A stretch of 64,000 bases of DNA from Candidatus Manganitrophus morganii (GTDB lineage: Bacteria; Nitrospirota; Nitrospiria; SBBL01; Manganitrophaceae): contig JAJHOH010000001.1 in the NCBI GenBank assembly GCA_021651055.1, positions 1,364,001 through 1,428,000 on the forward strand. The letters run 5' to 3'. The position numbers were made by a program, and so were the translations under genes. This document shows, piece by piece, positions 1 to 64,000 of this stretch; position 1 is the stretch's first letter; the number at the start of each line of letters is the position of its first letter. The notes under the pieces were generated by a model. That model was not told the origin of the DNA, ran no database searches, and was given only the letters and a program-made list of their open reading frames with translations.

Positions 1-469
1 AGCCGTGCGGCCCCCGCGCCGCCTTCTCCCACTCCGCCTCGGTCGGAAGACGCTTTCCCATCCATTCGCAATAATCCTCGGCCTCGAACCAGTTGACGTC
101 GGTCACCGGAAAGTTCGCCTGCCCGCCGGGAAAACGCCCCTCTTTCCAGGAGGGAGGCGGCCGTCGCTGGCGCTGTTCGACAAACGCCGCATATTCCTGG
201 TTCGTCACCTCGTATCGGTCTATCAGAAAGTCGGCGACGAAGATCCTTCGCTCGGGATGTTCATCGAGATACCACGGCTTCTTATTTCCGAATTCCGCCT
301 GGTTGTTGCCGGAGGTGTCGACCTCATTGCTCCCCATGATGAACTCCCCGGCGGGGATGAGGACCATTTCGGGAGGAACTTCCTGCTGACCGGAGAAAAA
401 GGAGATAAAGAGCGCAATTGGAATAGAGAGGAGGAGAAAGAGGAAAATCAACTTTCTGACAAAAGACAT
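1..469 (-). CDS. SUMF1/FGE-fold lipid-anchored or membrane-anchored protein, C-terminus beyond window
   Basis: Partial gene: the start codon is at 469 and the reading frame runs off the left edge. The protein opens with a hydrophobic segment (MSFVRKLIFLFLLL) and then PPEMVLIPAGEFIMGS, DRYEVTNQEYAAF, PVTDVNWFEAEDYCEWMG and KRLPTEAEWEKAARG, the classic conserved blocks of the SUMF1 (formylglycine-generating-enzyme) fold. The catalytic cysteine region lies outside the window, so activity cannot be judged. The start follows the stop of the 12-heme cytochrome gene by three bases, so the two are translationally coupled and the protein probably acts with the cytochrome at the cell envelope. A close paralogue is encoded at 46341-47141 and lacks the cysteine pair of true sulfatase-activating enzymes, so a structural or maturation role is more likely here too. 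Confidence 0.85.
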   Translation of the reverse strand, partial: MSFVRKLIFLFLLLSIPIALFISFFSGQQEVPPEMVLIPAGEFIMGSNEVDTSGNNQAEFGNKKPWYLDEHPERRIFVADFLIDRYEVTNQEYAAFVEQRQRRPPPSWKEGRFPGGQANFPVTDVNWFEAEDYCEWMGKRLPTEAEWEKAARGPHG

Positions 470-472
470 TAT

Positions 473-3400
473 CTACTTCTGGCCGTTGATGACGGAGTGG
501 GCATCATAATTGTGCCTCATGTTAAATCCGTGACACCGGAGGTTGCAACCGGGACCGCGATGACCTTGGCTTTGATAATCGTCAAAGGGGCTTCCCGGCC
601 CGTTGACCATGCGACCAAATCCCCACATCGGCTGATCTTCAAACCTCCCAAGTTCTGTACTCCCTTTTATATTCGGCTGGAAGTTGATGAGATGGGTATC
701 GAGGTTGTGGCCCGGGTTCTCTTGAACAAAAGTGGGATCATTCAAACCAACATAGAGGGTGTTTCCGGCCTCCACATTGCTGTGGACGTTGTTGTGGCAT
801 TCATGGCAGCGGGCATTCGTCCGCCCTACCAGGTGAAGCATGTGAAGGTTGCCCCCTGAATTTTGTCCATCGACATTGTTGGTTCCGCAGCGATAGAAAT
901 TCGTCAGCCGCGCCGCGGGAGGGATGAATGCGTTGGTGACAGGATCCCTACGACAGTTCTCCACTCCCGTTCCGGAATCGGTCCAGGCGGGGGTGATGAA
1001 CGCCGCCTCGGCATGGCAGTTGTAGCAGAGGGCGAAATTCTGAGGATTATAGGTATTCCTCGCGTTGCCGCGGCCGACGTTTGTGACCGTGTCGCCGATC
1101 AACGCCGTTTCGGATGTCCCCACCTTCGTGTCATAGTTGGCCCGCAAGATCCTCTTATAGATCGATCCATGCGGCCCCTGGGCCGTGTTCGGATCATTGA
1201 GGCTCGCCGTTCGGGTCGCTTCCGGATTCACCGGAATATCGGGAGGAACATCGGTCGGCCGCCGGTAAGCGGTCCCCCGTGTATCGTCGAAGGTAATCGG
1301 CCCGGGGTAGTCAGGACAGCTCACGTTTTGACTGCCGTCCCAACAGCTGGTCAACGACGGGAATCCAAAGGCGCCGAAGATCCGATTCAAAGGAAGCGCC
1401 CCCCCCAGGTAGGTCCCGAAAAGATCGGTGTTGTGGCAGTCGGTGCAATGGATTGTCTTCTCCCGGCTGAGTCCCATTCTTCCGAGGAACTGTCCCTGCT
1501 GCGTCGGAACCGACATGTTGAGTGTGTAATTGTTCAAGACCCCCGACTGGTTTCTCCCCGGTTGAAAGACCGGGTGAAACGAATGATTAAATCGGGGTGG
1601 ATTCCTATCAGGGATCAGTCGCTCCAGCGGATCGGCCGGCTGAATACGGAAGTTCTCTAGATAGAAGGGGACGGAGGTCGGATCGAACTCCTTCCGCTTG
1701 TTGCTCCCATGCGCGTTGACGCCGAGCGCCGGATTGACCGGGCTGTTGCCGCGCGCCTGGACGACCTTGCCGGTGCCGACCGCGGTAAAGAGGGCCTCCC
1801 GGACATGGTTGTTGAAGGTGTTCCCGTGGCAGCGGAGGCAGACTTCATAGATGTACGGCTCGCGACGCTCATCGACCGACTTCAAGGTCGATGCGACGAT
1901 GCCGCTCCGGATCGTGACCCCCGGCATCCCTTGGAACCGATTCCGCCGGGTGACCCGATGCATGTTGTGGCAATCGACGCATTCGACATGGGAAGTGTCG
2001 GGGGTCGGCGGGGCGTTCTCGGTGAGAATCTTGTTGTTGGCCGGCTCGGAAAAAGGGCCGCCGAAGAAAGAGGGAAGCCGGTTGTCGCTTCCCAGCTGGA
2101 CCCCTTCGGTCGGCAGATCGACGAAAACAGGCTGATGTCCGAGGGCCAGGTTCAGGTCCATCGCGCTCCCGGTCGGCGAAACCCCGTGACTGCCGTTCCC
2201 TTCCCTGTCTTTAAAGAACTGGGTCATGATGTCGGGGGCGCGGGTCGGCGCCTGGAGGATCGACGTCTCCTGCGGCTGATGGCACTGGAAGCAGGTCTGC
2301 TCGATCGCCACGTTGCCGAAATGATCGACCCCTTCCCGCATGATCCGGACCGCTCCCTGGCGGGTATGCGGATCATGGCAAATAAGGCAGGCGCGCTCGG
2401 CGACGGCGGGCGTTTCGTTGTTGTGAAGGTTGGTTGCCCCCGGCTTCAGCCGCGAATCATCGAATTGTCCCGTCTGGCGGTCGCCGAAATGTGAATTGAG
2501 ATCGGCCTCATTATAAGGCCATCCCGGTTTGTCGTGGCAGAAGAGGCAGATGATCGCCCCCCCTCCCTGCGGCGGCGCCGATGTGCCGGGCAGACCGGGC
2601 TGTTTCGCCGCCTGGGTCGTGGCGAAGGTCAATGACTGAAGACGGTTGGCCCGAAGGAATTTGGGGAAATCGACCTGGTGCGGATTGTGGCAAGAGGTGC
2701 ACTGGACGGAATCAAAAACATCGACGCTGTTCCCCGTCGCCCTCCGAAGGGGAGAGAGCGGCGTCGGCGTGCTCTGGGTGAAGGGACGCCGGATCGGCGG
2801 GCCGGGATCGACGAACTCGTGGTCTTTCGACAACAGCTCGGTGTCGAACCGCATCGAGATCGGATGATCGTTCCGAAGGTCCCGGCCCAAAACGCGGGTC
2901 GCCTGCTGCGTCGCGCCGTCGCCGACCGGGATACTCCCGGGAGGTCCGGCCGGCGTCTGGCCGGTCGGGTATTCCATCTCGATCGGAGTGCGGCCGTCCG
3001 GATCGAATCCTCCGCTCCCCGGCTTATTGATCAAGCTGCCGAGGGCGATCGTTCCGTCGTGGCAGGAGAGGCAGAGCCGCGAGTAGCCGGTCGGGCGGCC
3101 GGGATCGTTCGGCTTCGCCTCGAACGACTTGCTCCAGACCTGATCGTACATCTGATAATGGGCCGGGGAGAGGTTCCGGTTCCAGATCGGCGCCCGGATC
3201 TTCACCCCCTCCTGGCTGGCGCCGTGCGGGGTGTGGCAGAAGACGCAGACCTCGGTCGTCCCCTGGGGACCGTCGACCGACTTAATGTTCCGCTCCATAT
3301 CGGGATCGAAGAGCTCCTGGAAGAGGGTTGGATTCGGAACCGGATTCGCCGAGAGGTTATGTTTCGTGTTGCTGACATCTTCGTTGAACGGCTCGGAGGT

Positions 3401-3526
3401 CGGCTGGGCGGAGGAAGGAGAGCGGAAAGGAATGCCGAGGAGCGACAGGGCGACCGTCCCCAATGTGATGAGGAGGACGATCGATAATCCCCAAACGCCG
3501 ATACTTGATCTAAACTTTCCCCTCAT
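473..3526 (-). CDS. Large multiheme c-type cytochrome, 12 heme-binding motifs
   Basis: 1017-residue exported cytochrome. An N-terminal hydrophobic segment (about residues 10-32) followed by SSAQ looks like a signal peptide. I count eleven CXXCH motifs (first CVFCH at residues 94-98) plus one CX3CH (CNLRCH near residue 994). Several sites have the CXXCHxPH form of the doubled-CXXCH family (CVFCHTPHG, CTSCHNPHQ, CLICHDPHT). Position in the run after a beta-barrel gene suggests it is the extracellular cytochrome of a porin-cytochrome conduit, passing electrons between the outer surface and periplasm; the electron donor or acceptor (Fe, Mn or other) cannot be read from sequence. Its N-terminal third resembles the 4-heme and 5-heme proteins at 7237-8427 and 9529-10335. 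It has its own promoter candidate. No lipobox is evident. The start has a good AAAGAGG ribosome-binding site. Confidence 0.95.
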   Translation of the reverse strand: MRGKFRSSIGVWGLSIVLLITLGTVALSLLGIPFRSPSSAQPTSEPFNEDVSNTKHNLSANPVPNPTLFQELFDPDMERNIKSVDGPQGTTEVCVFCHTPHGASQEGVKIRAPIWNRNLSPAHYQMYDQVWSKSFEAKPNDPGRPTGYSRLCLSCHDGTIALGSLINKPGSGGFDPDGRTPIEMEYPTGQTPAGPPGSIPVGDGATQQATRVLGRDLRNDHPISMRFDTELLSKDHEFVDPGPPIRRPFTQSTPTPLSPLRRATGNSVDVFDSVQCTSCHNPHQVDFPKFLRANRLQSLTFATTQAAKQPGLPGTSAPPQGGGAIICLFCHDKPGWPYNEADLNSHFGDRQTGQFDDSRLKPGATNLHNNETPAVAERACLICHDPHTRQGAVRIMREGVDHFGNVAIEQTCFQCHQPQETSILQAPTRAPDIMTQFFKDREGNGSHGVSPTGSAMDLNLALGHQPVFVDLPTEGVQLGSDNRLPSFFGGPFSEPANNKILTENAPPTPDTSHVECVDCHNMHRVTRRNRFQGMPGVTIRSGIVASTLKSVDERREPYIYEVCLRCHGNTFNNHVREALFTAVGTGKVVQARGNSPVNPALGVNAHGSNKRKEFDPTSVPFYLENFRIQPADPLERLIPDRNPPRFNHSFHPVFQPGRNQSGVLNNYTLNMSVPTQQGQFLGRMGLSREKTIHCTDCHNTDLFGTYLGGALPLNRIFGAFGFPSLTSCWDGSQNVSCPDYPGPITFDDTRGTAYRRPTDVPPDIPVNPEATRTASLNDPNTAQGPHGSIYKRILRANYDTKVGTSETALIGDTVTNVGRGNARNTYNPQNFALCYNCHAEAAFITPAWTDSGTGVENCRRDPVTNAFIPPAARLTNFYRCGTNNVDGQNSGGNLHMLHLVGRTNARCHECHNNVHSNVEAGNTLYVGLNDPTFVQENPGHNLDTHLINFQPNIKGSTELGRFEDQPMWGFGRMVNGPGSPFDDYQSQGHRGPGCNLRCHGFNMRHNYDAHSVINGQK

Positions 3527-3549
3527 TAAACCTCTTTCTCCGTTCCGGC

Positions 3550-3582
3550 GATCATCTTAATGATCGTTTGTTTCTTTGTCAA
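3550..3582 (-). promoter_or_regulatory. Sigma-70-like promoter of the 12-heme cytochrome gene, with inverted repeat over the -10
   Basis: On the minus strand TTGACA (3582-3577), a 17-base spacer and TAAGAT (3559-3554) lie just upstream of the 12-heme cytochrome gene (start 3526). The -10 is enclosed by 6-base inverted arms GATCAT/ATGATC (3550-3555 and 3560-3565), which could be an operator. This suggests the large cytochrome can be transcribed independently of the genes upstream. Confidence 0.55.
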
Positions 3583-3595
3583 CGGAATTGATGTC

Positions 3596-3615
3596 GGGCG
3601 ACGCATGCGTCGCCC
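3596..3615. repeat. Perfect 20-bp palindrome GGGCGACGCATGCGTCGCCC
   Basis: Perfect palindrome in the gap between the NHL lipoprotein gene and the 12-heme cytochrome gene, followed by CTACA. Its GC-rich flanks (GGGCG...CGCCCCTACA) resemble the ends of the other short palindromic elements at 11007-11040 and 31535-31559, so it is probably a member or relative of that dispersed family. It has no T-run and so is not an obvious terminator, though it could attenuate read-through. Confidence 0.7.
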
Positions 3616-3640
3616 CTACAAACAGATGATCGATCTCAAC

Positions 3641-4705
3641 TCAACTCGATGGGACAACCTTATCCTCCAGCAGCTGAAACACCTGGACCCGCTGGTTGTA
3701 CGAATCGGCGACGTAAATTTTTCCTTCCCGATCGACGGCGATTCCGGAGGGGAGCCAGAAGAAGCCCGGCTCCACCCCCGACCTTCCAAAATGAAGGAGA
3801 AGCTCTCCCGACGAATTGAAGATCTGGACATTATCATAAAGGGTATCGACGACGTAAAGATGGTTCGCCCCGTCCACCGCGATCCCCTTCGGCCGGGAAA
3901 ATTGTCCCAGCGTCGCCCCCAGGCTCCCGATCTGCGATTGGAATTGCCCCTCTGCATCGAACACCTGAACCCTGAAATTCAGCGAGTCGGAGACGTAGAG
4001 CCGGCCGTCGTGATCGACGGTGGCGTAGGTCGGGAAATTCAGCTCGCCGTTTCCGACCCCTCGCTTTCCGATCTCTCCCTGCTTCTCCCCCTCGAGGCTG
4101 TATACCAGGATCCGATGACCCATCGTATCGACGACATAGAGCCGCTCGCGCGACCGATCGATCGCGATTCCGGAGATCCGCTCCATCTCCCCCTCCCGGC
4201 CGATGATCCGGACCGGCTCTCCTTCCTGATCGTAGACGAAGACCCGGTTGAGATCGGCATCGGTGACGTAAAGCCGCTTCGATCCGTCGATTGCCACACC
4301 GATCGGATTCTTCAACCGCCCATACGGCTCCGGAAGCCGGAAATACTGCCGGTATTCATGGTTCTTCCCGTTGAAATAATGGACCACCTGCAACCCGGTA
4401 TCGCCGATATAGACCCCCCCCTCTTCATCCACCGTCACACCGGAGGGGCGAATCACGTAGGGGGCTTGCCGCTCCCCGAACAAAAAATGAATCACTTTTT
4501 TAAACCAAGAGGGCTTCACCCCGACATCTTTCGGCTGCGTGAGGTTTTGAACAAATGTAATCTTCGGCGGATCGGGGGGCTCCGGCCAAAAAATCGCCGG
4601 CGGCTTCTCGACAGGCGCCCCCGCGCAAGCGACCAATCCCAACAGGATGATCCCGATCAGAGGGTTTCGAAGCGCTCCTCTTGATTTTAATCTTTTCCCC
4701 CTCAC
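3641..4705 (-). CDS. NHL-repeat beta-propeller lipoprotein (paralogue 1)
   Basis: 354-residue protein with a lipoprotein signal (LLGLVACAG, lipobox LVAC) and then about six NHL-type blades. Each has a PxGIAVD-like start, a YVxD core and a RVQVF-like end (PSGVTVD, NPIGVAID, ISGIAID, RPKGIAVD, LPSGIAVD with VYIGDTG, LYVTDAD, LYVVDTM, LYVSDSL, IYVADSY). NHL propellers usually mediate protein or ligand contacts, and no catalytic residues are apparent. The gene lies 26 bases downstream of the barrel gene and precedes the 12-heme cytochrome, so it is probably an outer-membrane-anchored scaffold of the electron conduit. It is paralogous to 8424-9464: both have an xWPxPPxxPxIxF stretch after the lipidated cysteine. 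The start is a GTG at 4705, with only a weak ribosome-binding site. Confidence 0.88.
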   Translation of the reverse strand: MRGKRLKSRGALRNPLIGIILLGLVACAGAPVEKPPAIFWPEPPDPPKITFVQNLTQPKDVGVKPSWFKKVIHFLFGERQAPYVIRPSGVTVDEEGGVYIGDTGLQVVHYFNGKNHEYRQYFRLPEPYGRLKNPIGVAIDGSKRLYVTDADLNRVFVYDQEGEPVRIIGREGEMERISGIAIDRSRERLYVVDTMGHRILVYSLEGEKQGEIGKRGVGNGELNFPTYATVDHDGRLYVSDSLNFRVQVFDAEGQFQSQIGSLGATLGQFSRPKGIAVDGANHLYVVDTLYDNVQIFNSSGELLLHFGRSGVEPGFFWLPSGIAVDREGKIYVADSYNQRVQVFQLLEDKVVPSS

Positions 4706-4731
4706 CCCTACCGCCTCACGCCTCCCGTTTC

Positions 4732-6573
4732 TTAAAACACCCTCGTCGCTCTTGCAAAAATCGTCTCGCTTCGGTAAGTGACCCCCGCCGAGCGGTCATT
4801 GGCCCAGCGATGGTCGAGATTGAAGAGGAACTTCCCGATCTGATAAGCCAGCACGGTGGTGAACTCGAGCGTATCCCGATCAAGCGAGCTGTTTCCGTCT
4901 CCCCGTTGGTGGCTGTCGCGGGCCCCCAGCGTGAGATTGGTATTTCCGAGATAGAAGCTCCATTGGATCTCTTCATAGAAAATATCCGAGTCCAAGTAAA
5001 AACCTTCCGGATAATCCTGCCGGGTCCACCCCGCCGCGAGAAGCCCGCCGCCGAGGAAATAGTAGCTTCCACGCGCATCGTAGAGCAAAGAGGTTCCCGT
5101 CGGCCCGAAGCCCTCGATCCGGGTGAGGCTCGCCGAGCCCTGGAGAAAGAGGCTGTCGTCCCTGAAAATCACCCCGCGGAAGTAGCTGCTGTCGACGTTG
5201 AGCTGGAAGGTGTGAGCGCGCTGGTCGTCCTCTTCCTGTACGGTCGGACCGTCCCGATTGATATCGTTGAAGGTATACGCCAGGGCGATATGGATGATTC
5301 GGATCTGGGTATTTTCAACCCCCAGCGTAAGGGTGTTCATCAAATCACGGAGGTCGTCTTCCTGGGGACCTGCCAAATTCGCCCGGGAAGTATCGGCGGT
5401 CCCGTAGCTCAAAGCGTAGCTGGCGCTGTAGCGGAGGATCTCGACCGACCGGGTGTAATTGGCATAACCCCGATACCGCTGATAGAGAGAAGAGAGCTCG
5501 GCTCCATTCCCCTCGGTCTCGGTCATTCCGACCGAGGCCCCCAAACCGGTGCTCAGCCCGAAGAAGGGACGGTAGTTGAGGACATAGTCGGCAAACGGAG
5601 AAGAGGTCGTCGTCCCGTTCACTTCAAACTGGAAATACCGGAGGCTCGTCACCATGTCGAGGAGCTCGGTCGGCCGGATCGACGCGCTCCAGAAAGCATT
5701 CAGCCGGTTGAAGTCGATCGTATCGGGTGTCTCGGCATATTCGACCCGCGCGTGGGTGTCCCAAAAAACACTCGGCGTGTAGAAGACGGAAGCGCCGACG
5801 GCCCGCTCCTGGGCGAAGGTGAGCCCCGGCGCATTCGTTCCGCCGACGTCGGCATACCGCGCAAAAGTGCTCAACGAAAGGGCGGAAGCAAGACGGCTCT
5901 CGGTATTCAGGTTCACCGCATGGCCGTCGATCGAATCGACCTCCCCGTCGATCCGCGCCACATCGGTTTGATTGTATTGATAACGGCCGATCACCGTCGT
6001 CTCCCCGATCCGGCCGCTCGATTCCGCGTTGAAGTACCGGCTGACGGTATCCGGAAGGCGGTCGCGATCGTTCGCCTTCAGCTCCGATTGGTTGTAGGAG
6101 AGGGCAAGGCGCGGCAACCGGGGAATCGAAAGAGACCAATTCGCCCCGTAGGTGGTGATCGTATCTTTCACAACGGTATCGAGCTGGTTGGAGCGGGTGA
6201 CCCGTTGGGCGTAAAAGCTGAAGGGAGAGATATATGGAAAGAGATTCAACCCAAGAGAATAATCGGTGAAGTTGAAATTCTGATCGGTGAAATTGCCGTT
6301 CGTCTCGGTGTCCTGGCTGAGGAACGTGCCGCTGAGGGAGAACGTCCCGATTCGGGGATCGATAATCTCTCCGAAATTATGAAGGTTGTAACGCTGCTGC
6401 AGAAAATCGGTCTCCGCGACGTCCTCTTCCTGCGTCGTCCGAATGTGCCCATAGGATAAATCGACGCTCCCTCCTAAATTAAGGAGCCGTCCGTCCGCCC
6501 GGGAGGGGTAGAAAAGCGTCGGGAGGAAGAGCAATATGAGCATTCCGGTCCAAAGACAGCGTTTCTTCTCCAA
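4732..6573 (-). CDS. Outer-membrane beta-barrel, likely the porin of a porin-cytochrome conduit
   Basis: 613-residue protein with a signal peptide (about residues 1-27, hydrophobic core LILLFLPTLFY). It has alternating hydrophobic/polar strands throughout and a C-terminal ARATRVF ending in phenylalanine, the usual outer-membrane insertion signal. Aromatic-rich strand pairs with acidic loops are spaced as in a roughly 20-strand barrel; I did not compute the number. There are no heme motifs. Located among cytochrome genes and directly downstream of a SurA-N-like chaperone gene, it fits the role of MtrB/OmbB-type barrels that sheath a periplasmic cytochrome across the outer membrane. Sequence similarity to those families cannot be confirmed by eye. 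The long open frame on the opposite strand is a GC-rich shadow. Confidence 0.88.
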   Translation of the reverse strand: MEKKRCLWTGMLILLFLPTLFYPSRADGRLLNLGGSVDLSYGHIRTTQEEDVAETDFLQQRYNLHNFGEIIDPRIGTFSLSGTFLSQDTETNGNFTDQNFNFTDYSLGLNLFPYISPFSFYAQRVTRSNQLDTVVKDTITTYGANWSLSIPRLPRLALSYNQSELKANDRDRLPDTVSRYFNAESSGRIGETTVIGRYQYNQTDVARIDGEVDSIDGHAVNLNTESRLASALSLSTFARYADVGGTNAPGLTFAQERAVGASVFYTPSVFWDTHARVEYAETPDTIDFNRLNAFWSASIRPTELLDMVTSLRYFQFEVNGTTTSSPFADYVLNYRPFFGLSTGLGASVGMTETEGNGAELSSLYQRYRGYANYTRSVEILRYSASYALSYGTADTSRANLAGPQEDDLRDLMNTLTLGVENTQIRIIHIALAYTFNDINRDGPTVQEEDDQRAHTFQLNVDSSYFRGVIFRDDSLFLQGSASLTRIEGFGPTGTSLLYDARGSYYFLGGGLLAAGWTRQDYPEGFYLDSDIFYEEIQWSFYLGNTNLTLGARDSHQRGDGNSSLDRDTLEFTTVLAYQIGKFLFNLDHRWANDRSAGVTYRSETIFARATRVF

Positions 6574-6657
6574 ACGGAGCGTTCCTCCCCCCAGGCGTTC
6601 CCCACAGGCGATCCTTCGATCGCCTTCGACAATCGACGGTAAATAACCCGCCGTTAT

Positions 6658-7224
6658 TTAATAAATTTTAATTTCTGATTTCTTCCGAACCCCTTCCAAC
6701 CAATTCTTTTTCCCCGCCTCGTCGGACGGAGAAATTTCATTCCACATTTTCCGAACCAAAATAAACCGACGCACCCCCTGTCTGACCTCTTCGAGGGTGA
6801 GTCCCTCTCGGACCAACGCCGCGTTGAAATCGTCCTCGGCGGCGAACCGCTTTCGGATCCGGTCCACCTCCGCTTCGATCTCCTCGGGAGCAATCTTCTC
6901 CCCCTGCTTCAGCGCTTCCTGGTAAATCAACTCCTCGTCGATGAGCCGCCCCAGCACTTCTTTGCGTAGGCTCATCATCCTCGGAGGGGAAAGTTCTTTG
7001 TGGCCGATCTGGCGAAGATAATTCCGGACCCCTTCTTCGACCGAGTCTGCCGTAATCGGAACCTGGTTGACCTCCGCGACCGGCGCGGCGTCATCCGCAA
7101 GCAAAACCTGCGGGAGGAAAAGAAGACAGAATCCGGAAGACAGAATCCAGAAGAACGGCTTTAGGAGCTTCCCTGTTCTGAGTTCTGATTTCTCTCGCCC
7201 GATTCCGATCTCCTCTCTTCTCAC
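6658..7224 (-). CDS. SurA N-terminal-domain-like periplasmic chaperone without a PPIase domain
   Basis: 188 residues. A signal peptide (hydrophobic FFWILSSGFCLLFLP, then LLADDAAP) is followed by the pattern VAEVNQVPITADSVEEGV, LRKEVLGRLIDEELIYQEA and EEIEAEVDRIRKRF, which matches the N-terminal chaperone region of SurA/PpiD-type proteins. The protein ends where a parvulin domain would begin, so it probably binds unfolded outer-membrane protein without isomerase activity. The gene sits between a tetraheme cytochrome gene (13 bases upstream) and the beta-barrel gene, which argues for a dedicated chaperone for that barrel. No sign of frameshift truncation: the stop follows an ordinary helix. Confidence 0.8.
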   Translation of the reverse strand: MRREEIGIGREKSELRTGKLLKPFFWILSSGFCLLFLPQVLLADDAAPVAEVNQVPITADSVEEGVRNYLRQIGHKELSPPRMMSLRKEVLGRLIDEELIYQEALKQGEKIAPEEIEAEVDRIRKRFAAEDDFNAALVREGLTLEEVRQGVRRFILVRKMWNEISPSDEAGKKNWLEGVRKKSEIKIY

Positions 7225-7236
7225 TTCCGACTTTCC

Positions 7237-8427
7237 TTACTTCTTATGACAGCTCAAACAGACCAGGCTCCCGGCATTCCGATCTTGTGAGTTGGCCCCC
7301 GGCATCGAAGCCATCCTTAAAAAAAGATTGTTGTTGACCGTTTGAGGGTTGACCGGCTCCGAAAGGGCCGGTTGCCCGCCGGGACGGCTCGCCTCATGCG
7401 GATTGTGACAGGAGGCGCACTCGATGTACGGCGCATCGGGACGGCCCGGGTCGGAGGGATAGGCCCGAATCCGATCGCGCTTGTCCAACGGCAGGAAGGC
7501 GCCGTTCGGATTCCGATCGATCCACATTACGCTCCCGCTTCCCGGAATGCGTCCTCCTTTGGAAGAGATGTTCGTTAGAATCTCCCGGAACTGCGGATCG
7601 GTCCGGGGAATCTCGATGCTCACCGGATGATCATCCCGCAGATCGAGCCCCAGGTTCGGGAACGGCTCGGCTCCCAACGAGGCATTCGGGCCTCCGCCGA
7701 ACGCATCAAAGAAGACGAATCCTCCCGACGTCTCATCCCGGCGCCCCTCGCGGAAGCTGCCGGTCGCATCGACCGCCGGTCCCATGAAGGTCATCCCGAT
7801 GCTTCCCCCCGCCCCGCTCAAGACCCGGTTGCTCGGGAAGAAACCGCCCGAACCGGAGCTGTTGATCAAGGCGTCGAACGCCACCGCGCCGTCATGGCAA
7901 GAGAGACAGGCGAGCGAGACCCCCTTCGGCCGGCCCGGCGTCCCGAGCATATCTTGCGCATCATAATTCGGACTGGTATAGGGGGTGAAGGACATCGGAT
8001 TGGAGAGACGGCGATTCCAAAGCGGGGCATGGCCGACCAGCCCGTTGACATTGCTCTGCGCGCCGTGCGGGGTATGGCAGAAGATGCAGACCTCTTCGTT
8101 CAGGCGGATGTCTCCTTCCACGCCGCGGACCTCCGGATTTCGCGCCCCGCGAAGCGAGGTCAACTCCCCTGCTTTAAAGTCGCTTCCTTCCCTCGCAGCG
8201 ATATCTGGATTGACGGCAAGGTTATGTTTGGTATGCCGAACATCTTCAGATGCGAACACATTCAGAAGGGAGAAAGCGGTCCCCATCAGCGCCAGGACGA
8301 TCAAAATAAAATTCCGCCTTCGTGAGGGGAAGCCTGCCGGAAGCAAGCGGTTGGCCGCCTGAAAGATGCGTCCGATCCGTTTCAGGATCATCCTCTGCCG
8401 ATCAGAGGCGCTGCGACGCGTCGTCAT
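7237..8427 (-). CDS. Tetraheme c-type cytochrome of the electron conduit
   Basis: 396 residues with an internal hydrophobic export segment (about residues 39-58, FILIVLALMGTAFSLLNVFA) after a basic N-terminus. Four CXXCH motifs: CIFCH, CLSCH, CASCH and a final CLSCH two residues before the end. Shared blocks with the 5-heme and 12-heme proteins are TKHNLA near the N-terminus, CxFCHTPHG, APLWNR, SLACLSCHDG and LRDDHPVS, so the three are one family. The start overlaps the stop of the upstream NHL gene (ATGA), indicating translational coupling. Likely periplasmic or barrel-embedded, relaying electrons between soluble carriers and the 12-heme protein. Confidence 0.92.
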   Translation of the reverse strand: MTTRRSASDRQRMILKRIGRIFQAANRLLPAGFPSRRRNFILIVLALMGTAFSLLNVFASEDVRHTKHNLAVNPDIAAREGSDFKAGELTSLRGARNPEVRGVEGDIRLNEEVCIFCHTPHGAQSNVNGLVGHAPLWNRRLSNPMSFTPYTSPNYDAQDMLGTPGRPKGVSLACLSCHDGAVAFDALINSSGSGGFFPSNRVLSGAGGSIGMTFMGPAVDATGSFREGRRDETSGGFVFFDAFGGGPNASLGAEPFPNLGLDLRDDHPVSIEIPRTDPQFREILTNISSKGGRIPGSGSVMWIDRNPNGAFLPLDKRDRIRAYPSDPGRPDAPYIECASCHNPHEASRPGGQPALSEPVNPQTVNNNLFLRMASMPGANSQDRNAGSLVCLSCHKK

Positions 8428-9464
8428 GAAGGAGATTCCTCCGGTTTCTCATTTTTTTCAGTGGGACCGATATATTGAAAGATATCGATTCGATGATTGT
8501 ACTGATCGGCGATGTAGATCCGGTCCTGATCGTCGATCGAGAGGCCGGCCGGCAGCCAGAGTTGACCGTTCTTGCTTCCGAACTCGCCGAAGAAGAGGAG
8601 GAGTTGCCCCTCCGGGCTGAAGATTTGGACGTTGTTGAAGCGGGAGTCGACCACATAAATGTGTCCCTGCGAGTCGACCCCGACCCCCTTCGGAAGGGAG
8701 AATTGGCCGAAACCGGTCCCGACATTGCCGAACTTGGAGAGAAACTTTCCGGCGGCATCGAAGATCTGGACCCGGAAATTCAGATCGGTGACATAGACCT
8801 TCCCGGCGGCATCAACAAAGAGGTTCGCCGGGAAGTTGAATTCGCCATCCTCCGCTCCCCGCTTTCCGAATTCAAAAAGAAAATTCCCTTCAAAGTCATA
8901 AACAAAAATCTGATGCTTCCGGGTATCGGCGATATAAACCTGCTTCAGCGCATCGTTCACCGCCACCCCGACCGGCCGCTCCAGACGATTTAAATCGCCG
9001 ATCGACAGGAGAAATCGCCCCTCTTGATCGTAGACGAGACATTTGCGGAGGATCGTATCGGTGACGTAGACCCGTCCTTCCTTGTCGACGGTCACCCCCA
9101 TCGGTCCGGCGAGCGCTCCCGGACCATCGACGCCGATCATCGAGAAGCGGCCCTGCAGCGTGTCGAAGACCAGGATCTTTCTCCAGCCCGAATCGGCGAC
9201 GTAAATACGCCCGTCCGACGTGGCGGAAACACCATACGGCTTAACCAGCTTGGCCCCTCCCGAGTCGCCGAAGAGGGCCGCTTTGATCCGCTCCCCCCAT
9301 CCTTTCTTCTCCACATCTTCCGAAGAATCGATGCTCGTGAGGAACTTGATCCGGGGCGTTTCGGGGGGGGCGGGCCAGATCAAGTCCCGATCGGGGGCTT
9401 TCCCCTTTCCGCCGCATCCGGTCAAAATCAACATCGCTAAAGCAACCAGTAAAACTCTCTTCAC
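8424..9464 (-). CDS. NHL-repeat beta-propeller lipoprotein (paralogue 2)
   Basis: 346 residues. The N-terminus MKRVLLVALAMLILTGCGGK is a canonical lipoprotein signal (LTGC). Six NHL blades follow, with IYVADS, VYVTDT, VYIADT, VYVTDL, IYVVDS and IYIADQ cores. The protein shares the post-lipidation WPxPPxxPRIKF stretch and overall layout with the protein at 3641-4705. Placed between the 5-heme and 4-heme cytochrome genes, with a 4-base stop/start overlap to the latter, it is probably a membrane-anchored assembly or docking factor for its neighbouring cytochrome. No enzymatic motif is visible. Confidence 0.9.
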   Translation of the reverse strand: MKRVLLVALAMLILTGCGGKGKAPDRDLIWPAPPETPRIKFLTSIDSSEDVEKKGWGERIKAALFGDSGGAKLVKPYGVSATSDGRIYVADSGWRKILVFDTLQGRFSMIGVDGPGALAGPMGVTVDKEGRVYVTDTILRKCLVYDQEGRFLLSIGDLNRLERPVGVAVNDALKQVYIADTRKHQIFVYDFEGNFLFEFGKRGAEDGEFNFPANLFVDAAGKVYVTDLNFRVQIFDAAGKFLSKFGNVGTGFGQFSLPKGVGVDSQGHIYVVDSRFNNVQIFSPEGQLLLFFGEFGSKNGQLWLPAGLSIDDQDRIYIADQYNHRIDIFQYIGPTEKNEKPEESPS

Positions 9465-9528
9465 TTTATCGTTCCCTTCGCTTTTATTTTTGCTCCGCCC
9501 GCCGACACCCGATCCCTGGCCCCCGGTT

Positions 9529-10335
9529 TTATTTCTGGTGACAGGTCAAGCAGAGGGCGCTCCCTCGATTGGAGGCCCTCAAAAAGGGATCCCGCCCCTG
9601 CAGGTTCTTTTCGTCCGGACTGTGGATGTCATGGCAGGAGGCGCACTGGACCTTGTCCCCCGCGAACGTCTGAACTCCGTTCGGAAACATGCGCCCCCCG
9701 TCCGGCTTCAAAATCGTCGGCTGATTGAACTGCGGGTCGACATCGGCGCTCGGCAAGACCATCGAGATGGCATGATCGTCCCGCAGATCCTTCGTGAAGT
9801 AGCGGACGGTCGCATCATGAGCGCCGGAGAGCCCCCCGTAGGCCCCTTCCGACCGATTGTGGCATTTCGAGCAGGCATCACTCCCCTCCTCTCCCTCCAG
9901 GGTCATCCGATAATCACCGCCGGTTTCGACGATGTCGTGGAATTGCGGCGGCTTGAGAACCGAATCGACCGCCACCGATCCGTCGTGGCAAGAAAGGCAG
10001 GCAAGAGAGATCCCGTCGGGCGCCCTCCGCGGGGCCGAATCGAAGTTGGGGCTGGAATACATTTGATAGCCCCGCTCCTGGGGAAGCTCTCGATTCCAGA
10101 GGGGGGCATAGCTGCTGCTGTTATGAGGGGTATGACAATAGACACACGCCTCGCGCAGATCGTCGAAGGTCCCTCCCTGCATCGGGCCGGTTTCGTTCTG
10201 ATATCCGCGCCAATTCAACGCGGAGAGGTCATGCCGGGACCGGATGATGGAGCCGCCTTTGGCGGAAGCGGAAAGAAATAGAATAAAGCCGACGCTTCCC
10301 AACAAGATGAAAATTTGAATTCTCTTAAAAGTCAT
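9529..10335 (-). CDS. Pentaheme c-type cytochrome, first gene of the conduit operon
   Basis: About 268 residues from the ATG at 10335, which gives a normal signal peptide (MTFKRIQIFILLGSVGFILF, then SASA). An in-frame ATG at 10368 would add 11 residues and is less likely. Five CXXCH motifs: CVYCH, CLSCH, CSKCH, CASCH and CLTCH near the C-terminus. It shares RHDLSA, CxYCHTPHN, APLWNR, SLACLSCHDG and LRDDHAIS with the 4- and 12-heme cytochromes. It is the promoter-proximal gene of the minus-strand run, 64 bases before the NHL lipoprotein gene. A periplasmic electron relay is likely. Confidence 0.92.
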   Translation of the reverse strand: MTFKRIQIFILLGSVGFILFLSASAKGGSIIRSRHDLSALNWRGYQNETGPMQGGTFDDLREACVYCHTPHNSSSYAPLWNRELPQERGYQMYSSPNFDSAPRRAPDGISLACLSCHDGSVAVDSVLKPPQFHDIVETGGDYRMTLEGEEGSDACSKCHNRSEGAYGGLSGAHDATVRYFTKDLRDDHAISMVLPSADVDPQFNQPTILKPDGGRMFPNGVQTFAGDKVQCASCHDIHSPDEKNLQGRDPFLRASNRGSALCLTCHQK

Positions 10336-10455
10336 CCTGGACGGACTCCCGAAGCGTCTCCATCTCATGCGGCAGGTCGGATCTTTATGAGGTCAACAAG
10401 GAAATCTTTAAGAGAAAGCGGATCGCGGATACGAATACGAAAAATCCAATGCCTA

Positions 10456-10483
10456 ACTATAGTTTTTTTTACACTTTTGTCAA
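10456..10483 (-). promoter_or_regulatory. Promoter for the electron-conduit operon
   Basis: Minus strand: TTGACA (10483-10478), 16-base A-rich spacer, TATAGT (10461-10456), about 120 bases upstream of the pentaheme gene. The -35 is perfect and the -10 has five of six consensus bases. It is back to back with a plus-strand promoter candidate at 10554-10580, so this 290-base gap is the shared control region of both cytochrome transcripts. Confidence 0.65.
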
Positions 10484-10553
10484 GAAAAAAATCGGGAACG
10501 CGGGATGAAAAGCTTTCCTTTTTCATTTAGTTGAACCGTTTGAATAAAATTTG

Positions 10554-10580
10554 TTGACAAAAGAAAACCGGTGTGATAAT
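10554..10580 (+). promoter_or_regulatory. Promoter candidate for the triheme cytochrome genes
   Basis: TTGACA at 10554-10559 and GATAAT at 10575-10580, spacing 15 bases, which is short but functional for some promoters. The triheme gene starts at 10623. Near consensus in both boxes; the short spacing lowers confidence. Confidence 0.45.
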
Positions 10581-10622
10581 CAAGCGGTTGGATTCCACTT
10601 CGGCATGGGAGAGGGAGGGAAG

Positions 10623-10994
10623 ATGAAAAGTGTTCGGATCGGCATCATACTCGGATTAGGCCTTTTGCTGGCATATTTCTGGGGCGGCGACAAAGTGTCA
10701 GGCTACTACGGCGATATGGTCCTGAACAGCAAGGCGGAAAAACGAGGGATGCCGCCGGTTGTTTTCCCTCACTGGTACCATCGCGCGGAATTTAAGTGTA
10801 AGGTCTGTCACCCCGCCATTTTTGAAATGCGGGCGGGCTCGAATGATATCGATATGAAGAAGATCATCGTTGATGGACAGTTCTGCGGGAAATGCCACAA
10901 CGGAACGATTTCGTGGAAGCCGATCGAATGCGCCCGCTGCCACTCCGGAACACCGGGGATGACAACAGGGGTTCTGGAAGGCTTTCCAAAGTAG
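10623..10994 (+). CDS. Triheme c7-like periplasmic cytochrome
   Basis: 123 residues from ATG 10623, chosen because GGAGGGAAG precedes it and a signal peptide follows (VRIGIILGLGLLLAYFWG); an upstream in-frame start has neither. Three CXXCH motifs: CKVCH, CGKCH and CARCH, in the order and spacing of the c(7)-type triheme domain, with PPVVFPHWYHR before the first heme supplying a distal histidine as in c3/c7 cytochromes. Small triheme proteins of this type shuttle electrons across the periplasm. It is transcribed divergently from the conduit operon and is followed by a second triheme gene. Confidence 0.92.
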   Translation: MKSVRIGIILGLGLLLAYFWGGDKVSGYYGDMVLNSKAEKRGMPPVVFPHWYHRAEFKCKVCHPAIFEMRAGSNDIDMKKIIVDGQFCGKCHNGTISWKPIECARCHSGTPGMTTGVLEGFPK

Positions 10995-11006
10995 ATATTG
11001 TTTTTC

Positions 11007-11040
11007 AATGCAGGGGCGTATTGCAATACGCCCTTACATT
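11007..11040. repeat. Short palindromic element, 34 bp (copy 1)
   Basis: Near-perfect palindrome with 17-base arms and two mismatches, core GCGTATTGCAATACGC. It lies in the 76-base gap between the two triheme cytochrome genes. The core recurs at 30751-30774 and 31535-31559 with one change (AATATGCCC). It resembles a REP-like dispersed element that can form a strong RNA hairpin, possibly stabilising the upstream transcript. Confidence 0.8.
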
Positions 11041-11070
11041 AAGAATTTTTGAATCTTAGGGGAGGATTTC

Positions 11071-11748
11071 ATGGCTTGGGTGAAAGAACGAAGAAGATAT
11101 CTCTTTGTCGGGTGCTTGCTCATACTCCTTTCCCTCACCACCTTCTATGCCTGCATACGCCAAGCCAAGAGTGAACCGGCGAATCCGCCCGCCGGACCTG
11201 CCGCCGCCGGTGCGCCGGCCCAAGCGGTTCCGGTTCAGGCCCCGGCCCAGGCCCAAGAGAAAGATCTTGCATCACAACCTTCCCTGGTGGCCCCGCATCC
11301 TGCAACCGCTCTTCCGAAATTTGAAGACCCGACCAAACTTCCCACACCGGGCCCCCCTTACAATCAAGAGAATACGAATGGAGATGTGGTCCTGAAGAAC
11401 TTTCCGGTCGATGCCTCCGGCCAAGTCGACTGGGTCAAGGCCTTTCAGGAAAGCCTGATCAAGCCGCACGAGTCGCTCGATCTTAATAAACCCCCCACCC
11501 CTCCTTTTATGTTCGATATCGAAATTCCGGCGATCGGCTCCATGCCGAATGTGATCTTCCCTCATTTCCCCCATACTTTCTGGTTGGATTGCGCCAATTG
11601 CCACCCCGGCATTTTCATGATGAAGAAGGGGGGCAATCCGATCTCGATGGTGAAGATCGTCAACGGAGAGTTCTGCGGACGCTGCCACGGCCGGGTCGCT
11701 TTCCCTCTGGCCAACTGCACCCGCTGCCACGTGAAACCAAAAAGCTAG
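11071..11748 (+). CDS. Triheme c7-like cytochrome with long proline/alanine linker, probable lipoprotein
   Basis: 225 residues. The N-terminal YLFVGCLLILLSLTTFYAC could be a lipoprotein signal (TFYAC) or a plain anchor. A proline/alanine/glutamine-rich linker (about residues 34-75) follows, then a C-terminal triheme domain with CANCH, CGRCH and CTRCH. PNVIFPHFPHTFW precedes the first heme, matching PVVFPHWYH in the neighbouring gene, so the heme domains are paralogous. The layout suggests a membrane-tethered version of the soluble triheme carrier, passing electrons between the inner membrane or periplasm and the conduit. Ribosome-binding site GGGGAGG at about 11059; a strong terminator follows. 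Confidence 0.9.
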   Translation: MAWVKERRRYLFVGCLLILLSLTTFYACIRQAKSEPANPPAGPAAAGAPAQAVPVQAPAQAQEKDLASQPSLVAPHPATALPKFEDPTKLPTPGPPYNQENTNGDVVLKNFPVDASGQVDWVKAFQESLIKPHESLDLNKPPTPPFMFDIEIPAIGSMPNVIFPHFPHTFWLDCANCHPGIFMMKKGGNPISMVKIVNGEFCGRCHGRVAFPLANCTRCHVKPKS

Positions 11749-11756
11749 AAGAGATG

Positions 11757-11794
11757 AAGGGGACCTGACGGCTGCTTCGCTTCAGGTCCCCTTT
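11757..11794 (+). terminator. Rho-independent terminator after the triheme genes
   Basis: A 12-base stem AAGGGGACCTGA / TCAGGTCCCCTT with a 13-base loop ends in a short T-run, 9 bases after the stop codon. It closes the two-gene cytochrome transcript. Confidence 0.85.
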
Positions 11795-11853
11795 CCGTCT
11801 CCTCCCAAGAAGTCCATCTTGCCATGTATTTAGACACATTCAATAAAACACCG

Positions 11854-12666
11854 ATGAAAACCTCCCTGATCGCTTTGGCCCTGGTCACCCTCCTGATTGA
11901 TCCTGCGTTGGCCGGCACGAAAACGGACCGAGAGCAAGAGCACCTGATCGGGCCGGTGAAGACGGTCCTCATCGAACTGACGAATATCTCCAACCAGGAA
12001 GGGAAATGGATCGAAAGCCCCCGCATCCCCTGGCTCTCCAACACCTACGATCTGAAGGGAAACAAGATCCAGGAGGATCAACTCTATGACGACGTCTCCC
12101 TTAACTTCAAATCGGTCTTCAATTATGATGTTAACGGAAACCTGACGGACGGGGTCGAATACGACCACAAAGAGTTTCCTGTTTTTAAATGGACCTACAC
12201 CCATGCGCAGAACCGGGTCGAAGAGACCCGCACCCAGGTGAACGGCGTCCTCTTTTCCAAGGCGACCTATACCTACGACAAAGACGGAAACCTCGCCGAA
12301 GAGTTCCGCCATCAGGTCCATAGCACGAAAGATTTCAAATGGGTCTACCTCTATGACGCGGAGGGGAGAAAGACCGAAGAGAATTTTTACCTCGTCCAGA
12401 TGCAGGGCCTTCCGCACGAACAGGTCCGCGTGAGCACACTCGACTTCAAGACGGTTTACCGTTATGACGCCAAGGGAAACGTGATCGAGGAGACCCGCTT
12501 CGACGCGGCCGGAGCGGTGAAGTTCAAAAAGCAATACAGTTACAAATTCGATTCGGTCGGCAATTGGATCTCCCAGACGGCCGAGGAATGGATCACGCGA
12601 TCGGGCAAAGCCGTGCTCGAACCGACCGGTGTAACCTATCGGACCTTCCAGTACTATTCTCCATGA
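11854..12666 (+). CDS. Secreted YD/RHS-like repeat protein
   Basis: About 270 residues from ATG 11854, which starts a clear signal peptide (MKTSLIALALVTLLIDPALA); an in-frame ATG at 11824 would add ten residues. The mature part has repeated Y-D/Y-x-x-x-G-N units (NTYDLKGNKIQE, FNYDVNGNLTD, YTYDKDGNLAE, YLYDAEGRKTEE, YRYDAKGNVIEE), typical of the YD repeats of RHS proteins, which form beta-sheet shells. It lacks the toxin and core domains of full RHS proteins, so a surface or periplasmic structural role is more likely. It ends 10 bases before the propeller gene, with which it probably forms an operon. Confidence 0.75.
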   Translation: MKTSLIALALVTLLIDPALAGTKTDREQEHLIGPVKTVLIELTNISNQEGKWIESPRIPWLSNTYDLKGNKIQEDQLYDDVSLNFKSVFNYDVNGNLTDGVEYDHKEFPVFKWTYTHAQNRVEETRTQVNGVLFSKATYTYDKDGNLAEEFRHQVHSTKDFKWVYLYDAEGRKTEENFYLVQMQGLPHEQVRVSTLDFKTVYRYDAKGNVIEETRFDAAGAVKFKKQYSYKFDSVGNWISQTAEEWITRSGKAVLEPTGVTYRTFQYYSP

Positions 12667-12676
12667 GACTCATTTG

Positions 12677-13801
12677 ATGCGTCGGAAAACCACCTTAGTA
12701 TTCCTTTTTATTCTCTTCGTCTCGATTCCCTTTGCTTTCCAACCGATTTCTCCCCGTCCCGCTTATTCGCAGGCCAACCCTCATGCTTCCCCTGAAGAAT
12801 TGTGGACGCACTTTACTCTCTTTTCGATCGTTCGGGCGTTGGCGGTAGAGGGGGATGTCCTCTGGGTGGGAACCTCGAACGGTCTCCTCCGATACGACCT
12901 GGTCCGTGAAGAACAAAAGTCCTACACGACCAAAAACGGACTCCTCTCCAACATCATCCACACGGTCGCGATCGATCCCAAGGGAAACAAGTGGATCGGA
13001 ACCTACGGCGGAGGACTGAGCAAGTTCGACGGAAAACAGTGGACGACCTATACCCCCTACGGCAGCGGCTCCACCGCTTCGTATGGAGAGGCGTCCTGGA
13101 CCCGCTTCGGCAGCGGCAAAGGGCTGGGCGATCTTTGGGTTTACGGGGTTCATTTCGATCCGAAAGGAACCATGTGGGTCGCCACATGGAAAGGGGTCAG
13201 CCGATTCGACGGCACGTTTTTTCAGACCTACACAACCGACGACGGGCTGATTGATAAATGGGTCTACACCTTGGCGCAGGATCAGAAGGGAACGTTTTGG
13301 TTCGGCACCGAAGGGGGGGTCAGCCGGTTCGACGGCAAGAGTTGGAAGAGCTGGACCAACAAGGAAGGGGTCGGCGCAGAGGTCGCCCGGGTAAAACCCC
13401 CGGAGGTCGCGGATTTACAGTTTGTTCCACAACACCACCAGGGAGGGGACAAACCGCTCGAATATAATCCGAACTACGTCGTCTCCTCCGTCATCGATTC
13501 ACAAAATCGCCTCTGGGTCGGAACCCTCGGCGGGGGGCTCTCCCAGTTCGATGGAAAGAAATGGAAGAGCTATACGGTCCAAGACGGCCTTGCCGGAAAT
13601 ATCATCCATGCTCTCAAGTTCGACGCGAAAGGGACATTATGGATCGGGACCGACGGCGGGGTCAGCCGGTTCGACGGCAAGAAATTTAAGAATTTTACCG
13701 AGAAAGAAGGGATAGGCGCCGTGTATGCGATCGCCATCGATCGCCAGGGCCACAAATGGTTTGGAACGTTTGGAGGGGTCGCACAGTACCGGGGGGATTG
13801 A
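12677..13801 (+). CDS. Secreted two-component-regulator-propeller-type beta-propeller protein
   Basis: 374 residues with a signal peptide (hydrophobic TTLVFLFILFVSIPFAF). It contains about seven repeats of the Reg_prop type: LWVGTSNGLLRYD, KWIGTYGGGLSKFDG, MWVATWKGVSRFDG, FWFGTEGGVSRFDG, LWVGTLGGGLSQFDG, LWIGTDGGVSRFDG and KWFGTFGGVAQY. These repeats usually form the sensor propeller of hybrid two-component proteins, but here there is no kinase domain, so it is a standalone exported propeller. Its partner is unknown. The start is the ATG at 12677 rather than the preceding TTG. Confidence 0.8.
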   Translation: MRRKTTLVFLFILFVSIPFAFQPISPRPAYSQANPHASPEELWTHFTLFSIVRALAVEGDVLWVGTSNGLLRYDLVREEQKSYTTKNGLLSNIIHTVAIDPKGNKWIGTYGGGLSKFDGKQWTTYTPYGSGSTASYGEASWTRFGSGKGLGDLWVYGVHFDPKGTMWVATWKGVSRFDGTFFQTYTTDDGLIDKWVYTLAQDQKGTFWFGTEGGVSRFDGKSWKSWTNKEGVGAEVARVKPPEVADLQFVPQHHQGGDKPLEYNPNYVVSSVIDSQNRLWVGTLGGGLSQFDGKKWKSYTVQDGLAGNIIHALKFDAKGTLWIGTDGGVSRFDGKKFKNFTEKEGIGAVYAIAIDRQGHKWFGTFGGVAQYRGD

Positions 13802-13821
13802 TACAAAAAGAGTAAATGAAA

Positions 13822-13851
13822 GAAGGGCGCCATGAACGACGCCCCTCTTTT
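13822..13851. terminator. Bidirectional hairpin terminator between convergent genes
   Basis: GAAGGGCG / CGCCCCTC arms (one A.C mismatch) with a 10-base loop followed by TTTT lie between the propeller gene ending at 13801 and the ugd gene ending at 13854. It can serve the plus-strand gene best; in the minus direction the T-run is absent. Confidence 0.6.
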
Positions 13852-13853
13852 AA

Positions 13854-15158
13854 TCAGGATGGCCGTCCCACGCTGGTGTATTTGAAACCGAGGGCGGCCA
13901 TTTTTTTCGGCTCATAGACGTTCCGAAGGTCGACGAAAACGGGGGCTTTTAACTTCTTCTTGATCTGATCGAGATCGAGGTTCCGGAAGGGATTCCACTC
14001 GGTCATCAGGATGATCGCATCCGATCCGTCGGCCACCGCATAGGGATCGGCGGCATAGGTCACCTCTTTCAGAACCTTCTTCGCCTCTTCCATCGCGGCC
14101 GGATCATGCGCAATGATTTTGGCTCCCCGTTCTTGAAGGGCGCGGATGATCGCGACGGAGGGGGCCTCCCGCATATCGTCCGTGTTCGGCTTGAAGGAGA
14201 GGCCGAGGATCCCAATCTGCTTCCCCTTGAGATTTCCAATTTCCTTTTCGATCTTCGCGATCATTCTTTCCCGCTGCTGCCGATTCACCTCGATGACCGC
14301 CTTGACGATTTTGAATTCATAACCGTTCTTCTGCGCAATCTGCGACAGCGCGGAGACATCCTTCGGGAAACAGGAGCCGCCGAAACCGGGTCCGGGGTGT
14401 AAAAACTTCGAGCCGATCCGGCCGTCGAGCCCCATCCCCCTGGCGACGTCCTGGACATTGGCCCCCACCCCTTCGCAGAGATTGGCAATTTCATTGATGA
14501 AGGAAATCTTCGTCGCCAAAAAGGCGTTCGAGGCATACTTGATCATCTCGGCGGTCGGGATATCGGTGATCAGCAACGGTGTTTCGATCAGGTAAAGCGG
14601 ACGATAAAGATCGCGCATGATCGCGACCGCCTGCTGGCTGTTCGCCCCGATCACCACCCGATTGGGACGGAGGAAATCTTCGATCGCCGATCCCTCCCGC
14701 AAAAACTCCGGATTCGAAACGATATCGAAGTCGAAATGTTCCTTCTGCTTGCTGCCGATAATGGAACGGAGCCGGTCTCCGGTTCCGACCGGAACGGTGC
14801 TCTTGGTCACGATCACCTTATAGCCGTTCATATGCTCGGCGATCGTCTCGGCGACCGTCTCAATATAGGAGAGATCGGCAAATCCGTCGCCCCGATCGGG
14901 GGTCCCGACGGCGATAAAAATCACCAGCGCCCCTTGGATCGCCTCGATGGTGTTGGTGCTGAAGGAAAGGCGTTTATTCTGAACGTTCTTTTTGACCAGC
15001 TCTTCCAGACCCGGCTCATAAATCGGGATGATCCCTTTTTTGAGCGCCGCGATCTTCGCTTCTTCCTTATCGACGCAGGTTACATTGACGCCGAACTCCG
15101 CAAAACAGGCCCCGGTGACAAGGCCGACATAGCCGGAGCCGATAACCGCAATATTCAT
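13854..15158 (-). CDS. ugd: UDP-glucose 6-dehydrogenase
   Basis: 434 residues, normal length. It oxidises UDP-glucose to UDP-glucuronate in two NAD-dependent steps, feeding polysaccharide or LPS sugar synthesis in the cytoplasm. The N-terminal Rossmann motif is GSGYVGLVTG. EFLREGSA, NEIANLCEGVGA and the active-site GFGGSCFPKD (catalytic cysteine) are all present, and the C-terminal domain has GLSFKPNTDDMREAP. The gene is divergent from gmhA, consistent with an envelope-sugar neighbourhood. A strong promoter lies at 15186-15214 and GGAGG precedes the ATG. Confidence 0.96.
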   Translation of the reverse strand: MNIAVIGSGYVGLVTGACFAEFGVNVTCVDKEEAKIAALKKGIIPIYEPGLEELVKKNVQNKRLSFSTNTIEAIQGALVIFIAVGTPDRGDGFADLSYIETVAETIAEHMNGYKVIVTKSTVPVGTGDRLRSIIGSKQKEHFDFDIVSNPEFLREGSAIEDFLRPNRVVIGANSQQAVAIMRDLYRPLYLIETPLLITDIPTAEMIKYASNAFLATKISFINEIANLCEGVGANVQDVARGMGLDGRIGSKFLHPGPGFGGSCFPKDVSALSQIAQKNGYEFKIVKAVIEVNRQQRERMIAKIEKEIGNLKGKQIGILGLSFKPNTDDMREAPSVAIIRALQERGAKIIAHDPAAMEEAKKVLKEVTYAADPYAVADGSDAIILMTEWNPFRNLDLDQIKKKLKAPVFVDLRNVYEPKKMAALGFKYTSVGRPS

Positions 15159-15185
15159 CGCCTTTCCTCCGTGATTGATCTAAAG

Positions 15186-15214
15186 AGTATACGAGAAAGA
15201 CAGAAAATTGACAA
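15186..15214 (-). promoter_or_regulatory. Sigma-70 promoter of ugd
   Basis: Minus strand TTGTCA (15214-15209), 17-base spacer, TATACT (15191-15186), about 30 bases before the ugd start. Both boxes are one base from consensus. Confidence 0.75.
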
Positions 15215-15307
15215 GACGAAAGATGATGTTTGACCACTTGTTCGTTGACTCCACCCCTGGAAAAGTGTAGTCTTAGCCCATTTAGACATGCATAAAAAGG
15301 AGTCGGC

Positions 15308-15892
15308 ATGGGACTTTCCGAAGCGTCGGGTGAGATCATTCGGCGGACGATCCTGGAGAGCATCCAGGTCAAAGAGGCCATCGTCCGGAACATGATCCCG
15401 GAGATCGCCCAAGCGGCGGCCTGGATCGTTGCCTCTTATGGCAACGGCGGAAAACTTGTCCTTTTCGGAAACGGCGGAAGCGCCGGGGATGCCCAGCACA
15501 TCGCGGCGGAGTTGGTCGGACGCTTCGAGCGGGAACGGCGCGCCCTCCCCGCCATCGCTTTGACGACGAACACCTCGACCCTCACCGCCATCGGCAACGA
15601 TTACGGCTACAACAAGATTTTCTCCCGGCAGGTCGAGGCGTGGGTCCAGCCGGCCGATGTCGTCATCGGCATCAGCACCAGCGGGAATTCTCCCAACGTC
15701 CTGGAAGGGATCGCCGCCGCCAAATTGAAGGGGGCGAAGACGATCGGGTTGACCGGCGAGAAGGGGGGGAAGCTCGCCTCCCAAACCGATCTTTGTCTTA
15801 AAGTTCCCTCATCGAACACCGCCCGGATTCAAGAATCGCACATCATGATCGGCCACCTCCTCTGCTTGCTGCTCGAACAGCAGATCACCTAA
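15308..15892 (+). CDS. gmhA: Phosphoheptose isomerase (sedoheptulose 7-phosphate isomerase)
   Basis: 194 residues, one SIS domain. GmhA converts sedoheptulose 7-phosphate to D-glycero-manno-heptose 7-phosphate, the first step of LPS inner-core heptose synthesis, in the cytoplasm. Key blocks: KLVLFGNGGSAGDAQHIAAEL, LTTNTSTLTAIGNDYGY, GISTSGNSPNV and the C-terminal IQESHIMIGHLLC, with the histidine and glutamate residues of the active site. The preceding AAGGAG (about 15296-15301) supports this ATG. It is followed after 14 bases by rsmI. Its presence supports an LPS-bearing outer membrane. Confidence 0.93.
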   Translation: MGLSEASGEIIRRTILESIQVKEAIVRNMIPEIAQAAAWIVASYGNGGKLVLFGNGGSAGDAQHIAAELVGRFERERRALPAIALTTNTSTLTAIGNDYGYNKIFSRQVEAWVQPADVVIGISTSGNSPNVLEGIAAAKLKGAKTIGLTGEKGGKLASQTDLCLKVPSSNTARIQESHIMIGHLLCLLLEQQIT

Positions 15893-15906
15893 CCCTCGGA
15901 CCCTCC

Positions 15907-16587
15907 ATGTCGGGAACGCTCTATGTCGTCAGCACCCCGATCGGCAATCTCGAAGACATCACCCTCCGGGCGATCCGCATCCTGAAAGAGGTCGCGATCA
16001 TCGCCGCGGAAGACACCCGCCACACCCAAAAGCTCCTCTCCCATTTCGACATCCACACCACGCTCACCAGCTATCACGACTTCAACAAGGAAGAGAAAAC
16101 GCCGGTTCTCCTTTCCAAAATGGCGGAGGGGGCTTCGATCGCCATCGTCTCCGACGCCGGCACCCCCACCCTCTCCGATCCCGGTTTTTATTTGATTCGC
16201 GAAGCGATCCGCGCCGGCCTCCCCGTCAGCCCCATCCCCGGCCCCGCCGCCGCTCTTGCGGCGCTGGCCGTTTCCGGCCTTCCCCCCGACCGATTTGTCT
16301 TCGAAGGCTTCTTACCAAAAAAGAAAGGGGCCCGCGCCCGGCGGCTGGAGCAACTCAAGCCCGATCCGCGGACGTTGATCTTCTACGAATCGCCGTTTCG
16401 AATCGTCGGGCTGCTTGAAGAAATCAAGACGATCCTTGGCGACCGGCCCGTTGTCGTTGCGCGGGAAATCACCAAGATGTTCGAGGAGTTCATTCGGGGG
16501 ACGGTGACGGAGGTATTGGAGAAGATCGGGAAGAAGACGGTGAAGGGGGAGATTACGCTGGTGGTGGGGGGGAACCGGGAGGAATAG
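15907..16587 (+). CDS. rsmI: 16S rRNA (cytidine(1402)-2'-O)-methyltransferase
   Basis: 226 residues, slightly short of the E. coli enzyme (about 286) because the C-terminal helical domain is reduced. It 2'-O-methylates C1402 of 16S rRNA in the decoding centre using S-adenosylmethionine. The tetrapyrrole-methylase fold is clear: LYVVSTPIGNLEDITLRA, AAEDTRHT, SDAGTPTLSDPG, PGPAAALAALAVSG, FYESPFRI and the VAREITKMFEE block. It is probably cotranscribed with gmhA. Confidence 0.95.
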   Translation: MSGTLYVVSTPIGNLEDITLRAIRILKEVAIIAAEDTRHTQKLLSHFDIHTTLTSYHDFNKEEKTPVLLSKMAEGASIAIVSDAGTPTLSDPGFYLIREAIRAGLPVSPIPGPAAALAALAVSGLPPDRFVFEGFLPKKKGARARRLEQLKPDPRTLIFYESPFRIVGLLEEIKTILGDRPVVVAREITKMFEEFIRGTVTEVLEKIGKKTVKGEITLVVGGNREE

Positions 16588-16600
16588 AACCTTTGGATGC

Positions 16601-16629
16601 TTGTCTTAGGTTTTATTCTGAGGTATTCT
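16601..16629 (+). promoter_or_regulatory. Promoter candidate for hicBA
   Basis: TTGTCT (16601-16606), a 17-base spacer and TATTCT (16624-16629), about 88 bases upstream of the hicB start. Spacing is ideal and each box is close to consensus. Confidence 0.5.
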
Positions 16630-16716
16630 ATTTAAAGTCTACACAAGACACAGACAACAGCATACAAACGTCCTGGATGTAGATCCGTTGTAGTAGAGAC
16701 AAAGGAGAAATGGAAA

Positions 16717-16917
16717 ATGAAATTGCATGTTGTTATTGAGAAGGATGAGGCGGGATATTATGTCGCTGAAGTTCCGGCCTTGCCGGGATGTATCTCTCAA
16801 GGAAAGACGCGTGAGGAAGCGATTGCCAATGTCAAGGAAGCAATTGAAGGTTGGCTGGAGGTGATGGAGGCCAAACGCGAGTTCGATCCGTCCAGGGTGG
16901 TCGAGGTTGTTGTCTGA
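16717..16917 (+). CDS. hicB: HicB-family antitoxin
   Basis: 66 residues with the HicB partial RNase-H-like fold: MKLHVVIEKDEAGYYVAEVP, ALPGCISQGKTREEAIANV, EAIEGWLE. HicB neutralises the HicA mRNA interferase. The protein ends without a separate DNA-binding domain, so autoregulation, if any, may need the complex. Ribosome-binding site AGGAGAA upstream; the stop overlaps the hicA start (TGATG). Antitoxin-before-toxin order is one of the two known orders for this family. Confidence 0.9.
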   Translation: MKLHVVIEKDEAGYYVAEVPALPGCISQGKTREEAIANVKEAIEGWLEVMEAKREFDPSRVVEVVV

Positions 16918-17138
16918 TGTCTCCCGCGCTCAGGCTATGTTCGGGGGCTGAGGCGGTAAATAAATTGAAACGCGCAGGATGGATCGTCTCCCGCAGACGC
17001 GGCTCTCATGTCATGATGACCAAACCTGGAAATCAATATACCCTTTCTATCCCCCAGCACGATGAGCTCGGGCCGGGCCTCTTAAGAAAACTGATCCGTC
17101 AAGCAGGAATCACCGTCGAAGAATTCAATCAGTTCTAA
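16917..17138 (+). CDS. hicA: HicA-family mRNA interferase toxin
   Basis: 73 residues. The double-stranded-RNA-binding-like HicA fold shows as LKRAGWIVSRRRGSHVMM with the catalytic histidine of the GSHV motif, followed by the IPQHDELGPGLLRKLIRQAGIT block. It cleaves mRNA when released from HicB. The start ATG overlaps the hicB stop by one base. Complete and apparently intact. The pair lies directly upstream of the SOS-type lexA cassette, but lexA has its own promoter. Confidence 0.9.
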   Translation: MSPALRLCSGAEAVNKLKRAGWIVSRRRGSHVMMTKPGNQYTLSIPQHDELGPGLLRKLIRQAGITVEEFNQF

Positions 17139-17235
17139 TATTTCCACGTAAATCTCTGTTCTTCTCTATCCTCTATGGATGGCTACGCCAAATATTCTCG
17201 TCTTTCGCTGTAGTACCCCCTTCCGGAATTTCCGC

Positions 17236-17265
17236 TTGACACTTTCCAATTCCTTCGGCTAGAAT
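17236..17265 (+). promoter_or_regulatory. lexA promoter, predicted to give a leaderless mRNA
   Basis: TTGACA (17236-17241), an 18-base spacer and TAGAAT (17260-17265). The expected transcription start, about 17272, is only a few bases from the ATG at 17275, so the message should have essentially no leader. No Shine-Dalgarno sequence is seen before the ATG, in keeping with that. Confidence 0.65.
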
Positions 17266-17285
17266 GGTATTCATATGGATACCAT
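17264..17285. promoter_or_regulatory. Candidate LexA operator overlapping the lexA start codon
   Basis: 22-base palindrome with the outer arms ATGGTAT / ATACCAT and a CATATG centre; 20 of 22 positions are symmetric. It spans the last base of the -10, the predicted transcription start and the start codon, an ideal place for autorepression. It matches neither CTGT-N8-ACAG nor GAAC-N4-GTTC, the best-known LexA boxes, so it would be a lineage-specific motif. Binding is inferred from position only. Confidence 0.5.
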
Positions 17286-17907
17286 CACGGCACGGCAGCA
17301 AGAAATCCTCACCTTCATCCAGCAAACGGTGGAGCAGAAAGGCTACCCCCCTTCCTTGCGTGAAATCGCAGGCCACTTCGGGATGGTCGGAACGCGGGGG
17401 GCTTTCAAACATGTCGCCGCACTGATCCGCAAAGGGCATTTGCGAAAAGGCCAGGGAGCCCGGGCGCTGGAAGTGATCTCGCAATCGCAGACAGCAAGGA
17501 CCGTCCAATCAAAAAGCGCCGGCCGCTCGGTCCCGATCTTGGGACGGGTCGCCGCCGGGCAGCCGATTCTGGCCGAGGAGAATTTACTCGGGCACCTGAC
17601 GGTCGATCCTTCGCTCGTTCGAGGAAGGGAAACGTTCCTCCTGAAGGTCAAAGGAGAGAGCATGCGTGACGCGGGAATCTTGGATGGGGATCTGGTCCTG
17701 GTCAAACGACAGGCCGATGCCGATTCCGGCGAGATCGTCGTTGCGATGGTCGAGGGGGAAGCGACGGTGAAGCGGCTGATCAAGAAAAAGAGAAGCCTGA
17801 TCCTCCAGCCCGAGAACACCGACTTTGATCCGATCGTCATCACCGAGAAAGACACCTCCTTTCAGATTCTCGGAAAAGTCGTCAGTCTCATTCGGCCGGT
17901 CGTTTGA
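17275..17907 (+). CDS. lexA: LexA repressor
   Basis: 210 residues. The N-terminal winged helix starts with ITARQQEILTFIQQTV and has PPSLREIAGHFGMVG as the recognition region. The self-cleavage site is Ala94-Gly95 (VAAGQP), and the catalytic dyad is Ser129 (GESMRD) and Lys166 (ATVKRL), so it should respond to RecA filaments by autoproteolysis and derepress damage genes. It is the first gene of a cassette with a Rad51-like protein, a small helical protein and a family B polymerase, 21 bases before the next start. The start codon is fixed by the conserved TARQQEIL region. Confidence 0.95.
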   Translation: MDTITARQQEILTFIQQTVEQKGYPPSLREIAGHFGMVGTRGAFKHVAALIRKGHLRKGQGARALEVISQSQTARTVQSKSAGRSVPILGRVAAGQPILAEENLLGHLTVDPSLVRGRETFLLKVKGESMRDAGILDGDLVLVKRQADADSGEIVVAMVEGEATVKRLIKKKRSLILQPENTDFDPIVITEKDTSFQILGKVVSLIRPVV

Positions 17908-17928
17908 TCGTAGAAGAGGAGCACGCTT

Positions 17929-18573
17929 GTGGACACGACCTACGAAATCGACGCCCCCTTCTTCTCCGGACCGCCGGTCTCCCTCATCTCCAGAATGCCG
18001 GGCGGGGTGATCTTTTTTTGCGGCGATGCCGCGCTCTGGCCGCTCGCTTCAGAAATGATCGGCTGGCGGCTGGCCCAGTCGGAGCGGGTCCTCTTTCTCG
18101 ATGGGGACAACTGCTTCAACCCATATCCGATCACAAATCTGGCGAAGCGGATCGGACACGATCCGCGCCTTTTTCTCTCGTCAATTTTTATCTCCCGTGC
18201 CGCCACCTGCCATCAGATGACCTCCCTCATCACCCGGCAGCTCGGCATTGGAATCGCGCGGCACCGTCCCCGTCTGGTGCTGCTGGCAGAGCCGCTCGCC
18301 ACCTTTTATGATGAAGCGGTCTCTTTCACCGAGAGAAAAACCCTCCTCTCCCGCACCGTATCAACCCTGGCGCGGCAGGCCCGGGAAGGAACCTGGATCG
18401 TGGTGCTGACCTCCCCTCCCCCGCCTTCGCACAAGTCGGCGTCGCTCCTTTCAATGGTGCGCAACGCGGCCGACCGTCTCTTCTCCGTCCGCACCGATGC
18501 ACAATCGATCCTCATCCGCGAAGAGACGCTCGCTATTGAAAAACGTCCGCCGCAACGAACCGGGGGGTGTTGA
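17929..18573 (+). CDS. Rad51/RadA-like RecA-fold protein with degenerate Walker A, ImuA-like role inferred
   Basis: 214 residues from a GTG start with AGAGGAG upstream. The central part follows the RecA/Rad51 core: GGVIFFCGDAALWPLASEM where a P-loop should be (no GxxxxGKT), RVLFLDGDNCFNPYPITNLAKR like the DTEGTFRPERI strand-helix of RadA, FISRAATCHQMTSLI like the RAxxxDHQM region of RadA, then a hydrophobic strand RPRLVLLAEP in the Walker B position. Loss of the P-loop lysine suggests it no longer hydrolyses ATP well. In other bacteria lexA-linked cassettes carry ImuA, a RecA-like accessory of translesion polymerases; I infer an equivalent role for this one with the downstream polymerase. It overlaps the next gene by one base. 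Confidence 0.65.
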   Translation: MDTTYEIDAPFFSGPPVSLISRMPGGVIFFCGDAALWPLASEMIGWRLAQSERVLFLDGDNCFNPYPITNLAKRIGHDPRLFLSSIFISRAATCHQMTSLITRQLGIGIARHRPRLVLLAEPLATFYDEAVSFTERKTLLSRTVSTLARQAREGTWIVVLTSPPPPSHKSASLLSMVRNAADRLFSVRTDAQSILIREETLAIEKRPPQRTGGC

Positions 18574-18872
18574 TGGGCCGCACCCTCTCCACCTTCACGC
18601 AGTTGATCGAGCAGGAACGGAGCGCTTGGCAGTCGTTTCACCGGGCGTTGCGCAAGGAGGACCAGCAATATTTCGACGCGCTTTTTCGCGCGGCGAAATA
18701 CCATGTCGCTTCCGGCAGCTACGCCTCGAAGAGCTCGCCGTTTGAAGCGATGATCGTGGCGATGTTGATCGAGTCGTACAAAAAAAATGCGCTGCTTGAA
18801 GCGCGGGTCTCCCACCTGGAAGCGTTTCTGAATAGAAGGAGGGTCGATGAAGATCACCGGCTGGATCTTTGA
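18573..18872 (+). CDS. Small helical protein of the lexA-polB cassette, function unknown
   Basis: 99 residues from ATG 18573, whose A is shared with the stop codon of the preceding gene. A GTG two codons earlier is also possible. The protein is predicted helical and charged (IEQERSAWQSFHRALRKEDQQYF, then KNALLEARVSHLEAFLNRR, a possible coiled coil at the C-terminus). No family is recognised. It overlaps the start of the polymerase gene by 26 bases, so the three proteins are translated in a coupled chain and are likely to work as one complex, perhaps with this one as adaptor. Confidence 0.7.
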   Translation: MGRTLSTFTQLIEQERSAWQSFHRALRKEDQQYFDALFRAAKYHVASGSYASKSSPFEAMIVAMLIESYKKNALLEARVSHLEAFLNRRRVDEDHRLDL

Positions 18873-21069
18873 TGTCTACGCGGTCGACGGGGGGATGCGG
18901 GTCTGGATCATCGACGCGCAAGGGAGAAAACACCGGCTGCTCGATCCCTTCTCCCCCGCTTTCTACATCGGCGGCCCTCCCGCCTCTGTCCGTCCGCTTC
19001 TGACCTTTCTCTCGCGCTTGAACCTGCCGATGGAGGTCACCCGCGCCGTGGGGATTGAGTTCTACTCGGGGAAAACGATCCCGGTCACACGGGTAAAACT
19101 TTTCAATCCAATCCACTTTACGAAGGTGGTCCGCTGGTGCACCTCCGCCGCCATCAAACCGGAAGGGAGCGGAATCTCGCTCTACAACTGCGATCTCTCC
19201 CTCCCGCAGCTCTATTTCTTCGAGCGCAAGCACTTCCCGCTGGCCTTCTGCGAGGTGGAGGTCGATCCCTCCGGAACCATTCAAACGGTCGGCTTACTCG
19301 ATTCGATCTGGCGGACCGATTACACCACCCCCCCCTTGACGACCCTGATCCTTCGAATGGAAGGGGGAAGCCTTCGCCCCGATCACACCGGTCCCCGGCG
19401 GCTGGAGGTCACGATCGATGGGCGGACCTCCTGCCTCGAAGCGGAGGATGAGGCGGGGCTGATCGACCGGTTCGACCGGATGCTGCTGCGGCACGATCCC
19501 GACCTGATTCTCTCCGAATGGGGCGATCCGTACCTCCTCCCCCAGCTGATGGCGATGGCCAAAAAGAAGCGCTTCCCGCTTCTGCTCAACCGAGAGCCGG
19601 ATACGGGGGTGATCACCCGGCGCGAACGCTCTTATTTTACATATGGCCAAGTCGTCCATCAGGCGCAAGCGCACCTGCTCCTCGGCCGCTGGCACATCGA
19701 TCTGCATAACTCTTTCTTGGTCGATCAGACCGAGCTTGAAGGGCTCTTTGAGTTCGCCCGCCTCTCGCGGATCCCGGTCCAGCAGATGGCGCGGACCACC
19801 ACCGGCACCGGAATCACCTCGATGCAGATGGCGCTGGCATTTGAGGACGGGATTCTGATCCCCTGGCGAAAGCAGGAGAGCGAGGCGTTCAAGAGCGCCG
19901 ACCAGCTGATGTTGACCGACAAAGGGGGGCTGACCTACGCCCCCAAGCTCGGCTTTCACGAAGAGGTCGCGGAGCTCGACTTCGCCTCGATGTACCCCGC
20001 GATGATGGCCCGTTACAACATCTCCCCCGAGACGATCAACTGCCCTTGCTGCCCGCACAATCTCGTTCCGGAGATCGGCCACCATCTCTGCACAAAGCGC
20101 CGCGGATTGATCCCCCGCTTCCTGGAGCCCTTTCTGGCCAAGCGCGCCGAGTACAAGCGGCTCAAGAAAACCGCGACCGATCCGGAGTGGAAGGCGCGGT
20201 ATGACGCGCGGCAGTCGGCGCTCAAGTGGGGCATGGTTACCACCTTCGGCTATCAAGGATATAAGAACGCCCGGTTCGGGAAGATCGAAGCCCACGAGGC
20301 GATCACCGCCTATGCCCGGGAGAAGCTGCTCCAGGCGAAGGAAATCGTCGAAGCGGAGGGGTTCGAGATGATCCATGCGATCGTCGACTCTCTCTGGATT
20401 AAAAAATCGGGAACGACGGAGGCCGACTATGAAGCGCTGGCCGAGCGGATCTCGAAGGCGTGCGAGATCCCGATCGCGTTTGAGGGGGTCTATCGCTGGG
20501 TCCTCTTTCCCCCCTCGAAGTCCGATCCGGAGATCGGGGTCCCCAACCGCTATCTCGGTGTCTTCCGAAACGGCGAGGTCAAGCTGCGGGGGATCGAAGC
20601 CCGCCGCGGCGACACCCCGCCGTTCATCCGGGCCGCCCAGACCGAAATGATCGAGATCCTCTCTCAGGCGAAGAATCGGGAAGCGTACGAGGCGCTCCTC
20701 CCCGAGGTCGAAGCGATCCGGGAGGCCTATCGGGAGCGGCTCAAAGCGAGGCGGGTCTCCTTCTGGGAGTTGGCGATCGCCAAGACCCTTTCGAAGTCCC
20801 CCTCGGAATATCAAAAAGACAGCCTCACGGCGATCGTCGCCAAAGAGCTCGCCGGCCGCGGGGTGCGTCTCTCCCCCGGGCAGAGCATTTCGTATGTGAT
20901 CACCGACGCCAAATCACGCGTGAAATCGGACCGCGCCCGAGCGCTCGGATTCATCGACGGGTCATGGGGATTCGACGCCGAAAAATACGAATCGCTCCTG
21001 ATCCAGGCGGCGGAGGTTCTCTTTCCAGACCCGCCCGATCGATTCGGGCAGAAAAAACTTCTGCCGTGA
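18847..21069 (+). CDS. Family B DNA polymerase of a lexA-linked cassette, exonuclease motifs degenerate
   Basis: 740 residues, close to E. coli Pol II (783). Polymerase motif A is LDFASMYPAMM with Asp378, motif B is KWGMVTTFGYQGYKNARFG with Lys460, and motif C reads HAIVDSLW with Asp514 where the family norm is YGDTDS. The first aspartate of motif C is isoleucine, but the metal-binding second aspartate is kept, so polymerisation seems possible. In the proofreading domain, by-eye alignment puts Arg in place of the Exo I aspartate (LILRMEG) and no FD in the Exo II region (DPDLILSEWGDPYLLP). The enzyme is therefore probably proofreading-deficient and error-prone. An AAGGAGGG site precedes the ATG. 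Last gene of the cassette. It might instead be a repair polymerase. Confidence 0.88.
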   Translation: MKITGWIFDVYAVDGGMRVWIIDAQGRKHRLLDPFSPAFYIGGPPASVRPLLTFLSRLNLPMEVTRAVGIEFYSGKTIPVTRVKLFNPIHFTKVVRWCTSAAIKPEGSGISLYNCDLSLPQLYFFERKHFPLAFCEVEVDPSGTIQTVGLLDSIWRTDYTTPPLTTLILRMEGGSLRPDHTGPRRLEVTIDGRTSCLEAEDEAGLIDRFDRMLLRHDPDLILSEWGDPYLLPQLMAMAKKKRFPLLLNREPDTGVITRRERSYFTYGQVVHQAQAHLLLGRWHIDLHNSFLVDQTELEGLFEFARLSRIPVQQMARTTTGTGITSMQMALAFEDGILIPWRKQESEAFKSADQLMLTDKGGLTYAPKLGFHEEVAELDFASMYPAMMARYNISPETINCPCCPHNLVPEIGHHLCTKRRGLIPRFLEPFLAKRAEYKRLKKTATDPEWKARYDARQSALKWGMVTTFGYQGYKNARFGKIEAHEAITAYAREKLLQAKEIVEAEGFEMIHAIVDSLWIKKSGTTEADYEALAERISKACEIPIAFEGVYRWVLFPPSKSDPEIGVPNRYLGVFRNGEVKLRGIEARRGDTPPFIRAAQTEMIEILSQAKNREAYEALLPEVEAIREAYRERLKARRVSFWELAIAKTLSKSPSEYQKDSLTAIVAKELAGRGVRLSPGQSISYVITDAKSRVKSDRARALGFIDGSWGFDAEKYESLLIQAAEVLFPDPPDRFGQKKLLP

Positions 21070-21184
21070 AAAAACGGAATGAACCTAACTTGTTTTTAGC
21101 TTGGATTCTGTTGGAAAGTAAGGAATGCTTGGAGACGTTTCAGGGAGGTGTATCGCGTTGGGTGTTTCCCTTCGATGAATACCG

Positions 21185-21562
21185 TTATAGACCGAGATGT
21201 TTTTTTAGAATTTCGTTTTCGGTGATTTCCCGATTGTCGCCCCCGAACCGCTTCGCCTTCTTAAAGGCCTCTGTCGCCTCCGGATGTTTTCCCATGCCGT
21301 CGTAGGCGATCGCCAAGTTAAAATGGGCCTCGGCGAAATCGCCCTTGGCCGCGATGGCTTCATTCAGGTGCCGGGAGGCGACCTCATAATGTTTCTGAAC
21401 CAGATGGTCGACCCCTTCATTGTTCTTAGCCGCCGCCTCCTTGTTGCTCATATCGTATGGGGAGAGAAGCACCGGGATTTGAGCGCTTGCGGCCCCCCCG
21501 CCGCCGGAACAGGCGGTCAGCCCAAGCAGGGCCATCACTAAAAGGTATCCACGTTTTTTCAT
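21185..21562 (-). CDS. TPR-repeat lipoprotein
   Basis: 125 residues from ATG 21562 (AAAGGAGGG upstream). The lipoprotein signal MKKRGYLLVMALLGLTAC is followed by a glycine-rich linker and then about two tetratricopeptide repeats (NEGVDHLVQKHYEVASRHLNEA, AEAHFNLAIAYDGMGKHPEA). Such proteins act as envelope scaffolds. Its start overlaps the stop of the small zinc-ribbon gene upstream (ATGA), so these small genes are coupled. It is convergent with the polymerase gene, with a 115-base gap showing no obvious terminator. Confidence 0.85.
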   Translation of the reverse strand: MKKRGYLLVMALLGLTACSGGGGAASAQIPVLLSPYDMSNKEAAAKNNEGVDHLVQKHYEVASRHLNEAIAAKGDFAEAHFNLAIAYDGMGKHPEATEAFKKAKRFGGDNREITENEILKKHLGL

Positions 21563-21888
21563 ACGATCCCTCCTTTGCGGGTGGAAGACCTCCCGATTCT
21601 CCGTTGCGGCAAACCCTGCCGGCGATTCCGGAGGATGATCGCATCGACGAGCTCGCCGCACTGCACGCAGCGCCGCGGCAAGAGATCGGTGTAACCGCTA
21701 TTCTTCAGAAGATAGAGGCATTGCTCGACGACCATGAGGCCCCCGCACCGCCAACAGAGAGGCTTGCTCACAAAGTCCTTCCACTCGGCGTTCACCGCCT
21801 GTTTCAGGGCCTTTTCTTGAATTTTGGTCGCCTTCGGCACCGAGGCCTCCCTCCAATGTTCTCTTCGACTTTCAGGCAACATGCGCAT
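21559..21888 (-). CDS. Small zinc-ribbon-like protein
   Basis: About 109 residues. Two CxxC pairs, CWRCGGLMVVEQC and RRCVQCGELVD, are spaced about 28 residues apart and could bind one zinc ion; the region between reads as short strands (LMVVEQCLYLL). The N-terminus is basic and helical. No catalytic domain is recognised. Starts at 21888 or 21882 are both possible; it overlaps the end of the upstream gene by about 17 bases and ends overlapping the TPR lipoprotein start, so the three are one operon. Confidence 0.7.
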   Translation of the reverse strand: MRMLPESRREHWREASVPKATKIQEKALKQAVNAEWKDFVSKPLCWRCGGLMVVEQCLYLLKNSGYTDLLPRRCVQCGELVDAIILRNRRQGLPQRRIGRSSTRKGGIV

Positions 21889-22276
21889 CAATGATGGAAT
21901 GGTTCTGTTGGTCGACCATGACGGTAATGGCCGTCCCTTTTTTGATATCGGTTATCTTTTCGGCGACTTCTTCTTTCATCTTGTAGAATTGCGAGGTCCC
22001 ATTTTTAAGCTTCAACGTGACGACTTTCTTGTCTGAATCGACGGAAATGACCTCGCCATGAATCAGCGCCAGTTGATGTTTTCCACCGATGTGAATCATG
22101 TCGATGATCTGGTTCCCTTCATCAAACTCCAACAGAATACGATCGCCCGGATGAGGAATCGCCCCCGATTTTATAGCGCCTTTCATGGTAAAGTGACGGG
22201 TGGTCCCCCCCTCCATTTCCAAAGAGATCGTTTCTTCAGAAGCCTGACTCACTGTGCCGATCACACTCTGTAGCAT
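21872..22276 (-). CDS. Protein with two tandem beta-rich repeats, unknown function
   Basis: 134 residues from ATG 22276, with AAAGGGTA upstream. The sequence is an internal duplication: unit 1 IGTVSQASEETISLEMEGG ... ILLEFDEGNQIIDMI and unit 2 HGEVISVDSDKKVVTLKLKNG ... ITVMVDQQNHSIIDAHV. Each has the G-x-V-x-S-x-D...V-T-L pattern of small OB- or DUF5666-like beta barrels. No signal peptide, so cytoplasmic. It lies in a run of small genes with membrane proteins upstream. Confidence 0.75.
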   Translation of the reverse strand: MLQSVIGTVSQASEETISLEMEGGTTRHFTMKGAIKSGAIPHPGDRILLEFDEGNQIIDMIHIGGKHQLALIHGEVISVDSDKKVVTLKLKNGTSQFYKMKEEVAEKITDIKKGTAITVMVDQQNHSIIDAHVA

Positions 22277-22286
22277 CTTACCCTTT

Positions 22287-22505
22287 CTATTCTTCTTTGT
22301 TGCTTCCCGTAAGCAGCAACACGATGCCGCCGGCCAATGCGATGACCCCCACGATCGGCGGCGGCGGGACGGCTCTCGTCTTCTCAGGTGTCGCCCCGGA
22401 ATTGAGATCGGCCCCCTTCTGTCGCGTGAGAGTAATCCCTTGATAAGCAAAGGTCAATACCCCCACGGTGATCAAGACAATGGCGAACAGTCTCTCCATT
22501 TTCAT
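22287..22505 (-). CDS. Small membrane protein, DUF3185-like
   Basis: 72 residues, or 70 from the second ATG. Two hydrophobic segments (LFAIVLITVGVLTFAYQ and IVGVIALAGGIVLLLTG) flank a short polar loop with ITLTRQKGAD, the layout of the DUF3185 family of two-helix inner-membrane proteins. Function unknown; relatives often sit near stress genes. It ends 10 bases before the duplicated beta-repeat gene. Confidence 0.75.
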   Translation of the reverse strand: MKMERLFAIVLITVGVLTFAYQGITLTRQKGADLNSGATPEKTRAVPPPPIVGVIALAGGIVLLLTGSNKEE

Positions 22506-22517
22506 TTCGCTTCGCCC

Positions 22518-22679
22518 TTACAAAACCGGATTGTTGATAGCCTCCCGCGGGTTACGCGGTCTTCGGCCTTGAATGATGCTGCTGAGCAGGGCATGAATAA
22601 ACCACCCTCCCATTATCGAGCCGTTCACCCATCCGAACAGCCACAGAACCATTAAAAACAGAGCGATCGTCCATAACAT
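22518..22679 (-). CDS. Lmo0937-family small membrane protein
   Basis: 53 residues from ATG 22679 (MLWTIALFLMVLWLFGW), with AAGGCAAG before it. The sequence matches the short Lmo0937/DUF5670 type: MLWTIA start, LWLFG, then a second helix with GGWFIHALLSSII. Longer upstream frames are less likely because the family starts at MLWTI. Function unknown; possibly envelope stress. Confidence 0.75.
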   Translation of the reverse strand: MLWTIALFLMVLWLFGWVNGSIMGGWFIHALLSSIIQGRRPRNPREAINNPVL

Positions 22680-22830
22680 GAGTCTTGCCTTTCGAAAAAT
22701 GATTAAGCCCGCTACCGGCCGGCGCGGGGGGTGCGCCGGCCGATAGCGATGCACCATGTCTTATTGCATTCGGACATGGATTCGTTCACTTTAAATTGGA
22801 ATCGCCCCTCTCGACCCGGACAGGAATCGT

Positions 22831-23034
22831 CTAAGAGGTCCCGATCAACGGCTCGGCCGGTTTTGATAGCCCTTTTTCCCGGGGAGCCAATTTCTCTGTT
22901 TTGAAGATCCCCAGGAATGACCCTGCTGTCCGGAGCAGCCATCGGAGAAAAACCAGACCAAGCACCCAGACCGGCCAGAGGAGAACGAGAAAAATAAAAA
23001 GATATTGAAGGAGATCTTTTGTCGTGATCATCAT
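22831..23034 (-). CDS. Small two-helix membrane protein, unknown
   Basis: 67 residues. One long hydrophobic stretch (LLQYLFIFLVLLWPVWVLGLVFL) followed by an amphipathic helix and a lysine/proline-rich tail. AAATGATG precedes its tandem start ATG ATG. No family recognised. It is the first gene of the small-gene run on the minus strand. Confidence 0.6.
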   Translation of the reverse strand: MMITTKDLLQYLFIFLVLLWPVWVLGLVFLRWLLRTAGSFLGIFKTEKLAPREKGLSKPAEPLIGTS

Positions 23035-23249
23035 TTTAGAAACCTCGGGCCATCTATTCCGTTGAAGACCACTCTGTTTCGACTCTCGAAAGAAAAGTCG
23101 CGACCCGCACCCGCTCCGGCGTTCTCACCGGACATCACTTCCCTTGGTGATATTCTGACGGGAAAAACAGAGAAAGTCTGGTCAATATTGCTCAGTTTTG
23201 AGAATCGAGAAGATCAAATGAATGACATGGTATAGAGGAGAGATGAGCG

Positions 23250-23903
23250 CTAATCGTGCAGGACGATATTCAGAAGGGAGCTGTGGACGCGCAATTCACC
23301 GTTATACTCGATCAGGCCGAGCTTCTTGAACTTGTTCAAAAAGAAGCTGACCCTGGACCGGGTGGTGCCGACCATTTCCGCCAGCGTCTCCTGGCTCATC
23401 TTCGGGATGACGAGCTCCGATTTTCCTTCTTTTCCAAAATGGGCCAGCAGAAGAAGCACCCGGGCGAGCCGCTTCTCGCTTGAATTAAAGAGCTGATCGA
23501 CCAAATCTTCTTCGATCCGGATGTTGCGGGAGAGCAGATAGGCCATGAACAGTTCGGAGAAGGCGGGCTGTTCATGGAGCACGGAGATCATGGCGGCTTT
23601 TTCGATCCGGACGATCGTGGAATCTTCCATCGAGATCGCGGTCGCCATACGAACCGACTGTCCGGCAAGACACCCTTCGCCGAAAAAATCGGCGCGTCCC
23701 AGGATCGCCACGACCGCTTCCTTCCCTTTCGGGGAAACCACAGTGAGTTTGACCTTGCCCGACTGGATATAGAATACGGCGTCCGCCGCATCCCCTTGTA
23801 AAAAGAGGCTTTGTTTCTTCGGGGAGTTTAGAATCGTTTTTCCGCTGCCGACGATGGCAAGGAAGGTATTGGCATTAAAAGGAAGGGCTCGTTTACGCGT
23901 CAT
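23250..23903 (-). CDS. Crp/Fnr-family transcription regulator
   Basis: 217 residues from ATG 23903. The N-terminal cyclic-nucleotide-binding fold contains KKQSLFLQGDAADAVFYIQSGKVKL, GKEAVVAILGRADFFGEGCLAG and the later DSTIVRIEKAAMISVL. A dimer helix follows and then a winged helix with MSQETLAEMVGTTRSRVSFFLNKFKKLGLIEY, very close to the common Crp DNA-recognition element. No cysteine cluster for an iron-sulfur centre is seen, so it is Crp-like rather than FNR-like. The GEGCLAG stretch differs from the cAMP-binding loop, so the ligand is uncertain. It is divergent from the small-gene cluster at 24086. Confidence 0.93.
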   Translation of the reverse strand: MTRKRALPFNANTFLAIVGSGKTILNSPKKQSLFLQGDAADAVFYIQSGKVKLTVVSPKGKEAVVAILGRADFFGEGCLAGQSVRMATAISMEDSTIVRIEKAAMISVLHEQPAFSELFMAYLLSRNIRIEEDLVDQLFNSSEKRLARVLLLLAHFGKEGKSELVIPKMSQETLAEMVGTTRSRVSFFLNKFKKLGLIEYNGELRVHSSLLNIVLHD

Positions 23904-24085
23904 AAGGTTGGATCTGTTATAAAAGTACCGCAATCTTTTGTCAAGGCCCTTTCCCCCTCTTTAGTTTAAGCTATTGCGCTTCTCGCTCATTGCGAGTAGA
24001 CTCTACAGAGGTCCAGATACAAAATCGAGATGTTAACGTCCTCTTGATTGTTCCAGATCGTCCAACCCTTTGAGAGGATGTGAAG

Positions 24086-24256
24086 ATGATTTTGATCACC
24101 CATAAAATCTGCAGTGGACCGGCCCTTGAAACCAATTCCCTCGAATCTGAAACCCGCACCTTCCCGGCTGAAGATTTCCCCTTTACCTGCTTCACCTGTC
24201 TGGATGATATCCTCGAGCAAACGGAGCTGAGGGTTTGTGAAGAGTTCCGCATGTAA
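24086..24256 (+). CDS. Small cysteine-containing protein, unknown
   Basis: 56 residues, too short to be found by usual length cut-offs. GAGAGGATG lies about 10 bases before the ATG. The sequence has a FTCFTCLDDILE motif (one CxxC) and an acidic middle. It is followed after 25 bases by the next small gene on the same strand. The minus-strand frame over the same DNA (23987-24421) looks like a shadow, since two plausible plus-strand genes with ribosome-binding sites occupy it. Confidence 0.45.
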   Translation: MILITHKICSGPALETNSLESETRTFPAEDFPFTCFTCLDDILEQTELRVCEEFRM

Positions 24257-24281
24257 ATCGAACACACAAGGAGCAGAAACA

Positions 24282-24395
24282 ATGAGCAAGGGCAGGGATA
24301 CAAAAAAACAGACCAAGAAAAAACCGGCCAAGACGATGCAAGAAAAAAAAGCCGCGAAGCGGTCCGAGAAGGAAACCCGGGGTTCTTTGAGGTAA
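24282..24395 (+). CDS. Short lysine-rich basic protein
   Basis: 37 residues: MSKGRDTKKQTKKKPAKTMQ then EKKAAKRSEKE and a short tail. Small lysine-rich proteins with the MSKGRDTKK opening are common conserved hypotheticals in several Gram-negative phyla; their role is not known to me, and nucleic-acid binding is an inference from charge. AAGGAG lies 8 bases upstream of the ATG, a strong start signal. Confidence 0.75.
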   Translation: MSKGRDTKKQTKKKPAKTMQEKKAAKRSEKETRGSLR

Positions 24396-24440
24396 AAGAG
24401 TCGAAGCGATTTGATCTTCAATCCAAAAGGTGAGGAATAG

Positions 24441-24689
24441 GTGGATCAAGAAGAAGCAAAACAGATGATTTTAAGTTTTTATCAGGAAATCGGCGGGAAC
24501 CGGGAAGAGCTCCACTTTGGATCCGACTGGTTCAGCGGGGCTTCCTATAAAGTGACCCGGAAGGGATACGGTTATAAAGAGATCCGCAGAATGTACATCG
24601 ACGACTATCTCGATTCGAAAGATCAATCGGCCGAAGACTATATCAAAGACAAACTAAAGAGGCTTCTTAAAATGGAAGCCGCTGCATAG
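24441..24689 (+). CDS. Conserved-looking small hypothetical protein
   Basis: 82 residues from a GTG start preceded by AGGTGAGGA. Compact and charged: ILSFYQEIGGNREELHFGSD, YKVTRKGYGYKEIRRMYIDD, YIKDKLKRLLK. No recognised family. It lies 45 bases after the lysine-rich protein gene, with which it may be cotranscribed. It converges with the TolC-like gene. Confidence 0.65.
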   Translation: MDQEEAKQMILSFYQEIGGNREELHFGSDWFSGASYKVTRKGYGYKEIRRMYIDDYLDSKDQSAEDYIKDKLKRLLKMEAAA

Positions 24690-24768
24690 AGCGACCCTCT
24701 CCGCTTCCCCCAAAATGATCGGCAAAGCGGTCTGATCCCGGGAAAGCCCCTCTCTCCTTTTTTTTAAA

Positions 24769-26393
24769 TCACTGAATTTGCCCCGCCGCGGGAAGCCGGA
24801 CGCCGCGGCGCTCCAGCAGGCTCCCCTCCGCGAGATAGAGCTCCACCAACGCGATGCGGTACTGGACGATCGCTTCAACCTCGGCGATGCTGCCGGCGAG
24901 CAAATCGCGTTGGGCCTGGGCGACCAGCAGCGCCGTCCCCGACCCCACGCTAAACCGTTCTTCTTCCGCGGCCAGCGTTTCTTCCAGGAGAATGCGGGTC
25001 GCCCGGGTGGCCGAGATCTGCTGACGGGCGCGCTCCACCTCATTCGCCACCAGTCGCACGTCGAGTCGGACGAGCTGCCGGAGGTTGTCCACCGCCTCGG
25101 CCGTCTGGCGCCGCGACGCCCGCGCGGCCCGGTCGAGCGCCGTCGCCGTCCGGTTGCCGAGGAAGTGGCTCAATCGGACGCCGGCGGTGACATCATAGGT
25201 CTCTCCGTTCAACTCGCGAAACGAATCGGAAAAGCTTCCTGCAAAACCGGTTTGCCCCAATGCGATAAAAAAATCGAGCCGAGGAAGAAGACCGTTCCGG
25301 GTGACGATCGTTTCCAAACGGTTCTGCGTCAACCGCAGGCGCGCTTCGTTCAAATCGGGGCGGGACCGCTCGGCGAGATCGAGACGGTCGTCGAGGTCGG
25401 CGATCGGCTCCGGATCGATGGCGGGATCGCTCGTCGCATCGACCCGAAGATCGAGCGGACGCTCTGCGCCGGGGTTGATCAACCGCAGCAGCCGCAGCCG
25501 GGTCTCCTCCACCAGACTGCGCGCATCGATGAGCGCTTGCTCCCGCAGGGCGACTTCGGCGCGGGCGGCCGCCGCCTCAATCTTCGGCAAAATACCGACC
25601 TCGATCCGAAGCTCGACCTCCTGCCGCTGCCGCTGCGCCACCTCCAGCGACCGCTCGAAAATCTCGATCTCCTGGCGCGCCAGGACGTAGTTCCAGTAGG
25701 CGGTCTCGGCCTCGGACAGAAGCGCCTCTGTAAATCCCCTCAACTCGTAGAGACTCGCCAGGGTGTCAAGCTCCGCCTGGCGCACGCTCACCAGGTTCAC
25801 CGCCGGGCCGAATCCGCGCAGCAGCGACTGAGTGATGCTCAGTCCCAGCCGCGCGGTCTGCTGCTCGGGGGTCCGGTCGGAGCTGCTTCGGCCCTGCCCG
25901 ACCGCCGCTTCGAACGTGGTGCCGGTCGGCAGATCCTGGCGGATCCCGGCCACGGCGGTCCGCTCGCTTCCCTCGACGTTGAACTGCGTGCCGGTGGCGC
26001 GGTCGGTCTCGCTGAGCCGCTCTCTCCCGTAGGTCAGCTCCGCGAACAATTCCGGATCGAACACGCCCCGCTCGATCTGCTCGAACGTCCCGGTGATGAT
26101 CGGGTTGATCTGGCGGACCTTCAGATCGCGGTTGTTGTGCAGCGCCAGCAAGATCGCCTGCTCGACGGAGAGATCAACCGGCCCCGCGTCGGGCAATGTG
26201 AACGGGGGCGGCTCGGCCAGCACCGGTTGAACCTCCTCCGGCAGCGTGATGGGACGGACGGTTTCTTTACGAAGGTGGGATTCTAAATCGGCGTCAAAGA
26301 GGCGCCATCGATCGATTTGAAGGCAGCCGCCGGAGAGCGCGAGCAGTGCTGCGGCCGGAATCAATATCAGACGCCGAATCGGACCGGGTCGCG

Positions 26394-26397
<4 letters not shown>
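24769..26397 (-). CDS. TolC-family outer-membrane lipoprotein of an efflux pump
   Basis: 542 residues from ATG 26397. The lipoprotein signal [13 protein letters not shown] marks an OprM/CusC-like rather than TolC-like outer-membrane factor. The body has two long repeats of alternating coiled coil and short beta strands typical of the family ([93 protein letters not shown]). It forms the exit duct of a tripartite pump. Its start overlaps the stop of the RND gene by four bases. Confidence 0.92.
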
Positions 26398-29482
<3,085 letters not shown>

Positions 29483-29486
<4 letters not shown>

Positions 29487-30727
29487 CCGCGCTCCGCCGT
29501 CTTCGGGAGGGAAGCCGCTTCGCCCTGCTCGGCGGGAATCGTCACTCGGGAACCGTCGTCCACCAATTGCTGACCGAGCGTGACGACCCGGCCCGACAAT
29601 CCTTCCCCCTCCACCTGCACGCGGCCTCCTTCCCGGATGCCGACGGTCACCTCGCGCCAGGCGACCGTCCGGTCGGCCTCATTGACGACGAAAACCCCGG
29701 TCCGGTCGCCGCGGGTGGTCAGCGCCTGCTCCGGAACGATCGTCGTCTCCGGAACCCGGTCGAGCACGATCGTCGCCCGGATGAACATCCCGGGTTTGAG
29801 ACGGCGTTTCGCATTCTCGATTTTCATTTCGACCCGCGCCTGTCGGGTCGCTTCCCGGAAGACCGGGGCGATCCGGGCGATCCGTCCCTCGAACGGCTCG
29901 CCGGGATAGGCGTCGGTCATCAGTGAAGCGGTCTGGCCGACCCGAAGACGGGCGTAGTCTTTCTCCGTCACGAAAATCACCCCGGTGAGGGGATCGAGCT
30001 CCACGATCAAGAGCAGCGGCGCGTTGGCCGAGACGGTCTGTCCTTCGTCGACGTAGCGCTCCGCCACGACCCGCCGGTCGTCGCCGCCGCTCCAATCGGC
30101 GGTGATCTTCGTGTACCGCAGCCGGATATTCGCCGTTTCCAACGACGACTCGGCCCGGGTCAACTGCGCCTCGGCGACATCGAGCTGGGCCTGCTTCGCC
30201 AGCTGGTTGATCTTGGCCGTATCGCGCTGGGACTCGGACGCCACGCCCCGCTCAAGCAGCGTTTCGATCCGTTGTAGTTCCCGAAGCGCGATGTCGAGCC
30301 CGCTTTCGGCTTCGGCGAGGTTGGCCTTCGCCACCGCCAGATCGGCCCGCGCCTGGGCGACCGCCTGCAAGTGCTCGTCGTCGTCGAGCTCCGCGACCAC
30401 CTGCCCGCGCCGGACGGTGTCGGCGAGGTCGACCGCCAGGCCCTCGACGCGGCCGCTCACTTTCGGCGCGACAACGAACTCCGCCAGCGCCTCCAGCGTG
30501 CCGCTGAAGGTCCGCCGCAGCACGATCGGCCCCTGCTCGATCGGGGCGACCTCCACCGGCGCCGGCGGGGTATCCCGCCTCGCGGCTTTCGGATCGGCGC
30601 CGTCCTGCATCCGGCTGAAGGCGGTCCAGGCAAAGCCGACCGCCACAGCAACCAGCACAACGATTGTAATCCGGACGCGTCGGTCTATCTTATTGAGCAG
30701 TGATGATCCTCCTTCGTGAACACGCAC
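29483..30727 (-). CDS. RND efflux periplasmic adaptor (membrane fusion protein)
   Basis: 414 residues from GTG 30727. One N-terminal hydrophobic anchor ([18 protein letters not shown]), then barrel-sandwich/lipoyl halves ([44 protein letters not shown]), an alpha-hairpin coiled coil (residues about 110-190) and the beta-barrel and membrane-proximal region ([16 protein letters not shown]). An AAGGAGG lies just inside this frame, 7 bases before a CTG at 30700, so translation may really begin there, 9 codons later. First gene of the adaptor-RND-outer membrane operon. Confidence 0.92.
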
Positions 30728-30750
30728 AAGGCCTCGTGTGGTTTGCTTGC

Positions 30751-30774
30751 AGGGGCGTATTGCAATATGCCCTT
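30751..30774. repeat. Short palindromic element (copy 2)
   Basis: AGGGGCGTATTGCAATATGCCCTT, same core as at 11007-11040 with one base change. It lies in the 190-base gap upstream of the efflux operon, where I see no other structure. Confidence 0.75.
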
Positions 30775-30917
30775 CTCAAACGAAGGTAGAATAACAGATT
30801 GATGAGGACAGTTCAAACAGGCGAAGAAAAACCGTAAGGAGGAAACATCAAAACAGATTTGCGGTCGGCACGGCTGAAATTAAACCGTCGTAATCGGTCG
30901 GATTCCGCCTTAGAAAC

Positions 30918-31295
30918 TCAGGGGATGGCGACGACGGCGGCTTCCAGGCGTTTTAGGTAGGCGTATAATTTGGGGTGTTTCTCTTCGATCTCTCCGAAAA
31001 AAATCCCTGCGGTGTAGCGTTTCTTATCATCTCCGGTTCCAGCCCAGGTCACTTCCCCCAGAATCGATTCATGAAGCGATTCCCTATCGTCGGTCAGCAA
31101 AGAGAGTGCAATGAGGATCTGATCTCCCTTTTGCATCCGCTTCTCAGTATAGATCCCCATCCCATGCGTGGAGACCGACCGGACCAGCGCCTCATTCCAC
31201 TGCTGGTATCCTTGGTGGGTGTAATGAATTCGAGCGGACAACGGAATGCGGGGATATCGCCGATAATCGACCGGATTATTTTTTGAAAAAAACAT
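30918..31295 (-). CDS. PilZ-domain protein, probable c-di-GMP receptor
   Basis: 125 residues from ATG 31295, chosen because GGAGGTGAGA precedes it. The PilZ signature is visible: RRYPRIPLSARI (RxxxR region), then SVSTHGMGIYT (the [D/N]xSxxG element, here SxSxxG) and a beta-barrel with the GDQILIALSL strand. These bind c-di-GMP. It is a stand-alone PilZ protein, and the nearby GGDEF-EAL protein at 33626-36301 could supply or remove its ligand. Confidence 0.88.
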   Translation of the reverse strand: MFFSKNNPVDYRRYPRIPLSARIHYTHQGYQQWNEALVRSVSTHGMGIYTEKRMQKGDQILIALSLLTDDRESLHESILGEVTWAGTGDDKKRYTAGIFFGEIEEKHPKLYAYLKRLEAAVVAIP

Positions 31296-31601
31296 TCTCA
31301 CCTCCAAATTCGTGAACGACAATGTAAAATTATCAGAACTATCCGATCTGTCAAGGAAGAAGAAGCACGGTCGATTCCGACCTGAACAATCTCCCTTTTT
31401 TATGGATTCTTGCGGTCAGAAAATTTCTGTACGCTTTGCCGCCTACCGGGAAAAACAGTGAGCCGAATCACGTTTAATCGGTGACTTTCCCGGTGGATGC
31501 AATCGCGCGGTTTTGTGATAGGATGTGGATTGCCGTAGGGGCGTATTGCAATATGCCCTGAGCGCCTTCATTAACCAACCGGATAGGAGGGATCAACCGT
31601 C
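31296..31601. other. Intergenic region with a short palindromic element
   Basis: No credible gene in 306 bases. It holds the palindromic element at 31535-31559 and the ribosome-binding site (ATAGGAGG, 31583-31590) of the protease gene. I see no convincing promoter or terminator. Confidence 0.6.
31535..31559. repeat. Short palindromic element (copy 3)
   Basis: GTAGGGGCGTATTGCAATATGCCCT, the same core as at 11007-11040 and identical over 22 bases to the copy at 30751-30774. It lies upstream of the protease gene. Confidence 0.75.
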
Positions 31602-33584
31602 TTGATTTATAAACTGATCGGGCTGGCCGTCATGGTATCCATCCTTGCGCTTCCCAAGAGCGGGTTCTCCCAAACGGAAGGAATCGTCCCAAGCCGCATC
31701 AACAGCGCCGTTTACGAAGTGATCGTGCCGAAGCCGCCGGACGACACGTTGACCTATGAAAAAGAGCTGCCGCTCGACTTTCTCCCCTTCGTCATCCGGA
31801 ACGACAAATATTATTCGATCGGAACCGCGTTTGCGATCAACGGCACCGAATTTATTACCGCGGCCCATGTGCTGAATCTGGGGGTCAAAAGCCAATTTAA
31901 AGAGGCCTTCGTGCGGGACAATCAGGGAAAGGTCTTTGCCGTCGATCGGATGATCAAATTTTCCAGCCGGCGCGATTTTGCCGTCTTTACGGTGAAGGAC
32001 AAATCGCCGTCGGAATATTTTGATCTTAATCCAAACGCGCATATCAACGAAAAGGTTTATGCCGTCGGAAACGCACTGGGAGAAGGGATCGTGATCAGGG
32101 ACGGTCTCTACACCTCCAATACGCCGGAAGAGGTCGAAGGGGCTTGGAGCTGGATCCGATTCTCCGCCGCCGCCTCTCCGGGAAACAGCGGCGGCCCGCT
32201 TCTCGACTCAAATGGAAAAGTGATCGGCGTGATCACCCGAAAATCGCCGAACGAAAATCTGAATATGGCCTTGCCGATCGCCGAGGTCCGGAAAGCCGAC
32301 GGCAGCTCGGCGGAGATTTACCAAAAGAGCTCCTATCAATTGGACGTTTTCGATTCGATCAAAACCGGAACGCTCGACACCCAAATAAAATTGCCGATGC
32401 CGTATGGCGATTTCAGAAATGCATATATCCGCATCCAAAGTGAATTCAACGCCAAGCTGTTGAAAGAGCTCTTGTCCGAAAATCAAGCCGATCTTTTCCC
32501 GAACGGCCGCGGCTCGAAAAAGTTGCTCTACAAAAACGCCCTCTCCGACTTCCCTCAGCTCATCATGAAACGCCCGGACGGCCATTGGGACGCGGCCCCG
32601 CCCGAAAAGGTCGATCGCGCCGATCTGGGAAACAAGGGCTCGATTACGCTGGGCCGGATACGAAATTCGATCTTTTTAAAAATTCAAAAGCCGGAGAATC
32701 TTTCCCTGGCCGATTTTTACGCCGATTCAAAAGTATTCATCGATTTGGTCTTGAAGGGGATGCCGTGGTACCGGTTCGTCGGCCCGGAGCGGGTGAGAAT
32801 CCTCTCGTTCGGAAAGGCGGAGGATGAATCTGTTCATATCGACTCTTATGGCCGGAAGTGGATGGTCAAAACGTGGCCGATTCCCTACATTGATCAGCAG
32901 GTCGTGACCTTCTCCTTGCCGGTGCCCGGCGGCGCCGTCACGATGCTGAGGGTGGGCCAAACCGGAGAGACGTTCGACGGCCACATTCCCGACTTGAAGG
33001 TCCTTGCCGATTTCGTCTACGTTTCCTTTGACGGCACCTTCAAAAAATGGCGCGAGTATCTTGAAATGAAAGAGGTGATTCCCCCTTTGTTCGACACGAT
33101 CGCGCTGACGGCGAATCAGGATGCGTTCGAGTATCAGTCGAAACGACTGAAGCTCTCATGCAGCTCCGACATCATCAAGCTGACCGATCAGAGCATGCTG
33201 ACCCTCGGATTCAGTTATTACCGAAGCGGGAATGCAACCGTCTGGGATGTCTCGAAATTATTTCTCAACGAAAATAACTTCAAGCATAATGGCTTCGCCG
33301 TCACACGGAATATGCGGGCCGATGAAGATCTCGACGAGATCGATTTGAATCGGTGGCAGCGGCTCTTGGAGGGAGAAAAGCCGTACGACATGAAAACTTA
33401 TCTAATAAAAGACAATACGGCGATCAGCGCCGTCTACAAAAACATCTCACCCGTGAAGACCAGCACCGCGGCTTCCGTTTTATACGATGTCACCCATGTT
33501 CAATCGGGAATCATCGACCAGGGTGAAATGGAATCGGCCCTCCACAAAATGATCAAAAACCTCACGGTCCTCGAAAACGAGTAG
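31602..33584 (+). CDS. Exported trypsin-like serine protease
   Basis: 660 residues from TTG 31602, with ATAGGAGG upstream. The N-terminus is a signal peptide (LIGLAVMVSILALPKSGFSQ). The catalytic triad is visible: His in EFITAAHVLNL, Asp in SRRDFAVFTV, Ser in AASPGNSGGPLLDSNGKVIGV, the layout of HtrA/Do-type peptidases. The other 400 residues have no PDZ-like motif that I recognise and are mostly beta-rich and unassigned, so this is not a standard DegP. Periplasmic or surface quality control is a reasonable guess. It converges with the GGDEF-EAL gene. Confidence 0.88.
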   Translation: MIYKLIGLAVMVSILALPKSGFSQTEGIVPSRINSAVYEVIVPKPPDDTLTYEKELPLDFLPFVIRNDKYYSIGTAFAINGTEFITAAHVLNLGVKSQFKEAFVRDNQGKVFAVDRMIKFSSRRDFAVFTVKDKSPSEYFDLNPNAHINEKVYAVGNALGEGIVIRDGLYTSNTPEEVEGAWSWIRFSAAASPGNSGGPLLDSNGKVIGVITRKSPNENLNMALPIAEVRKADGSSAEIYQKSSYQLDVFDSIKTGTLDTQIKLPMPYGDFRNAYIRIQSEFNAKLLKELLSENQADLFPNGRGSKKLLYKNALSDFPQLIMKRPDGHWDAAPPEKVDRADLGNKGSITLGRIRNSIFLKIQKPENLSLADFYADSKVFIDLVLKGMPWYRFVGPERVRILSFGKAEDESVHIDSYGRKWMVKTWPIPYIDQQVVTFSLPVPGGAVTMLRVGQTGETFDGHIPDLKVLADFVYVSFDGTFKKWREYLEMKEVIPPLFDTIALTANQDAFEYQSKRLKLSCSSDIIKLTDQSMLTLGFSYYRSGNATVWDVSKLFLNENNFKHNGFAVTRNMRADEDLDEIDLNRWQRLLEGEKPYDMKTYLIKDNTAISAVYKNISPVKTSTAASVLYDVTHVQSGIIDQGEMESALHKMIKNLTVLENE

Positions 33585-33625
33585 AGGCCGCCGATGGGTC
33601 GTTTCTACTCAGACCGGACGGGCGA

Positions 33626-36301
33626 TTAACAGTGAAATTTTTCGGTCAATAATTTCATCGCTTCTTCGGCCGGCAAAGGCCGGCTGAAGAAATATCCCTG
33701 CGCTTCATCACATCCGACGGAATGCAGGAACGCCAGTTGCTCCGCCGTTTCCACCCCCTCGGCAATCGCTTTCAAGCCGAGACCGTGCGCCATCGTCACC
33801 ACCGTTTTGGCGATGACGGCGTCGTTGTAATCGGCCATCACCGACGAGACAAAGGACTGATCGATTTTCAACTTGTCGATCGGAAAGCGCTTCAGGTAAC
33901 TGAGCGAGGAGTAGCCGGTCCCGAAATCATCGATCGAAATCCGCACCCCCATCGCATTCAATCCCCGCAAGGTCGCAATCGTCGCATCCCCTTTTTGCAT
34001 CAAGATGCTCTCCGTCAACTCCAGCTCCAGAAAGTCGGGGCTTAAACCGGTTTCTTCAAGGGTCCGGGTGATCGTTTCCAACAGATCTTTTTGCTGAAAC
34101 TGGCGGCCCGAAAGATTCACAGCGATCTTCACCGGGGGCAATCCGGCCTCCTGCCATGACCTGTTTTGGGCGCAGGCGGTCCGCAAGACCCATTCGGCGA
34201 TCGGGATGATCAACCCCGTCTCTTCCGTCAAAGGGATAAACTTCCCCGGGGAGATCATTCCGGAATGAGGCTTCTCCCAGCGGATCAACGCCTCCATTCC
34301 GACGACCCGGCCCTCCCGGAGATCGATGACCGGCTGATAATACAAGACAAATTCGTTCCGCTCCAACGCATGGTGGAGGCTCGTTTCCAGCTCCAAGCGC
34401 TCCATCACATTCAGATGCATCTCGGAAGAATAAAAACGGCAATTATTCTTTCCCTGCTCTTTGGCCCGGTACATGGCGGCGTCGGCGTTTTTGAGCAATT
34501 CTTCAGCGGTCTCGCCGTCATTCGGATAAATGCTCACGCCGATGCTCGGGGTCATGAACAGCTCGACGGAATGGACATTAAACGGTTTGGAGAAGGCGTC
34601 CAAGATCTTTTGGGTCATTCTCGGAATCATCTCCGTATCGGAGATGTCATCCAAAATCACCACGAACTCATCTCCCCCTAAACGCGAAACGGTATCGACA
34701 CTGCGCACACAAGCGACGAGTCGGTCGGCGACCCCCTTGAGCAGGAAGTCGCCGTAATGATGTCCCAACGTGTCGTTGATCACCTTGAAACGGTCCAGGT
34801 CGAGAAACAACACGACGACGAATTGATGATGCCGGCGCGATCGGCTCAGCGCCTGATTCAAACGATCGGTCAATAAAAGCCGGTTCGGAAGGTTCGTCAA
34901 CGCGTCATAATGCACCATATGCTTCAGTCGCTCTTCGGCCCGTTTTCGTTCCGTGATCTCCGTTCCATAGACGTTGACATATCCCGCCTCCGGCACCGGG
35001 TTAAACATCAAAGACCAGATGGCGCTTCCGACCGTGACTTCCAACTCCCGATTCACACCCGCCCGATAAACCTTCGACACCTCCGTCCGAAAAAAAGGAG
35101 GAGAAGGCTCGCCCGATTTCCAATCCCACAGTTTGAGCAAGGCGTGCGCCACGCGGTTCGCATAAAGAATCATCCCCTCTTTTGAGATGCGAAGCACCGG
35201 ATTCGGATTCTCCGCCGGGAATTTCGCCAAAAAATTAAGCTCCTCCTCGATTCTTTTTCGCTCGCGGATATCCCGGCCGATGATGACGACCCCCTGGGCG
35301 CTCTGGTCCCGGTCGCGCAAATGGGAGACGGAAATGCTGACATCGACCCGCCGGCCCCCTTTTGCATGGAATTCCGCTTCCTCGTCTCGAATGGTCGTCC
35401 CCTGCAGCGCCTCCCCGAACCGATGCGCTCTGGCGGCGGCCAAAAAAGAGGCCATCGGCTTTCCGAGAAGCTCTGTTCTGCTGTAGCCTAAGATCGAGCA
35501 AGCGGTCGGATTGACCAGCCGGATCTTCCCCTCGGCGTCGCAAACGATGAGGGAGTCGGCCATGGTTGCGATAATCTGATCCGCCACAAAAGCGGGGGTG
35601 ATGTCGACCAACCGATAACGCCGGATCGTTTGGACCGCGATAATGAAGAAGACAAAGATCGGAAGGTATCCGAAAGGATAAATCGGAACGCCGTACTTCG
35701 CGAAGTAATCGATGGAACCGAGCGAGGCGATGCCGAACCCGACCATGAACGCCTTCACGCGAAGCTTGTGTGTTCCCGGCCTCGTCTTTTTGAACTCGGC
35801 TGAAAACTCATAGAGGCTGAGGGCCATCGTTCCGAAGAAAAAGGCCAAAAAGGAAAGACCCAACGCCCCATATTTCGGATAGTATCCCCAGGGATAATAA
35901 TGAAGGTCGGAAATCAACAGGTCGGTGGCGAGCGCAAAAAAAGAAAAGACGAAAGAAAGAAATGAAACGATCCAGACGATGATTTTCCTGCGCTCCGTGA
36001 TGCGCAGAACGGTCACGGCGAAAAAATAGACGGCGGAGGGGATAAAAGGGACCCCCAGATAGGCCCCTTTCGCCCAAAGCAAGGCGACCTTTTTATCGGT
36101 CGCGGCGTACATTCCCGAAAAGGCGAAGAGCCAGATGCCGGCGGCCAGCGCCATGATAAAAAAAGAAAAACTGACCCGCGTTCCCCGCTCATGCACCCAG
36201 ACGAACGTTCCGAGGAAGAGCAACGCCACGGCCAAGAGAAAGGTCGGAACGGAAAACAGACTGTACGCGTAATAGGCCGGGTCCAACAATTGCTCGATCA
36301 T
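33626..36301 (-). CDS. Membrane GGDEF-EAL protein with PAS domains
   Basis: 891 residues. The N-terminus has about seven hydrophobic segments in a 7TM-type sensor (first segment FSVPTFLLAVALLFLGTFVWV). Two PAS domains follow (IVCDAEGKIRLVNPTACSILGYS and a second near residue 370), then a GGDEF domain with the intact RLGGDEFVVILDD, and an EAL domain with YQPVIDLREGRVVGMEALIRWEKP and later DDFGTGYSSLSYLKRFPIDKLK. Both catalytic motifs are intact, so it may make and/or break c-di-GMP. No I-site RxxD was located with certainty. A membrane sensor controlling motility or biofilm is likely; the PilZ protein is nearby. Confidence 0.95.
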   Translation of the reverse strand: MIEQLLDPAYYAYSLFSVPTFLLAVALLFLGTFVWVHERGTRVSFSFFIMALAAGIWLFAFSGMYAATDKKVALLWAKGAYLGVPFIPSAVYFFAVTVLRITERRKIIVWIVSFLSFVFSFFALATDLLISDLHYYPWGYYPKYGALGLSFLAFFFGTMALSLYEFSAEFKKTRPGTHKLRVKAFMVGFGIASLGSIDYFAKYGVPIYPFGYLPIFVFFIIAVQTIRRYRLVDITPAFVADQIIATMADSLIVCDAEGKIRLVNPTACSILGYSRTELLGKPMASFLAAARAHRFGEALQGTTIRDEEAEFHAKGGRRVDVSISVSHLRDRDQSAQGVVIIGRDIRERKRIEEELNFLAKFPAENPNPVLRISKEGMILYANRVAHALLKLWDWKSGEPSPPFFRTEVSKVYRAGVNRELEVTVGSAIWSLMFNPVPEAGYVNVYGTEITERKRAEERLKHMVHYDALTNLPNRLLLTDRLNQALSRSRRHHQFVVVLFLDLDRFKVINDTLGHHYGDFLLKGVADRLVACVRSVDTVSRLGGDEFVVILDDISDTEMIPRMTQKILDAFSKPFNVHSVELFMTPSIGVSIYPNDGETAEELLKNADAAMYRAKEQGKNNCRFYSSEMHLNVMERLELETSLHHALERNEFVLYYQPVIDLREGRVVGMEALIRWEKPHSGMISPGKFIPLTEETGLIIPIAEWVLRTACAQNRSWQEAGLPPVKIAVNLSGRQFQQKDLLETITRTLEETGLSPDFLELELTESILMQKGDATIATLRGLNAMGVRISIDDFGTGYSSLSYLKRFPIDKLKIDQSFVSSVMADYNDAVIAKTVVTMAHGLGLKAIAEGVETAEQLAFLHSVGCDEAQGYFFSRPLPAEEAMKLLTEKFHC

Positions 36302-36611
36302 GCTCTCTCTATCTTTAACTCCACTGCCGGCCTTTCCAAGTGCCGTAACGTCTAAAGAAGATACCCGTAAGTCATAAAATCGTCAAGAACAAAAGCTCCG
36401 TTGAGACACCGATAGACCGGCCCCTCGTGGTGCGCAGCCCGCAAAATTGCTTCATCATCGTGGTGAAGTTATCCGTAAATTCAAAAATGGTTGTATTGAC
36501 GGCTTTGACGGTTTCAAGCGGTTGCCCCATCTCTTCCGAAACCGCTGTCATTTTTGGATACTTCCGCCCCGGTTAAGTCTTCCAGGCTCCCGGTCGATTT
36601 ATTCTGTATTA
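36302..36611. other. Intergenic region without a supported gene
   Basis: 310 bases between the GGDEF-EAL gene and a small lipoprotein gene. A minus-strand frame at 36551-36372 (59 codons) lacks a ribosome-binding site and family resemblance, so I do not call it. I see no promoter or RNA. Confidence 0.5.
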
Positions 36612-37052
36612 TTATTCTTTAGCGAGAGTTGCTGCTAGCTTCTTTTCAATACTTTGGAACAACTCCGATTCCAGCTTCCCAGTCGATTCCTGAACTTCCC
36701 ACCGCCCCAGGTCGAATGAACCGCTTTGATTAAAGTACTCAAAACGACCATCAATCCGAACCTTTGTTGCACTCCATTGCTGCCGAACGGAGATATTTAA
36801 CTTGAACCACCCGATCATCCCCGTCCGAGCTTCCACAACATCGGTAATAATTAAACCGCTGTCTTTCTGAACGATCGTAAGCGGGATGACCCGTTCGTTC
36901 AGTACATCCAAAACGGCAAACCACGTTCTATCATAATCAGCCTGATAAACCCTCTCCTTCTGTTCCGGCGCAAGGGGTACAGCCGCACACCCAAATGTAA
37001 AGAGGGCGACCAATCCGAGGACGATCCATTTCATAATAGATTCTTTATTCAT
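36612..37052 (-). CDS. Small outer-membrane-type lipoprotein, BamC-like pattern
   Basis: 146 residues with the lipoprotein signal MKWIVLGLVALFTFGC (an in-frame ATG 18 bases earlier may be the true start). The mature part has a short two-repeat-like pattern: ADYDRTWFAVLDVLNER, QKDSGLIITDVVE, KVRIDGRFEYFN, a fold reminiscent of the BamC/helix-grip type, but the resemblance is weak. It has no heme or catalytic motif. It lies immediately left of the tRNA-Leu island. Confidence 0.7.
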   Translation of the reverse strand: MNKESIMKWIVLGLVALFTFGCAAVPLAPEQKERVYQADYDRTWFAVLDVLNERVIPLTIVQKDSGLIITDVVEARTGMIGWFKLNISVRQQWSATKVRIDGRFEYFNQSGSFDLGRWEVQESTGKLESELFQSIEKKLAATLAKE

Positions 37053-37185
37053 CGTTCAATCATCGAAGTACCTTAGCTGGCACTACTCAAAGCAGAGCCA
37101 TTTTAGGACCGACCATCGAGAGAGTCAATCTAAAACGGAAAGGATATCCCTCACGGCGATAGCCTCAGAAATGTACTTCTTCGAG

Positions 37186-37308
37186 TGAATTTGGATGGAC
37201 GGAGGGAGGAGTAGTCTCTGTTTGATAAGGATTAAAAAAGAGATCTACTGAAGTGGTGGGCACGGCAGAATCGAACTGGTATGAGGTTGCCCGCGGCAGT
37301 TTTTGAGA
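37186..37308. repeat. Left direct repeat of the tRNA-Leu island (distal att-like site)
   Basis: About 120 bases that repeat 39735-39864 with scattered differences. The shared part begins TGAATTTGGATG, passes GAGATCTA.CTGAAGTGGTGGGC and ends in the tRNA-Leu anticodon-loop sequence CAGTTTTTGAGA. It is the distal copy, next to chromosomal DNA, and its tRNA part ends where the intact tRNA continues. Confidence 0.75.
37254..37308 (-). pseudogene. Truncated tRNA-Leu, 3' half only
   Basis: Minus strand; matches the intact tRNA-Leu (39809-39895) from the CTCAAAA anticodon loop to the CCA end (the TGG at 37254-37256 encodes CCA). The anticodon-side half is missing, as expected for a displaced copy left when an element integrated into the tRNA gene. 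It cannot give a functional tRNA. Confidence 0.8.
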
Positions 37309-37326
37309 GTCCCAAGACTGAATAAC

Positions 37327-37416
37327 TAAAGATATAAGTTTAATATTATAAACTATTAAGATCCCCTTTATTCATAGGGTGATTCAAAGCAGAATAAAAT
37401 TAAACTTATATCTTTA
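37327..37416. repeat. Perfect 18-bp inverted repeat in island
   Basis: TAAAGATATAAGTTTAAT at 37327-37344 and its exact reverse complement at 37399-37416, separated by 54 bases. Downstream of the Fic gene on its transcribed strand. It could be a terminator-like hairpin or a recombination arm; there is no clear T-run. Confidence 0.7.
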
Positions 37417-37616
37417 TTTGTACCTGTAACCGTAACCTAGATCGTGACTAATTTTCATGAAAACCGTGACTGGAATCGTGACCTAAAATAAGTGGCATAT
37501 TATAAACTCACCCATCCCCCCTGGGGTGTGTGTAGTGTTAGGGGTGGTAATCTAAAGCGACCGAGCAAATTTTTAATCTATAGAATAAACATTAATTTTA
37601 TAATTCCAGAAAAGGT

Positions 37617-38819
37617 TTATTTCGATTTAGTTAAGAACTCAGGAATGAAACTCTTTTCCTCAAGAATATGTGAAATGCCTCTTAACAGGTAATTATTTAC
37701 AAATCCAATTGTGTATTTCCTGCCCTTTTCTTCTAATGGTAAGAGCATATTTTTTTCTCTTAATTTTTTAATAACACGTGATCTCTGTATTGCAGAACCA
37801 CCAATAATTGATTTTAAATCGGCAGATTTTATTATCATACCCTTGTTTTTAACTACAGCTCTAAGGACTTCACATTCTCTAGCTGTTATATGTCTTCGAT
37901 CTAGAGCATGAGATAACACAGGTAAAAGTATTTCGTTAGTCATATAGTCTAGATTTAATAATCTGTCTATTTTTTCAATTTCTTTCAATAATCCCTGAAG
38001 AACATATGTACACCATTGGAGTATATTTTCCTCTTTTCCTGTATCAGCAAGAGCTAACATGTCGTAATACTTATTACGATCCATGCAAAATATCGCTGTA
38101 GGATTTAAAATTCTCCCGTCTTTCACTTTAAATCCTTGCTTGATTAGAAGTGCATATGTAAACATTCTAATTAATCTGCCATTTCCGTTATCAAATGGGT
38201 GAATCCATGCCATTCTGTGATGAGAAAGTGCAGTAATAAGTAGATCGTATTTTGAATCAATTTTCTGATTTGTGAAACTTAAGAGTTCCTGAAAATAATC
38301 AGGAACACGGGTATGATCTGGTGGTATCAGTGATGATTTTTGAACAGTTACGTTTATAGGTCTTAGAATACCTGGGTAACGTGATCCTTCCCCGTTAGGT
38401 GGCGGAGTCAGCCCATCAACTATAATTTTGTGAACCTCAGAAATAAGGGCGCGATCTATTGTAGTCTGTTCATCAACATTCTTCTCTATAAAGCCGATTG
38501 CACGATCAATATTATAAATTTCACGTAATTTCTCATCTCGGGTTTCTCTCGGGCTATTCTCAATAACTTTTTCAATAAATTCTGCTAGAGTTGTGTTGTT
38601 GCCTTCAATGCGTGCTGAACCTAGGCTCTCCAGGATCTGAAATATTTCCTTCAGCTGAAAAAATATATATGGGGGTACAGGGCCACCAAGTTTCTTAACT
38701 CTCAGTTTTTCGAGTTCAATAATAATACTCGTCAGTTCTGAGTCGAAAGAAGGCTTATAAAGAGTAAGGGAAATATCTTTAAATTTGACTTTATCTTTAT
38801 TTTCAGAATTTTCATCCAT
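37617..38819 (-). CDS. Fic/DOC-family protein
   Basis: 400 residues. The core motif HPFDNGNGRLIRMF is the canonical Fic HxFx(D/N)GNGR active site; these enzymes usually AMPylate target hydroxyls. The N-terminal helical domain includes RIEGNNTTLAEF, in which (S/T)xxxE(G/N)-type inhibitory helices often occur, but I do not identify one with confidence. A C-terminal winged helix (VVKNKGMIIKSADLKSIIGG) follows. Codon and base use are AT-rich and unlike the neighbours, consistent with horizontal transfer in the tRNA-Leu island. It probably acts in the cytoplasm; the target is unknown. Confidence 0.93.
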   Translation of the reverse strand: MDENSENKDKVKFKDISLTLYKPSFDSELTSIIIELEKLRVKKLGGPVPPYIFFQLKEIFQILESLGSARIEGNNTTLAEFIEKVIENSPRETRDEKLREIYNIDRAIGFIEKNVDEQTTIDRALISEVHKIIVDGLTPPPNGEGSRYPGILRPINVTVQKSSLIPPDHTRVPDYFQELLSFTNQKIDSKYDLLITALSHHRMAWIHPFDNGNGRLIRMFTYALLIKQGFKVKDGRILNPTAIFCMDRNKYYDMLALADTGKEENILQWCTYVLQGLLKEIEKIDRLLNLDYMTNEILLPVLSHALDRRHITARECEVLRAVVKNKGMIIKSADLKSIIGGSAIQRSRVIKKLREKNMLLPLEEKGRKYTIGFVNNYLLRGISHILEEKSFIPEFLTKSK

Positions 38820-38953
38820 GATTTAACATCATACAAAATTAACCCTTATAAATCAATAATATTTATAATAACAAAGAAATAGCTATTTAACATTCCCGCA
38901 TTTACAGATTTAACACCCCCCCTTATCTTAAGATATAATCTGACGAAATTATG

Positions 38954-39073
38954 CTAGTTCTTCATCCGCTCTAATATCTCTTCTACTTCTCGTTCCTCTT
39001 TTCTATTCCGATCTACCAATTGAACATACTCTTTACCACCACAAAACTGACAACCCTTTGTAGGTTTCTTCAT
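38954..39073 (-). CDS. 39-residue small protein with one CxxC
   Basis: MKKPTKGCQFCGGKEYVQLV then a charged helix (RNRKEEREVEEILERMKN). GAGAG lies before the ATG. CQFCGG resembles half a zinc ribbon. Too short for most gene finders. Located in the AT-rich island between the Fic gene and the two small genes upstream. No function can be assigned. Confidence 0.45.
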   Translation of the reverse strand: MKKPTKGCQFCGGKEYVQLVDRNRKEEREVEEILERMKN

Positions 39074-39145
39074 CTCTCTTTTATATGAAGAGCAGAATTG
39101 AAGATTAAACAGGATATTAAGAAACCGACGAGAGCAACAACTCGC

Positions 39146-39367
39146 TTATTTCTTTATTCCAGCTAGCATTTCAAGTTCTTCCATCGCCTCCACTAGAGTG
39201 TCTGCCAAACACCCAAGGGGCTTTCCACAGTTGTATTCCCCTTTGAGTCCCTTGATGGCCCAAAGGATCAATTCCATCTTAGTCAACACACTATCAACCG
39301 AGACCTCCTTAGTCGCCTTGATGAATTTATTAGTCGGCACCCTCCATTCTCCCATTGAAATCTCCAT
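39146..39367 (-). CDS. Small hypothetical protein of the island
   Basis: 73 residues (or 69 from the second ATG). A likely helical protein: FIKATKEVSVDSVLTKMELILWAIKGLKGEYNC. No family recognised. Its start overlaps the end of the HTH gene by 38 bases, so the two are coupled. Confidence 0.55.
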   Translation of the reverse strand: MEISMGEWRVPTNKFIKATKEVSVDSVLTKMELILWAIKGLKGEYNCGKPLGCLADTLVEAMEELEMLAGIKK

Positions 39368-39641
39368 TGATACTATGTTGCTTGATAGTAATGCTCAGGA
39401 AATTGAAAATAGGATAGGCATAGCTAACCTGATAAGGGTTTTTTAAACCACGCTCTTGATGGGATGAGGATACAACATAGGATTCGACGCTTTTCGGATC
39501 AATGATCCAAATCTTTTTAGGGACCATGACCGTAGTAAGACGACCCTTAAGACGACCTCTTCGAATGGCTTTAAGAACAGACTCAGGAGTGATTTTGAGG
39601 TGACGAGATGCCTCTGAAATAGTGTAGTGTTTCTTCTTCAT
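39330..39641 (-). CDS. Excisionase-like helix-turn-helix protein
   Basis: 103 residues starting MKKKHYTISEASRHLKITPES, a MerR/excisionase-type winged helix with VLKAIRRGRLKGRLT as the wing and KIWIIDPKSVESYVVSS. Such proteins are directionality factors or repressors of integrated elements. It lies near the intact tRNA end of the island, where recombination genes normally sit. No partner integrase is visible. Confidence 0.7.
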   Translation of the reverse strand: MKKKHYTISEASRHLKITPESVLKAIRRGRLKGRLTTVMVPKKIWIIDPKSVESYVVSSSHQERGLKNPYQVSYAYPIFNFLSITIKQHSINGDFNGRMEGAD

Positions 39642-39734
39642 AGCAGGTTAACCTAACATAACCTGAAATAAAGAACAATATTTGGAAGTACGTGGATTCA
39701 AGAACCGATTCATAATGTGACAGCGTCTACATTA

Positions 39735-39864
39735 TGAATTTGGATGAACGGAGAGAGGAGTGTCCTCTGCTTAAGTAAGAAAGTAAAAAAAAAGAGATCT
39801 ATCTGAAGTGGTGGGCGCGGCCAGAATCGAACTGGCATGAGGTTGCCCTCGGCAGTTTTTGAGA
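39735..39864. repeat. Right direct repeat of the tRNA-Leu island (proximal, inside intact tRNA)
   Basis: Counterpart of 37186-37308; begins TGAATTTGGATGAACGGAGAG and extends into the tRNA gene to the anticodon loop. The conserved part outside the tRNA (39735-39808) is element- or flank-derived DNA. Confidence 0.75.
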
Positions 39865-39895
39865 CTGCTGCGTCTACCGTTTCCGCCACGCGCCC
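39809..39895 (-). tRNA. tRNA-Leu, anticodon CAA
   Basis: 87 bases on the minus strand. The 7-base acceptor stem GGGCGCG / CGCGCCC, a D-arm region with GGTAGA, anticodon stem GCAGT / ACTGC with loop CTCAAAA (anticodon CAA, reads UUG), a long variable arm typical of Leu (CGAGGGCAACCTC), and a T-arm GCCAG TTCGATT CTGGC. CCA is encoded. It is the insertion site of the island at 37186-39864. Confidence 0.95.
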
Positions 39896-40120
39896 CGAAA
39901 GCCCCCCAATATTTAACATATCTCCCCCTAATTAATCAAGAAAATCAAATTCCCCGCCGGCCACTACACCGCCGGGCTCTTCCTCCCCTACATCCGCTCC
40001 ACGGCGCTCCGGCACTTTCAGTCTACGCTGGAATAATTGATCCCCACTTGCATCGTCCATCGTCATTTCCCTATAATAACGAAACCCCATTTTTGTTCCC
40101 GAATTTAAGGGTCAATCTCT

Positions 40121-43100
40121 ATGAGCCAATGGGCAGTCAGCTGGATCTTGCCTCAACCCGGCGAGGAAAAGCGGGTCACCATGGCCAAGTCGGCCGGTCT
40201 CCTCTATTTCTTTTCGACGGCTGTCGTCTGGACGACGATCCACCTTTTCCCCCAGTCGGATCAGAGCGTTCCCCTGGTTCTCGATCTGATCTGTCTGGTC
40301 TCCGCCGTCACCGGGTGTTTCTTCCTGATACTCGATTGGAGACGTCTCTCCATCCGCGCTTTTTATTTCACCACGGTGTTGACCCTCTTTTATATTGCCG
40401 GATTTGTTTTTTTTAGCGGCGGGGCCGCCAGCCCCTATGCTTTCTTATATTTTCTCGTGATCTTCTGGTCCTCTTTCTTTCTCTCCCGGAAAGAGAATCT
40501 CACCGTCATGATCGGCGCTTTCCTCTTTACACTGCTCCCCTTTTCTTATGATCCGGCCGCATTCTCCTCGAACACCATGACCCTGGAGGGGATTTATTCC
40601 TTCTTCTATTTCCCGATCGGATGGATCATCAACTTCCTCTCCAACCAAAAGGAGGAGGCCTATCAAAAAGAAAAGGCAACCTCCCTGGAGCGGGCGCGGT
40701 TCGCCTCCCATCTCGAAACGCTCCAGCAGATCAGCAGCCGTCTGACGGCCGAATCGGAGATCGATCGGCTTCTTCAGCTGATTCTCTTCGAGGGGCTGCG
40801 GCTCCTTGATTTCGAAGTGGCCGGGTTGTTGCTTTGGCGGCAGGGAGAGGAGGCCTTTGTCCTCCGGGCCGTCGCAAACCTTCCTCCGTCCCTCATCGGA
40901 CAGAAATTTCGAAGAGGAGAAGGACTTGTCGGCCGCGTGGCCGAAGAAAAGACGATTCTCCTGGTTCATGATGATCCCTCCTTGAACAGTCCGATTGCGG
41001 AGATCGCCTCCCTCCAGTTGAAAACGTATATCGGAATCCCGATCTTTTGGAAAGGAGAGGTGATCGGCGCGTTTAATATGGCGACCTCTCAGCCGAACAA
41101 AACGGTCACCGACGCCGACCGGAAGCTCGGCGAAATGCTGGCGCAGCAGGCCGCGGTTGCGATCGAAAACACCCGGCTGTTCCAGCAATCGGTCGAGCAG
41201 GCGCGGCGGCAGGCGCTCCTCTATAAAGTGGTGAGCGCCGTTTCCTCCAACCTTCCCCCCCAGGAAATTCTCCATCGATTGGCCCAGATCGCGGCGGAGG
41301 CGGTGCATGGGACCTTCTCCGTCCTACTATTAAAACAGGGGGAGGAAATCATTCCGAAGGGAGCCTACCAGGTTCCGCCCGTCCAGATCCCCTTCTTCAC
41401 CGAGGCATTTAAAATCGCCACGGTCCAGGAGGAAAGCCCCGGCATCACGGCGATTCGCGAGCGGCGGGTGGTCACGATTCCCCAGCTTCAATCGGAGCGG
41501 ACGATCCCCCTCCCGCTGCGGGAAGAGGCGACCCGTTTCGGCTTTCTCTCTCTCGTGGCCGTCCCACTCCTCTTCCAGGAGGAGAGCAGCGGCGCCCTGG
41601 TGGTCTATTCCGGCGAGGCCGGCGCTTTCCCGCCGCACGAAATTGAGATCCTCTCCGCGATCGCTTCGGAAGCGGCCACCGCCGTCCACTATCTGAAATG
41701 GCTCGAAGAGCGCGACCGCCACCTGGCCCGAACCGAGGCGCTTCGGGAAATCGCCCAGGAGATCGGCGCTCAATCGAACTGGCTTGCGGTGCTCGAATTG
41801 GTGGCTCAACGGGGATGTTCTCTGATGGAGATGGAAAAAGGAGGGATCGTTCTGCAGAACCGCGACGGCGCTTCGTACGTCATGCAGGTCGCCGTCGGCC
41901 CCTCCTCCCCGGAGGCCGGCAAGCGGGTCGTGCCAGATGAGATGATCGGCCCGATCCTCCGGGAGAAGAAAAACATCACGATCGAAGATCACCCCGACTT
42001 CTTCGAAGCCCTCCCCCTTTTCCGCGGAAGGTCCATTCAATCGGCGATTGGAACGCCGATCCTGGTCAAAGAGGAAGCGGTCGGCGTCCTCTTTTTCCTC
42101 ACGGCCCAACGGGGAAGAAGCCTGAGCAGCGAGGATGGAAAAACCATCGAAATTCTCGCGCGTTATACCGCCATCGCCATCGAAAACGAGCGGCTTCACG
42201 CCGAGACGGCGGCGCTTCACGAGCGCTTCGCCCTCCTGACCAAAGAGATCAGCCTTAGCCGGAATCTCGATCAAGTCTTTTTCCACATCGCCGAAGGGCT
42301 CAAACGCCATGTTTCCTATAGCCGGCTCAGTATCGGCTTTCGCGACGAGTCGTTAAAGGAGATCCAGCTCTTCCGGATCGAGCAACAGAATCGGATCGGG
42401 ACGGCCCGCTGGTCTCAAGAACAGTCGGCGATTGACTGGGTTCTCGCGCACCAACGGCCGCTGATCCGCCCCGATCTCGGCGCCTCCCAAATTTATGCCG
42501 AGGATCGCTTTCTCTTTCAGGAGGGAATCCGTTCTTACGCCATCCTTCCGATTGTGTTGAAGGGGGTGGTGATCGCCACGCTCAATCTCAAGAGCGACCG
42601 GCCCGGCGCCTACTCCGACACCCTGATCGAGTCGCTCCTCCCCTTTGCGAACCACCTCGCTCCCTTTATCGAGAACGCCCGGCTTTTTCAGGAGCTCACC
42701 CACAAAAAAAGGGAAGCGGAAGAGGCAAGCCGTCTGAAGACCGAGTTCCTCTCGAACGTGTCGCACGAGCTTCGGACCCCGTTGAACGCCATCATCGGTT
42801 ATACCCACCTGCTCCAGGATGAAATCTACGGCCCCCTGCGGGACCGCCAGCAGGAACCGTTGAGCAGTGTCCGGCGGAACGCCGCTTCGCTTTTATCGCT
42901 GATCAACAATCTGCTCGATCTCTCGAAGATCGAGGCGGGGAAGGTCGAAGTGAACCTGGAGGAATTCGGTCTGGAGGAGCTCTTGCAGGAGGTCTTCGAA
43001 AACGTCAAACCGCTCCTTCACGACAAGGCGGTCGAGGTTCACTGGCGTCTGGCCCGGCCGCTCTCTCCCCTTTGGAGCGATCCGCAGCGGGTCCGTCAGA

Positions 43101-43477
43101 TCTTTCTGAATCTCTTCTCCAATGCCATTAAATTTACCGACCACGGATCGATCACCATCTCCGCGGCGAACCAATCGATGCCGAGTGGGATCGTCCTTTC
43201 GGTCGAAGATACCGGAATCGGGATGCGGGAGGAGGATCTTCCCACGATCTTCGACCCCTTCCGGCAGGTGGACGGCTCCCTCACCCGGTCGGCCGAAGGA
43301 ACCGGTCTTGGCCTGACGATCGTGAAGAAGGCGCTGAATCTGATCGAGGGAACAATCGAAGTCGAAAGCGCGTTCGAGAAAGGCTCTCGTTTCACCGTTT
43401 TCCTCCCCGACCTCGCATCAAAAAAGGATCAAAATCCTCAAAGCCGGCCTCGGCCCGGCCGGATCGCCACACAGTAA
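40121..43477 (+). CDS. Membrane sensor histidine kinase with multiple GAF domains
   Basis: 1118 residues. About five hydrophobic segments at the N-terminus (to about residue 175), then several GAF-like sensor domains (repeats of AxxIENxRLFQQ, FRRGEGLVGRVAEEKT, IGTPILVKEEAVGVL), then HisKA with the phospho-acceptor in FLSNVSHELRTPLNAIIGY, and a HATPase domain (LFSNAIKFTDHG, VEDTGIGMREEDLPTIFDPF, EGTGLGLTIVKK). It autophosphorylates on His in response to an unknown cue. It is followed, after 13 bases, by a second kinase gene with no response regulator in between. Confidence 0.93.
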   Translation: MSQWAVSWILPQPGEEKRVTMAKSAGLLYFFSTAVVWTTIHLFPQSDQSVPLVLDLICLVSAVTGCFFLILDWRRLSIRAFYFTTVLTLFYIAGFVFFSGGAASPYAFLYFLVIFWSSFFLSRKENLTVMIGAFLFTLLPFSYDPAAFSSNTMTLEGIYSFFYFPIGWIINFLSNQKEEAYQKEKATSLERARFASHLETLQQISSRLTAESEIDRLLQLILFEGLRLLDFEVAGLLLWRQGEEAFVLRAVANLPPSLIGQKFRRGEGLVGRVAEEKTILLVHDDPSLNSPIAEIASLQLKTYIGIPIFWKGEVIGAFNMATSQPNKTVTDADRKLGEMLAQQAAVAIENTRLFQQSVEQARRQALLYKVVSAVSSNLPPQEILHRLAQIAAEAVHGTFSVLLLKQGEEIIPKGAYQVPPVQIPFFTEAFKIATVQEESPGITAIRERRVVTIPQLQSERTIPLPLREEATRFGFLSLVAVPLLFQEESSGALVVYSGEAGAFPPHEIEILSAIASEAATAVHYLKWLEERDRHLARTEALREIAQEIGAQSNWLAVLELVAQRGCSLMEMEKGGIVLQNRDGASYVMQVAVGPSSPEAGKRVVPDEMIGPILREKKNITIEDHPDFFEALPLFRGRSIQSAIGTPILVKEEAVGVLFFLTAQRGRSLSSEDGKTIEILARYTAIAIENERLHAETAALHERFALLTKEISLSRNLDQVFFHIAEGLKRHVSYSRLSIGFRDESLKEIQLFRIEQQNRIGTARWSQEQSAIDWVLAHQRPLIRPDLGASQIYAEDRFLFQEGIRSYAILPIVLKGVVIATLNLKSDRPGAYSDTLIESLLPFANHLAPFIENARLFQELTHKKREAEEASRLKTEFLSNVSHELRTPLNAIIGYTHLLQDEIYGPLRDRQQEPLSSVRRNAASLLSLINNLLDLSKIEAGKVEVNLEEFGLEELLQEVFENVKPLLHDKAVEVHWRLARPLSPLWSDPQRVRQIFLNLFSNAIKFTDHGSITISAANQSMPSGIVLSVEDTGIGMREEDLPTIFDPFRQVDGSLTRSAEGTGLGLTIVKKALNLIEGTIEVESAFEKGSRFTVFLPDLASKKDQNPQSRPRPGRIATQ

Positions 43478-43490
43478 GGAAGAAAGACCG

Positions 43491-46208
43491 TTGAATCCCA
43501 GGAAGAAAAAGCAGCCTTCCAGCCCTTCCGTTCATTATCAAAGCGGCGCGCAGCGCTTGCCTGATCCCGGCGAAGATCAAAACCATCCCGCCCTGGAGGC
43601 GGCACAGCGGCGACTCGCCTTTCTCTCCGAGGCGAGCGCGATCCTCTCTTCCTCGCTCGATTATCCGACCACTCTCGCCAGCGTCGCGCGCCTGGCGGTC
43701 CCCCTTCTCTCCGACTGGTGCGTCATTCACATGCTCGGCCCGGACGGCGTCCTCTCCCAACTCGCCACGGCCCACACCGATCCGTCCCGGGTCGAAATGG
43801 CCTGCTCGTTGAGCGAACGATGCCCGATCGGGATCAACCTGTCGAGCGGACCGGAACGGGCGCTGATGACCGGCCGATCGGAGCTCTACCCCCAGGTGAC
43901 CGATGCCATGCTCCAGGCGGCCGCCCAGGACGACATTCACCTTCACGCCCTCCGTGAAATGGCGTTCAAATCGGCGATGGTGATCCCGCTCTGCGCCCGC
44001 GATCAAATTTTGGGGATCATTACCTTCCTCTCCGCAGAATCGGGCCGCCGATTCGGGCCCGCCGATCTCACCTTCGCCGAGGCGCTGACCCACCGCGCCT
44101 CGCTGGCGGTCGACAACGCCCTTCTTTACGAGGCCGAGCGGACGGCGCGCGCCGAGGCGGAGACCGCCCGGCAGCGCCTCACCTTTCTCTCCGAAGCGAG
44201 CATGGTCCTCTCGGCGTCGCTCGACTACGAAACCACGCTGAAGCGGGTCGCCCGCCTCGCCGTCCCCCGGTTCGCCGACTGCTGCATCGTCGATATTCTG
44301 GAGAAGGATGGTTCGATTCGCCGGCTGGCCGTGGCCCACGTCGATCAAACGCGGGAGGCGCAGATCGGCGAGATCCGGCGGCGATATCCGCACGACATGA
44401 ACGCGCCGCACGGCATCCCGAAGGTCCTCCGGACCGGCGAGCCGAAATTCTTCCCCGAGGTCACCGAGAAGGTCTTGGCCCAGTTCGCCGGCGCGCATGC
44501 CGAATTGATGGAGATCCTGCGCGGGCTCTCCCTTCGATCGGGCATCTGCGCCCCGCTCTTGGGCCGGGAGCGGACGATGGGGGTCCTCTCGCTCTGGATG
44601 GCCGATTCGAACCGCCGTTACCGAGAATCGGAGCTCCCCTTCGCGGTGGAGCTGGCGCGCCGCGCCGCCCTGGCGGTCGACAACGCCCGGCTCTATCAGA
44701 AAGCGCAGGAAGAGCTGGCGGAGCGGAAACGGGCGGAGGAAAAGGTCCGCTTTCAGGCCCATCTCCTCGACGTGATCGGCCAAGCGGTCATCGCCACCGA
44801 TTTGCGCGGGGGGATTATTTACTGGAACCATTTCGCCGAGAAGCTTTACGGATGGTCGTCCGAGGAGGCGTTCGGCCGGGACGTATCGGAAACCATGGCC
44901 GCTCCCGCTTCTGCGGAGAAAGCGGCCGAGATCATGGCAGAGCTGCGGCAGGGCAAAGCCTGGAGCGGTGAATTCCTCGTTCGGCGCCGGGACGGAACGG
45001 CCTTCACGGCGATGGTCACCGACTCCCCGGTGTACGACCAGGAGGGGCGGATCATCGGAATCATCGGCGTCTCTTTCGATCTCACCGAGCGAAAACAGGC
45101 GGAGGAGGCATTGAGGCGAAGCGAGGAGAAAAACCGCGCCCTCCTCAACGCCATCCCGGACATGATGTTTCAGCTTCGGCGGGACGGGACAATCCTCGAT
45201 TTTAAAAAAGCGAAGAATATCGAACCGCTGGTTCCGCCGGGCGAATTCCTCGGAAAGAACCTCTCTGACATTCTCCCGCCCGAAGTCGCCGGTCCGACCC
45301 TGCGCCATATTGCGCAGGCTTTAAAAACAGGAGAAGTGCAGATTTTTGAATACCCTCTCTGGATCAACGGGGAGCCCCGCGACTACGAGGCGCGGATCGC
45401 CGTGAGCGGGAAGGAAGAGGTTCTGGCCGTCATCCGCGACATCACCAAGCGCAAGCGGGCCGAAAAAGAGCTACAGCAAAAGAAGATCGAGGCGGAAGAG
45501 GCCAACCGGTTGAAGTCGGAGTTCGTCTCGAACGTCTCCCACGAGCTTCGGACCCCGCTCAACGCGATCATCGGCTACACCTCGCTCCTTCTTCATCGGA
45601 GTTTCGGAGAGATCGGCCCGCGGCAGGAAGAGGCCCTCCTGAGCATTCATCGAAACGCCCGCGCTCATTTGGGTCTCATCAACAATCTGCTCGACCTCTC
45701 GAGGATCGAGGCGGGAAAGATGCCGGTTCTTCTGGAGACGATCGATTTAAAGCATTTTCTCCCCGCTCTTTTCGACGAGATCAAGCCGCTGATGGAAGAA
45801 AAACCGATTGAGGTCCTCTGGAAGATCGGAAAACAGCTCCGGCCCCTTCAAAGCGACGCTCAAAAAATCAGGCAGATTTTTTTGAACCTCCTTTCCAATG
45901 CCATCAAATTCACCGAAGCGGGATCGATCACGATCTCGGTGACCGCCGCCCCCCGGCGGAAGGGCCTCTATCTTTCGGTGGAGGATACCGGCATGGGGAT
46001 GAAAGAAGAAGATCTCCCCACCATCTTCGATCCTTTCCGGCAAATCGACGGATCGTTGACCCGGCACGTCGGCGGCACCGGCCTTGGTCTGACGATCGTA
46101 AAAAAAGCGGTCGAGCTGATCGAGGGAAAAATCGCGGTCCAGAGCACCTATGGAAAGGGGTCGATCTTTACGGTGTTCTTGCCGAACCTTGAAAAAGAGA
46201 GGGTGTAG
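43491..46208 (+). CDS. Soluble GAF/PAS sensor histidine kinase
   Basis: 905 residues from a TTG start preceded by AAGGAAGAAAG. Two GAF domains of a repeated unit (LTFLSEASMVLSASLDYETT twice), two PAS domains (VIGQAVIATDLRGGIIYWNH, LNAIPDMMFQLRRDG), then HisKA (FVSNVSHELRTPLNAIIGYT) and HATPase (LLSNAIKFTEAG, VEDTGMGMKEEDLPTIFDPFRQ, GGTGLGLTIVKK). No transmembrane segment is seen, so it is cytoplasmic. Its catalytic core is nearly identical in motif layout to the neighbour at 40121-43477, so the pair arose by duplication. It may partner the neighbour or a distant regulator. Confidence 0.93.
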   Translation: MNPRKKKQPSSPSVHYQSGAQRLPDPGEDQNHPALEAAQRRLAFLSEASAILSSSLDYPTTLASVARLAVPLLSDWCVIHMLGPDGVLSQLATAHTDPSRVEMACSLSERCPIGINLSSGPERALMTGRSELYPQVTDAMLQAAAQDDIHLHALREMAFKSAMVIPLCARDQILGIITFLSAESGRRFGPADLTFAEALTHRASLAVDNALLYEAERTARAEAETARQRLTFLSEASMVLSASLDYETTLKRVARLAVPRFADCCIVDILEKDGSIRRLAVAHVDQTREAQIGEIRRRYPHDMNAPHGIPKVLRTGEPKFFPEVTEKVLAQFAGAHAELMEILRGLSLRSGICAPLLGRERTMGVLSLWMADSNRRYRESELPFAVELARRAALAVDNARLYQKAQEELAERKRAEEKVRFQAHLLDVIGQAVIATDLRGGIIYWNHFAEKLYGWSSEEAFGRDVSETMAAPASAEKAAEIMAELRQGKAWSGEFLVRRRDGTAFTAMVTDSPVYDQEGRIIGIIGVSFDLTERKQAEEALRRSEEKNRALLNAIPDMMFQLRRDGTILDFKKAKNIEPLVPPGEFLGKNLSDILPPEVAGPTLRHIAQALKTGEVQIFEYPLWINGEPRDYEARIAVSGKEEVLAVIRDITKRKRAEKELQQKKIEAEEANRLKSEFVSNVSHELRTPLNAIIGYTSLLLHRSFGEIGPRQEEALLSIHRNARAHLGLINNLLDLSRIEAGKMPVLLETIDLKHFLPALFDEIKPLMEEKPIEVLWKIGKQLRPLQSDAQKIRQIFLNLLSNAIKFTEAGSITISVTAAPRRKGLYLSVEDTGMGMKEEDLPTIFDPFRQIDGSLTRHVGGTGLGLTIVKKAVELIEGKIAVQSTYGKGSIFTVFLPNLEKERV

Positions 46209-46291
46209 GGGGTAGGGTGATAGGGGGTAGAAACTTATCGCCGACATCATCTTCTTTCTCTACTTTCTTTCTCTACCCCCTACCCCCTTTT
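46205..46291. repeat. GGGGGTAG/CTACCCCC inverted repeat after the kinase pair
   Basis: G-rich direct units GTAGGGGGTAGGG ... TAGGGGGTAG (46205-46230) pair with CTACCCCCTACCCCC (46273-46287), which is followed by TTTT. Alternative registers are possible. It can end the kinase transcript, and may also be a member of a dispersed repeat family. Confidence 0.5.
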
Positions 46292-46340
46292 CTTATCCGT
46301 CCCCTTGACCCTCCCCGGCAAAATCTCTATAATCCCCGCC

Positions 46341-47141
46341 ATGGTTCAGCTTGTTTTTCCCGCCATCGTCTTTATTGGGATGATCTTATCGAGTTGTTTT
46401 CTCCGGGTTCCGCCCCCTCCCCCCGAGATGGTCGCCGTCCCCGCCGGGGAGTTCATTCGCGGAAGCGACAAGGTCGATGCCGACCGCCAGGGAGAAGAAT
46501 TCGGCTCTGCAAAACCGTGGTATCTCGACGAGCACCCGCAGCACAAGATGCACCTTCCCGCATTTTATATCGACCGCTACGAAATCACCAACGCCCAATA
46601 CAAAACCTTCATCGACGCCACCCGATCGCGCCCTCCGGTCTCTTTCTTCATCCGGAGCGTTCCGCCGGGGCGGGAGAACCATCCGGTGACCGACGTCAAC
46701 TGGTACGATGCCGACCGCTACTGCAAATGGGCCGGAAAACGTCTTCCGACCGAGGCGGAGTGGGAGAAAGCGGCGCGCGGGACCGACGGAAGGGAGTTTC
46801 CGTGGGGGAACGCGTACGATAACAAAAAACTGAATGCGGGGGACTCCGGTTTCGGGGATATCGTGCCGATCGGTTCCTTCAAGGCGGGCGCCAGCCCCTA
46901 CGGCGCGATGGACATGTCGGGAAATGTCTGGGAGTGGACCGCCGACTGGTATCAACCCTATCCCGGCTCCGACTACAAACATCCCAACTTCGGGGAGAAA
47001 CAGAAAGTGTTCCGGGGAGGGGGATGGGGGGGACAGGGGCATTTCTCGCTGCCGCTCTTTTATCGAACGACCTATCGCTCGTCGATCCCACCCGAAGAGG
47101 CGTATGCCGATCTCGGATTTCGCTGCGCAAAATCACCGTGA
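46341..47141 (+). CDS. SUMF1/FGE-fold lipoprotein, no catalytic cysteine pair
   Basis: About 266 residues from ATG 46341 (an in-frame TTG at 46305 is less likely). The N-terminus carries IVFIGMILSSC, a possible lipobox. The SUMF1 blocks are clear: PPEMVAVPAGEFIRGS, DRYEITNAQYKTF, HPVTDVNWYDADRYCKWAG, KRLPTEAEWEKAARG, YGAMDMSGNVWEWTADW. In the final block FRGGGWGGQGHFSLPLFYRT the cysteine pair of authentic formylglycine-generating enzymes is absent, so sulfatase activation is unlikely; other SUMF1-fold proteins have binding or redox roles. Close paralogue of the partial gene at 1-469. Confidence 0.88.
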   Translation: MVQLVFPAIVFIGMILSSCFLRVPPPPPEMVAVPAGEFIRGSDKVDADRQGEEFGSAKPWYLDEHPQHKMHLPAFYIDRYEITNAQYKTFIDATRSRPPVSFFIRSVPPGRENHPVTDVNWYDADRYCKWAGKRLPTEAEWEKAARGTDGREFPWGNAYDNKKLNAGDSGFGDIVPIGSFKAGASPYGAMDMSGNVWEWTADWYQPYPGSDYKHPNFGEKQKVFRGGGWGGQGHFSLPLFYRTTYRSSIPPEEAYADLGFRCAKSP

Positions 47142-47309
47142 AAGAAATCCATTTCTTTCGTGGAGGCGCAATTCATTGCACCTGGCCAGGACTCCGAAGA
47201 AAATGAATCACGCCCCTACAGATGAAACCGATACGGCAGGAGAATGGTGAAGGGGAAGCCCTTCCCGACCTCGCTGGTAATGCAGAATCTTTGACCGGCA
47301 TCAAATCTC

Positions 47310-48564
<1,255 letters not shown>

Positions 48565-48618
48565 CGTGTTACGGGGTCATGCCCGATAAAACATCGGGGA
48601 TGATCCACACGTTTCCTA

Positions 48619-50001
48619 TTAGAGAATATACCGGCTGAGATCTTCATCCTTTACGATATCTTGCATCTTCTCCCGGACCATCTTTGCATCGATGATGACT
48701 TTTTTTTCGGTCATCTCCGGGGCCTCGAACGAGACCTGATCGAGCAGCCGCTCCATAATGGTGAAAAGCCGCCGCGCGCCGATGTTTTCGGTCCGTTCGT
48801 TGACGCTGACCGCGGTCGCGGCGATCTCTTCGATTCCGTCCCGGGTAAACTCAAGATGAATCCCCTCGGTCCCCATCAGGGCGACATATTGCCGGATGAG
48901 GGCGTTTTGCGGCTCGGTCAAGATCCGGACGAAATCATCCTTTCCGAGCGAGGTCAATTCGACCCGGATCGGGAACCGCCCCTGCAGCTCGGGGATCAGA
49001 TCGGACGGCTTGGCGGTATGAAAGGCGCCGGCGGCGATGAAGAGGATATGGTCGGTCTTCACCACCCCGTATTTGGTGTTGACGGTCGACCCTTCGACGA
49101 TCGGGAGCAGATCGCGCTGAACCCCTTCTCGGGAAACGTCGGGGCCGGCCCCCTTTTCACGGCTGGCCACTTTGTCGATCTCGTCGATAAAAATGATCCC
49201 GGCGTTTTCGGCCCGCTGAACCGCATCCCGGGTCACCTCGTCCATGTCGATCAACTTTTGCGACTCCTCCTGGCCGAGGAGCGAGAGGGCCTCCGGCACC
49301 TTGGCCCGACGTCTCTTCTTCCGCCCCGGCATCATGTTGCCGAGCATCTCCCGCAGATTCATTTCCAGATCTTCCATGCCGACGTTCGAGATCACCCCGA
49401 CCGGCGGGAAGTTTTTATCCTTCACCTCCAGCTCCACCGCCCGCTCGTTGAGCTTTCCCTCGCGCAGCTGCTGGCGCAGCTTTTCACGGCTCTGCTCGTA
49501 CGACTCGGAGTAGACGGGGACCGGTTCCCGCGTCTCGCTGAAGATGCCCGGGGCCTGTGTCGTCGTCGGGGGGGGAAGCAGGAGATCGAGCAGCCGCTCT
49601 TCCGCCAGCTTCGCCGCCTTCTCCTTCACCGTCTCGGCATGTTGCGCCTTGACCATGTTGATCGACAGCTCCACCAGATCGCGCACCATCGACTCGACAT
49701 CGCGGCCCACATAGCCGACCTCGGTAAACTTCGAGGCCTCGACCTTGACAAAAGGAGCGCCCGCCAGCTTCGCCAATCGGCGCGAGATCTCCGTCTTCCC
49801 AACGCCCGTCGGGCCGATCATGATGATGTTTTTCGGGAGGACCTCATCCCGCAATTCCGGCGGGAGGTGCTGGCGGCGCCAGCGGTTCCGCAAGGCGATC
49901 GCCACCATCCGCTTCGCCTCGCGCTGGCCGATGATATACCGGTCGAGCTCCTCCACGATCTTCCGCGGAATCAAATGGCCGTATTCCTCGTTCAATGTCA
50001 T
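48619..50001 (-). CDS. hslU: ATP-dependent protease ATPase subunit HslU
   Basis: 460 residues. AAA+ unfoldase that feeds substrates to HslV. Walker [20 protein letters not shown], Walker [17 protein letters not shown], sensor regions and the C-terminal SRYIL tail that inserts into HslV. The I-domain (residues about 110-240) is present, with a long variable stretch. Gap to hslV is 18 bases. Confidence 0.97.
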
Positions 50002-50019
50002 TTTCGAGTAAGACTCCTT

Positions 50020-50565
50020 TTATAACTCTTCAATAATAACTTCTCGATTCGTATAAATGCAAATATCGCCGGCGATCGCCATCGACCGCTCGACAATGCC
50101 GCGGGCATCGAGAGAGGAGGCCTCCATCAGCGCCCGTGCCGCAGCAAGAGCATAGGGTCCGCCCGATCCGATCGATAGAATCCCATCGTCGGGCTCCACC
50201 ACGTCGCCGGTGCCGGTGATAATCAGCGAGTGCTCCCGGTCGGCCACCGCCAAAAAGGCCTCCAGCCGCCGGAGAATCCGATCAGTCCGCCAATCTTTGG
50301 CCAGCTCGACCGCCGCGCGGGTGAGATTGCCGTGGTACTGCTCCAGCTTTCCCTCGAAGCGCTCCACCAGCGTGAAGGCGTCGGCCGTCGCCCCCGCAAA
50401 CCCGGCAAGGATGGAGTTATTATAGATCCGCCGGATCTTCTTGGCATTGTGCTTCATCACCGTCTGGCCGAACGTCACCTGGCCGTCTCCGCCCATCGCC
50501 ACCCGTCCGTCCTTGCGGACGGAGAGAATCGTGGTCGACCGGACCTTGTTTTCTTCACCTGTCAC
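50020..50565 (-). CDS. hslV: ATP-dependent protease catalytic subunit HslV
   Basis: 181 residues. Threonine protease of the HslUV complex, related to the proteasome beta subunit. The mature N-terminal threonine is expected at Thr11 or Thr12 in [13 protein letters not shown] after a short propeptide; [22 protein letters not shown] and [18 protein letters not shown] follow. Gap to the xerC stop is 3 bases. Confidence 0.96.
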
Positions 50566-50568
50566 GCT

Positions 50569-51477
50569 TTACTCCTTACTCCCAATACCATTCCCGTCTC
50601 CCCTCGGATGAGCCCGATCATACACCTGCATCAGATGATCGATCTGAAGGTGCGTATACCGCTGTGTCGTCGAGAGGCTCGCGTGCCCCAGCATCTCCTG
50701 GACCGACCGGAGGTCGGCCCCTCCTTCGAGCAGATGTGTTGCAAACGTATGCCGCAGGCCATGGGGAACCATGTTCGGTTGATCGATCTGGCGGACATAC
50801 TTTTTAACGATCCGATCGACGCTTCGCACCGTCAGCCGGCCTCCCCGCGTATTGTTGAAAAGCGCCTCGGCCGAAAAAGGCCTAGCGGTTAAATAGGCGC
50901 GGAGCGCGTCGATCGCTTTCTGCCCGATCGGAACGATCCGCTCCTTCCTTCCCTTGCCGAAGACCTTCACCATCCCCGAATCGAAATCGATATCGTCGGG
51001 ATTCAATCCGACCAGCTCCGAGATCCGGATTCCGGTCGAATAAAAGGTCTCGAGGATCGCCCGGTCCCGCCGTGTGATCCATCCCTCTCCGGAAGGGGCG
51101 GTCATCAAGGCCTGCGCCTGATCGACGGTGAGAAACTTCGGCAGCCGTTTCTCCAGCTTGGGGCGAAGGACCCGCTTCGCGGGGTTCAACGAAAGCCGCC
51201 CCTCGCGGACCAGATACTGAAAAAAGGAGCGAAGGACGGCGAGCTTCCGGGCGACCGTCGACTTCTTCGCCCCCCGCTTCTGGAGCGCGGCCAGATAGCC
51301 GCGGATCATCAGATGGTCGATCGACTCGAGAGAAGGCGCTTTCGACTCCTTCTCCGGCGCTCCGACGAGAAACGCCTTAAACGCGGCCAAATCGGAGAGA
51401 TAATTCCGATAAGTATGGGGCGAGACATTTTCCTCTATCTGGAGATATCGGGCAAAATCGTGTATTGCGCGATCCAT
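50569..51477 (-). CDS. xerC: Tyrosine recombinase XerC
   Basis: 302 residues. Resolves chromosome dimers at dif with XerD. The N-terminal SAM-like domain ([26 protein letters not shown]) precedes the catalytic domain with Arg in [12 protein letters not shown], His-x-x-Arg in [18 protein letters not shown], His in [16 protein letters not shown] and the nucleophile Tyr in that last block. The start overlaps the trmFO gene by 43 bases. Order trmFO-xerC-hslV-hslU is a widely conserved neighbourhood. Confidence 0.95.
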
Positions 51478-52790
51478 TGAGAGAGCTCTCCGAGGGCTCG
51501 TTCGACCACCTTCTGGTGGCGAAGCTGTTTATTCAGTTTTCCCTTCCCGGGCCCCTTCTCTTTTTCATCGAGCGGCGGGAAGAGGCCGAAATTGGTATTG
51601 ATCGGCTGGAAGAAAGCCGGGTGGCTCTGCGTGATGTATTGGATGAGCGCTCCGTGCGCCGTCGTCTTCGGCGGAATGACGGTCTTCTCGCCGTGAAGCA
51701 GGCGCGCCGCGTTGATTCCGGCCAGCCCCCCCATCGCCGCCGATTCGACATACCCTTCCACCCCGACCACCTGGCCCGCCATGAAGAGCCCCGGCCGCGT
51801 TCGGATCTGGAGGGTCTCGGAGAGAAGACGAGGCGAGTTGATGAAGGTATTCCGGTGGAGGCTTCCGAGCCTTAAAAACTCCGCCTCCTCCAGGCCCGGA
51901 ATCATCCGGAAGATCCGCTTCTGCTCCGGCCACTTCAGCTTGGTCTGGAAGCCGACCATGTTATAACAGCTCCCGAACTGGTTCTCCGCCCGTAGCTGAA
52001 CGACGGCGAACGGCTCTTTCCCGGTCTTGGGATTCACCAGACCGACCGGCTTCATCGGACCGAAGACCGGGGTCAGCCGGCCCCGCTCCGCCAGCACCTC
52101 GATCGGAAGACATCCCTCGAAGTAGGGGACCTTCTCAAACTCTTTCGCCTCTACTTTTTCGCCCGCCATCAATGCATCATAAAAGGCATTGTATTGCGCC
52201 TCATCCATCGGGCAGTTGAGGTAGTCGTCCCCTCCCTTGTCGTAGCGGGAGGCGCGAAAAGTCATCTCGTCGTTGATGCTCTCCGCGTCGATGATCGGAG
52301 AGATGGCATCAAAGAAGTAGAGGTAGTCGGAACGGGTCAGATTTCGAAGCGACTCCCCCAAAGCGTCGGAGGTCAGCGGGCCGGTCGCCATGATGACGAT
52401 CCCATCGGTCGGGATCTCCTTCACCTCCTCATGCAACACGGTGATCCCGGGATGACTTTGGAGCGCCTTGGTAATCTCCTGCGAGAAGATTTCTCGATCG
52501 ACCGCCAGCGCCGCCCCGGCGGGAACACGCGCCGCCTCGCCGGCCCGGATAATCAACGACCCGAGCCGTCGCATCTCTTCTTTCAAAAGACCGGGGGCGC
52601 TGTTCGGGTCGAGCGAGCCGAGCGAATTGCTGCAGACCAGCTCGGCGAGGTTTCCGGTCTTGTGGGCCGGGGTCGGACGGACCGGCCGCATCTCGTAGAG
52701 GACGACGGAAACCCCTTGCTGCGCCGCCTGCCAAGCCGCTTCGGAACCGGCCAGGCCTCCGCCGATGACGATTATTTTTTTTTCAGACAT
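51435..52790 (-). CDS. trmFO: tRNA (uracil-54,C5)-methyltransferase TrmFO, folate/FAD-dependent
   Basis: 451 residues. Methylates U54 of tRNA with methylenetetrahydrofolate and FAD. N-terminal FAD motif [45 protein letters not shown] and the C-terminal [13 protein letters not shown]. It overlaps xerC, and a 154-base gap with an inverted repeat separates it from topA. Confidence 0.96.
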
Positions 52791-52816
52791 GCATTAATCC
52801 TTAAAAGACGTTAAAT

Positions 52817-52911
52817 GTGAATCGTTATTCGTTCAACGCAAAAATAGACAGAGCGGTGACGAAGGAGTTATTTTTCTCTTACGCTTAACGATTCACGTTG
52901 AATGAATAACG
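52817..52911. repeat. Crossed inverted repeats between topA and trmFO
   Basis: Arms CGTTATTCGTTCAACG (52823-52838) and CGTTGAATGAATAACG (52896-52911), 15 of 16 complementary. A second pair, GTGAATCGTTA (52817-52827) and TAACGATTCAC (52886-52896), is perfect. The two pairs cannot nest, so one RNA would form either hairpin or a pseudoknot. It looks like a repeat-derived spacer between topA and trmFO. Confidence 0.6.
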
Positions 52912-52944
52912 TTGGGTTATTCTAAGGGAAGGAACGCGATAAAA

Positions 52945-55341
52945 TCAACCGGCATCTTCGAAGCCGCACCCCTCGTTTCGGCAGACCACCTTCATCCCGC
53001 CCCCCTGTTCGCGACGCTCAATGAGGAAGGGGGCTTTACATTCCGGACAGGCCCGGGGAACAGGACGCTCCCAGAGGGCAAAAGTACATTTGGGATAGCG
53101 ATTGCAGGCGAAAAAGTTCTTTCCCCGCCGGGTTCGCTTTTCGATGAGGGCCCCGCCGCACCCCTCTTCGGGGCAGGCGACGCCGGTGCTGATCGGCTTG
53201 GTATTTTCACATTCGGGATAGCCGGAGCAGGCCATGAAGCGGCCGAAGCGGCCGTTTTTGATCACCATCGGCTTGCCGCATTTTTCACAGACCTCGTTGG
53301 TGGCGGTCTCTTTCTCCACCACTTCGATCCCATTGGCGGTCTCGGCAAATTCCTTGGTGTTCTTGCAGTCGGGATAGCCGGAGCAGGCGATGAATCGGCC
53401 GAATCGGCCCCATTTAATCACCATCGGCTTGCCGCACTTTTCACAGGTGAGGTCGGTCGGGGTCTCTTCCCGCTTCACATCCCGCATTTCGACCTGCGCC
53501 CGATTAAACTCTTTGCTAAACGGCTCGTAGAACCCGCGGACCGTCTCAACCCACTCTTTTTCTCCGTCTTCGATTCCATCGAGCTCATTTTCCATCTGGG
53601 CGGTGAACTCGACATTCACCACATCCGGAAAATGCTGGATCAAGAGTTCGTTGACCACCTTTCCCAATTCGGTCGGATAGAAACGGGCCTCCCGCTTCTC
53701 GACATATTCCCGGTCCTGAATGGTCGAGATGATCGTGGCATAGGTGCTCGGCCGCCCGATCCCTTTCTCTTCCAGATCATGAATGAGGAGCGCTTCGTTG
53801 TAACGGGGGGGCGGCTGGGTGAAGTGCTGCTTCGGATCGAGCGATTGCAGCGTAAGACGATCCCCCACCGAGAGCTCCGGCAAAATGACCGCCTCTTCGG
53901 AGGTGTCCTCCGCTTCTTCCCCCTCTTTTTTCTCCTGCGGGATCCCTTCTTCTTTCCCTTCCATGTAGACGATGGAGAAGCCGGCGAACTTGATGATCGC
54001 CCCGGAGGCCCGCAGCAGAAAATCCCCCGCGGTGATATCGATCCGGGTCACGTCGAAGACGGCGGGAGTCATCTGGCTGGCGACAAACCGGTTCCAGATC
54101 AATTTATAGAGGAGGTATTGATCCTTCGTCAGATCGGCTTTCAGCTGTTCGGGATCGCGCGCAAGCGAGGTGGGTCGAATCGCCTCATGCCCTTCCTGCG
54201 CCCCCTTCTTGCTCCGATAGACCGGGGGCGCTTCCGGAACATACTCGTTTCCATACTTGCCGCGAATCCACGCCGCTGTCTCCTGCTGGAAGTCGGGCGA
54301 GACACGGACCGAGTCGGTTCGCATATAGGTGATCAATCCGACCGCCCCTTCCGCCTGGGTCTCGACCCCTTCATAGAGTTGTTGCGCGAGCATCATTGTC
54401 TTTTTCGGGGTGAAATGAAGCTTGCGGACCCCCTCCTGCTGCAGCCGGCTGGTCGTAAAAGGAGGGGTCGGGTTTCGCTTCCGCTCCTTCTTTTCGATCT
54501 TGGAGACGACAAAGGGAAGGGGACGGAGCGCATCAAGGACCGCCTGCGCATCGGCCTCATTTCCCATCTCAATCGCCTGCCCTCCGCGCTGGATTAATCG
54601 GGCGACGAATAGAGGGGGATTCGGTCCCAGCAGCTTCGCCGTGATGCTCCAATATTCTACCGGAACGAAGGCGAGGACCTCCGCCTCCCGCTCGCAGATC
54701 AGACGGACCGCCACCGACTGGACCCGGCCTGCGGAAAGACCGCGGCGGACCTTTTCCCATAGAAGCGGACTGATCCGATAACCGACGATCCGATCCAACA
54801 CCCGGCGGGCCTGCTGGGCGTTGACCCGGTTCATATTGATCCTTCCGGGCGATTGCATCGCCTGCTGGATCGCCTTCTCCGTAATTTCATTGAAAAGGAC
54901 CCGGTAAACATCGCCGTTGCGCGATTTCAGCTCCTCTTGAATATGCCAGGCGATGGCCTCCCCTTCCCGGTCGGGGTCGGGCGCCAGGTAGATCTTGTCC
55001 GCCTCCTTGGCCGCCTTTTTAATTTCGGAGAGGACCTTGCGCTTTTTGTCGATGACCGTGTACTCCGGTTCGAAGTCATGATCGATATCAATGCCGAACC
55101 GCGACTTGGGAAGGTCCTTTACATGGCCGACCGACGCCATCACAGAAAACTGCTTTCCCAAATATTTCGAGATCGTCTTCGCCTTCGAAGGGGACTCCAC
55201 AATCACGAGCGACTTCGTCCGTGTGGCCGTCTTTTTCCCCCGGGCACCGGCGACCGCCCCTTTCGCCGGGCTACTGGTGTCCGCTCCTTTTCCCGGGCCA
55301 CTCTTCCCCGATTCCTTTTTCTTTTTAACTGCTTTGGCCAA
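52945..55341 (-). CDS. topA: DNA topoisomerase I
   Basis: 798 residues. Relaxes negative supercoils. TOPRIM domain (LVIVESPSKAKTISKYLG, APDPDREGEAIAWHIQEE), catalytic Tyr in LITYMRTDSVRVS and a C-terminal tail with four zinc-ribbon units: CEKCGKPMVIKWGR/CSGYPDC, CEKCGKPMVIKNGR/CSGYPEC, CPEEGCGGALIEKR/CNRYPKC and CPECKAPFLIERR/CRNEGC. The N-terminus has a lysine-rich, low-complexity lead-in before SLVIVESP, so the start may be internal. It lies 29 bases after dprA. Confidence 0.96.
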   Translation of the reverse strand: MAKAVKKKKESGKSGPGKGADTSSPAKGAVAGARGKKTATRTKSLVIVESPSKAKTISKYLGKQFSVMASVGHVKDLPKSRFGIDIDHDFEPEYTVIDKKRKVLSEIKKAAKEADKIYLAPDPDREGEAIAWHIQEELKSRNGDVYRVLFNEITEKAIQQAMQSPGRINMNRVNAQQARRVLDRIVGYRISPLLWEKVRRGLSAGRVQSVAVRLICEREAEVLAFVPVEYWSITAKLLGPNPPLFVARLIQRGGQAIEMGNEADAQAVLDALRPLPFVVSKIEKKERKRNPTPPFTTSRLQQEGVRKLHFTPKKTMMLAQQLYEGVETQAEGAVGLITYMRTDSVRVSPDFQQETAAWIRGKYGNEYVPEAPPVYRSKKGAQEGHEAIRPTSLARDPEQLKADLTKDQYLLYKLIWNRFVASQMTPAVFDVTRIDITAGDFLLRASGAIIKFAGFSIVYMEGKEEGIPQEKKEGEEAEDTSEEAVILPELSVGDRLTLQSLDPKQHFTQPPPRYNEALLIHDLEEKGIGRPSTYATIISTIQDREYVEKREARFYPTELGKVVNELLIQHFPDVVNVEFTAQMENELDGIEDGEKEWVETVRGFYEPFSKEFNRAQVEMRDVKREETPTDLTCEKCGKPMVIKWGRFGRFIACSGYPDCKNTKEFAETANGIEVVEKETATNEVCEKCGKPMVIKNGRFGRFMACSGYPECENTKPISTGVACPEEGCGGALIEKRTRRGKNFFACNRYPKCTFALWERPVPRACPECKAPFLIERREQGGGMKVVCRNEGCGFEDAG

Positions 55342-55370
55342 TAAAGCCTCCGTTTCCCTCTTTTGTTCTT

Positions 55371-56453
55371 CTATATTCTAACATAAAACTTTCCGGTGAG
55401 TTGGCGGGCAATTCCCCTCAGCTCCAACGCCAGGAGCAAACCGGAGACGACAGCAATGGATAAAGTACTTTCATGGATCAGCTGATCGATGTGCTTCGGC
55501 TCGAAACCCAAGAGATCATAAAGCTTTTTTTCCTCACCCTCCAACACAGGGGCAAAGGCCGATTCTCTTGGGACTCTCCTTACCTGAGGGAGGATCTCTT
55601 CCAAGATATCTTCCACCCGCTCGACCAGTTTGGCCCCCGATCGGATGAGTTGGTGGGTTCCTGCCGTGGTCTCGGAGAGGATCGACCCCGGGATGGCGAA
55701 GACCTCTCTCCCCTGATCAAGAGCACACCGGGCGGTGATCAGCGATCCGCTCTCCAGGGTCGCTTCGACGACAAGACAGCCGAGCGAGAGCCCGCTGATG
55801 ATCCGATTCCGCTGAGGAAAGTTGCGCCCATCCGGCGGCGTTCCCAGCGGAAACTCGGAAAGGATGAGCCCCTGCTCGACGACCTCCTCAGAGAGCGACC
55901 GATGCTCGGGGGGATAAATTTGGTCGATCCCGCAACCGAGCACCGCGATCGTTCTCCCCCCCGCCGCCAGAGCGGCCTGATGGGCGATGGTGTCGATCCC
56001 CCTCGCAAAGCCGCTCACGATCGTCACCCCCTGCTCCGCCAACTCCCGGCTGAGCCGTTCGGCCACGGTCTTCCCATAGTGACTCGCCCGCCGGCTTCCG
56101 ACCACCGCCACCGGATAGGGATTGGCGGTTTGAGGGTCTCCTTTCACATAGAGAAACGGGGGAGGATCATAGATCGCCGCAAGCAGCGGCGGATAATCGG
56201 GATCTTGAAGGGAGAGGAGCGTTACCCCCAACGCATCGAGCTTCTCAATCTCACGGTCCACCTGATCGAACGCGGCAAAGCTGCAGATCGCCTTGGCAAG
56301 GTCGAGGGAAACCCCGGCCACCGTCTGAAGCGCCTCTTCACCTGCGGCGAAGATCGCGTCGGGCGTCTTGAATCTGTCGAGCAGCCGCCGATAGAGGACG
56401 TTCCCAACGCCGGTCACCCGCTTCAACGCCAACCAAGATCGATAGCGTTCCAT
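55371..56453 (-). CDS. dprA: DNA-processing protein DprA
   Basis: 360 residues from ATG 56453, chosen because GAGGGGGG lies just before it. DprA loads RecA onto single-stranded DNA in natural transformation. An N-terminal HhH/SAM domain (LALKRVTGVGNVLYRRLL), then a Rossmann-like core with VAVVGSRRASHYG, TIVSGFARGIDTIAHQAAL, GGRTIAVLGCGIDQIYPPEH and a C-terminal winged helix. First gene of the run reaching argB. Confidence 0.95.
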   Translation of the reverse strand: MERYRSWLALKRVTGVGNVLYRRLLDRFKTPDAIFAAGEEALQTVAGVSLDLAKAICSFAAFDQVDREIEKLDALGVTLLSLQDPDYPPLLAAIYDPPPFLYVKGDPQTANPYPVAVVGSRRASHYGKTVAERLSRELAEQGVTIVSGFARGIDTIAHQAALAAGGRTIAVLGCGIDQIYPPEHRSLSEEVVEQGLILSEFPLGTPPDGRNFPQRNRIISGLSLGCLVVEATLESGSLITARCALDQGREVFAIPGSILSETTAGTHQLIRSGAKLVERVEDILEEILPQVRRVPRESAFAPVLEGEEKKLYDLLGFEPKHIDQLIHESTLSIAVVSGLLLALELRGIARQLTGKFYVRI

Positions 56454-56626
56454 CCCCCCTCGCCAGAAATGGGGGTTCATTATACAGAAGATCGGGGGAC
56501 TGTCAAGCCAAAGGGGGATCATGGAGGAGACAGCGTCCATGAAAGTCTATTAAAATCAATGACTACGGAGTATAAGGGAACAAGCATCTGGAAGAAATGG
56601 CGACCGCACCCCGGCATGGAAAGCCT

Positions 56627-58969
56627 TTACGGCGCCGTCGTGAGCGACCGAATAACATTGGATGGAAGGGGGTTTCCGGCCAGATCGGTGATCCCGGTGG
56701 TCAGGGTCACCTCATACGTCTTTCCGGGATCATAAGGGAAGGAAGGGACGAAAAAGAGAGAGGATGATTCCGTTCGACGGGTCCCGGAGATTTCCGGTTT
56801 ATCGAACTCCGACTCGACTCTCCTCACGACAAACGTTGCGGCGGTCACCGTGGAAGAGAGAATCGGCTCGCTGAAATCGACGCGGATCTGAAACGGCTGC
56901 CCGGAGAGATCGGTCGCCGGAACGTCGCGAGCGCCGTCGGGGGGATCGCCCCCCGTCACCGAAGGGGGTGTGGCGTCGGGGGCCGCCTCGGTGGTAAAGG
57001 TCCAGACAAAGTCACTCCCCATCGGCGTCCCGGAGGTGGATCGAATCCCCGCCCCGAGTACCGCCGTATAGGAGGTATTGTATGCCAGCGGTCCTCCGGT
57101 GAAGACCAACATCGCCCTTTGCTGGCCAGCGTCATATTCTATTCTCCTCGGCAGACAGCAGACCCCGTTCGTCTCCCGCACCTCAAATTGGCCCAGAAGG
57201 CTCGAGGGATCGATCGGCCGCATAAATTGAGCGGAGAGACCCGAAATATTGACCGAGACGTCGACGGTTCCATCGGCCGGCGCCGTCGAAGCGACGCGCG
57301 GCGACGGATCGGGCGGGGCCGCCGTTTGAAAGGTCCAAGTCACCTCCGCAGGAAGCGGGTTTTCGTTGGCATCCTCGACTCCCGTCGTGAGGGTCACCCG
57401 GTAAAGGGTGTTGTCCGAAAGAGGAATGCTCGGGGTAAAGGTCGCAATCGCATTGGCATAGGAAATCGACCCGGGAATGGTGACCCCCTGTTGGGTGAAC
57501 GGGTCGACACGGACAACCTGAAAGCTGCTCTGAGTGATGCTGCTCCCTCTCATCTCGCGAGAAAAGACGGCCCGGATGGAAGGAGGCGGATCGGTCGAGA
57601 CCCCCTGCCCGGCGGGAGACATCTCCTCCACCCGCGGGGGATCGATTGTGGTGAATGTCCAACTGACCTGCGCGAGCCGGTTCCCAGCGAGGTCTTCGAT
57701 TCCCTGCGTGAGAAGAACGGTATAAGTGGTGTTGTACTCCAGCCTCGGCCCGGAGGGGTTGAAGAACGCCTGGAGGGAGCGGGCATCGTAGCTGATCTGG
57801 CCGGGGAAGCTCCCCTGATTGCTGCTGACGATAAAGTTTCCGCTCAATGTTTCAGGTTTGATCGGTTCACTCAAAGTGACCGTGATCAAGCTTCTGACCG
57901 GCACGCCGTCCCCTCCCGGCTGCTGTTCGGTCAACACGGGAAGGGTGATATCAGGGGCCCGGCCGGTGGTGAAAAACCAGCTGACATCCGAAGAGGTGGC
58001 ATTGCCGCTCAAATCTCTGACCCCTCCCCTTATAAAGACCTGATACCTCGTGTCGAACGCCAGATCGGCCTCCGGATCAAGGGTCGCCGTGCTCGATCCC
58101 ACATTATACGAGAGGCGGACCGGAATCTCCTCTCCGGAGGGTCCCGTCAAAATAAAATGAGACTGAAGCGACGCCGGATCGATATCCTCATCGAAAGTCG
58201 CCGAGATGTTGCTGTTGACTGAAACGTTCTGGACGTTCTCGCCGGGGGTTTTCGTAATGATGCGGGGAGGGGTCCGGTCGGAGCCGGAGGCAGTCGTAAA
58301 AGACCAGGTATGATCGCTCTCCAATGGATTTCCGGCCAGATCGGTCACACCCCTTGTCATAGTGACCGTGATCACGGCCGAAGAAGAAAGCCGCGAGGGG
58401 ATTAATATCGCCGTTCGATTCGGCTCGTCATAACTATAGGTCCCCGTGACCCCGTTCACGAAAAAAGTCCCTTCATGAATGCTGGTGGAATCGATCGGCT
58501 CCGAGAAAACAACCCGGATCGAAGAGGTGGATGATACCTCGTTCGCTTGGTCCCTTGGAACGGTCGCCTCAATCGAAGGAGGGGTTGTATCGGGACCACC
58601 CTCCGTTTCAAAGGCCCAGGTGAAGTTGGATGGAAGGGGAATGCCGTCGAGGTCTTTGATCCCGGTGGTGAGGATCGCGTTGTACCGCCTTCCCCTCTCG
58701 AATGGGGAGGAAGGGGTGAAAATCGCTGTTTTATCGCGATAGTCGACTGTTCCGGTCATATCGATCACGATGAAGGTCTTGTCATTCACCGTGACCGGAT
58801 CGATCGATGAAGAAAACTTGGCAGTGATATGAGAATCAACCCCGACATTCGTCGCCTGGTTCGGAGGAGTCGTTTCTGAAACGGTCGGAGCCCCAATCTC
58901 CCCCCCTCCTCCGCTGCCGCACGCGGCAAGGAGCAAGAGAACGAACAACAGCAGTGGCTGGAATTGCAT
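56627..58969 (-). CDS. Large exported lipoprotein of tandem Ig-like (Big_5-type) repeats
   Basis: 780 residues from ATG 58969, with a lipoprotein signal (LLLFVLLLLAACG). The remainder is about seven repeats of roughly 100 residues, each with the pattern TxPxxGxxxVxxxSxIxxxFSEPIDPxS ... GxxDLAGNPLPSxxTWxFTT. Such Ig-like domains (Big_5/SwmB type) form extended surface rods. No catalytic or heme motif. The signal lies inside a longer frame, and a weak AAAAG precedes the ATG. It is a single-gene unit between rng and dprA; the function is probably adhesion or surface structure. Confidence 0.88.
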   Translation of the reverse strand: MQFQPLLLFVLLLLAACGSGGGGEIGAPTVSETTPPNQATNVGVDSHITAKFSSSIDPVTVNDKTFIVIDMTGTVDYRDKTAIFTPSSPFERGRRYNAILTTGIKDLDGIPLPSNFTWAFETEGGPDTTPPSIEATVPRDQANEVSSTSSIRVVFSEPIDSTSIHEGTFFVNGVTGTYSYDEPNRTAILIPSRLSSSAVITVTMTRGVTDLAGNPLESDHTWSFTTASGSDRTPPRIITKTPGENVQNVSVNSNISATFDEDIDPASLQSHFILTGPSGEEIPVRLSYNVGSSTATLDPEADLAFDTRYQVFIRGGVRDLSGNATSSDVSWFFTTGRAPDITLPVLTEQQPGGDGVPVRSLITVTLSEPIKPETLSGNFIVSSNQGSFPGQISYDARSLQAFFNPSGPRLEYNTTYTVLLTQGIEDLAGNRLAQVSWTFTTIDPPRVEEMSPAGQGVSTDPPPSIRAVFSREMRGSSITQSSFQVVRVDPFTQQGVTIPGSISYANAIATFTPSIPLSDNTLYRVTLTTGVEDANENPLPAEVTWTFQTAAPPDPSPRVASTAPADGTVDVSVNISGLSAQFMRPIDPSSLLGQFEVRETNGVCCLPRRIEYDAGQQRAMLVFTGGPLAYNTSYTAVLGAGIRSTSGTPMGSDFVWTFTTEAAPDATPPSVTGGDPPDGARDVPATDLSGQPFQIRVDFSEPILSSTVTAATFVVRRVESEFDKPEISGTRRTESSSLFFVPSFPYDPGKTYEVTLTTGITDLAGNPLPSNVIRSLTTAP

Positions 58970-59186
58970 CTTTTGAATCAATGGAAGGCCCCCAATAATC
59001 CGAGGCCGTCTCGGCGCTTCGGTGGGAGACAAAAATTGCAATAACAGGACCGTCTCTTTATTCGCCTGATTTAGCAGGATTTAAAAAAGAGATTCGAAGA
59101 ACGATGAGAAAAGTGTGCAAACCGGATCCCAAAATATGCAGGCAAGTATCGAAACCGGTAGGGTAAATCCTTATGACGAGGAGATA

Positions 59187-59221
59187 AAAAGGGTGGGAAC
59201 GCGAAGGCATCCCACCCTTTT
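59187..59221 (-). terminator. Rho-independent terminator of rng
   Basis: AAAAGGGTGGG / CCCACCCTTTT, 11-base arms, 13-base loop. On the minus strand the A-run becomes a T-run right after the hairpin, 20 bases beyond the rng stop. It can also end plus-strand transcripts. Confidence 0.85.
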
Positions 59222-59240
59222 GGTATGAGTCACGTAGGAA

Positions 59241-60791
59241 TCAGAGGGTCACAATATCATACTGTTCGATATGGAGATTGGAGTCGGCCTTGATGATGAT
59301 TTTCTTATGATACTCCCGCTCCAACTCCTCCACCCCATGCCGCTCTTCGTCGTAGAGAAGATTGGCGACGGTCGGATGGACCCCGATGATGATCTTTTTG
59401 TCCCGGGGAGAAGAGCCGATCCGGCGGATCTCCCGAAAGATCTCGTAGCAGATGGTGGTGGGAGACTTGGTATAGCCTCTCCCCTCGCAATACGGACAGG
59501 GCTCGCAAAGGATCCGCAGGATATCTTCCCGGGTTCGCTCCCGGGACATTTGCACCAAGCCGAGTTCGGAGATCTTTAAGAGATGGGTTCGGGCCTTGTC
59601 GGTGCTGACCGCGTCGTGGAGGGCATTGAAGACCTTCTCGCGGTTCTTCTCCTTTTCCATATCGATGAAATCGATAATGATGATCCCGCCGATATTCCGA
59701 AGGCGCAGCTGGTAGGCGATCTCCTTCACCGCCTCCAGGTTGGTCTTCAAAATCGTCTCTTCCAGATCGCGCTTCCCGACGAACCGGCCGGTGTTGACGT
59801 CAATCACCGTCAGCGCTTCAGCATGATCGATGACGATGTATCCTCCCGATTTCAGCCAGACCCGCCGGTTCTTCGCCTTGGAGATTTCCATCTCAAGACC
59901 GTAGGCGTCGTAAACCGGCTCATCCTTATCCCAGAGCTCCACACGTGGGAGAAAGCTCGGAAGGTAGGTGCCGACAAACTCTTTGATCCGTTCATATTCG
60001 GGCTTGGAGTCGATGGTCAGCTTGTCGACATCTTTCGTAAAGAGGTCTCGAACCGTTCTGAAGACCAGGTCGAGGTCGGTATGAAGCAAGGCAGGCGCCG
60101 GCAATTTATCCCGCTTCTTAAGAATGTTCTGCCAAACCACCTCCAGGAATTCGATATCCTGTTTGAACTCCTCTTCGGTGATGCCATCGCTCACGGTTCG
60201 AACGATGTATCCGGCCCCCGGTTTCCTCAGCCGGAGGATCATGTCCTTCAGCCGATGACGCTCGTCCTCCCGGCCGATCCGGCGAGAAACCCCGACATGG
60301 TTGACCGTCGGCATGTAGACGAGGTAACGTCCGGGAAGGGAAATGTAGGTGGTCACCCGCGGACCCTTCGTTCCGATCGGTTCCTTGGAAACCTGGACGA
60401 CCACCTCCTGCCCCTCCTGGAGGAGATCTTCAATCGTCTGGGAAGAGCCCTTCTTCGGCCGCGTCATGACCGGGACCTGCGTCGCTTCGGATGTCTCTTC
60501 GAACTCCAGCGGCTCTTCCTCGACCTCCTCGGCCTCTTCCATCATATGGCCGTAATCGTCCATGTTGGTCATGACATCGGCGACGTAGAGGAAGGCGGCT
60601 TTCTCGGTGGCAATATCGACAAAGGCGGCCTGCATTCCCGGCAGAACCTTGACGACCTTCCCTTTGTAAACGTTGCCGACGATGCCGCGATCTTTTTTCC
60701 GGTCGAAATAGAGCTCGGTAACAATCTTATTTTCGAGAAGGGCGACCCGTGTCTCTTCGCGGGTTGAATTGATCACAATCTCAATAGCCAT
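59241..60791 (-). CDS. rng: Ribonuclease G/E family
   Basis: 516 residues from ATG 60791 (GAGGAT upstream). Endoribonuclease for 16S rRNA 5' maturation and mRNA decay. An N-terminal S1 domain with an acidic loop (GNVYKGKVVKVLPGMQAAFVDI), catalytic metal-binding IIIIDFIDMEKEKNREKV and a Zn-link CEPCPYCEGRGYTKS. No long C-terminal scaffold, so this is the RNase G type. It follows rodA in the mre-like gene run, a common arrangement. Confidence 0.94.
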   Translation of the reverse strand: MAIEIVINSTREETRVALLENKIVTELYFDRKKDRGIVGNVYKGKVVKVLPGMQAAFVDIATEKAAFLYVADVMTNMDDYGHMMEEAEEVEEEPLEFEETSEATQVPVMTRPKKGSSQTIEDLLQEGQEVVVQVSKEPIGTKGPRVTTYISLPGRYLVYMPTVNHVGVSRRIGREDERHRLKDMILRLRKPGAGYIVRTVSDGITEEEFKQDIEFLEVVWQNILKKRDKLPAPALLHTDLDLVFRTVRDLFTKDVDKLTIDSKPEYERIKEFVGTYLPSFLPRVELWDKDEPVYDAYGLEMEISKAKNRRVWLKSGGYIVIDHAEALTVIDVNTGRFVGKRDLEETILKTNLEAVKEIAYQLRLRNIGGIIIIDFIDMEKEKNREKVFNALHDAVSTDKARTHLLKISELGLVQMSRERTREDILRILCEPCPYCEGRGYTKSPTTICYEIFREIRRIGSSPRDKKIIIGVHPTVANLLYDEERHGVEELEREYHKKIIIKADSNLHIEQYDIVTL

Positions 60792-60870
60792 AAGAATCCT
60801 CAATACGTAGGGGGGTGTCTCATCGTGCATCGTCCCAACCGGGAACGAAACACCAGAGTTTCCCCATGAA

Positions 60871-61983
60871 TCAGTAAAATAACATAAATCGTCTCAGTTT
60901 AACATTGAAAAGAAGGCCAAGCAAACCCATCGTGGTGACCATGGAGGTTCCCCCGTAACTGACCAGCGGGAGCGGAACTCCCACGACCGGCATGACCCCC
61001 AACGTCATCCCGACGTTCACCAGGAAATAAAACGAAATCAGGCCGATGATCCCGACCGCCAGGAGCGACCCGAGCACATCTTTGGCCTTGTAAGCGATCT
61101 CAACCCCCCAAAGGAGCAAAAAGAAAAAGAGCATAAAGAAAATGAAAATTCCGACGAAGCCCCACTCCTCGGAGAAAACCGAGAAGATGAAGTCGGTGTG
61201 GCTCTCCGGAAGAAACTTCAACTGGCTCTGGGTCCCCCCGAAGAGTCCCTTCCCGAAGAGCCCCCCCGATCCAATCGCAATCTTCGACTGGATGATGTGA
61301 TAACCGGTTCCGGTCGGATCGTTGGTCGGATCGACGAAGGTCAGGAGGCGTTCCCGCTGATAACCCCTGAGACGATTCCAGAAAAACTGCCATAAGAAAG
61401 GGAACATCATCAGAGACATGAGGGAGAAATAGATCAGGAACTTGGAGCGCAACCCGATCACTAAGACCATGCTGAAGAAGACCGAGGAGATTGCTAATGC
61501 GGTGCCGAGATCGGGCTGCTTAAGGATCAGGAGCATCGGCAAGAGGACCAGGCTTCCCGGCACCAACAGCTGCCGGAGGTTCAACCCTTTTTTCGGAAAA
61601 TAGTCTGAAAAGTATTTCGCCGAGACCAGCAAAAGACTGATTTTCGCCAGCTCCGAAGGCTGCATGTTAAAAAAGCCGAATGAGAGCCACCGTTGGGCCC
61701 CCAGAACGGTTCGTCCGATCAGAAGGACCAGGACCAGCAGGAGCAGGGTCACCGCATAAATCGGGTAAGCGAACCGGGCGATCTCATGGTAGTCGATCCA
61801 GGCCATCACCAGGAAGACGACCCAGCCGAGAATGATCCAGTAAATCTGCTTCATGTAGAGCGGCGAGCGCGCCTCGGAGGCGGACGTGACGCTGTATATC
61901 GAGACGACGCCGATCCCCAAAATAAGAATCACGACCACAAAGAGAAGCCAGTCGTAGCCGGCGATGCTTCTTCGATCAATCAT
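60871..61983 (-). CDS. rodA: Rod-shape SEDS peptidoglycan glycosyltransferase RodA
   Basis: 370 residues with about ten transmembrane segments. RodA polymerises glycan strands in the elongasome together with PBP2. Characteristic blocks are RWLSFGFFNMQPSELAK, LKQPDLGTALA, GGLFGKGLFGGTQSQLKFLPESHTDFIFSV, EEWGFVG and the C-terminal PLPLVSYGGTSM. The gene directly follows mrdA, its partner. Confidence 0.96.
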   Translation of the reverse strand: MIDRRSIAGYDWLLFVVVILILGIGVVSIYSVTSASEARSPLYMKQIYWIILGWVVFLVMAWIDYHEIARFAYPIYAVTLLLLVLVLLIGRTVLGAQRWLSFGFFNMQPSELAKISLLLVSAKYFSDYFPKKGLNLRQLLVPGSLVLLPMLLILKQPDLGTALAISSVFFSMVLVIGLRSKFLIYFSLMSLMMFPFLWQFFWNRLRGYQRERLLTFVDPTNDPTGTGYHIIQSKIAIGSGGLFGKGLFGGTQSQLKFLPESHTDFIFSVFSEEWGFVGIFIFFMLFFFLLLWGVEIAYKAKDVLGSLLAVGIIGLISFYFLVNVGMTLGVMPVVGVPLPLVSYGGTSMVTTMGLLGLLFNVKLRRFMLFY

Positions 61984-62009
61984 TTTACAATCCTTACCAA
62001 TCGGCTCAC

Positions 62010-63887
62010 TTAACCCTCGCTTGGAATGGCACTCGGAGGGGGCGCCGGGCTTTTAACGGTGATCGGCTCCAACGGAGGGGCGATACCGAGATAGGCCTCG
62101 ATCAACCTTTTGGAGAGCGGCGCTGCGGCCGAACCGCCGTGGCCTCCGTTCTCTACCAATACAACGACGGCAATCTTCGGACTCTCCACCGGCGCGAATG
62201 CAACGAACCAGGCGTGATCGTTAAACTTATCGGGAAGTTTTCCGTGCACCCCTCCCTTCATTCCGATCACCTGCGCCGTTCCGGTCTTTCCTCCGATCGA
62301 GACGAACTGAGACTTCGATCCGTTGGCCGTCCCATGCGGGTCGGAGACGACGCCGGCCAAAGAAGCGTGCAGGACCCGAAACGTCTCCGGCGAGATGGGG
62401 ATTCGTTTTCCTTCCGCGGTCGGGATCTCCTGGATCGATCCGGTCACTTGATCCCGTACTTTCTTCAGGATCTGCGGCGGGTGCGAAATCCCCTTGTTCG
62501 CCACCACGTTGGTCATCATCGCGAGCTGCAGCGGCGTCGTCGACACATAGCCCTGTCCGATCGAAACGGAGAGGGTCTCTCCCGGATACCACGGCTCTTT
62601 GCGGGCCTGCCGTTTCCACTCGGTGCTTGGAATCAACCCCCCCTTTTCGGAAGCAAGCTCAATCCCGGTCGGGTGCCCCAGGCCGAAGAGATGAGAGAAC
62701 TTGGCAATGTTATCGACACCGAGGCGGTTTCCCATCTCATAGAAATAGACGTCGCACGATTCGACCATCGCCCGGTGAAGATCGACCGTCCCGTGGCCTC
62801 CTCTTTTCCAGTCTCTGAAATTTCGATTTCCAAAGTGGAGAAATCCGCGGCATTCGACCCGGCTCGCCGGAGAGGCCTCTTTCGTTTCAAGGAGGGCGGC
62901 GCCCATCACGATCTTAAAGGTCGATCCGGGCGGATATTGTCCTTGAATCACCCGGTTCGTCAAAGGACGCCCCTCATCTTTTAGAATGGCTTCCCATGCC
63001 TCGGACGAAGCCCCCTGCGAGAGGAGATTAGGATTAAATGCCGGATGACTGACCATGGCGAGGACCTCGCCGTTCCTAGGATCCATCGCCACGATCGCTC
63101 CGTTTCGACCTCCCAACGCTTCTTCCGCCACCTTTTGGACATTGAGATCCAACGTCAGAAAAACATCGTTCCCCCGCTGCGGCTCATTGACCTCCAAGAC
63201 GCGAATCTCATGGCCGAGGGCGTCGACCTCAATCCGTTTCTGGCCGGGAATTCCGCGGATGACCGCGTCAAAGCTCTGTTCAATGCCGTACTGCCCGATA
63301 ATCCCCCCCCGTTTAAGGTTCTGATAACTTCCCGATTCAAGCTGCGACTGCGTGATTTCGCCGACGTAGCCGAGAAGGTGGGCGGCCAGGTTTCCATGGA
63401 TGGCATTCCGCTTGAATTCAGCCTCAATCTTCACGCCGGGAAGATCAAGTCCATGGCCCTCGATCAGGGCCACCTCTTTCATTGTCAGGTCGTCTTTAAT
63501 TTTAATCGGAAAGAAAGGGTCCTCCTTTTTGAAAGTAACCCTTCGCACGATTTCTTCCTGAGGCATACCGATGAGGTCGGCCAGACGCGAGAGAACCTCC
63601 GTCTGATCCGGCATGTCGCCGAGAACGACGTAGAGGTTGAAGCTGGGGACATTATTCACCAGGAGGGCGCCGTTCCGATCGTAGATCAGGCCGCGGGGAG
63701 GGGGGGTCTCTACCACCCGGATCCGATTGTTTTCAGAGAGCTCGTAGTAGAACTTCCCTTTGACAACCTGCAGGTACCACGCCCGAAGCAGAAGGCCGCA
63801 GAGCGCCAGGACGATCAGGCCGAAGAGCCAATAGATCCTACTCTGTAGATCTCGTGTTTCCTCCTGCGGAAAATAGGACTCCCGCAT
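62010..63887 (-). CDS. mrdA: Penicillin-binding protein 2
   Basis: 625 residues from ATG 63887 (AAAGGATC upstream), which gives a short cytoplasmic tail and the anchor WLFGLIVLALCGLLLRAWYLQ. Class B PBP: dimerisation region with TPPPRGLIYDRNG, then transpeptidase motifs SxxK in PPGSTFKIVMG and KTG in GKTGTAQV. It crosslinks lateral-wall peptidoglycan with RodA. A longer frame from 63974 overlaps the mreD-like end and is less likely. Confidence 0.95.
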   Translation of the reverse strand: MRESYFPQEETRDLQSRIYWLFGLIVLALCGLLLRAWYLQVVKGKFYYELSENNRIRVVETPPPRGLIYDRNGALLVNNVPSFNLYVVLGDMPDQTEVLSRLADLIGMPQEEIVRRVTFKKEDPFFPIKIKDDLTMKEVALIEGHGLDLPGVKIEAEFKRNAIHGNLAAHLLGYVGEITQSQLESGSYQNLKRGGIIGQYGIEQSFDAVIRGIPGQKRIEVDALGHEIRVLEVNEPQRGNDVFLTLDLNVQKVAEEALGGRNGAIVAMDPRNGEVLAMVSHPAFNPNLLSQGASSEAWEAILKDEGRPLTNRVIQGQYPPGSTFKIVMGAALLETKEASPASRVECRGFLHFGNRNFRDWKRGGHGTVDLHRAMVESCDVYFYEMGNRLGVDNIAKFSHLFGLGHPTGIELASEKGGLIPSTEWKRQARKEPWYPGETLSVSIGQGYVSTTPLQLAMMTNVVANKGISHPPQILKKVRDQVTGSIQEIPTAEGKRIPISPETFRVLHASLAGVVSDPHGTANGSKSQFVSIGGKTGTAQVIGMKGGVHGKLPDKFNDHAWFVAFAPVESPKIAVVVLVENGGHGGSAAAPLSKRLIEAYLGIAPPLEPITVKSPAPPPSAIPSEG

Positions 63888-64000
63888 GATCGAATGATCC
63901 TTTCTCACCGCTTCTCTTCGAGAAGAGGAATAAAAGCCCGACTGCAAAAAGGGAATTATAGAGGGCTCTTCCAACCATATTGGGTTGAATCATCAGAAAG
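63838..64000 (-). CDS. mreD: Rod-shape protein MreD, C-terminal fragment
   Basis: Runs in from the right edge and ends at TAG 63838. The visible part reads PNMVGRALYNSLFAVGLLFLFSKRS, the usual last transmembrane helix of MreD, followed by a polar tail of about 25 residues. It overlaps the mrdA start by 50 bases. Only the end is seen, so the call rests on position (upstream of mrdA-rodA) and this helix. Confidence 0.5.
   Translation of the reverse strand, partial: FLMIQPNMVGRALYNSLFAVGLLFLFSKRSGEKGSFDHAGVLFSAGGNTRSTE

Follow-up and report, generated by a model that had tools for sequence, protein, structure and literature searches.

We found that four coupled genes in the genome of Candidatus Manganitrophus morganii, lexA-iRadA-PPB2-PolB2, make up a predicted bacterial PolB2 mutasome operon. 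It is of an already described kind, as iRadA, PPB2 and PolB2 show the features given by Timinskas et al. 2025 (PMC11791011), who named the bacterial PolB2 mutasome and modelled its complex. The operon is very likely (probability about 0.88) a DNA-damage-induced translesion synthesis unit of this type, in which LexA would repress the whole operon and a second cassette, of another LexA and a Hel308-like helicase, would probably be switched on as well. An earlier note on this DNA had proposed a LexA-controlled PolB-type mutasome; this is still the best reading, but the combination is not new (PMC4104785, PMC11791011), and the same four genes, lexA included, had been reported in Leptospirillum ferriphilum, also a member of the Nitrospirota (LFML04_0990-0993; Makarova et al. 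2014, PMC4104785). The four-gene set is thus in the literature, and what appears to be undescribed is its operator, which only a single further repair unit of this genome has as well. Testable predictions on the control of the mutasome and on its need for partners follow from this operator, from the matching site at the helicase cassette, and from a sister species in which a partner-less PolB2 occurs with ImuABC.

Layout of the operon

The features below were identified in the window, which is the whole stretch of 64,000 nucleotides that was analysed.

17236-17265, + strand: sigma70-type operon promoter, TTGACA-18-TAGAAT, 11 of 12 consensus bases
17264-17285, no strand: candidate LexA operator ATGGTATTCATATGGATACCAT, a palindrome centred on the lexA start codon
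17275-17907, + strand: lexA, 210 aa, winged-helix repressor with an S24 self-cleavage domain
17929-18573, + strand: iRadA, GTG start, 214 aa, RadA/Rad51 core fold
18573-18872, + strand: PPB2 (arCOG07300-type), 99 aa, helical, with an N-terminal MGRT arm
18847-21069, + strand: PolB2, 740 aa, family B polymerase

The spacing of the genes, as claimed earlier, matched the coordinates exactly: a gap of 21 bases lies between lexA and iRadA, iRadA and PPB2 overlap by one base in TGATG, and PPB2 and PolB2 overlap by 26 bases. The promoter, whose -35 box begins at 17236, was the best promoter-like site of the stretch and, judged by eye, is kept in relatives from the genus and the family. Directly upstream of it, a pair of HicB antitoxin-like and HicA toxin-like genes occupies window positions 16717-17138. 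A reading of the locus as a defence system was rejected; PADLOC matched a homing-endonuclease model alone, overlapping the polymerase domain.

PolB2, iRadA and PPB2

PolB2 matched DNA_pol_B (PF00136, E 3e-36) and is the single family B polymerase of the genome holding the window (G000, one contig, 4.29 Mb). Comparison with PDB 5mdn revealed that the exonuclease active site has been lost by sequence, with Exo I (DxE, here DIE) changed to RME, Exo II changed from FD to YL and the Exo III region shortened, which agrees with the earlier view that this is not a normal proofreading enzyme. Motif C reads IVD where DTD is expected; its second Asp is retained, and so is the Asp of motif A. The same (I/M)VD was found in every PolB2 relative aligned over motif C (MVD in one), and DTD occurred only in three outgroup loci. 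PolB2 is under purifying selection, with dN/dS of about 0.07-0.12. An assignment to E. coli-type DNA polymerase II was rejected, as NF004421 scored only 61 bits against a cut-off of 570 and the exonuclease and DTD motifs are lost.

These features bear on what kind of polymerase PolB2 is. It might be mainly an accurate, damage-induced repair or replication-restart polymerase and not a mutator, with iRadA and PPB2 aiding its loading; its position as the sole PolB of the genome, the strong purifying selection and the accuracy that other bacterial B-family polymerases such as Pol II can have are consistent with this. The loss of Exo I, Exo II and the first motif C Asp argues against it, however, as does the need for the archaeal homologue, Dpo2, in targeted mutagenesis (PMC11791011), and we regard an accurate PolB2 as improbable. 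Damage induction of archaeal Dpo2 and its mutagenic activity (PMC11791011, PMC7390963, PMC8764526) are among the support for the translesion reading. Less probable again is a catalytically dead PolB2 whose role is purely structural or regulatory, in a cassette without a bypass function. The first motif C Asp is indeed missing in every PolB2 aligned there, but the two other Asp residues named above are retained, and a motif C substitution of this kind does not prevent Sulfolobus Dpo2 from being an active polymerase (PMC11791011, PMC8764526).

The second gene product, iRadA, matched Rad51 weakly (PF08423, E 4e-6), and its structure model was a RadA/Rad51 core (pLDDT 85.6) with PDB matches to RAD51, DMC1 and RadA at E ~1e-11. 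The protein is without the N-terminal domain and without the Walker A and Walker B residues. By its sequence, the RadA-like paralogue that had been proposed for the cassette is related to archaeal RadA but has been inactivated, and is not a recombinase. By the iRadA-docking loop, PolB2 carries a D(K/R) motif, which reads TDKGG in the window; almost every relative has D(K/Q/R)GG. PPB2 starts with MGRT at 18573, and among 25 sequences M1 and G2 never varied, while R3 and T4 were nearly invariant. Its structure model was all helix, and a fold search against the PDB gave no match.

LexA and its candidate operator

The lexA product matched TIGR00498 with 210 bits against an equivalog cut-off of 111, and the hallmarks of LexA are all there, including the DNA-binding domain, the S24 domain, the AAG cleavage motif, the GESM serine and the ATVK lysine. 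The sequence ATGGTATTCATATGGATACCAT at 17264-17285 comprises 22 bases, of which 20 are palindromic, with 9 of 10 half-site pairs matched (shuffle p ~0.002). It spans the last bases of the -10 box together with the lexA start codon; with 17265 as the final base of that box, lexA would be transcribed into a nearly leaderless message. Relatives have the same operator geometry with compensated changes in the arms, namely GGTAGTCATATGACTACC in G259 and GGTAGACATATGCCTACC in the sister species G003. The candidate LexA operator at the lexA promoter is strong as a site, and LexA would be expected to bind it.

The arms of the operator varied with residue 44 of LexA (E. coli numbering, by alignment), a residue that contacts DNA (PMC3091678). 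GTAT arms went with F, A or S at this position and TAG with E or Q, and LexA proteins with K, R or H had arms of other kinds; the correspondence held in 31/31 pairs. As these pairs are related by descent, the outcome of the permutation cannot be read as a probability. The operator of the imu cassette in GAC4 served as a check case: it has GTAT arms, and when the LexA was then read in the homologous frame of this assembly, which has frameshifts, residue 44 proved to be S and not E.

Conservation across the Nitrospirota

The earlier note had suggested a search for the gene order across genomes, and the order proved to be conserved. Among 296 Nitrospirota genomes, the polymerase was matched in 54 and was of the PolB2 type in 41; a separate group of 13 weak matches was left out, and the three of these that were inspected all had DTD. 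We read 47 PolB2 loci, with usable upstream sequence in 41, and the order repressor-iRadA-PPB2-PolB2 was present in 33 of these 41, counting two whose lexA is truncated where the contig stops (L022 and L056). The operon genes co-diverge with PolB2 (Mantel r 0.85-0.93 on sequence distances, 30 operons), which together with the conserved order indicates that the four-gene arrangement is not due to chance. Two order-level relatives carry two copies of the PolB2 operon per genome (L052/L053 in G259, L022/L056 in G164), and the close relative G001 has a partial, diverged PolB2 remnant of 46% identity at a second site (L010, G001:C1:1063964-1064338).

Departures from the common order were found at several loci. 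At L088 and L089, iRadA and PPB2 are fused and lexA is missing; L085 has PolB2 with PPB2 as its sole partner; and L050, L072, L079 and L087 have PolB2 without a linked iRadA or PPB2 detected in the loci read. One further locus, L092, is broken. Since some loci keep PolB2 with PPB2 alone or with neither linked partner, some species may do without iRadA and PPB2 or have them unlinked to PolB2. The two loci without lexA would also suit the view that lexA is a mere neighbour and that the downstream genes lie outside its control. Against this stand a strong promoter and a strong candidate operator ahead of lexA, the short gap and the two overlaps, and the finding that each of the 33 full loci has lexA or another S24 repressor as its first gene; we therefore consider it very unlikely that the genes escape the repressor.

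Repressor exchange, partner loss and ImuABC

In eight full Nitrospiraceae operons (L061-L064, L066, L067, L070 and L084), and also in the broken L092, the lexA slot is taken by a protein with an XRE helix-turn-helix and an S24 domain. These XRE-S24 repressors sit behind a palindrome of their own over the promoter, TGTAACCATTGGTTACA or TGTAACATTTTGTGACA. The LexA DNA-binding domain was absent from both of the XRE-S24 genomes that were checked, G014 and G093.

In the sister species G003 (L050, G003:C11), iRadA and PPB2 are gone from the locus, and a remnant of ~22 codons lies between lexA and PolB2. No iRadA was found in the G003 genome at E values up to 1. The partner loss may also be a misassembly. 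The same genome carries lexA-imuA-imuB-dnaE2 (L115, G003:C15) behind GGTAGACGTATGTCTACC, an operator of the type found at the PolB2 operon. GAC4 (G005, CP114561) holds both PolB2 and imu cassettes, and therefore the two are not exclusive. In the GAC4 assembly, frameshifts break PolB2, the imu cassette and recA (L051, L116), which most likely reflects sequencing error rather than biology.

ImuB-level matches were found in ~3/296 genomes, with none anywhere else in the G000 genome. The cassette contains no Y-family protein, as had been stated, and one Y-family gene is present elsewhere in the genome. The earlier note had also viewed the operon as one in which the ImuABC slots are refilled by a RadA-like protein and PolB. 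We found that it is a separate system but not ImuABC with swapped parts, as there is no ImuB or DnaE2 in the cassette, its three proteins match an archaeal-type set, and ImuABC forms a separate cassette in the sister species.

A second LexA cassette with a Hel308-like helicase

When the genome was scanned for the operator core GTATnCAnnTGnATAC with at most one mismatch, a setting at which looser sites would be missed, G000 had it in two places, the PolB2 operon promoter and that of a second lexA. The latter gene lies at G000:C1:2684061 and is followed by a Hel308-like helicase of 836 aa (L144, G000:C1:2680500-2687500), and the cassette has a near-perfect 30-bp palindrome, CCGGATAGTATTCATTTGAATACTATCCGG. 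In G001 both GTATnCAnnTGnATAC sites were exact and two one-mismatch sites were found in addition. G000 encodes three LexA proteins, and the third has a different box, GTCTACnnnnGTAGAC, which occurred exactly only at its own promoter. Because there are three, the pairing of each LexA with a site is a presumed one.

No similar palindrome was seen upstream of recA when five genomes were inspected by eye. With the core common to just these two promoters and no such box at recA, it is probable that the PolB2 set and the Hel308-like helicase are regulated together and separately from recA, and any tie between the PolB2 operon and the general SOS response would be an indirect one. Close relatives of the helicase were confined to the Manganitrophus-type genus in our sample (54-100% identity; next best <=35%). 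A broader reading, which we hold at even odds, combines two things: a genus-private SOS branch of two cassettes, the PolB2 mutasome and the Hel308-like helicase, each with its own LexA paralogue, under one common GTATnCAnnTGnATAC operator not found elsewhere in the genome and apart from recA control; and a phylum-wide re-wiring of the polymerase set to several operator types and an XRE-S24 repressor family.

Proposed mechanism and related systems

We propose that LexA, seated on the candidate palindrome that covers the tail of the -10 box as well as the start codon of lexA itself, represses the entire operon. RecA-triggered self-cleavage is established for the LexA family; RecA on single-stranded DNA would bring about cleavage of LexA, and lexA, iRadA, PPB2 and PolB2 would then be made together. 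The second LexA, with its near-identical operator at the head of the helicase gene, suggests that both cassettes would probably be switched on together. Following the published modelling (PMC11791011), each PolB2 would be bound by a single iRadA and a trimer of PPB2, giving the heteropentamer PolB2-iRadA-PPB2(3), in which the MGRT arm of PPB2 would reach between PolB2, iRadA and DNA, and iRadA would dock onto the PolB2 loop as a RadA subunit does onto the next RadA. PolB2, without proofreading, may extend mismatched or lesion-opposed primer ends and so give mutagenic bypass, as shown for archaeal Dpo2. For this organism we infer LexA binding, induction, complex formation and mutagenic bypass from the sequences.

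The closest known system is the Leptospirillum ferriphilum operon, which likewise has four genes, an inactivated RadA, an arCOG07300-type small protein and a lost motif C Asp; the genus differs, and the operator, its twin at the Hel308 cassette and the partner loss in a sister species are added here. In the literature searched, which included few subscription papers, we found no description of the operator, the helicase-cassette twin, the repressor swap or the partner loss, no paper on lexA paired with Hel308, and no bacterial PolB2 mutasome with an experimental test. The archaeal set of PolB2/Dpo2, iRadA and arCOG07300 in Sulfolobus islandicus is homologous in its three proteins and damage-inducible, but at archaeal loci it is Orc1/Cdc6-type genes and not lexA that are enriched, and the gene order varies among archaea. 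According to PMC4104785 and PMC11791011, the bacterial PolB2 cassette derived from archaea.

Two other mutasomes resemble the operon in organization. The lexA-imuA-imuB-dnaE2 cassette is also LexA-led, with a RecA-fold accessory protein, a low-fidelity polymerase and, in the sister species, a like-type operator, whereas its polymerase is of the non-homologous C family and it has a Y-family-like ImuB and no PPB2. Pol V (UmuD'2C-RecA) similarly joins a polymerase to a RecA-fold subunit and a small multimer with an N-terminal arm reaching the active site (PMC11791011), but its polymerase belongs to the Y-family, and UmuD' is a cleaved S24 protein, which PPB2 is not.

Judged by eye only, the C-terminus of PolB2 is clamp-motif-like, with QKKLLP in the window and QQQLELLP in the PolB2 of G003. 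Also by eye, clamp-motif-like iRadA C-termini of the (K/R)LF type were seen in L065, L068, L069, L071, L073 and L077, and their presence there, against the QKKLLP of the window's own PolB2, agrees with the published either-or pattern.
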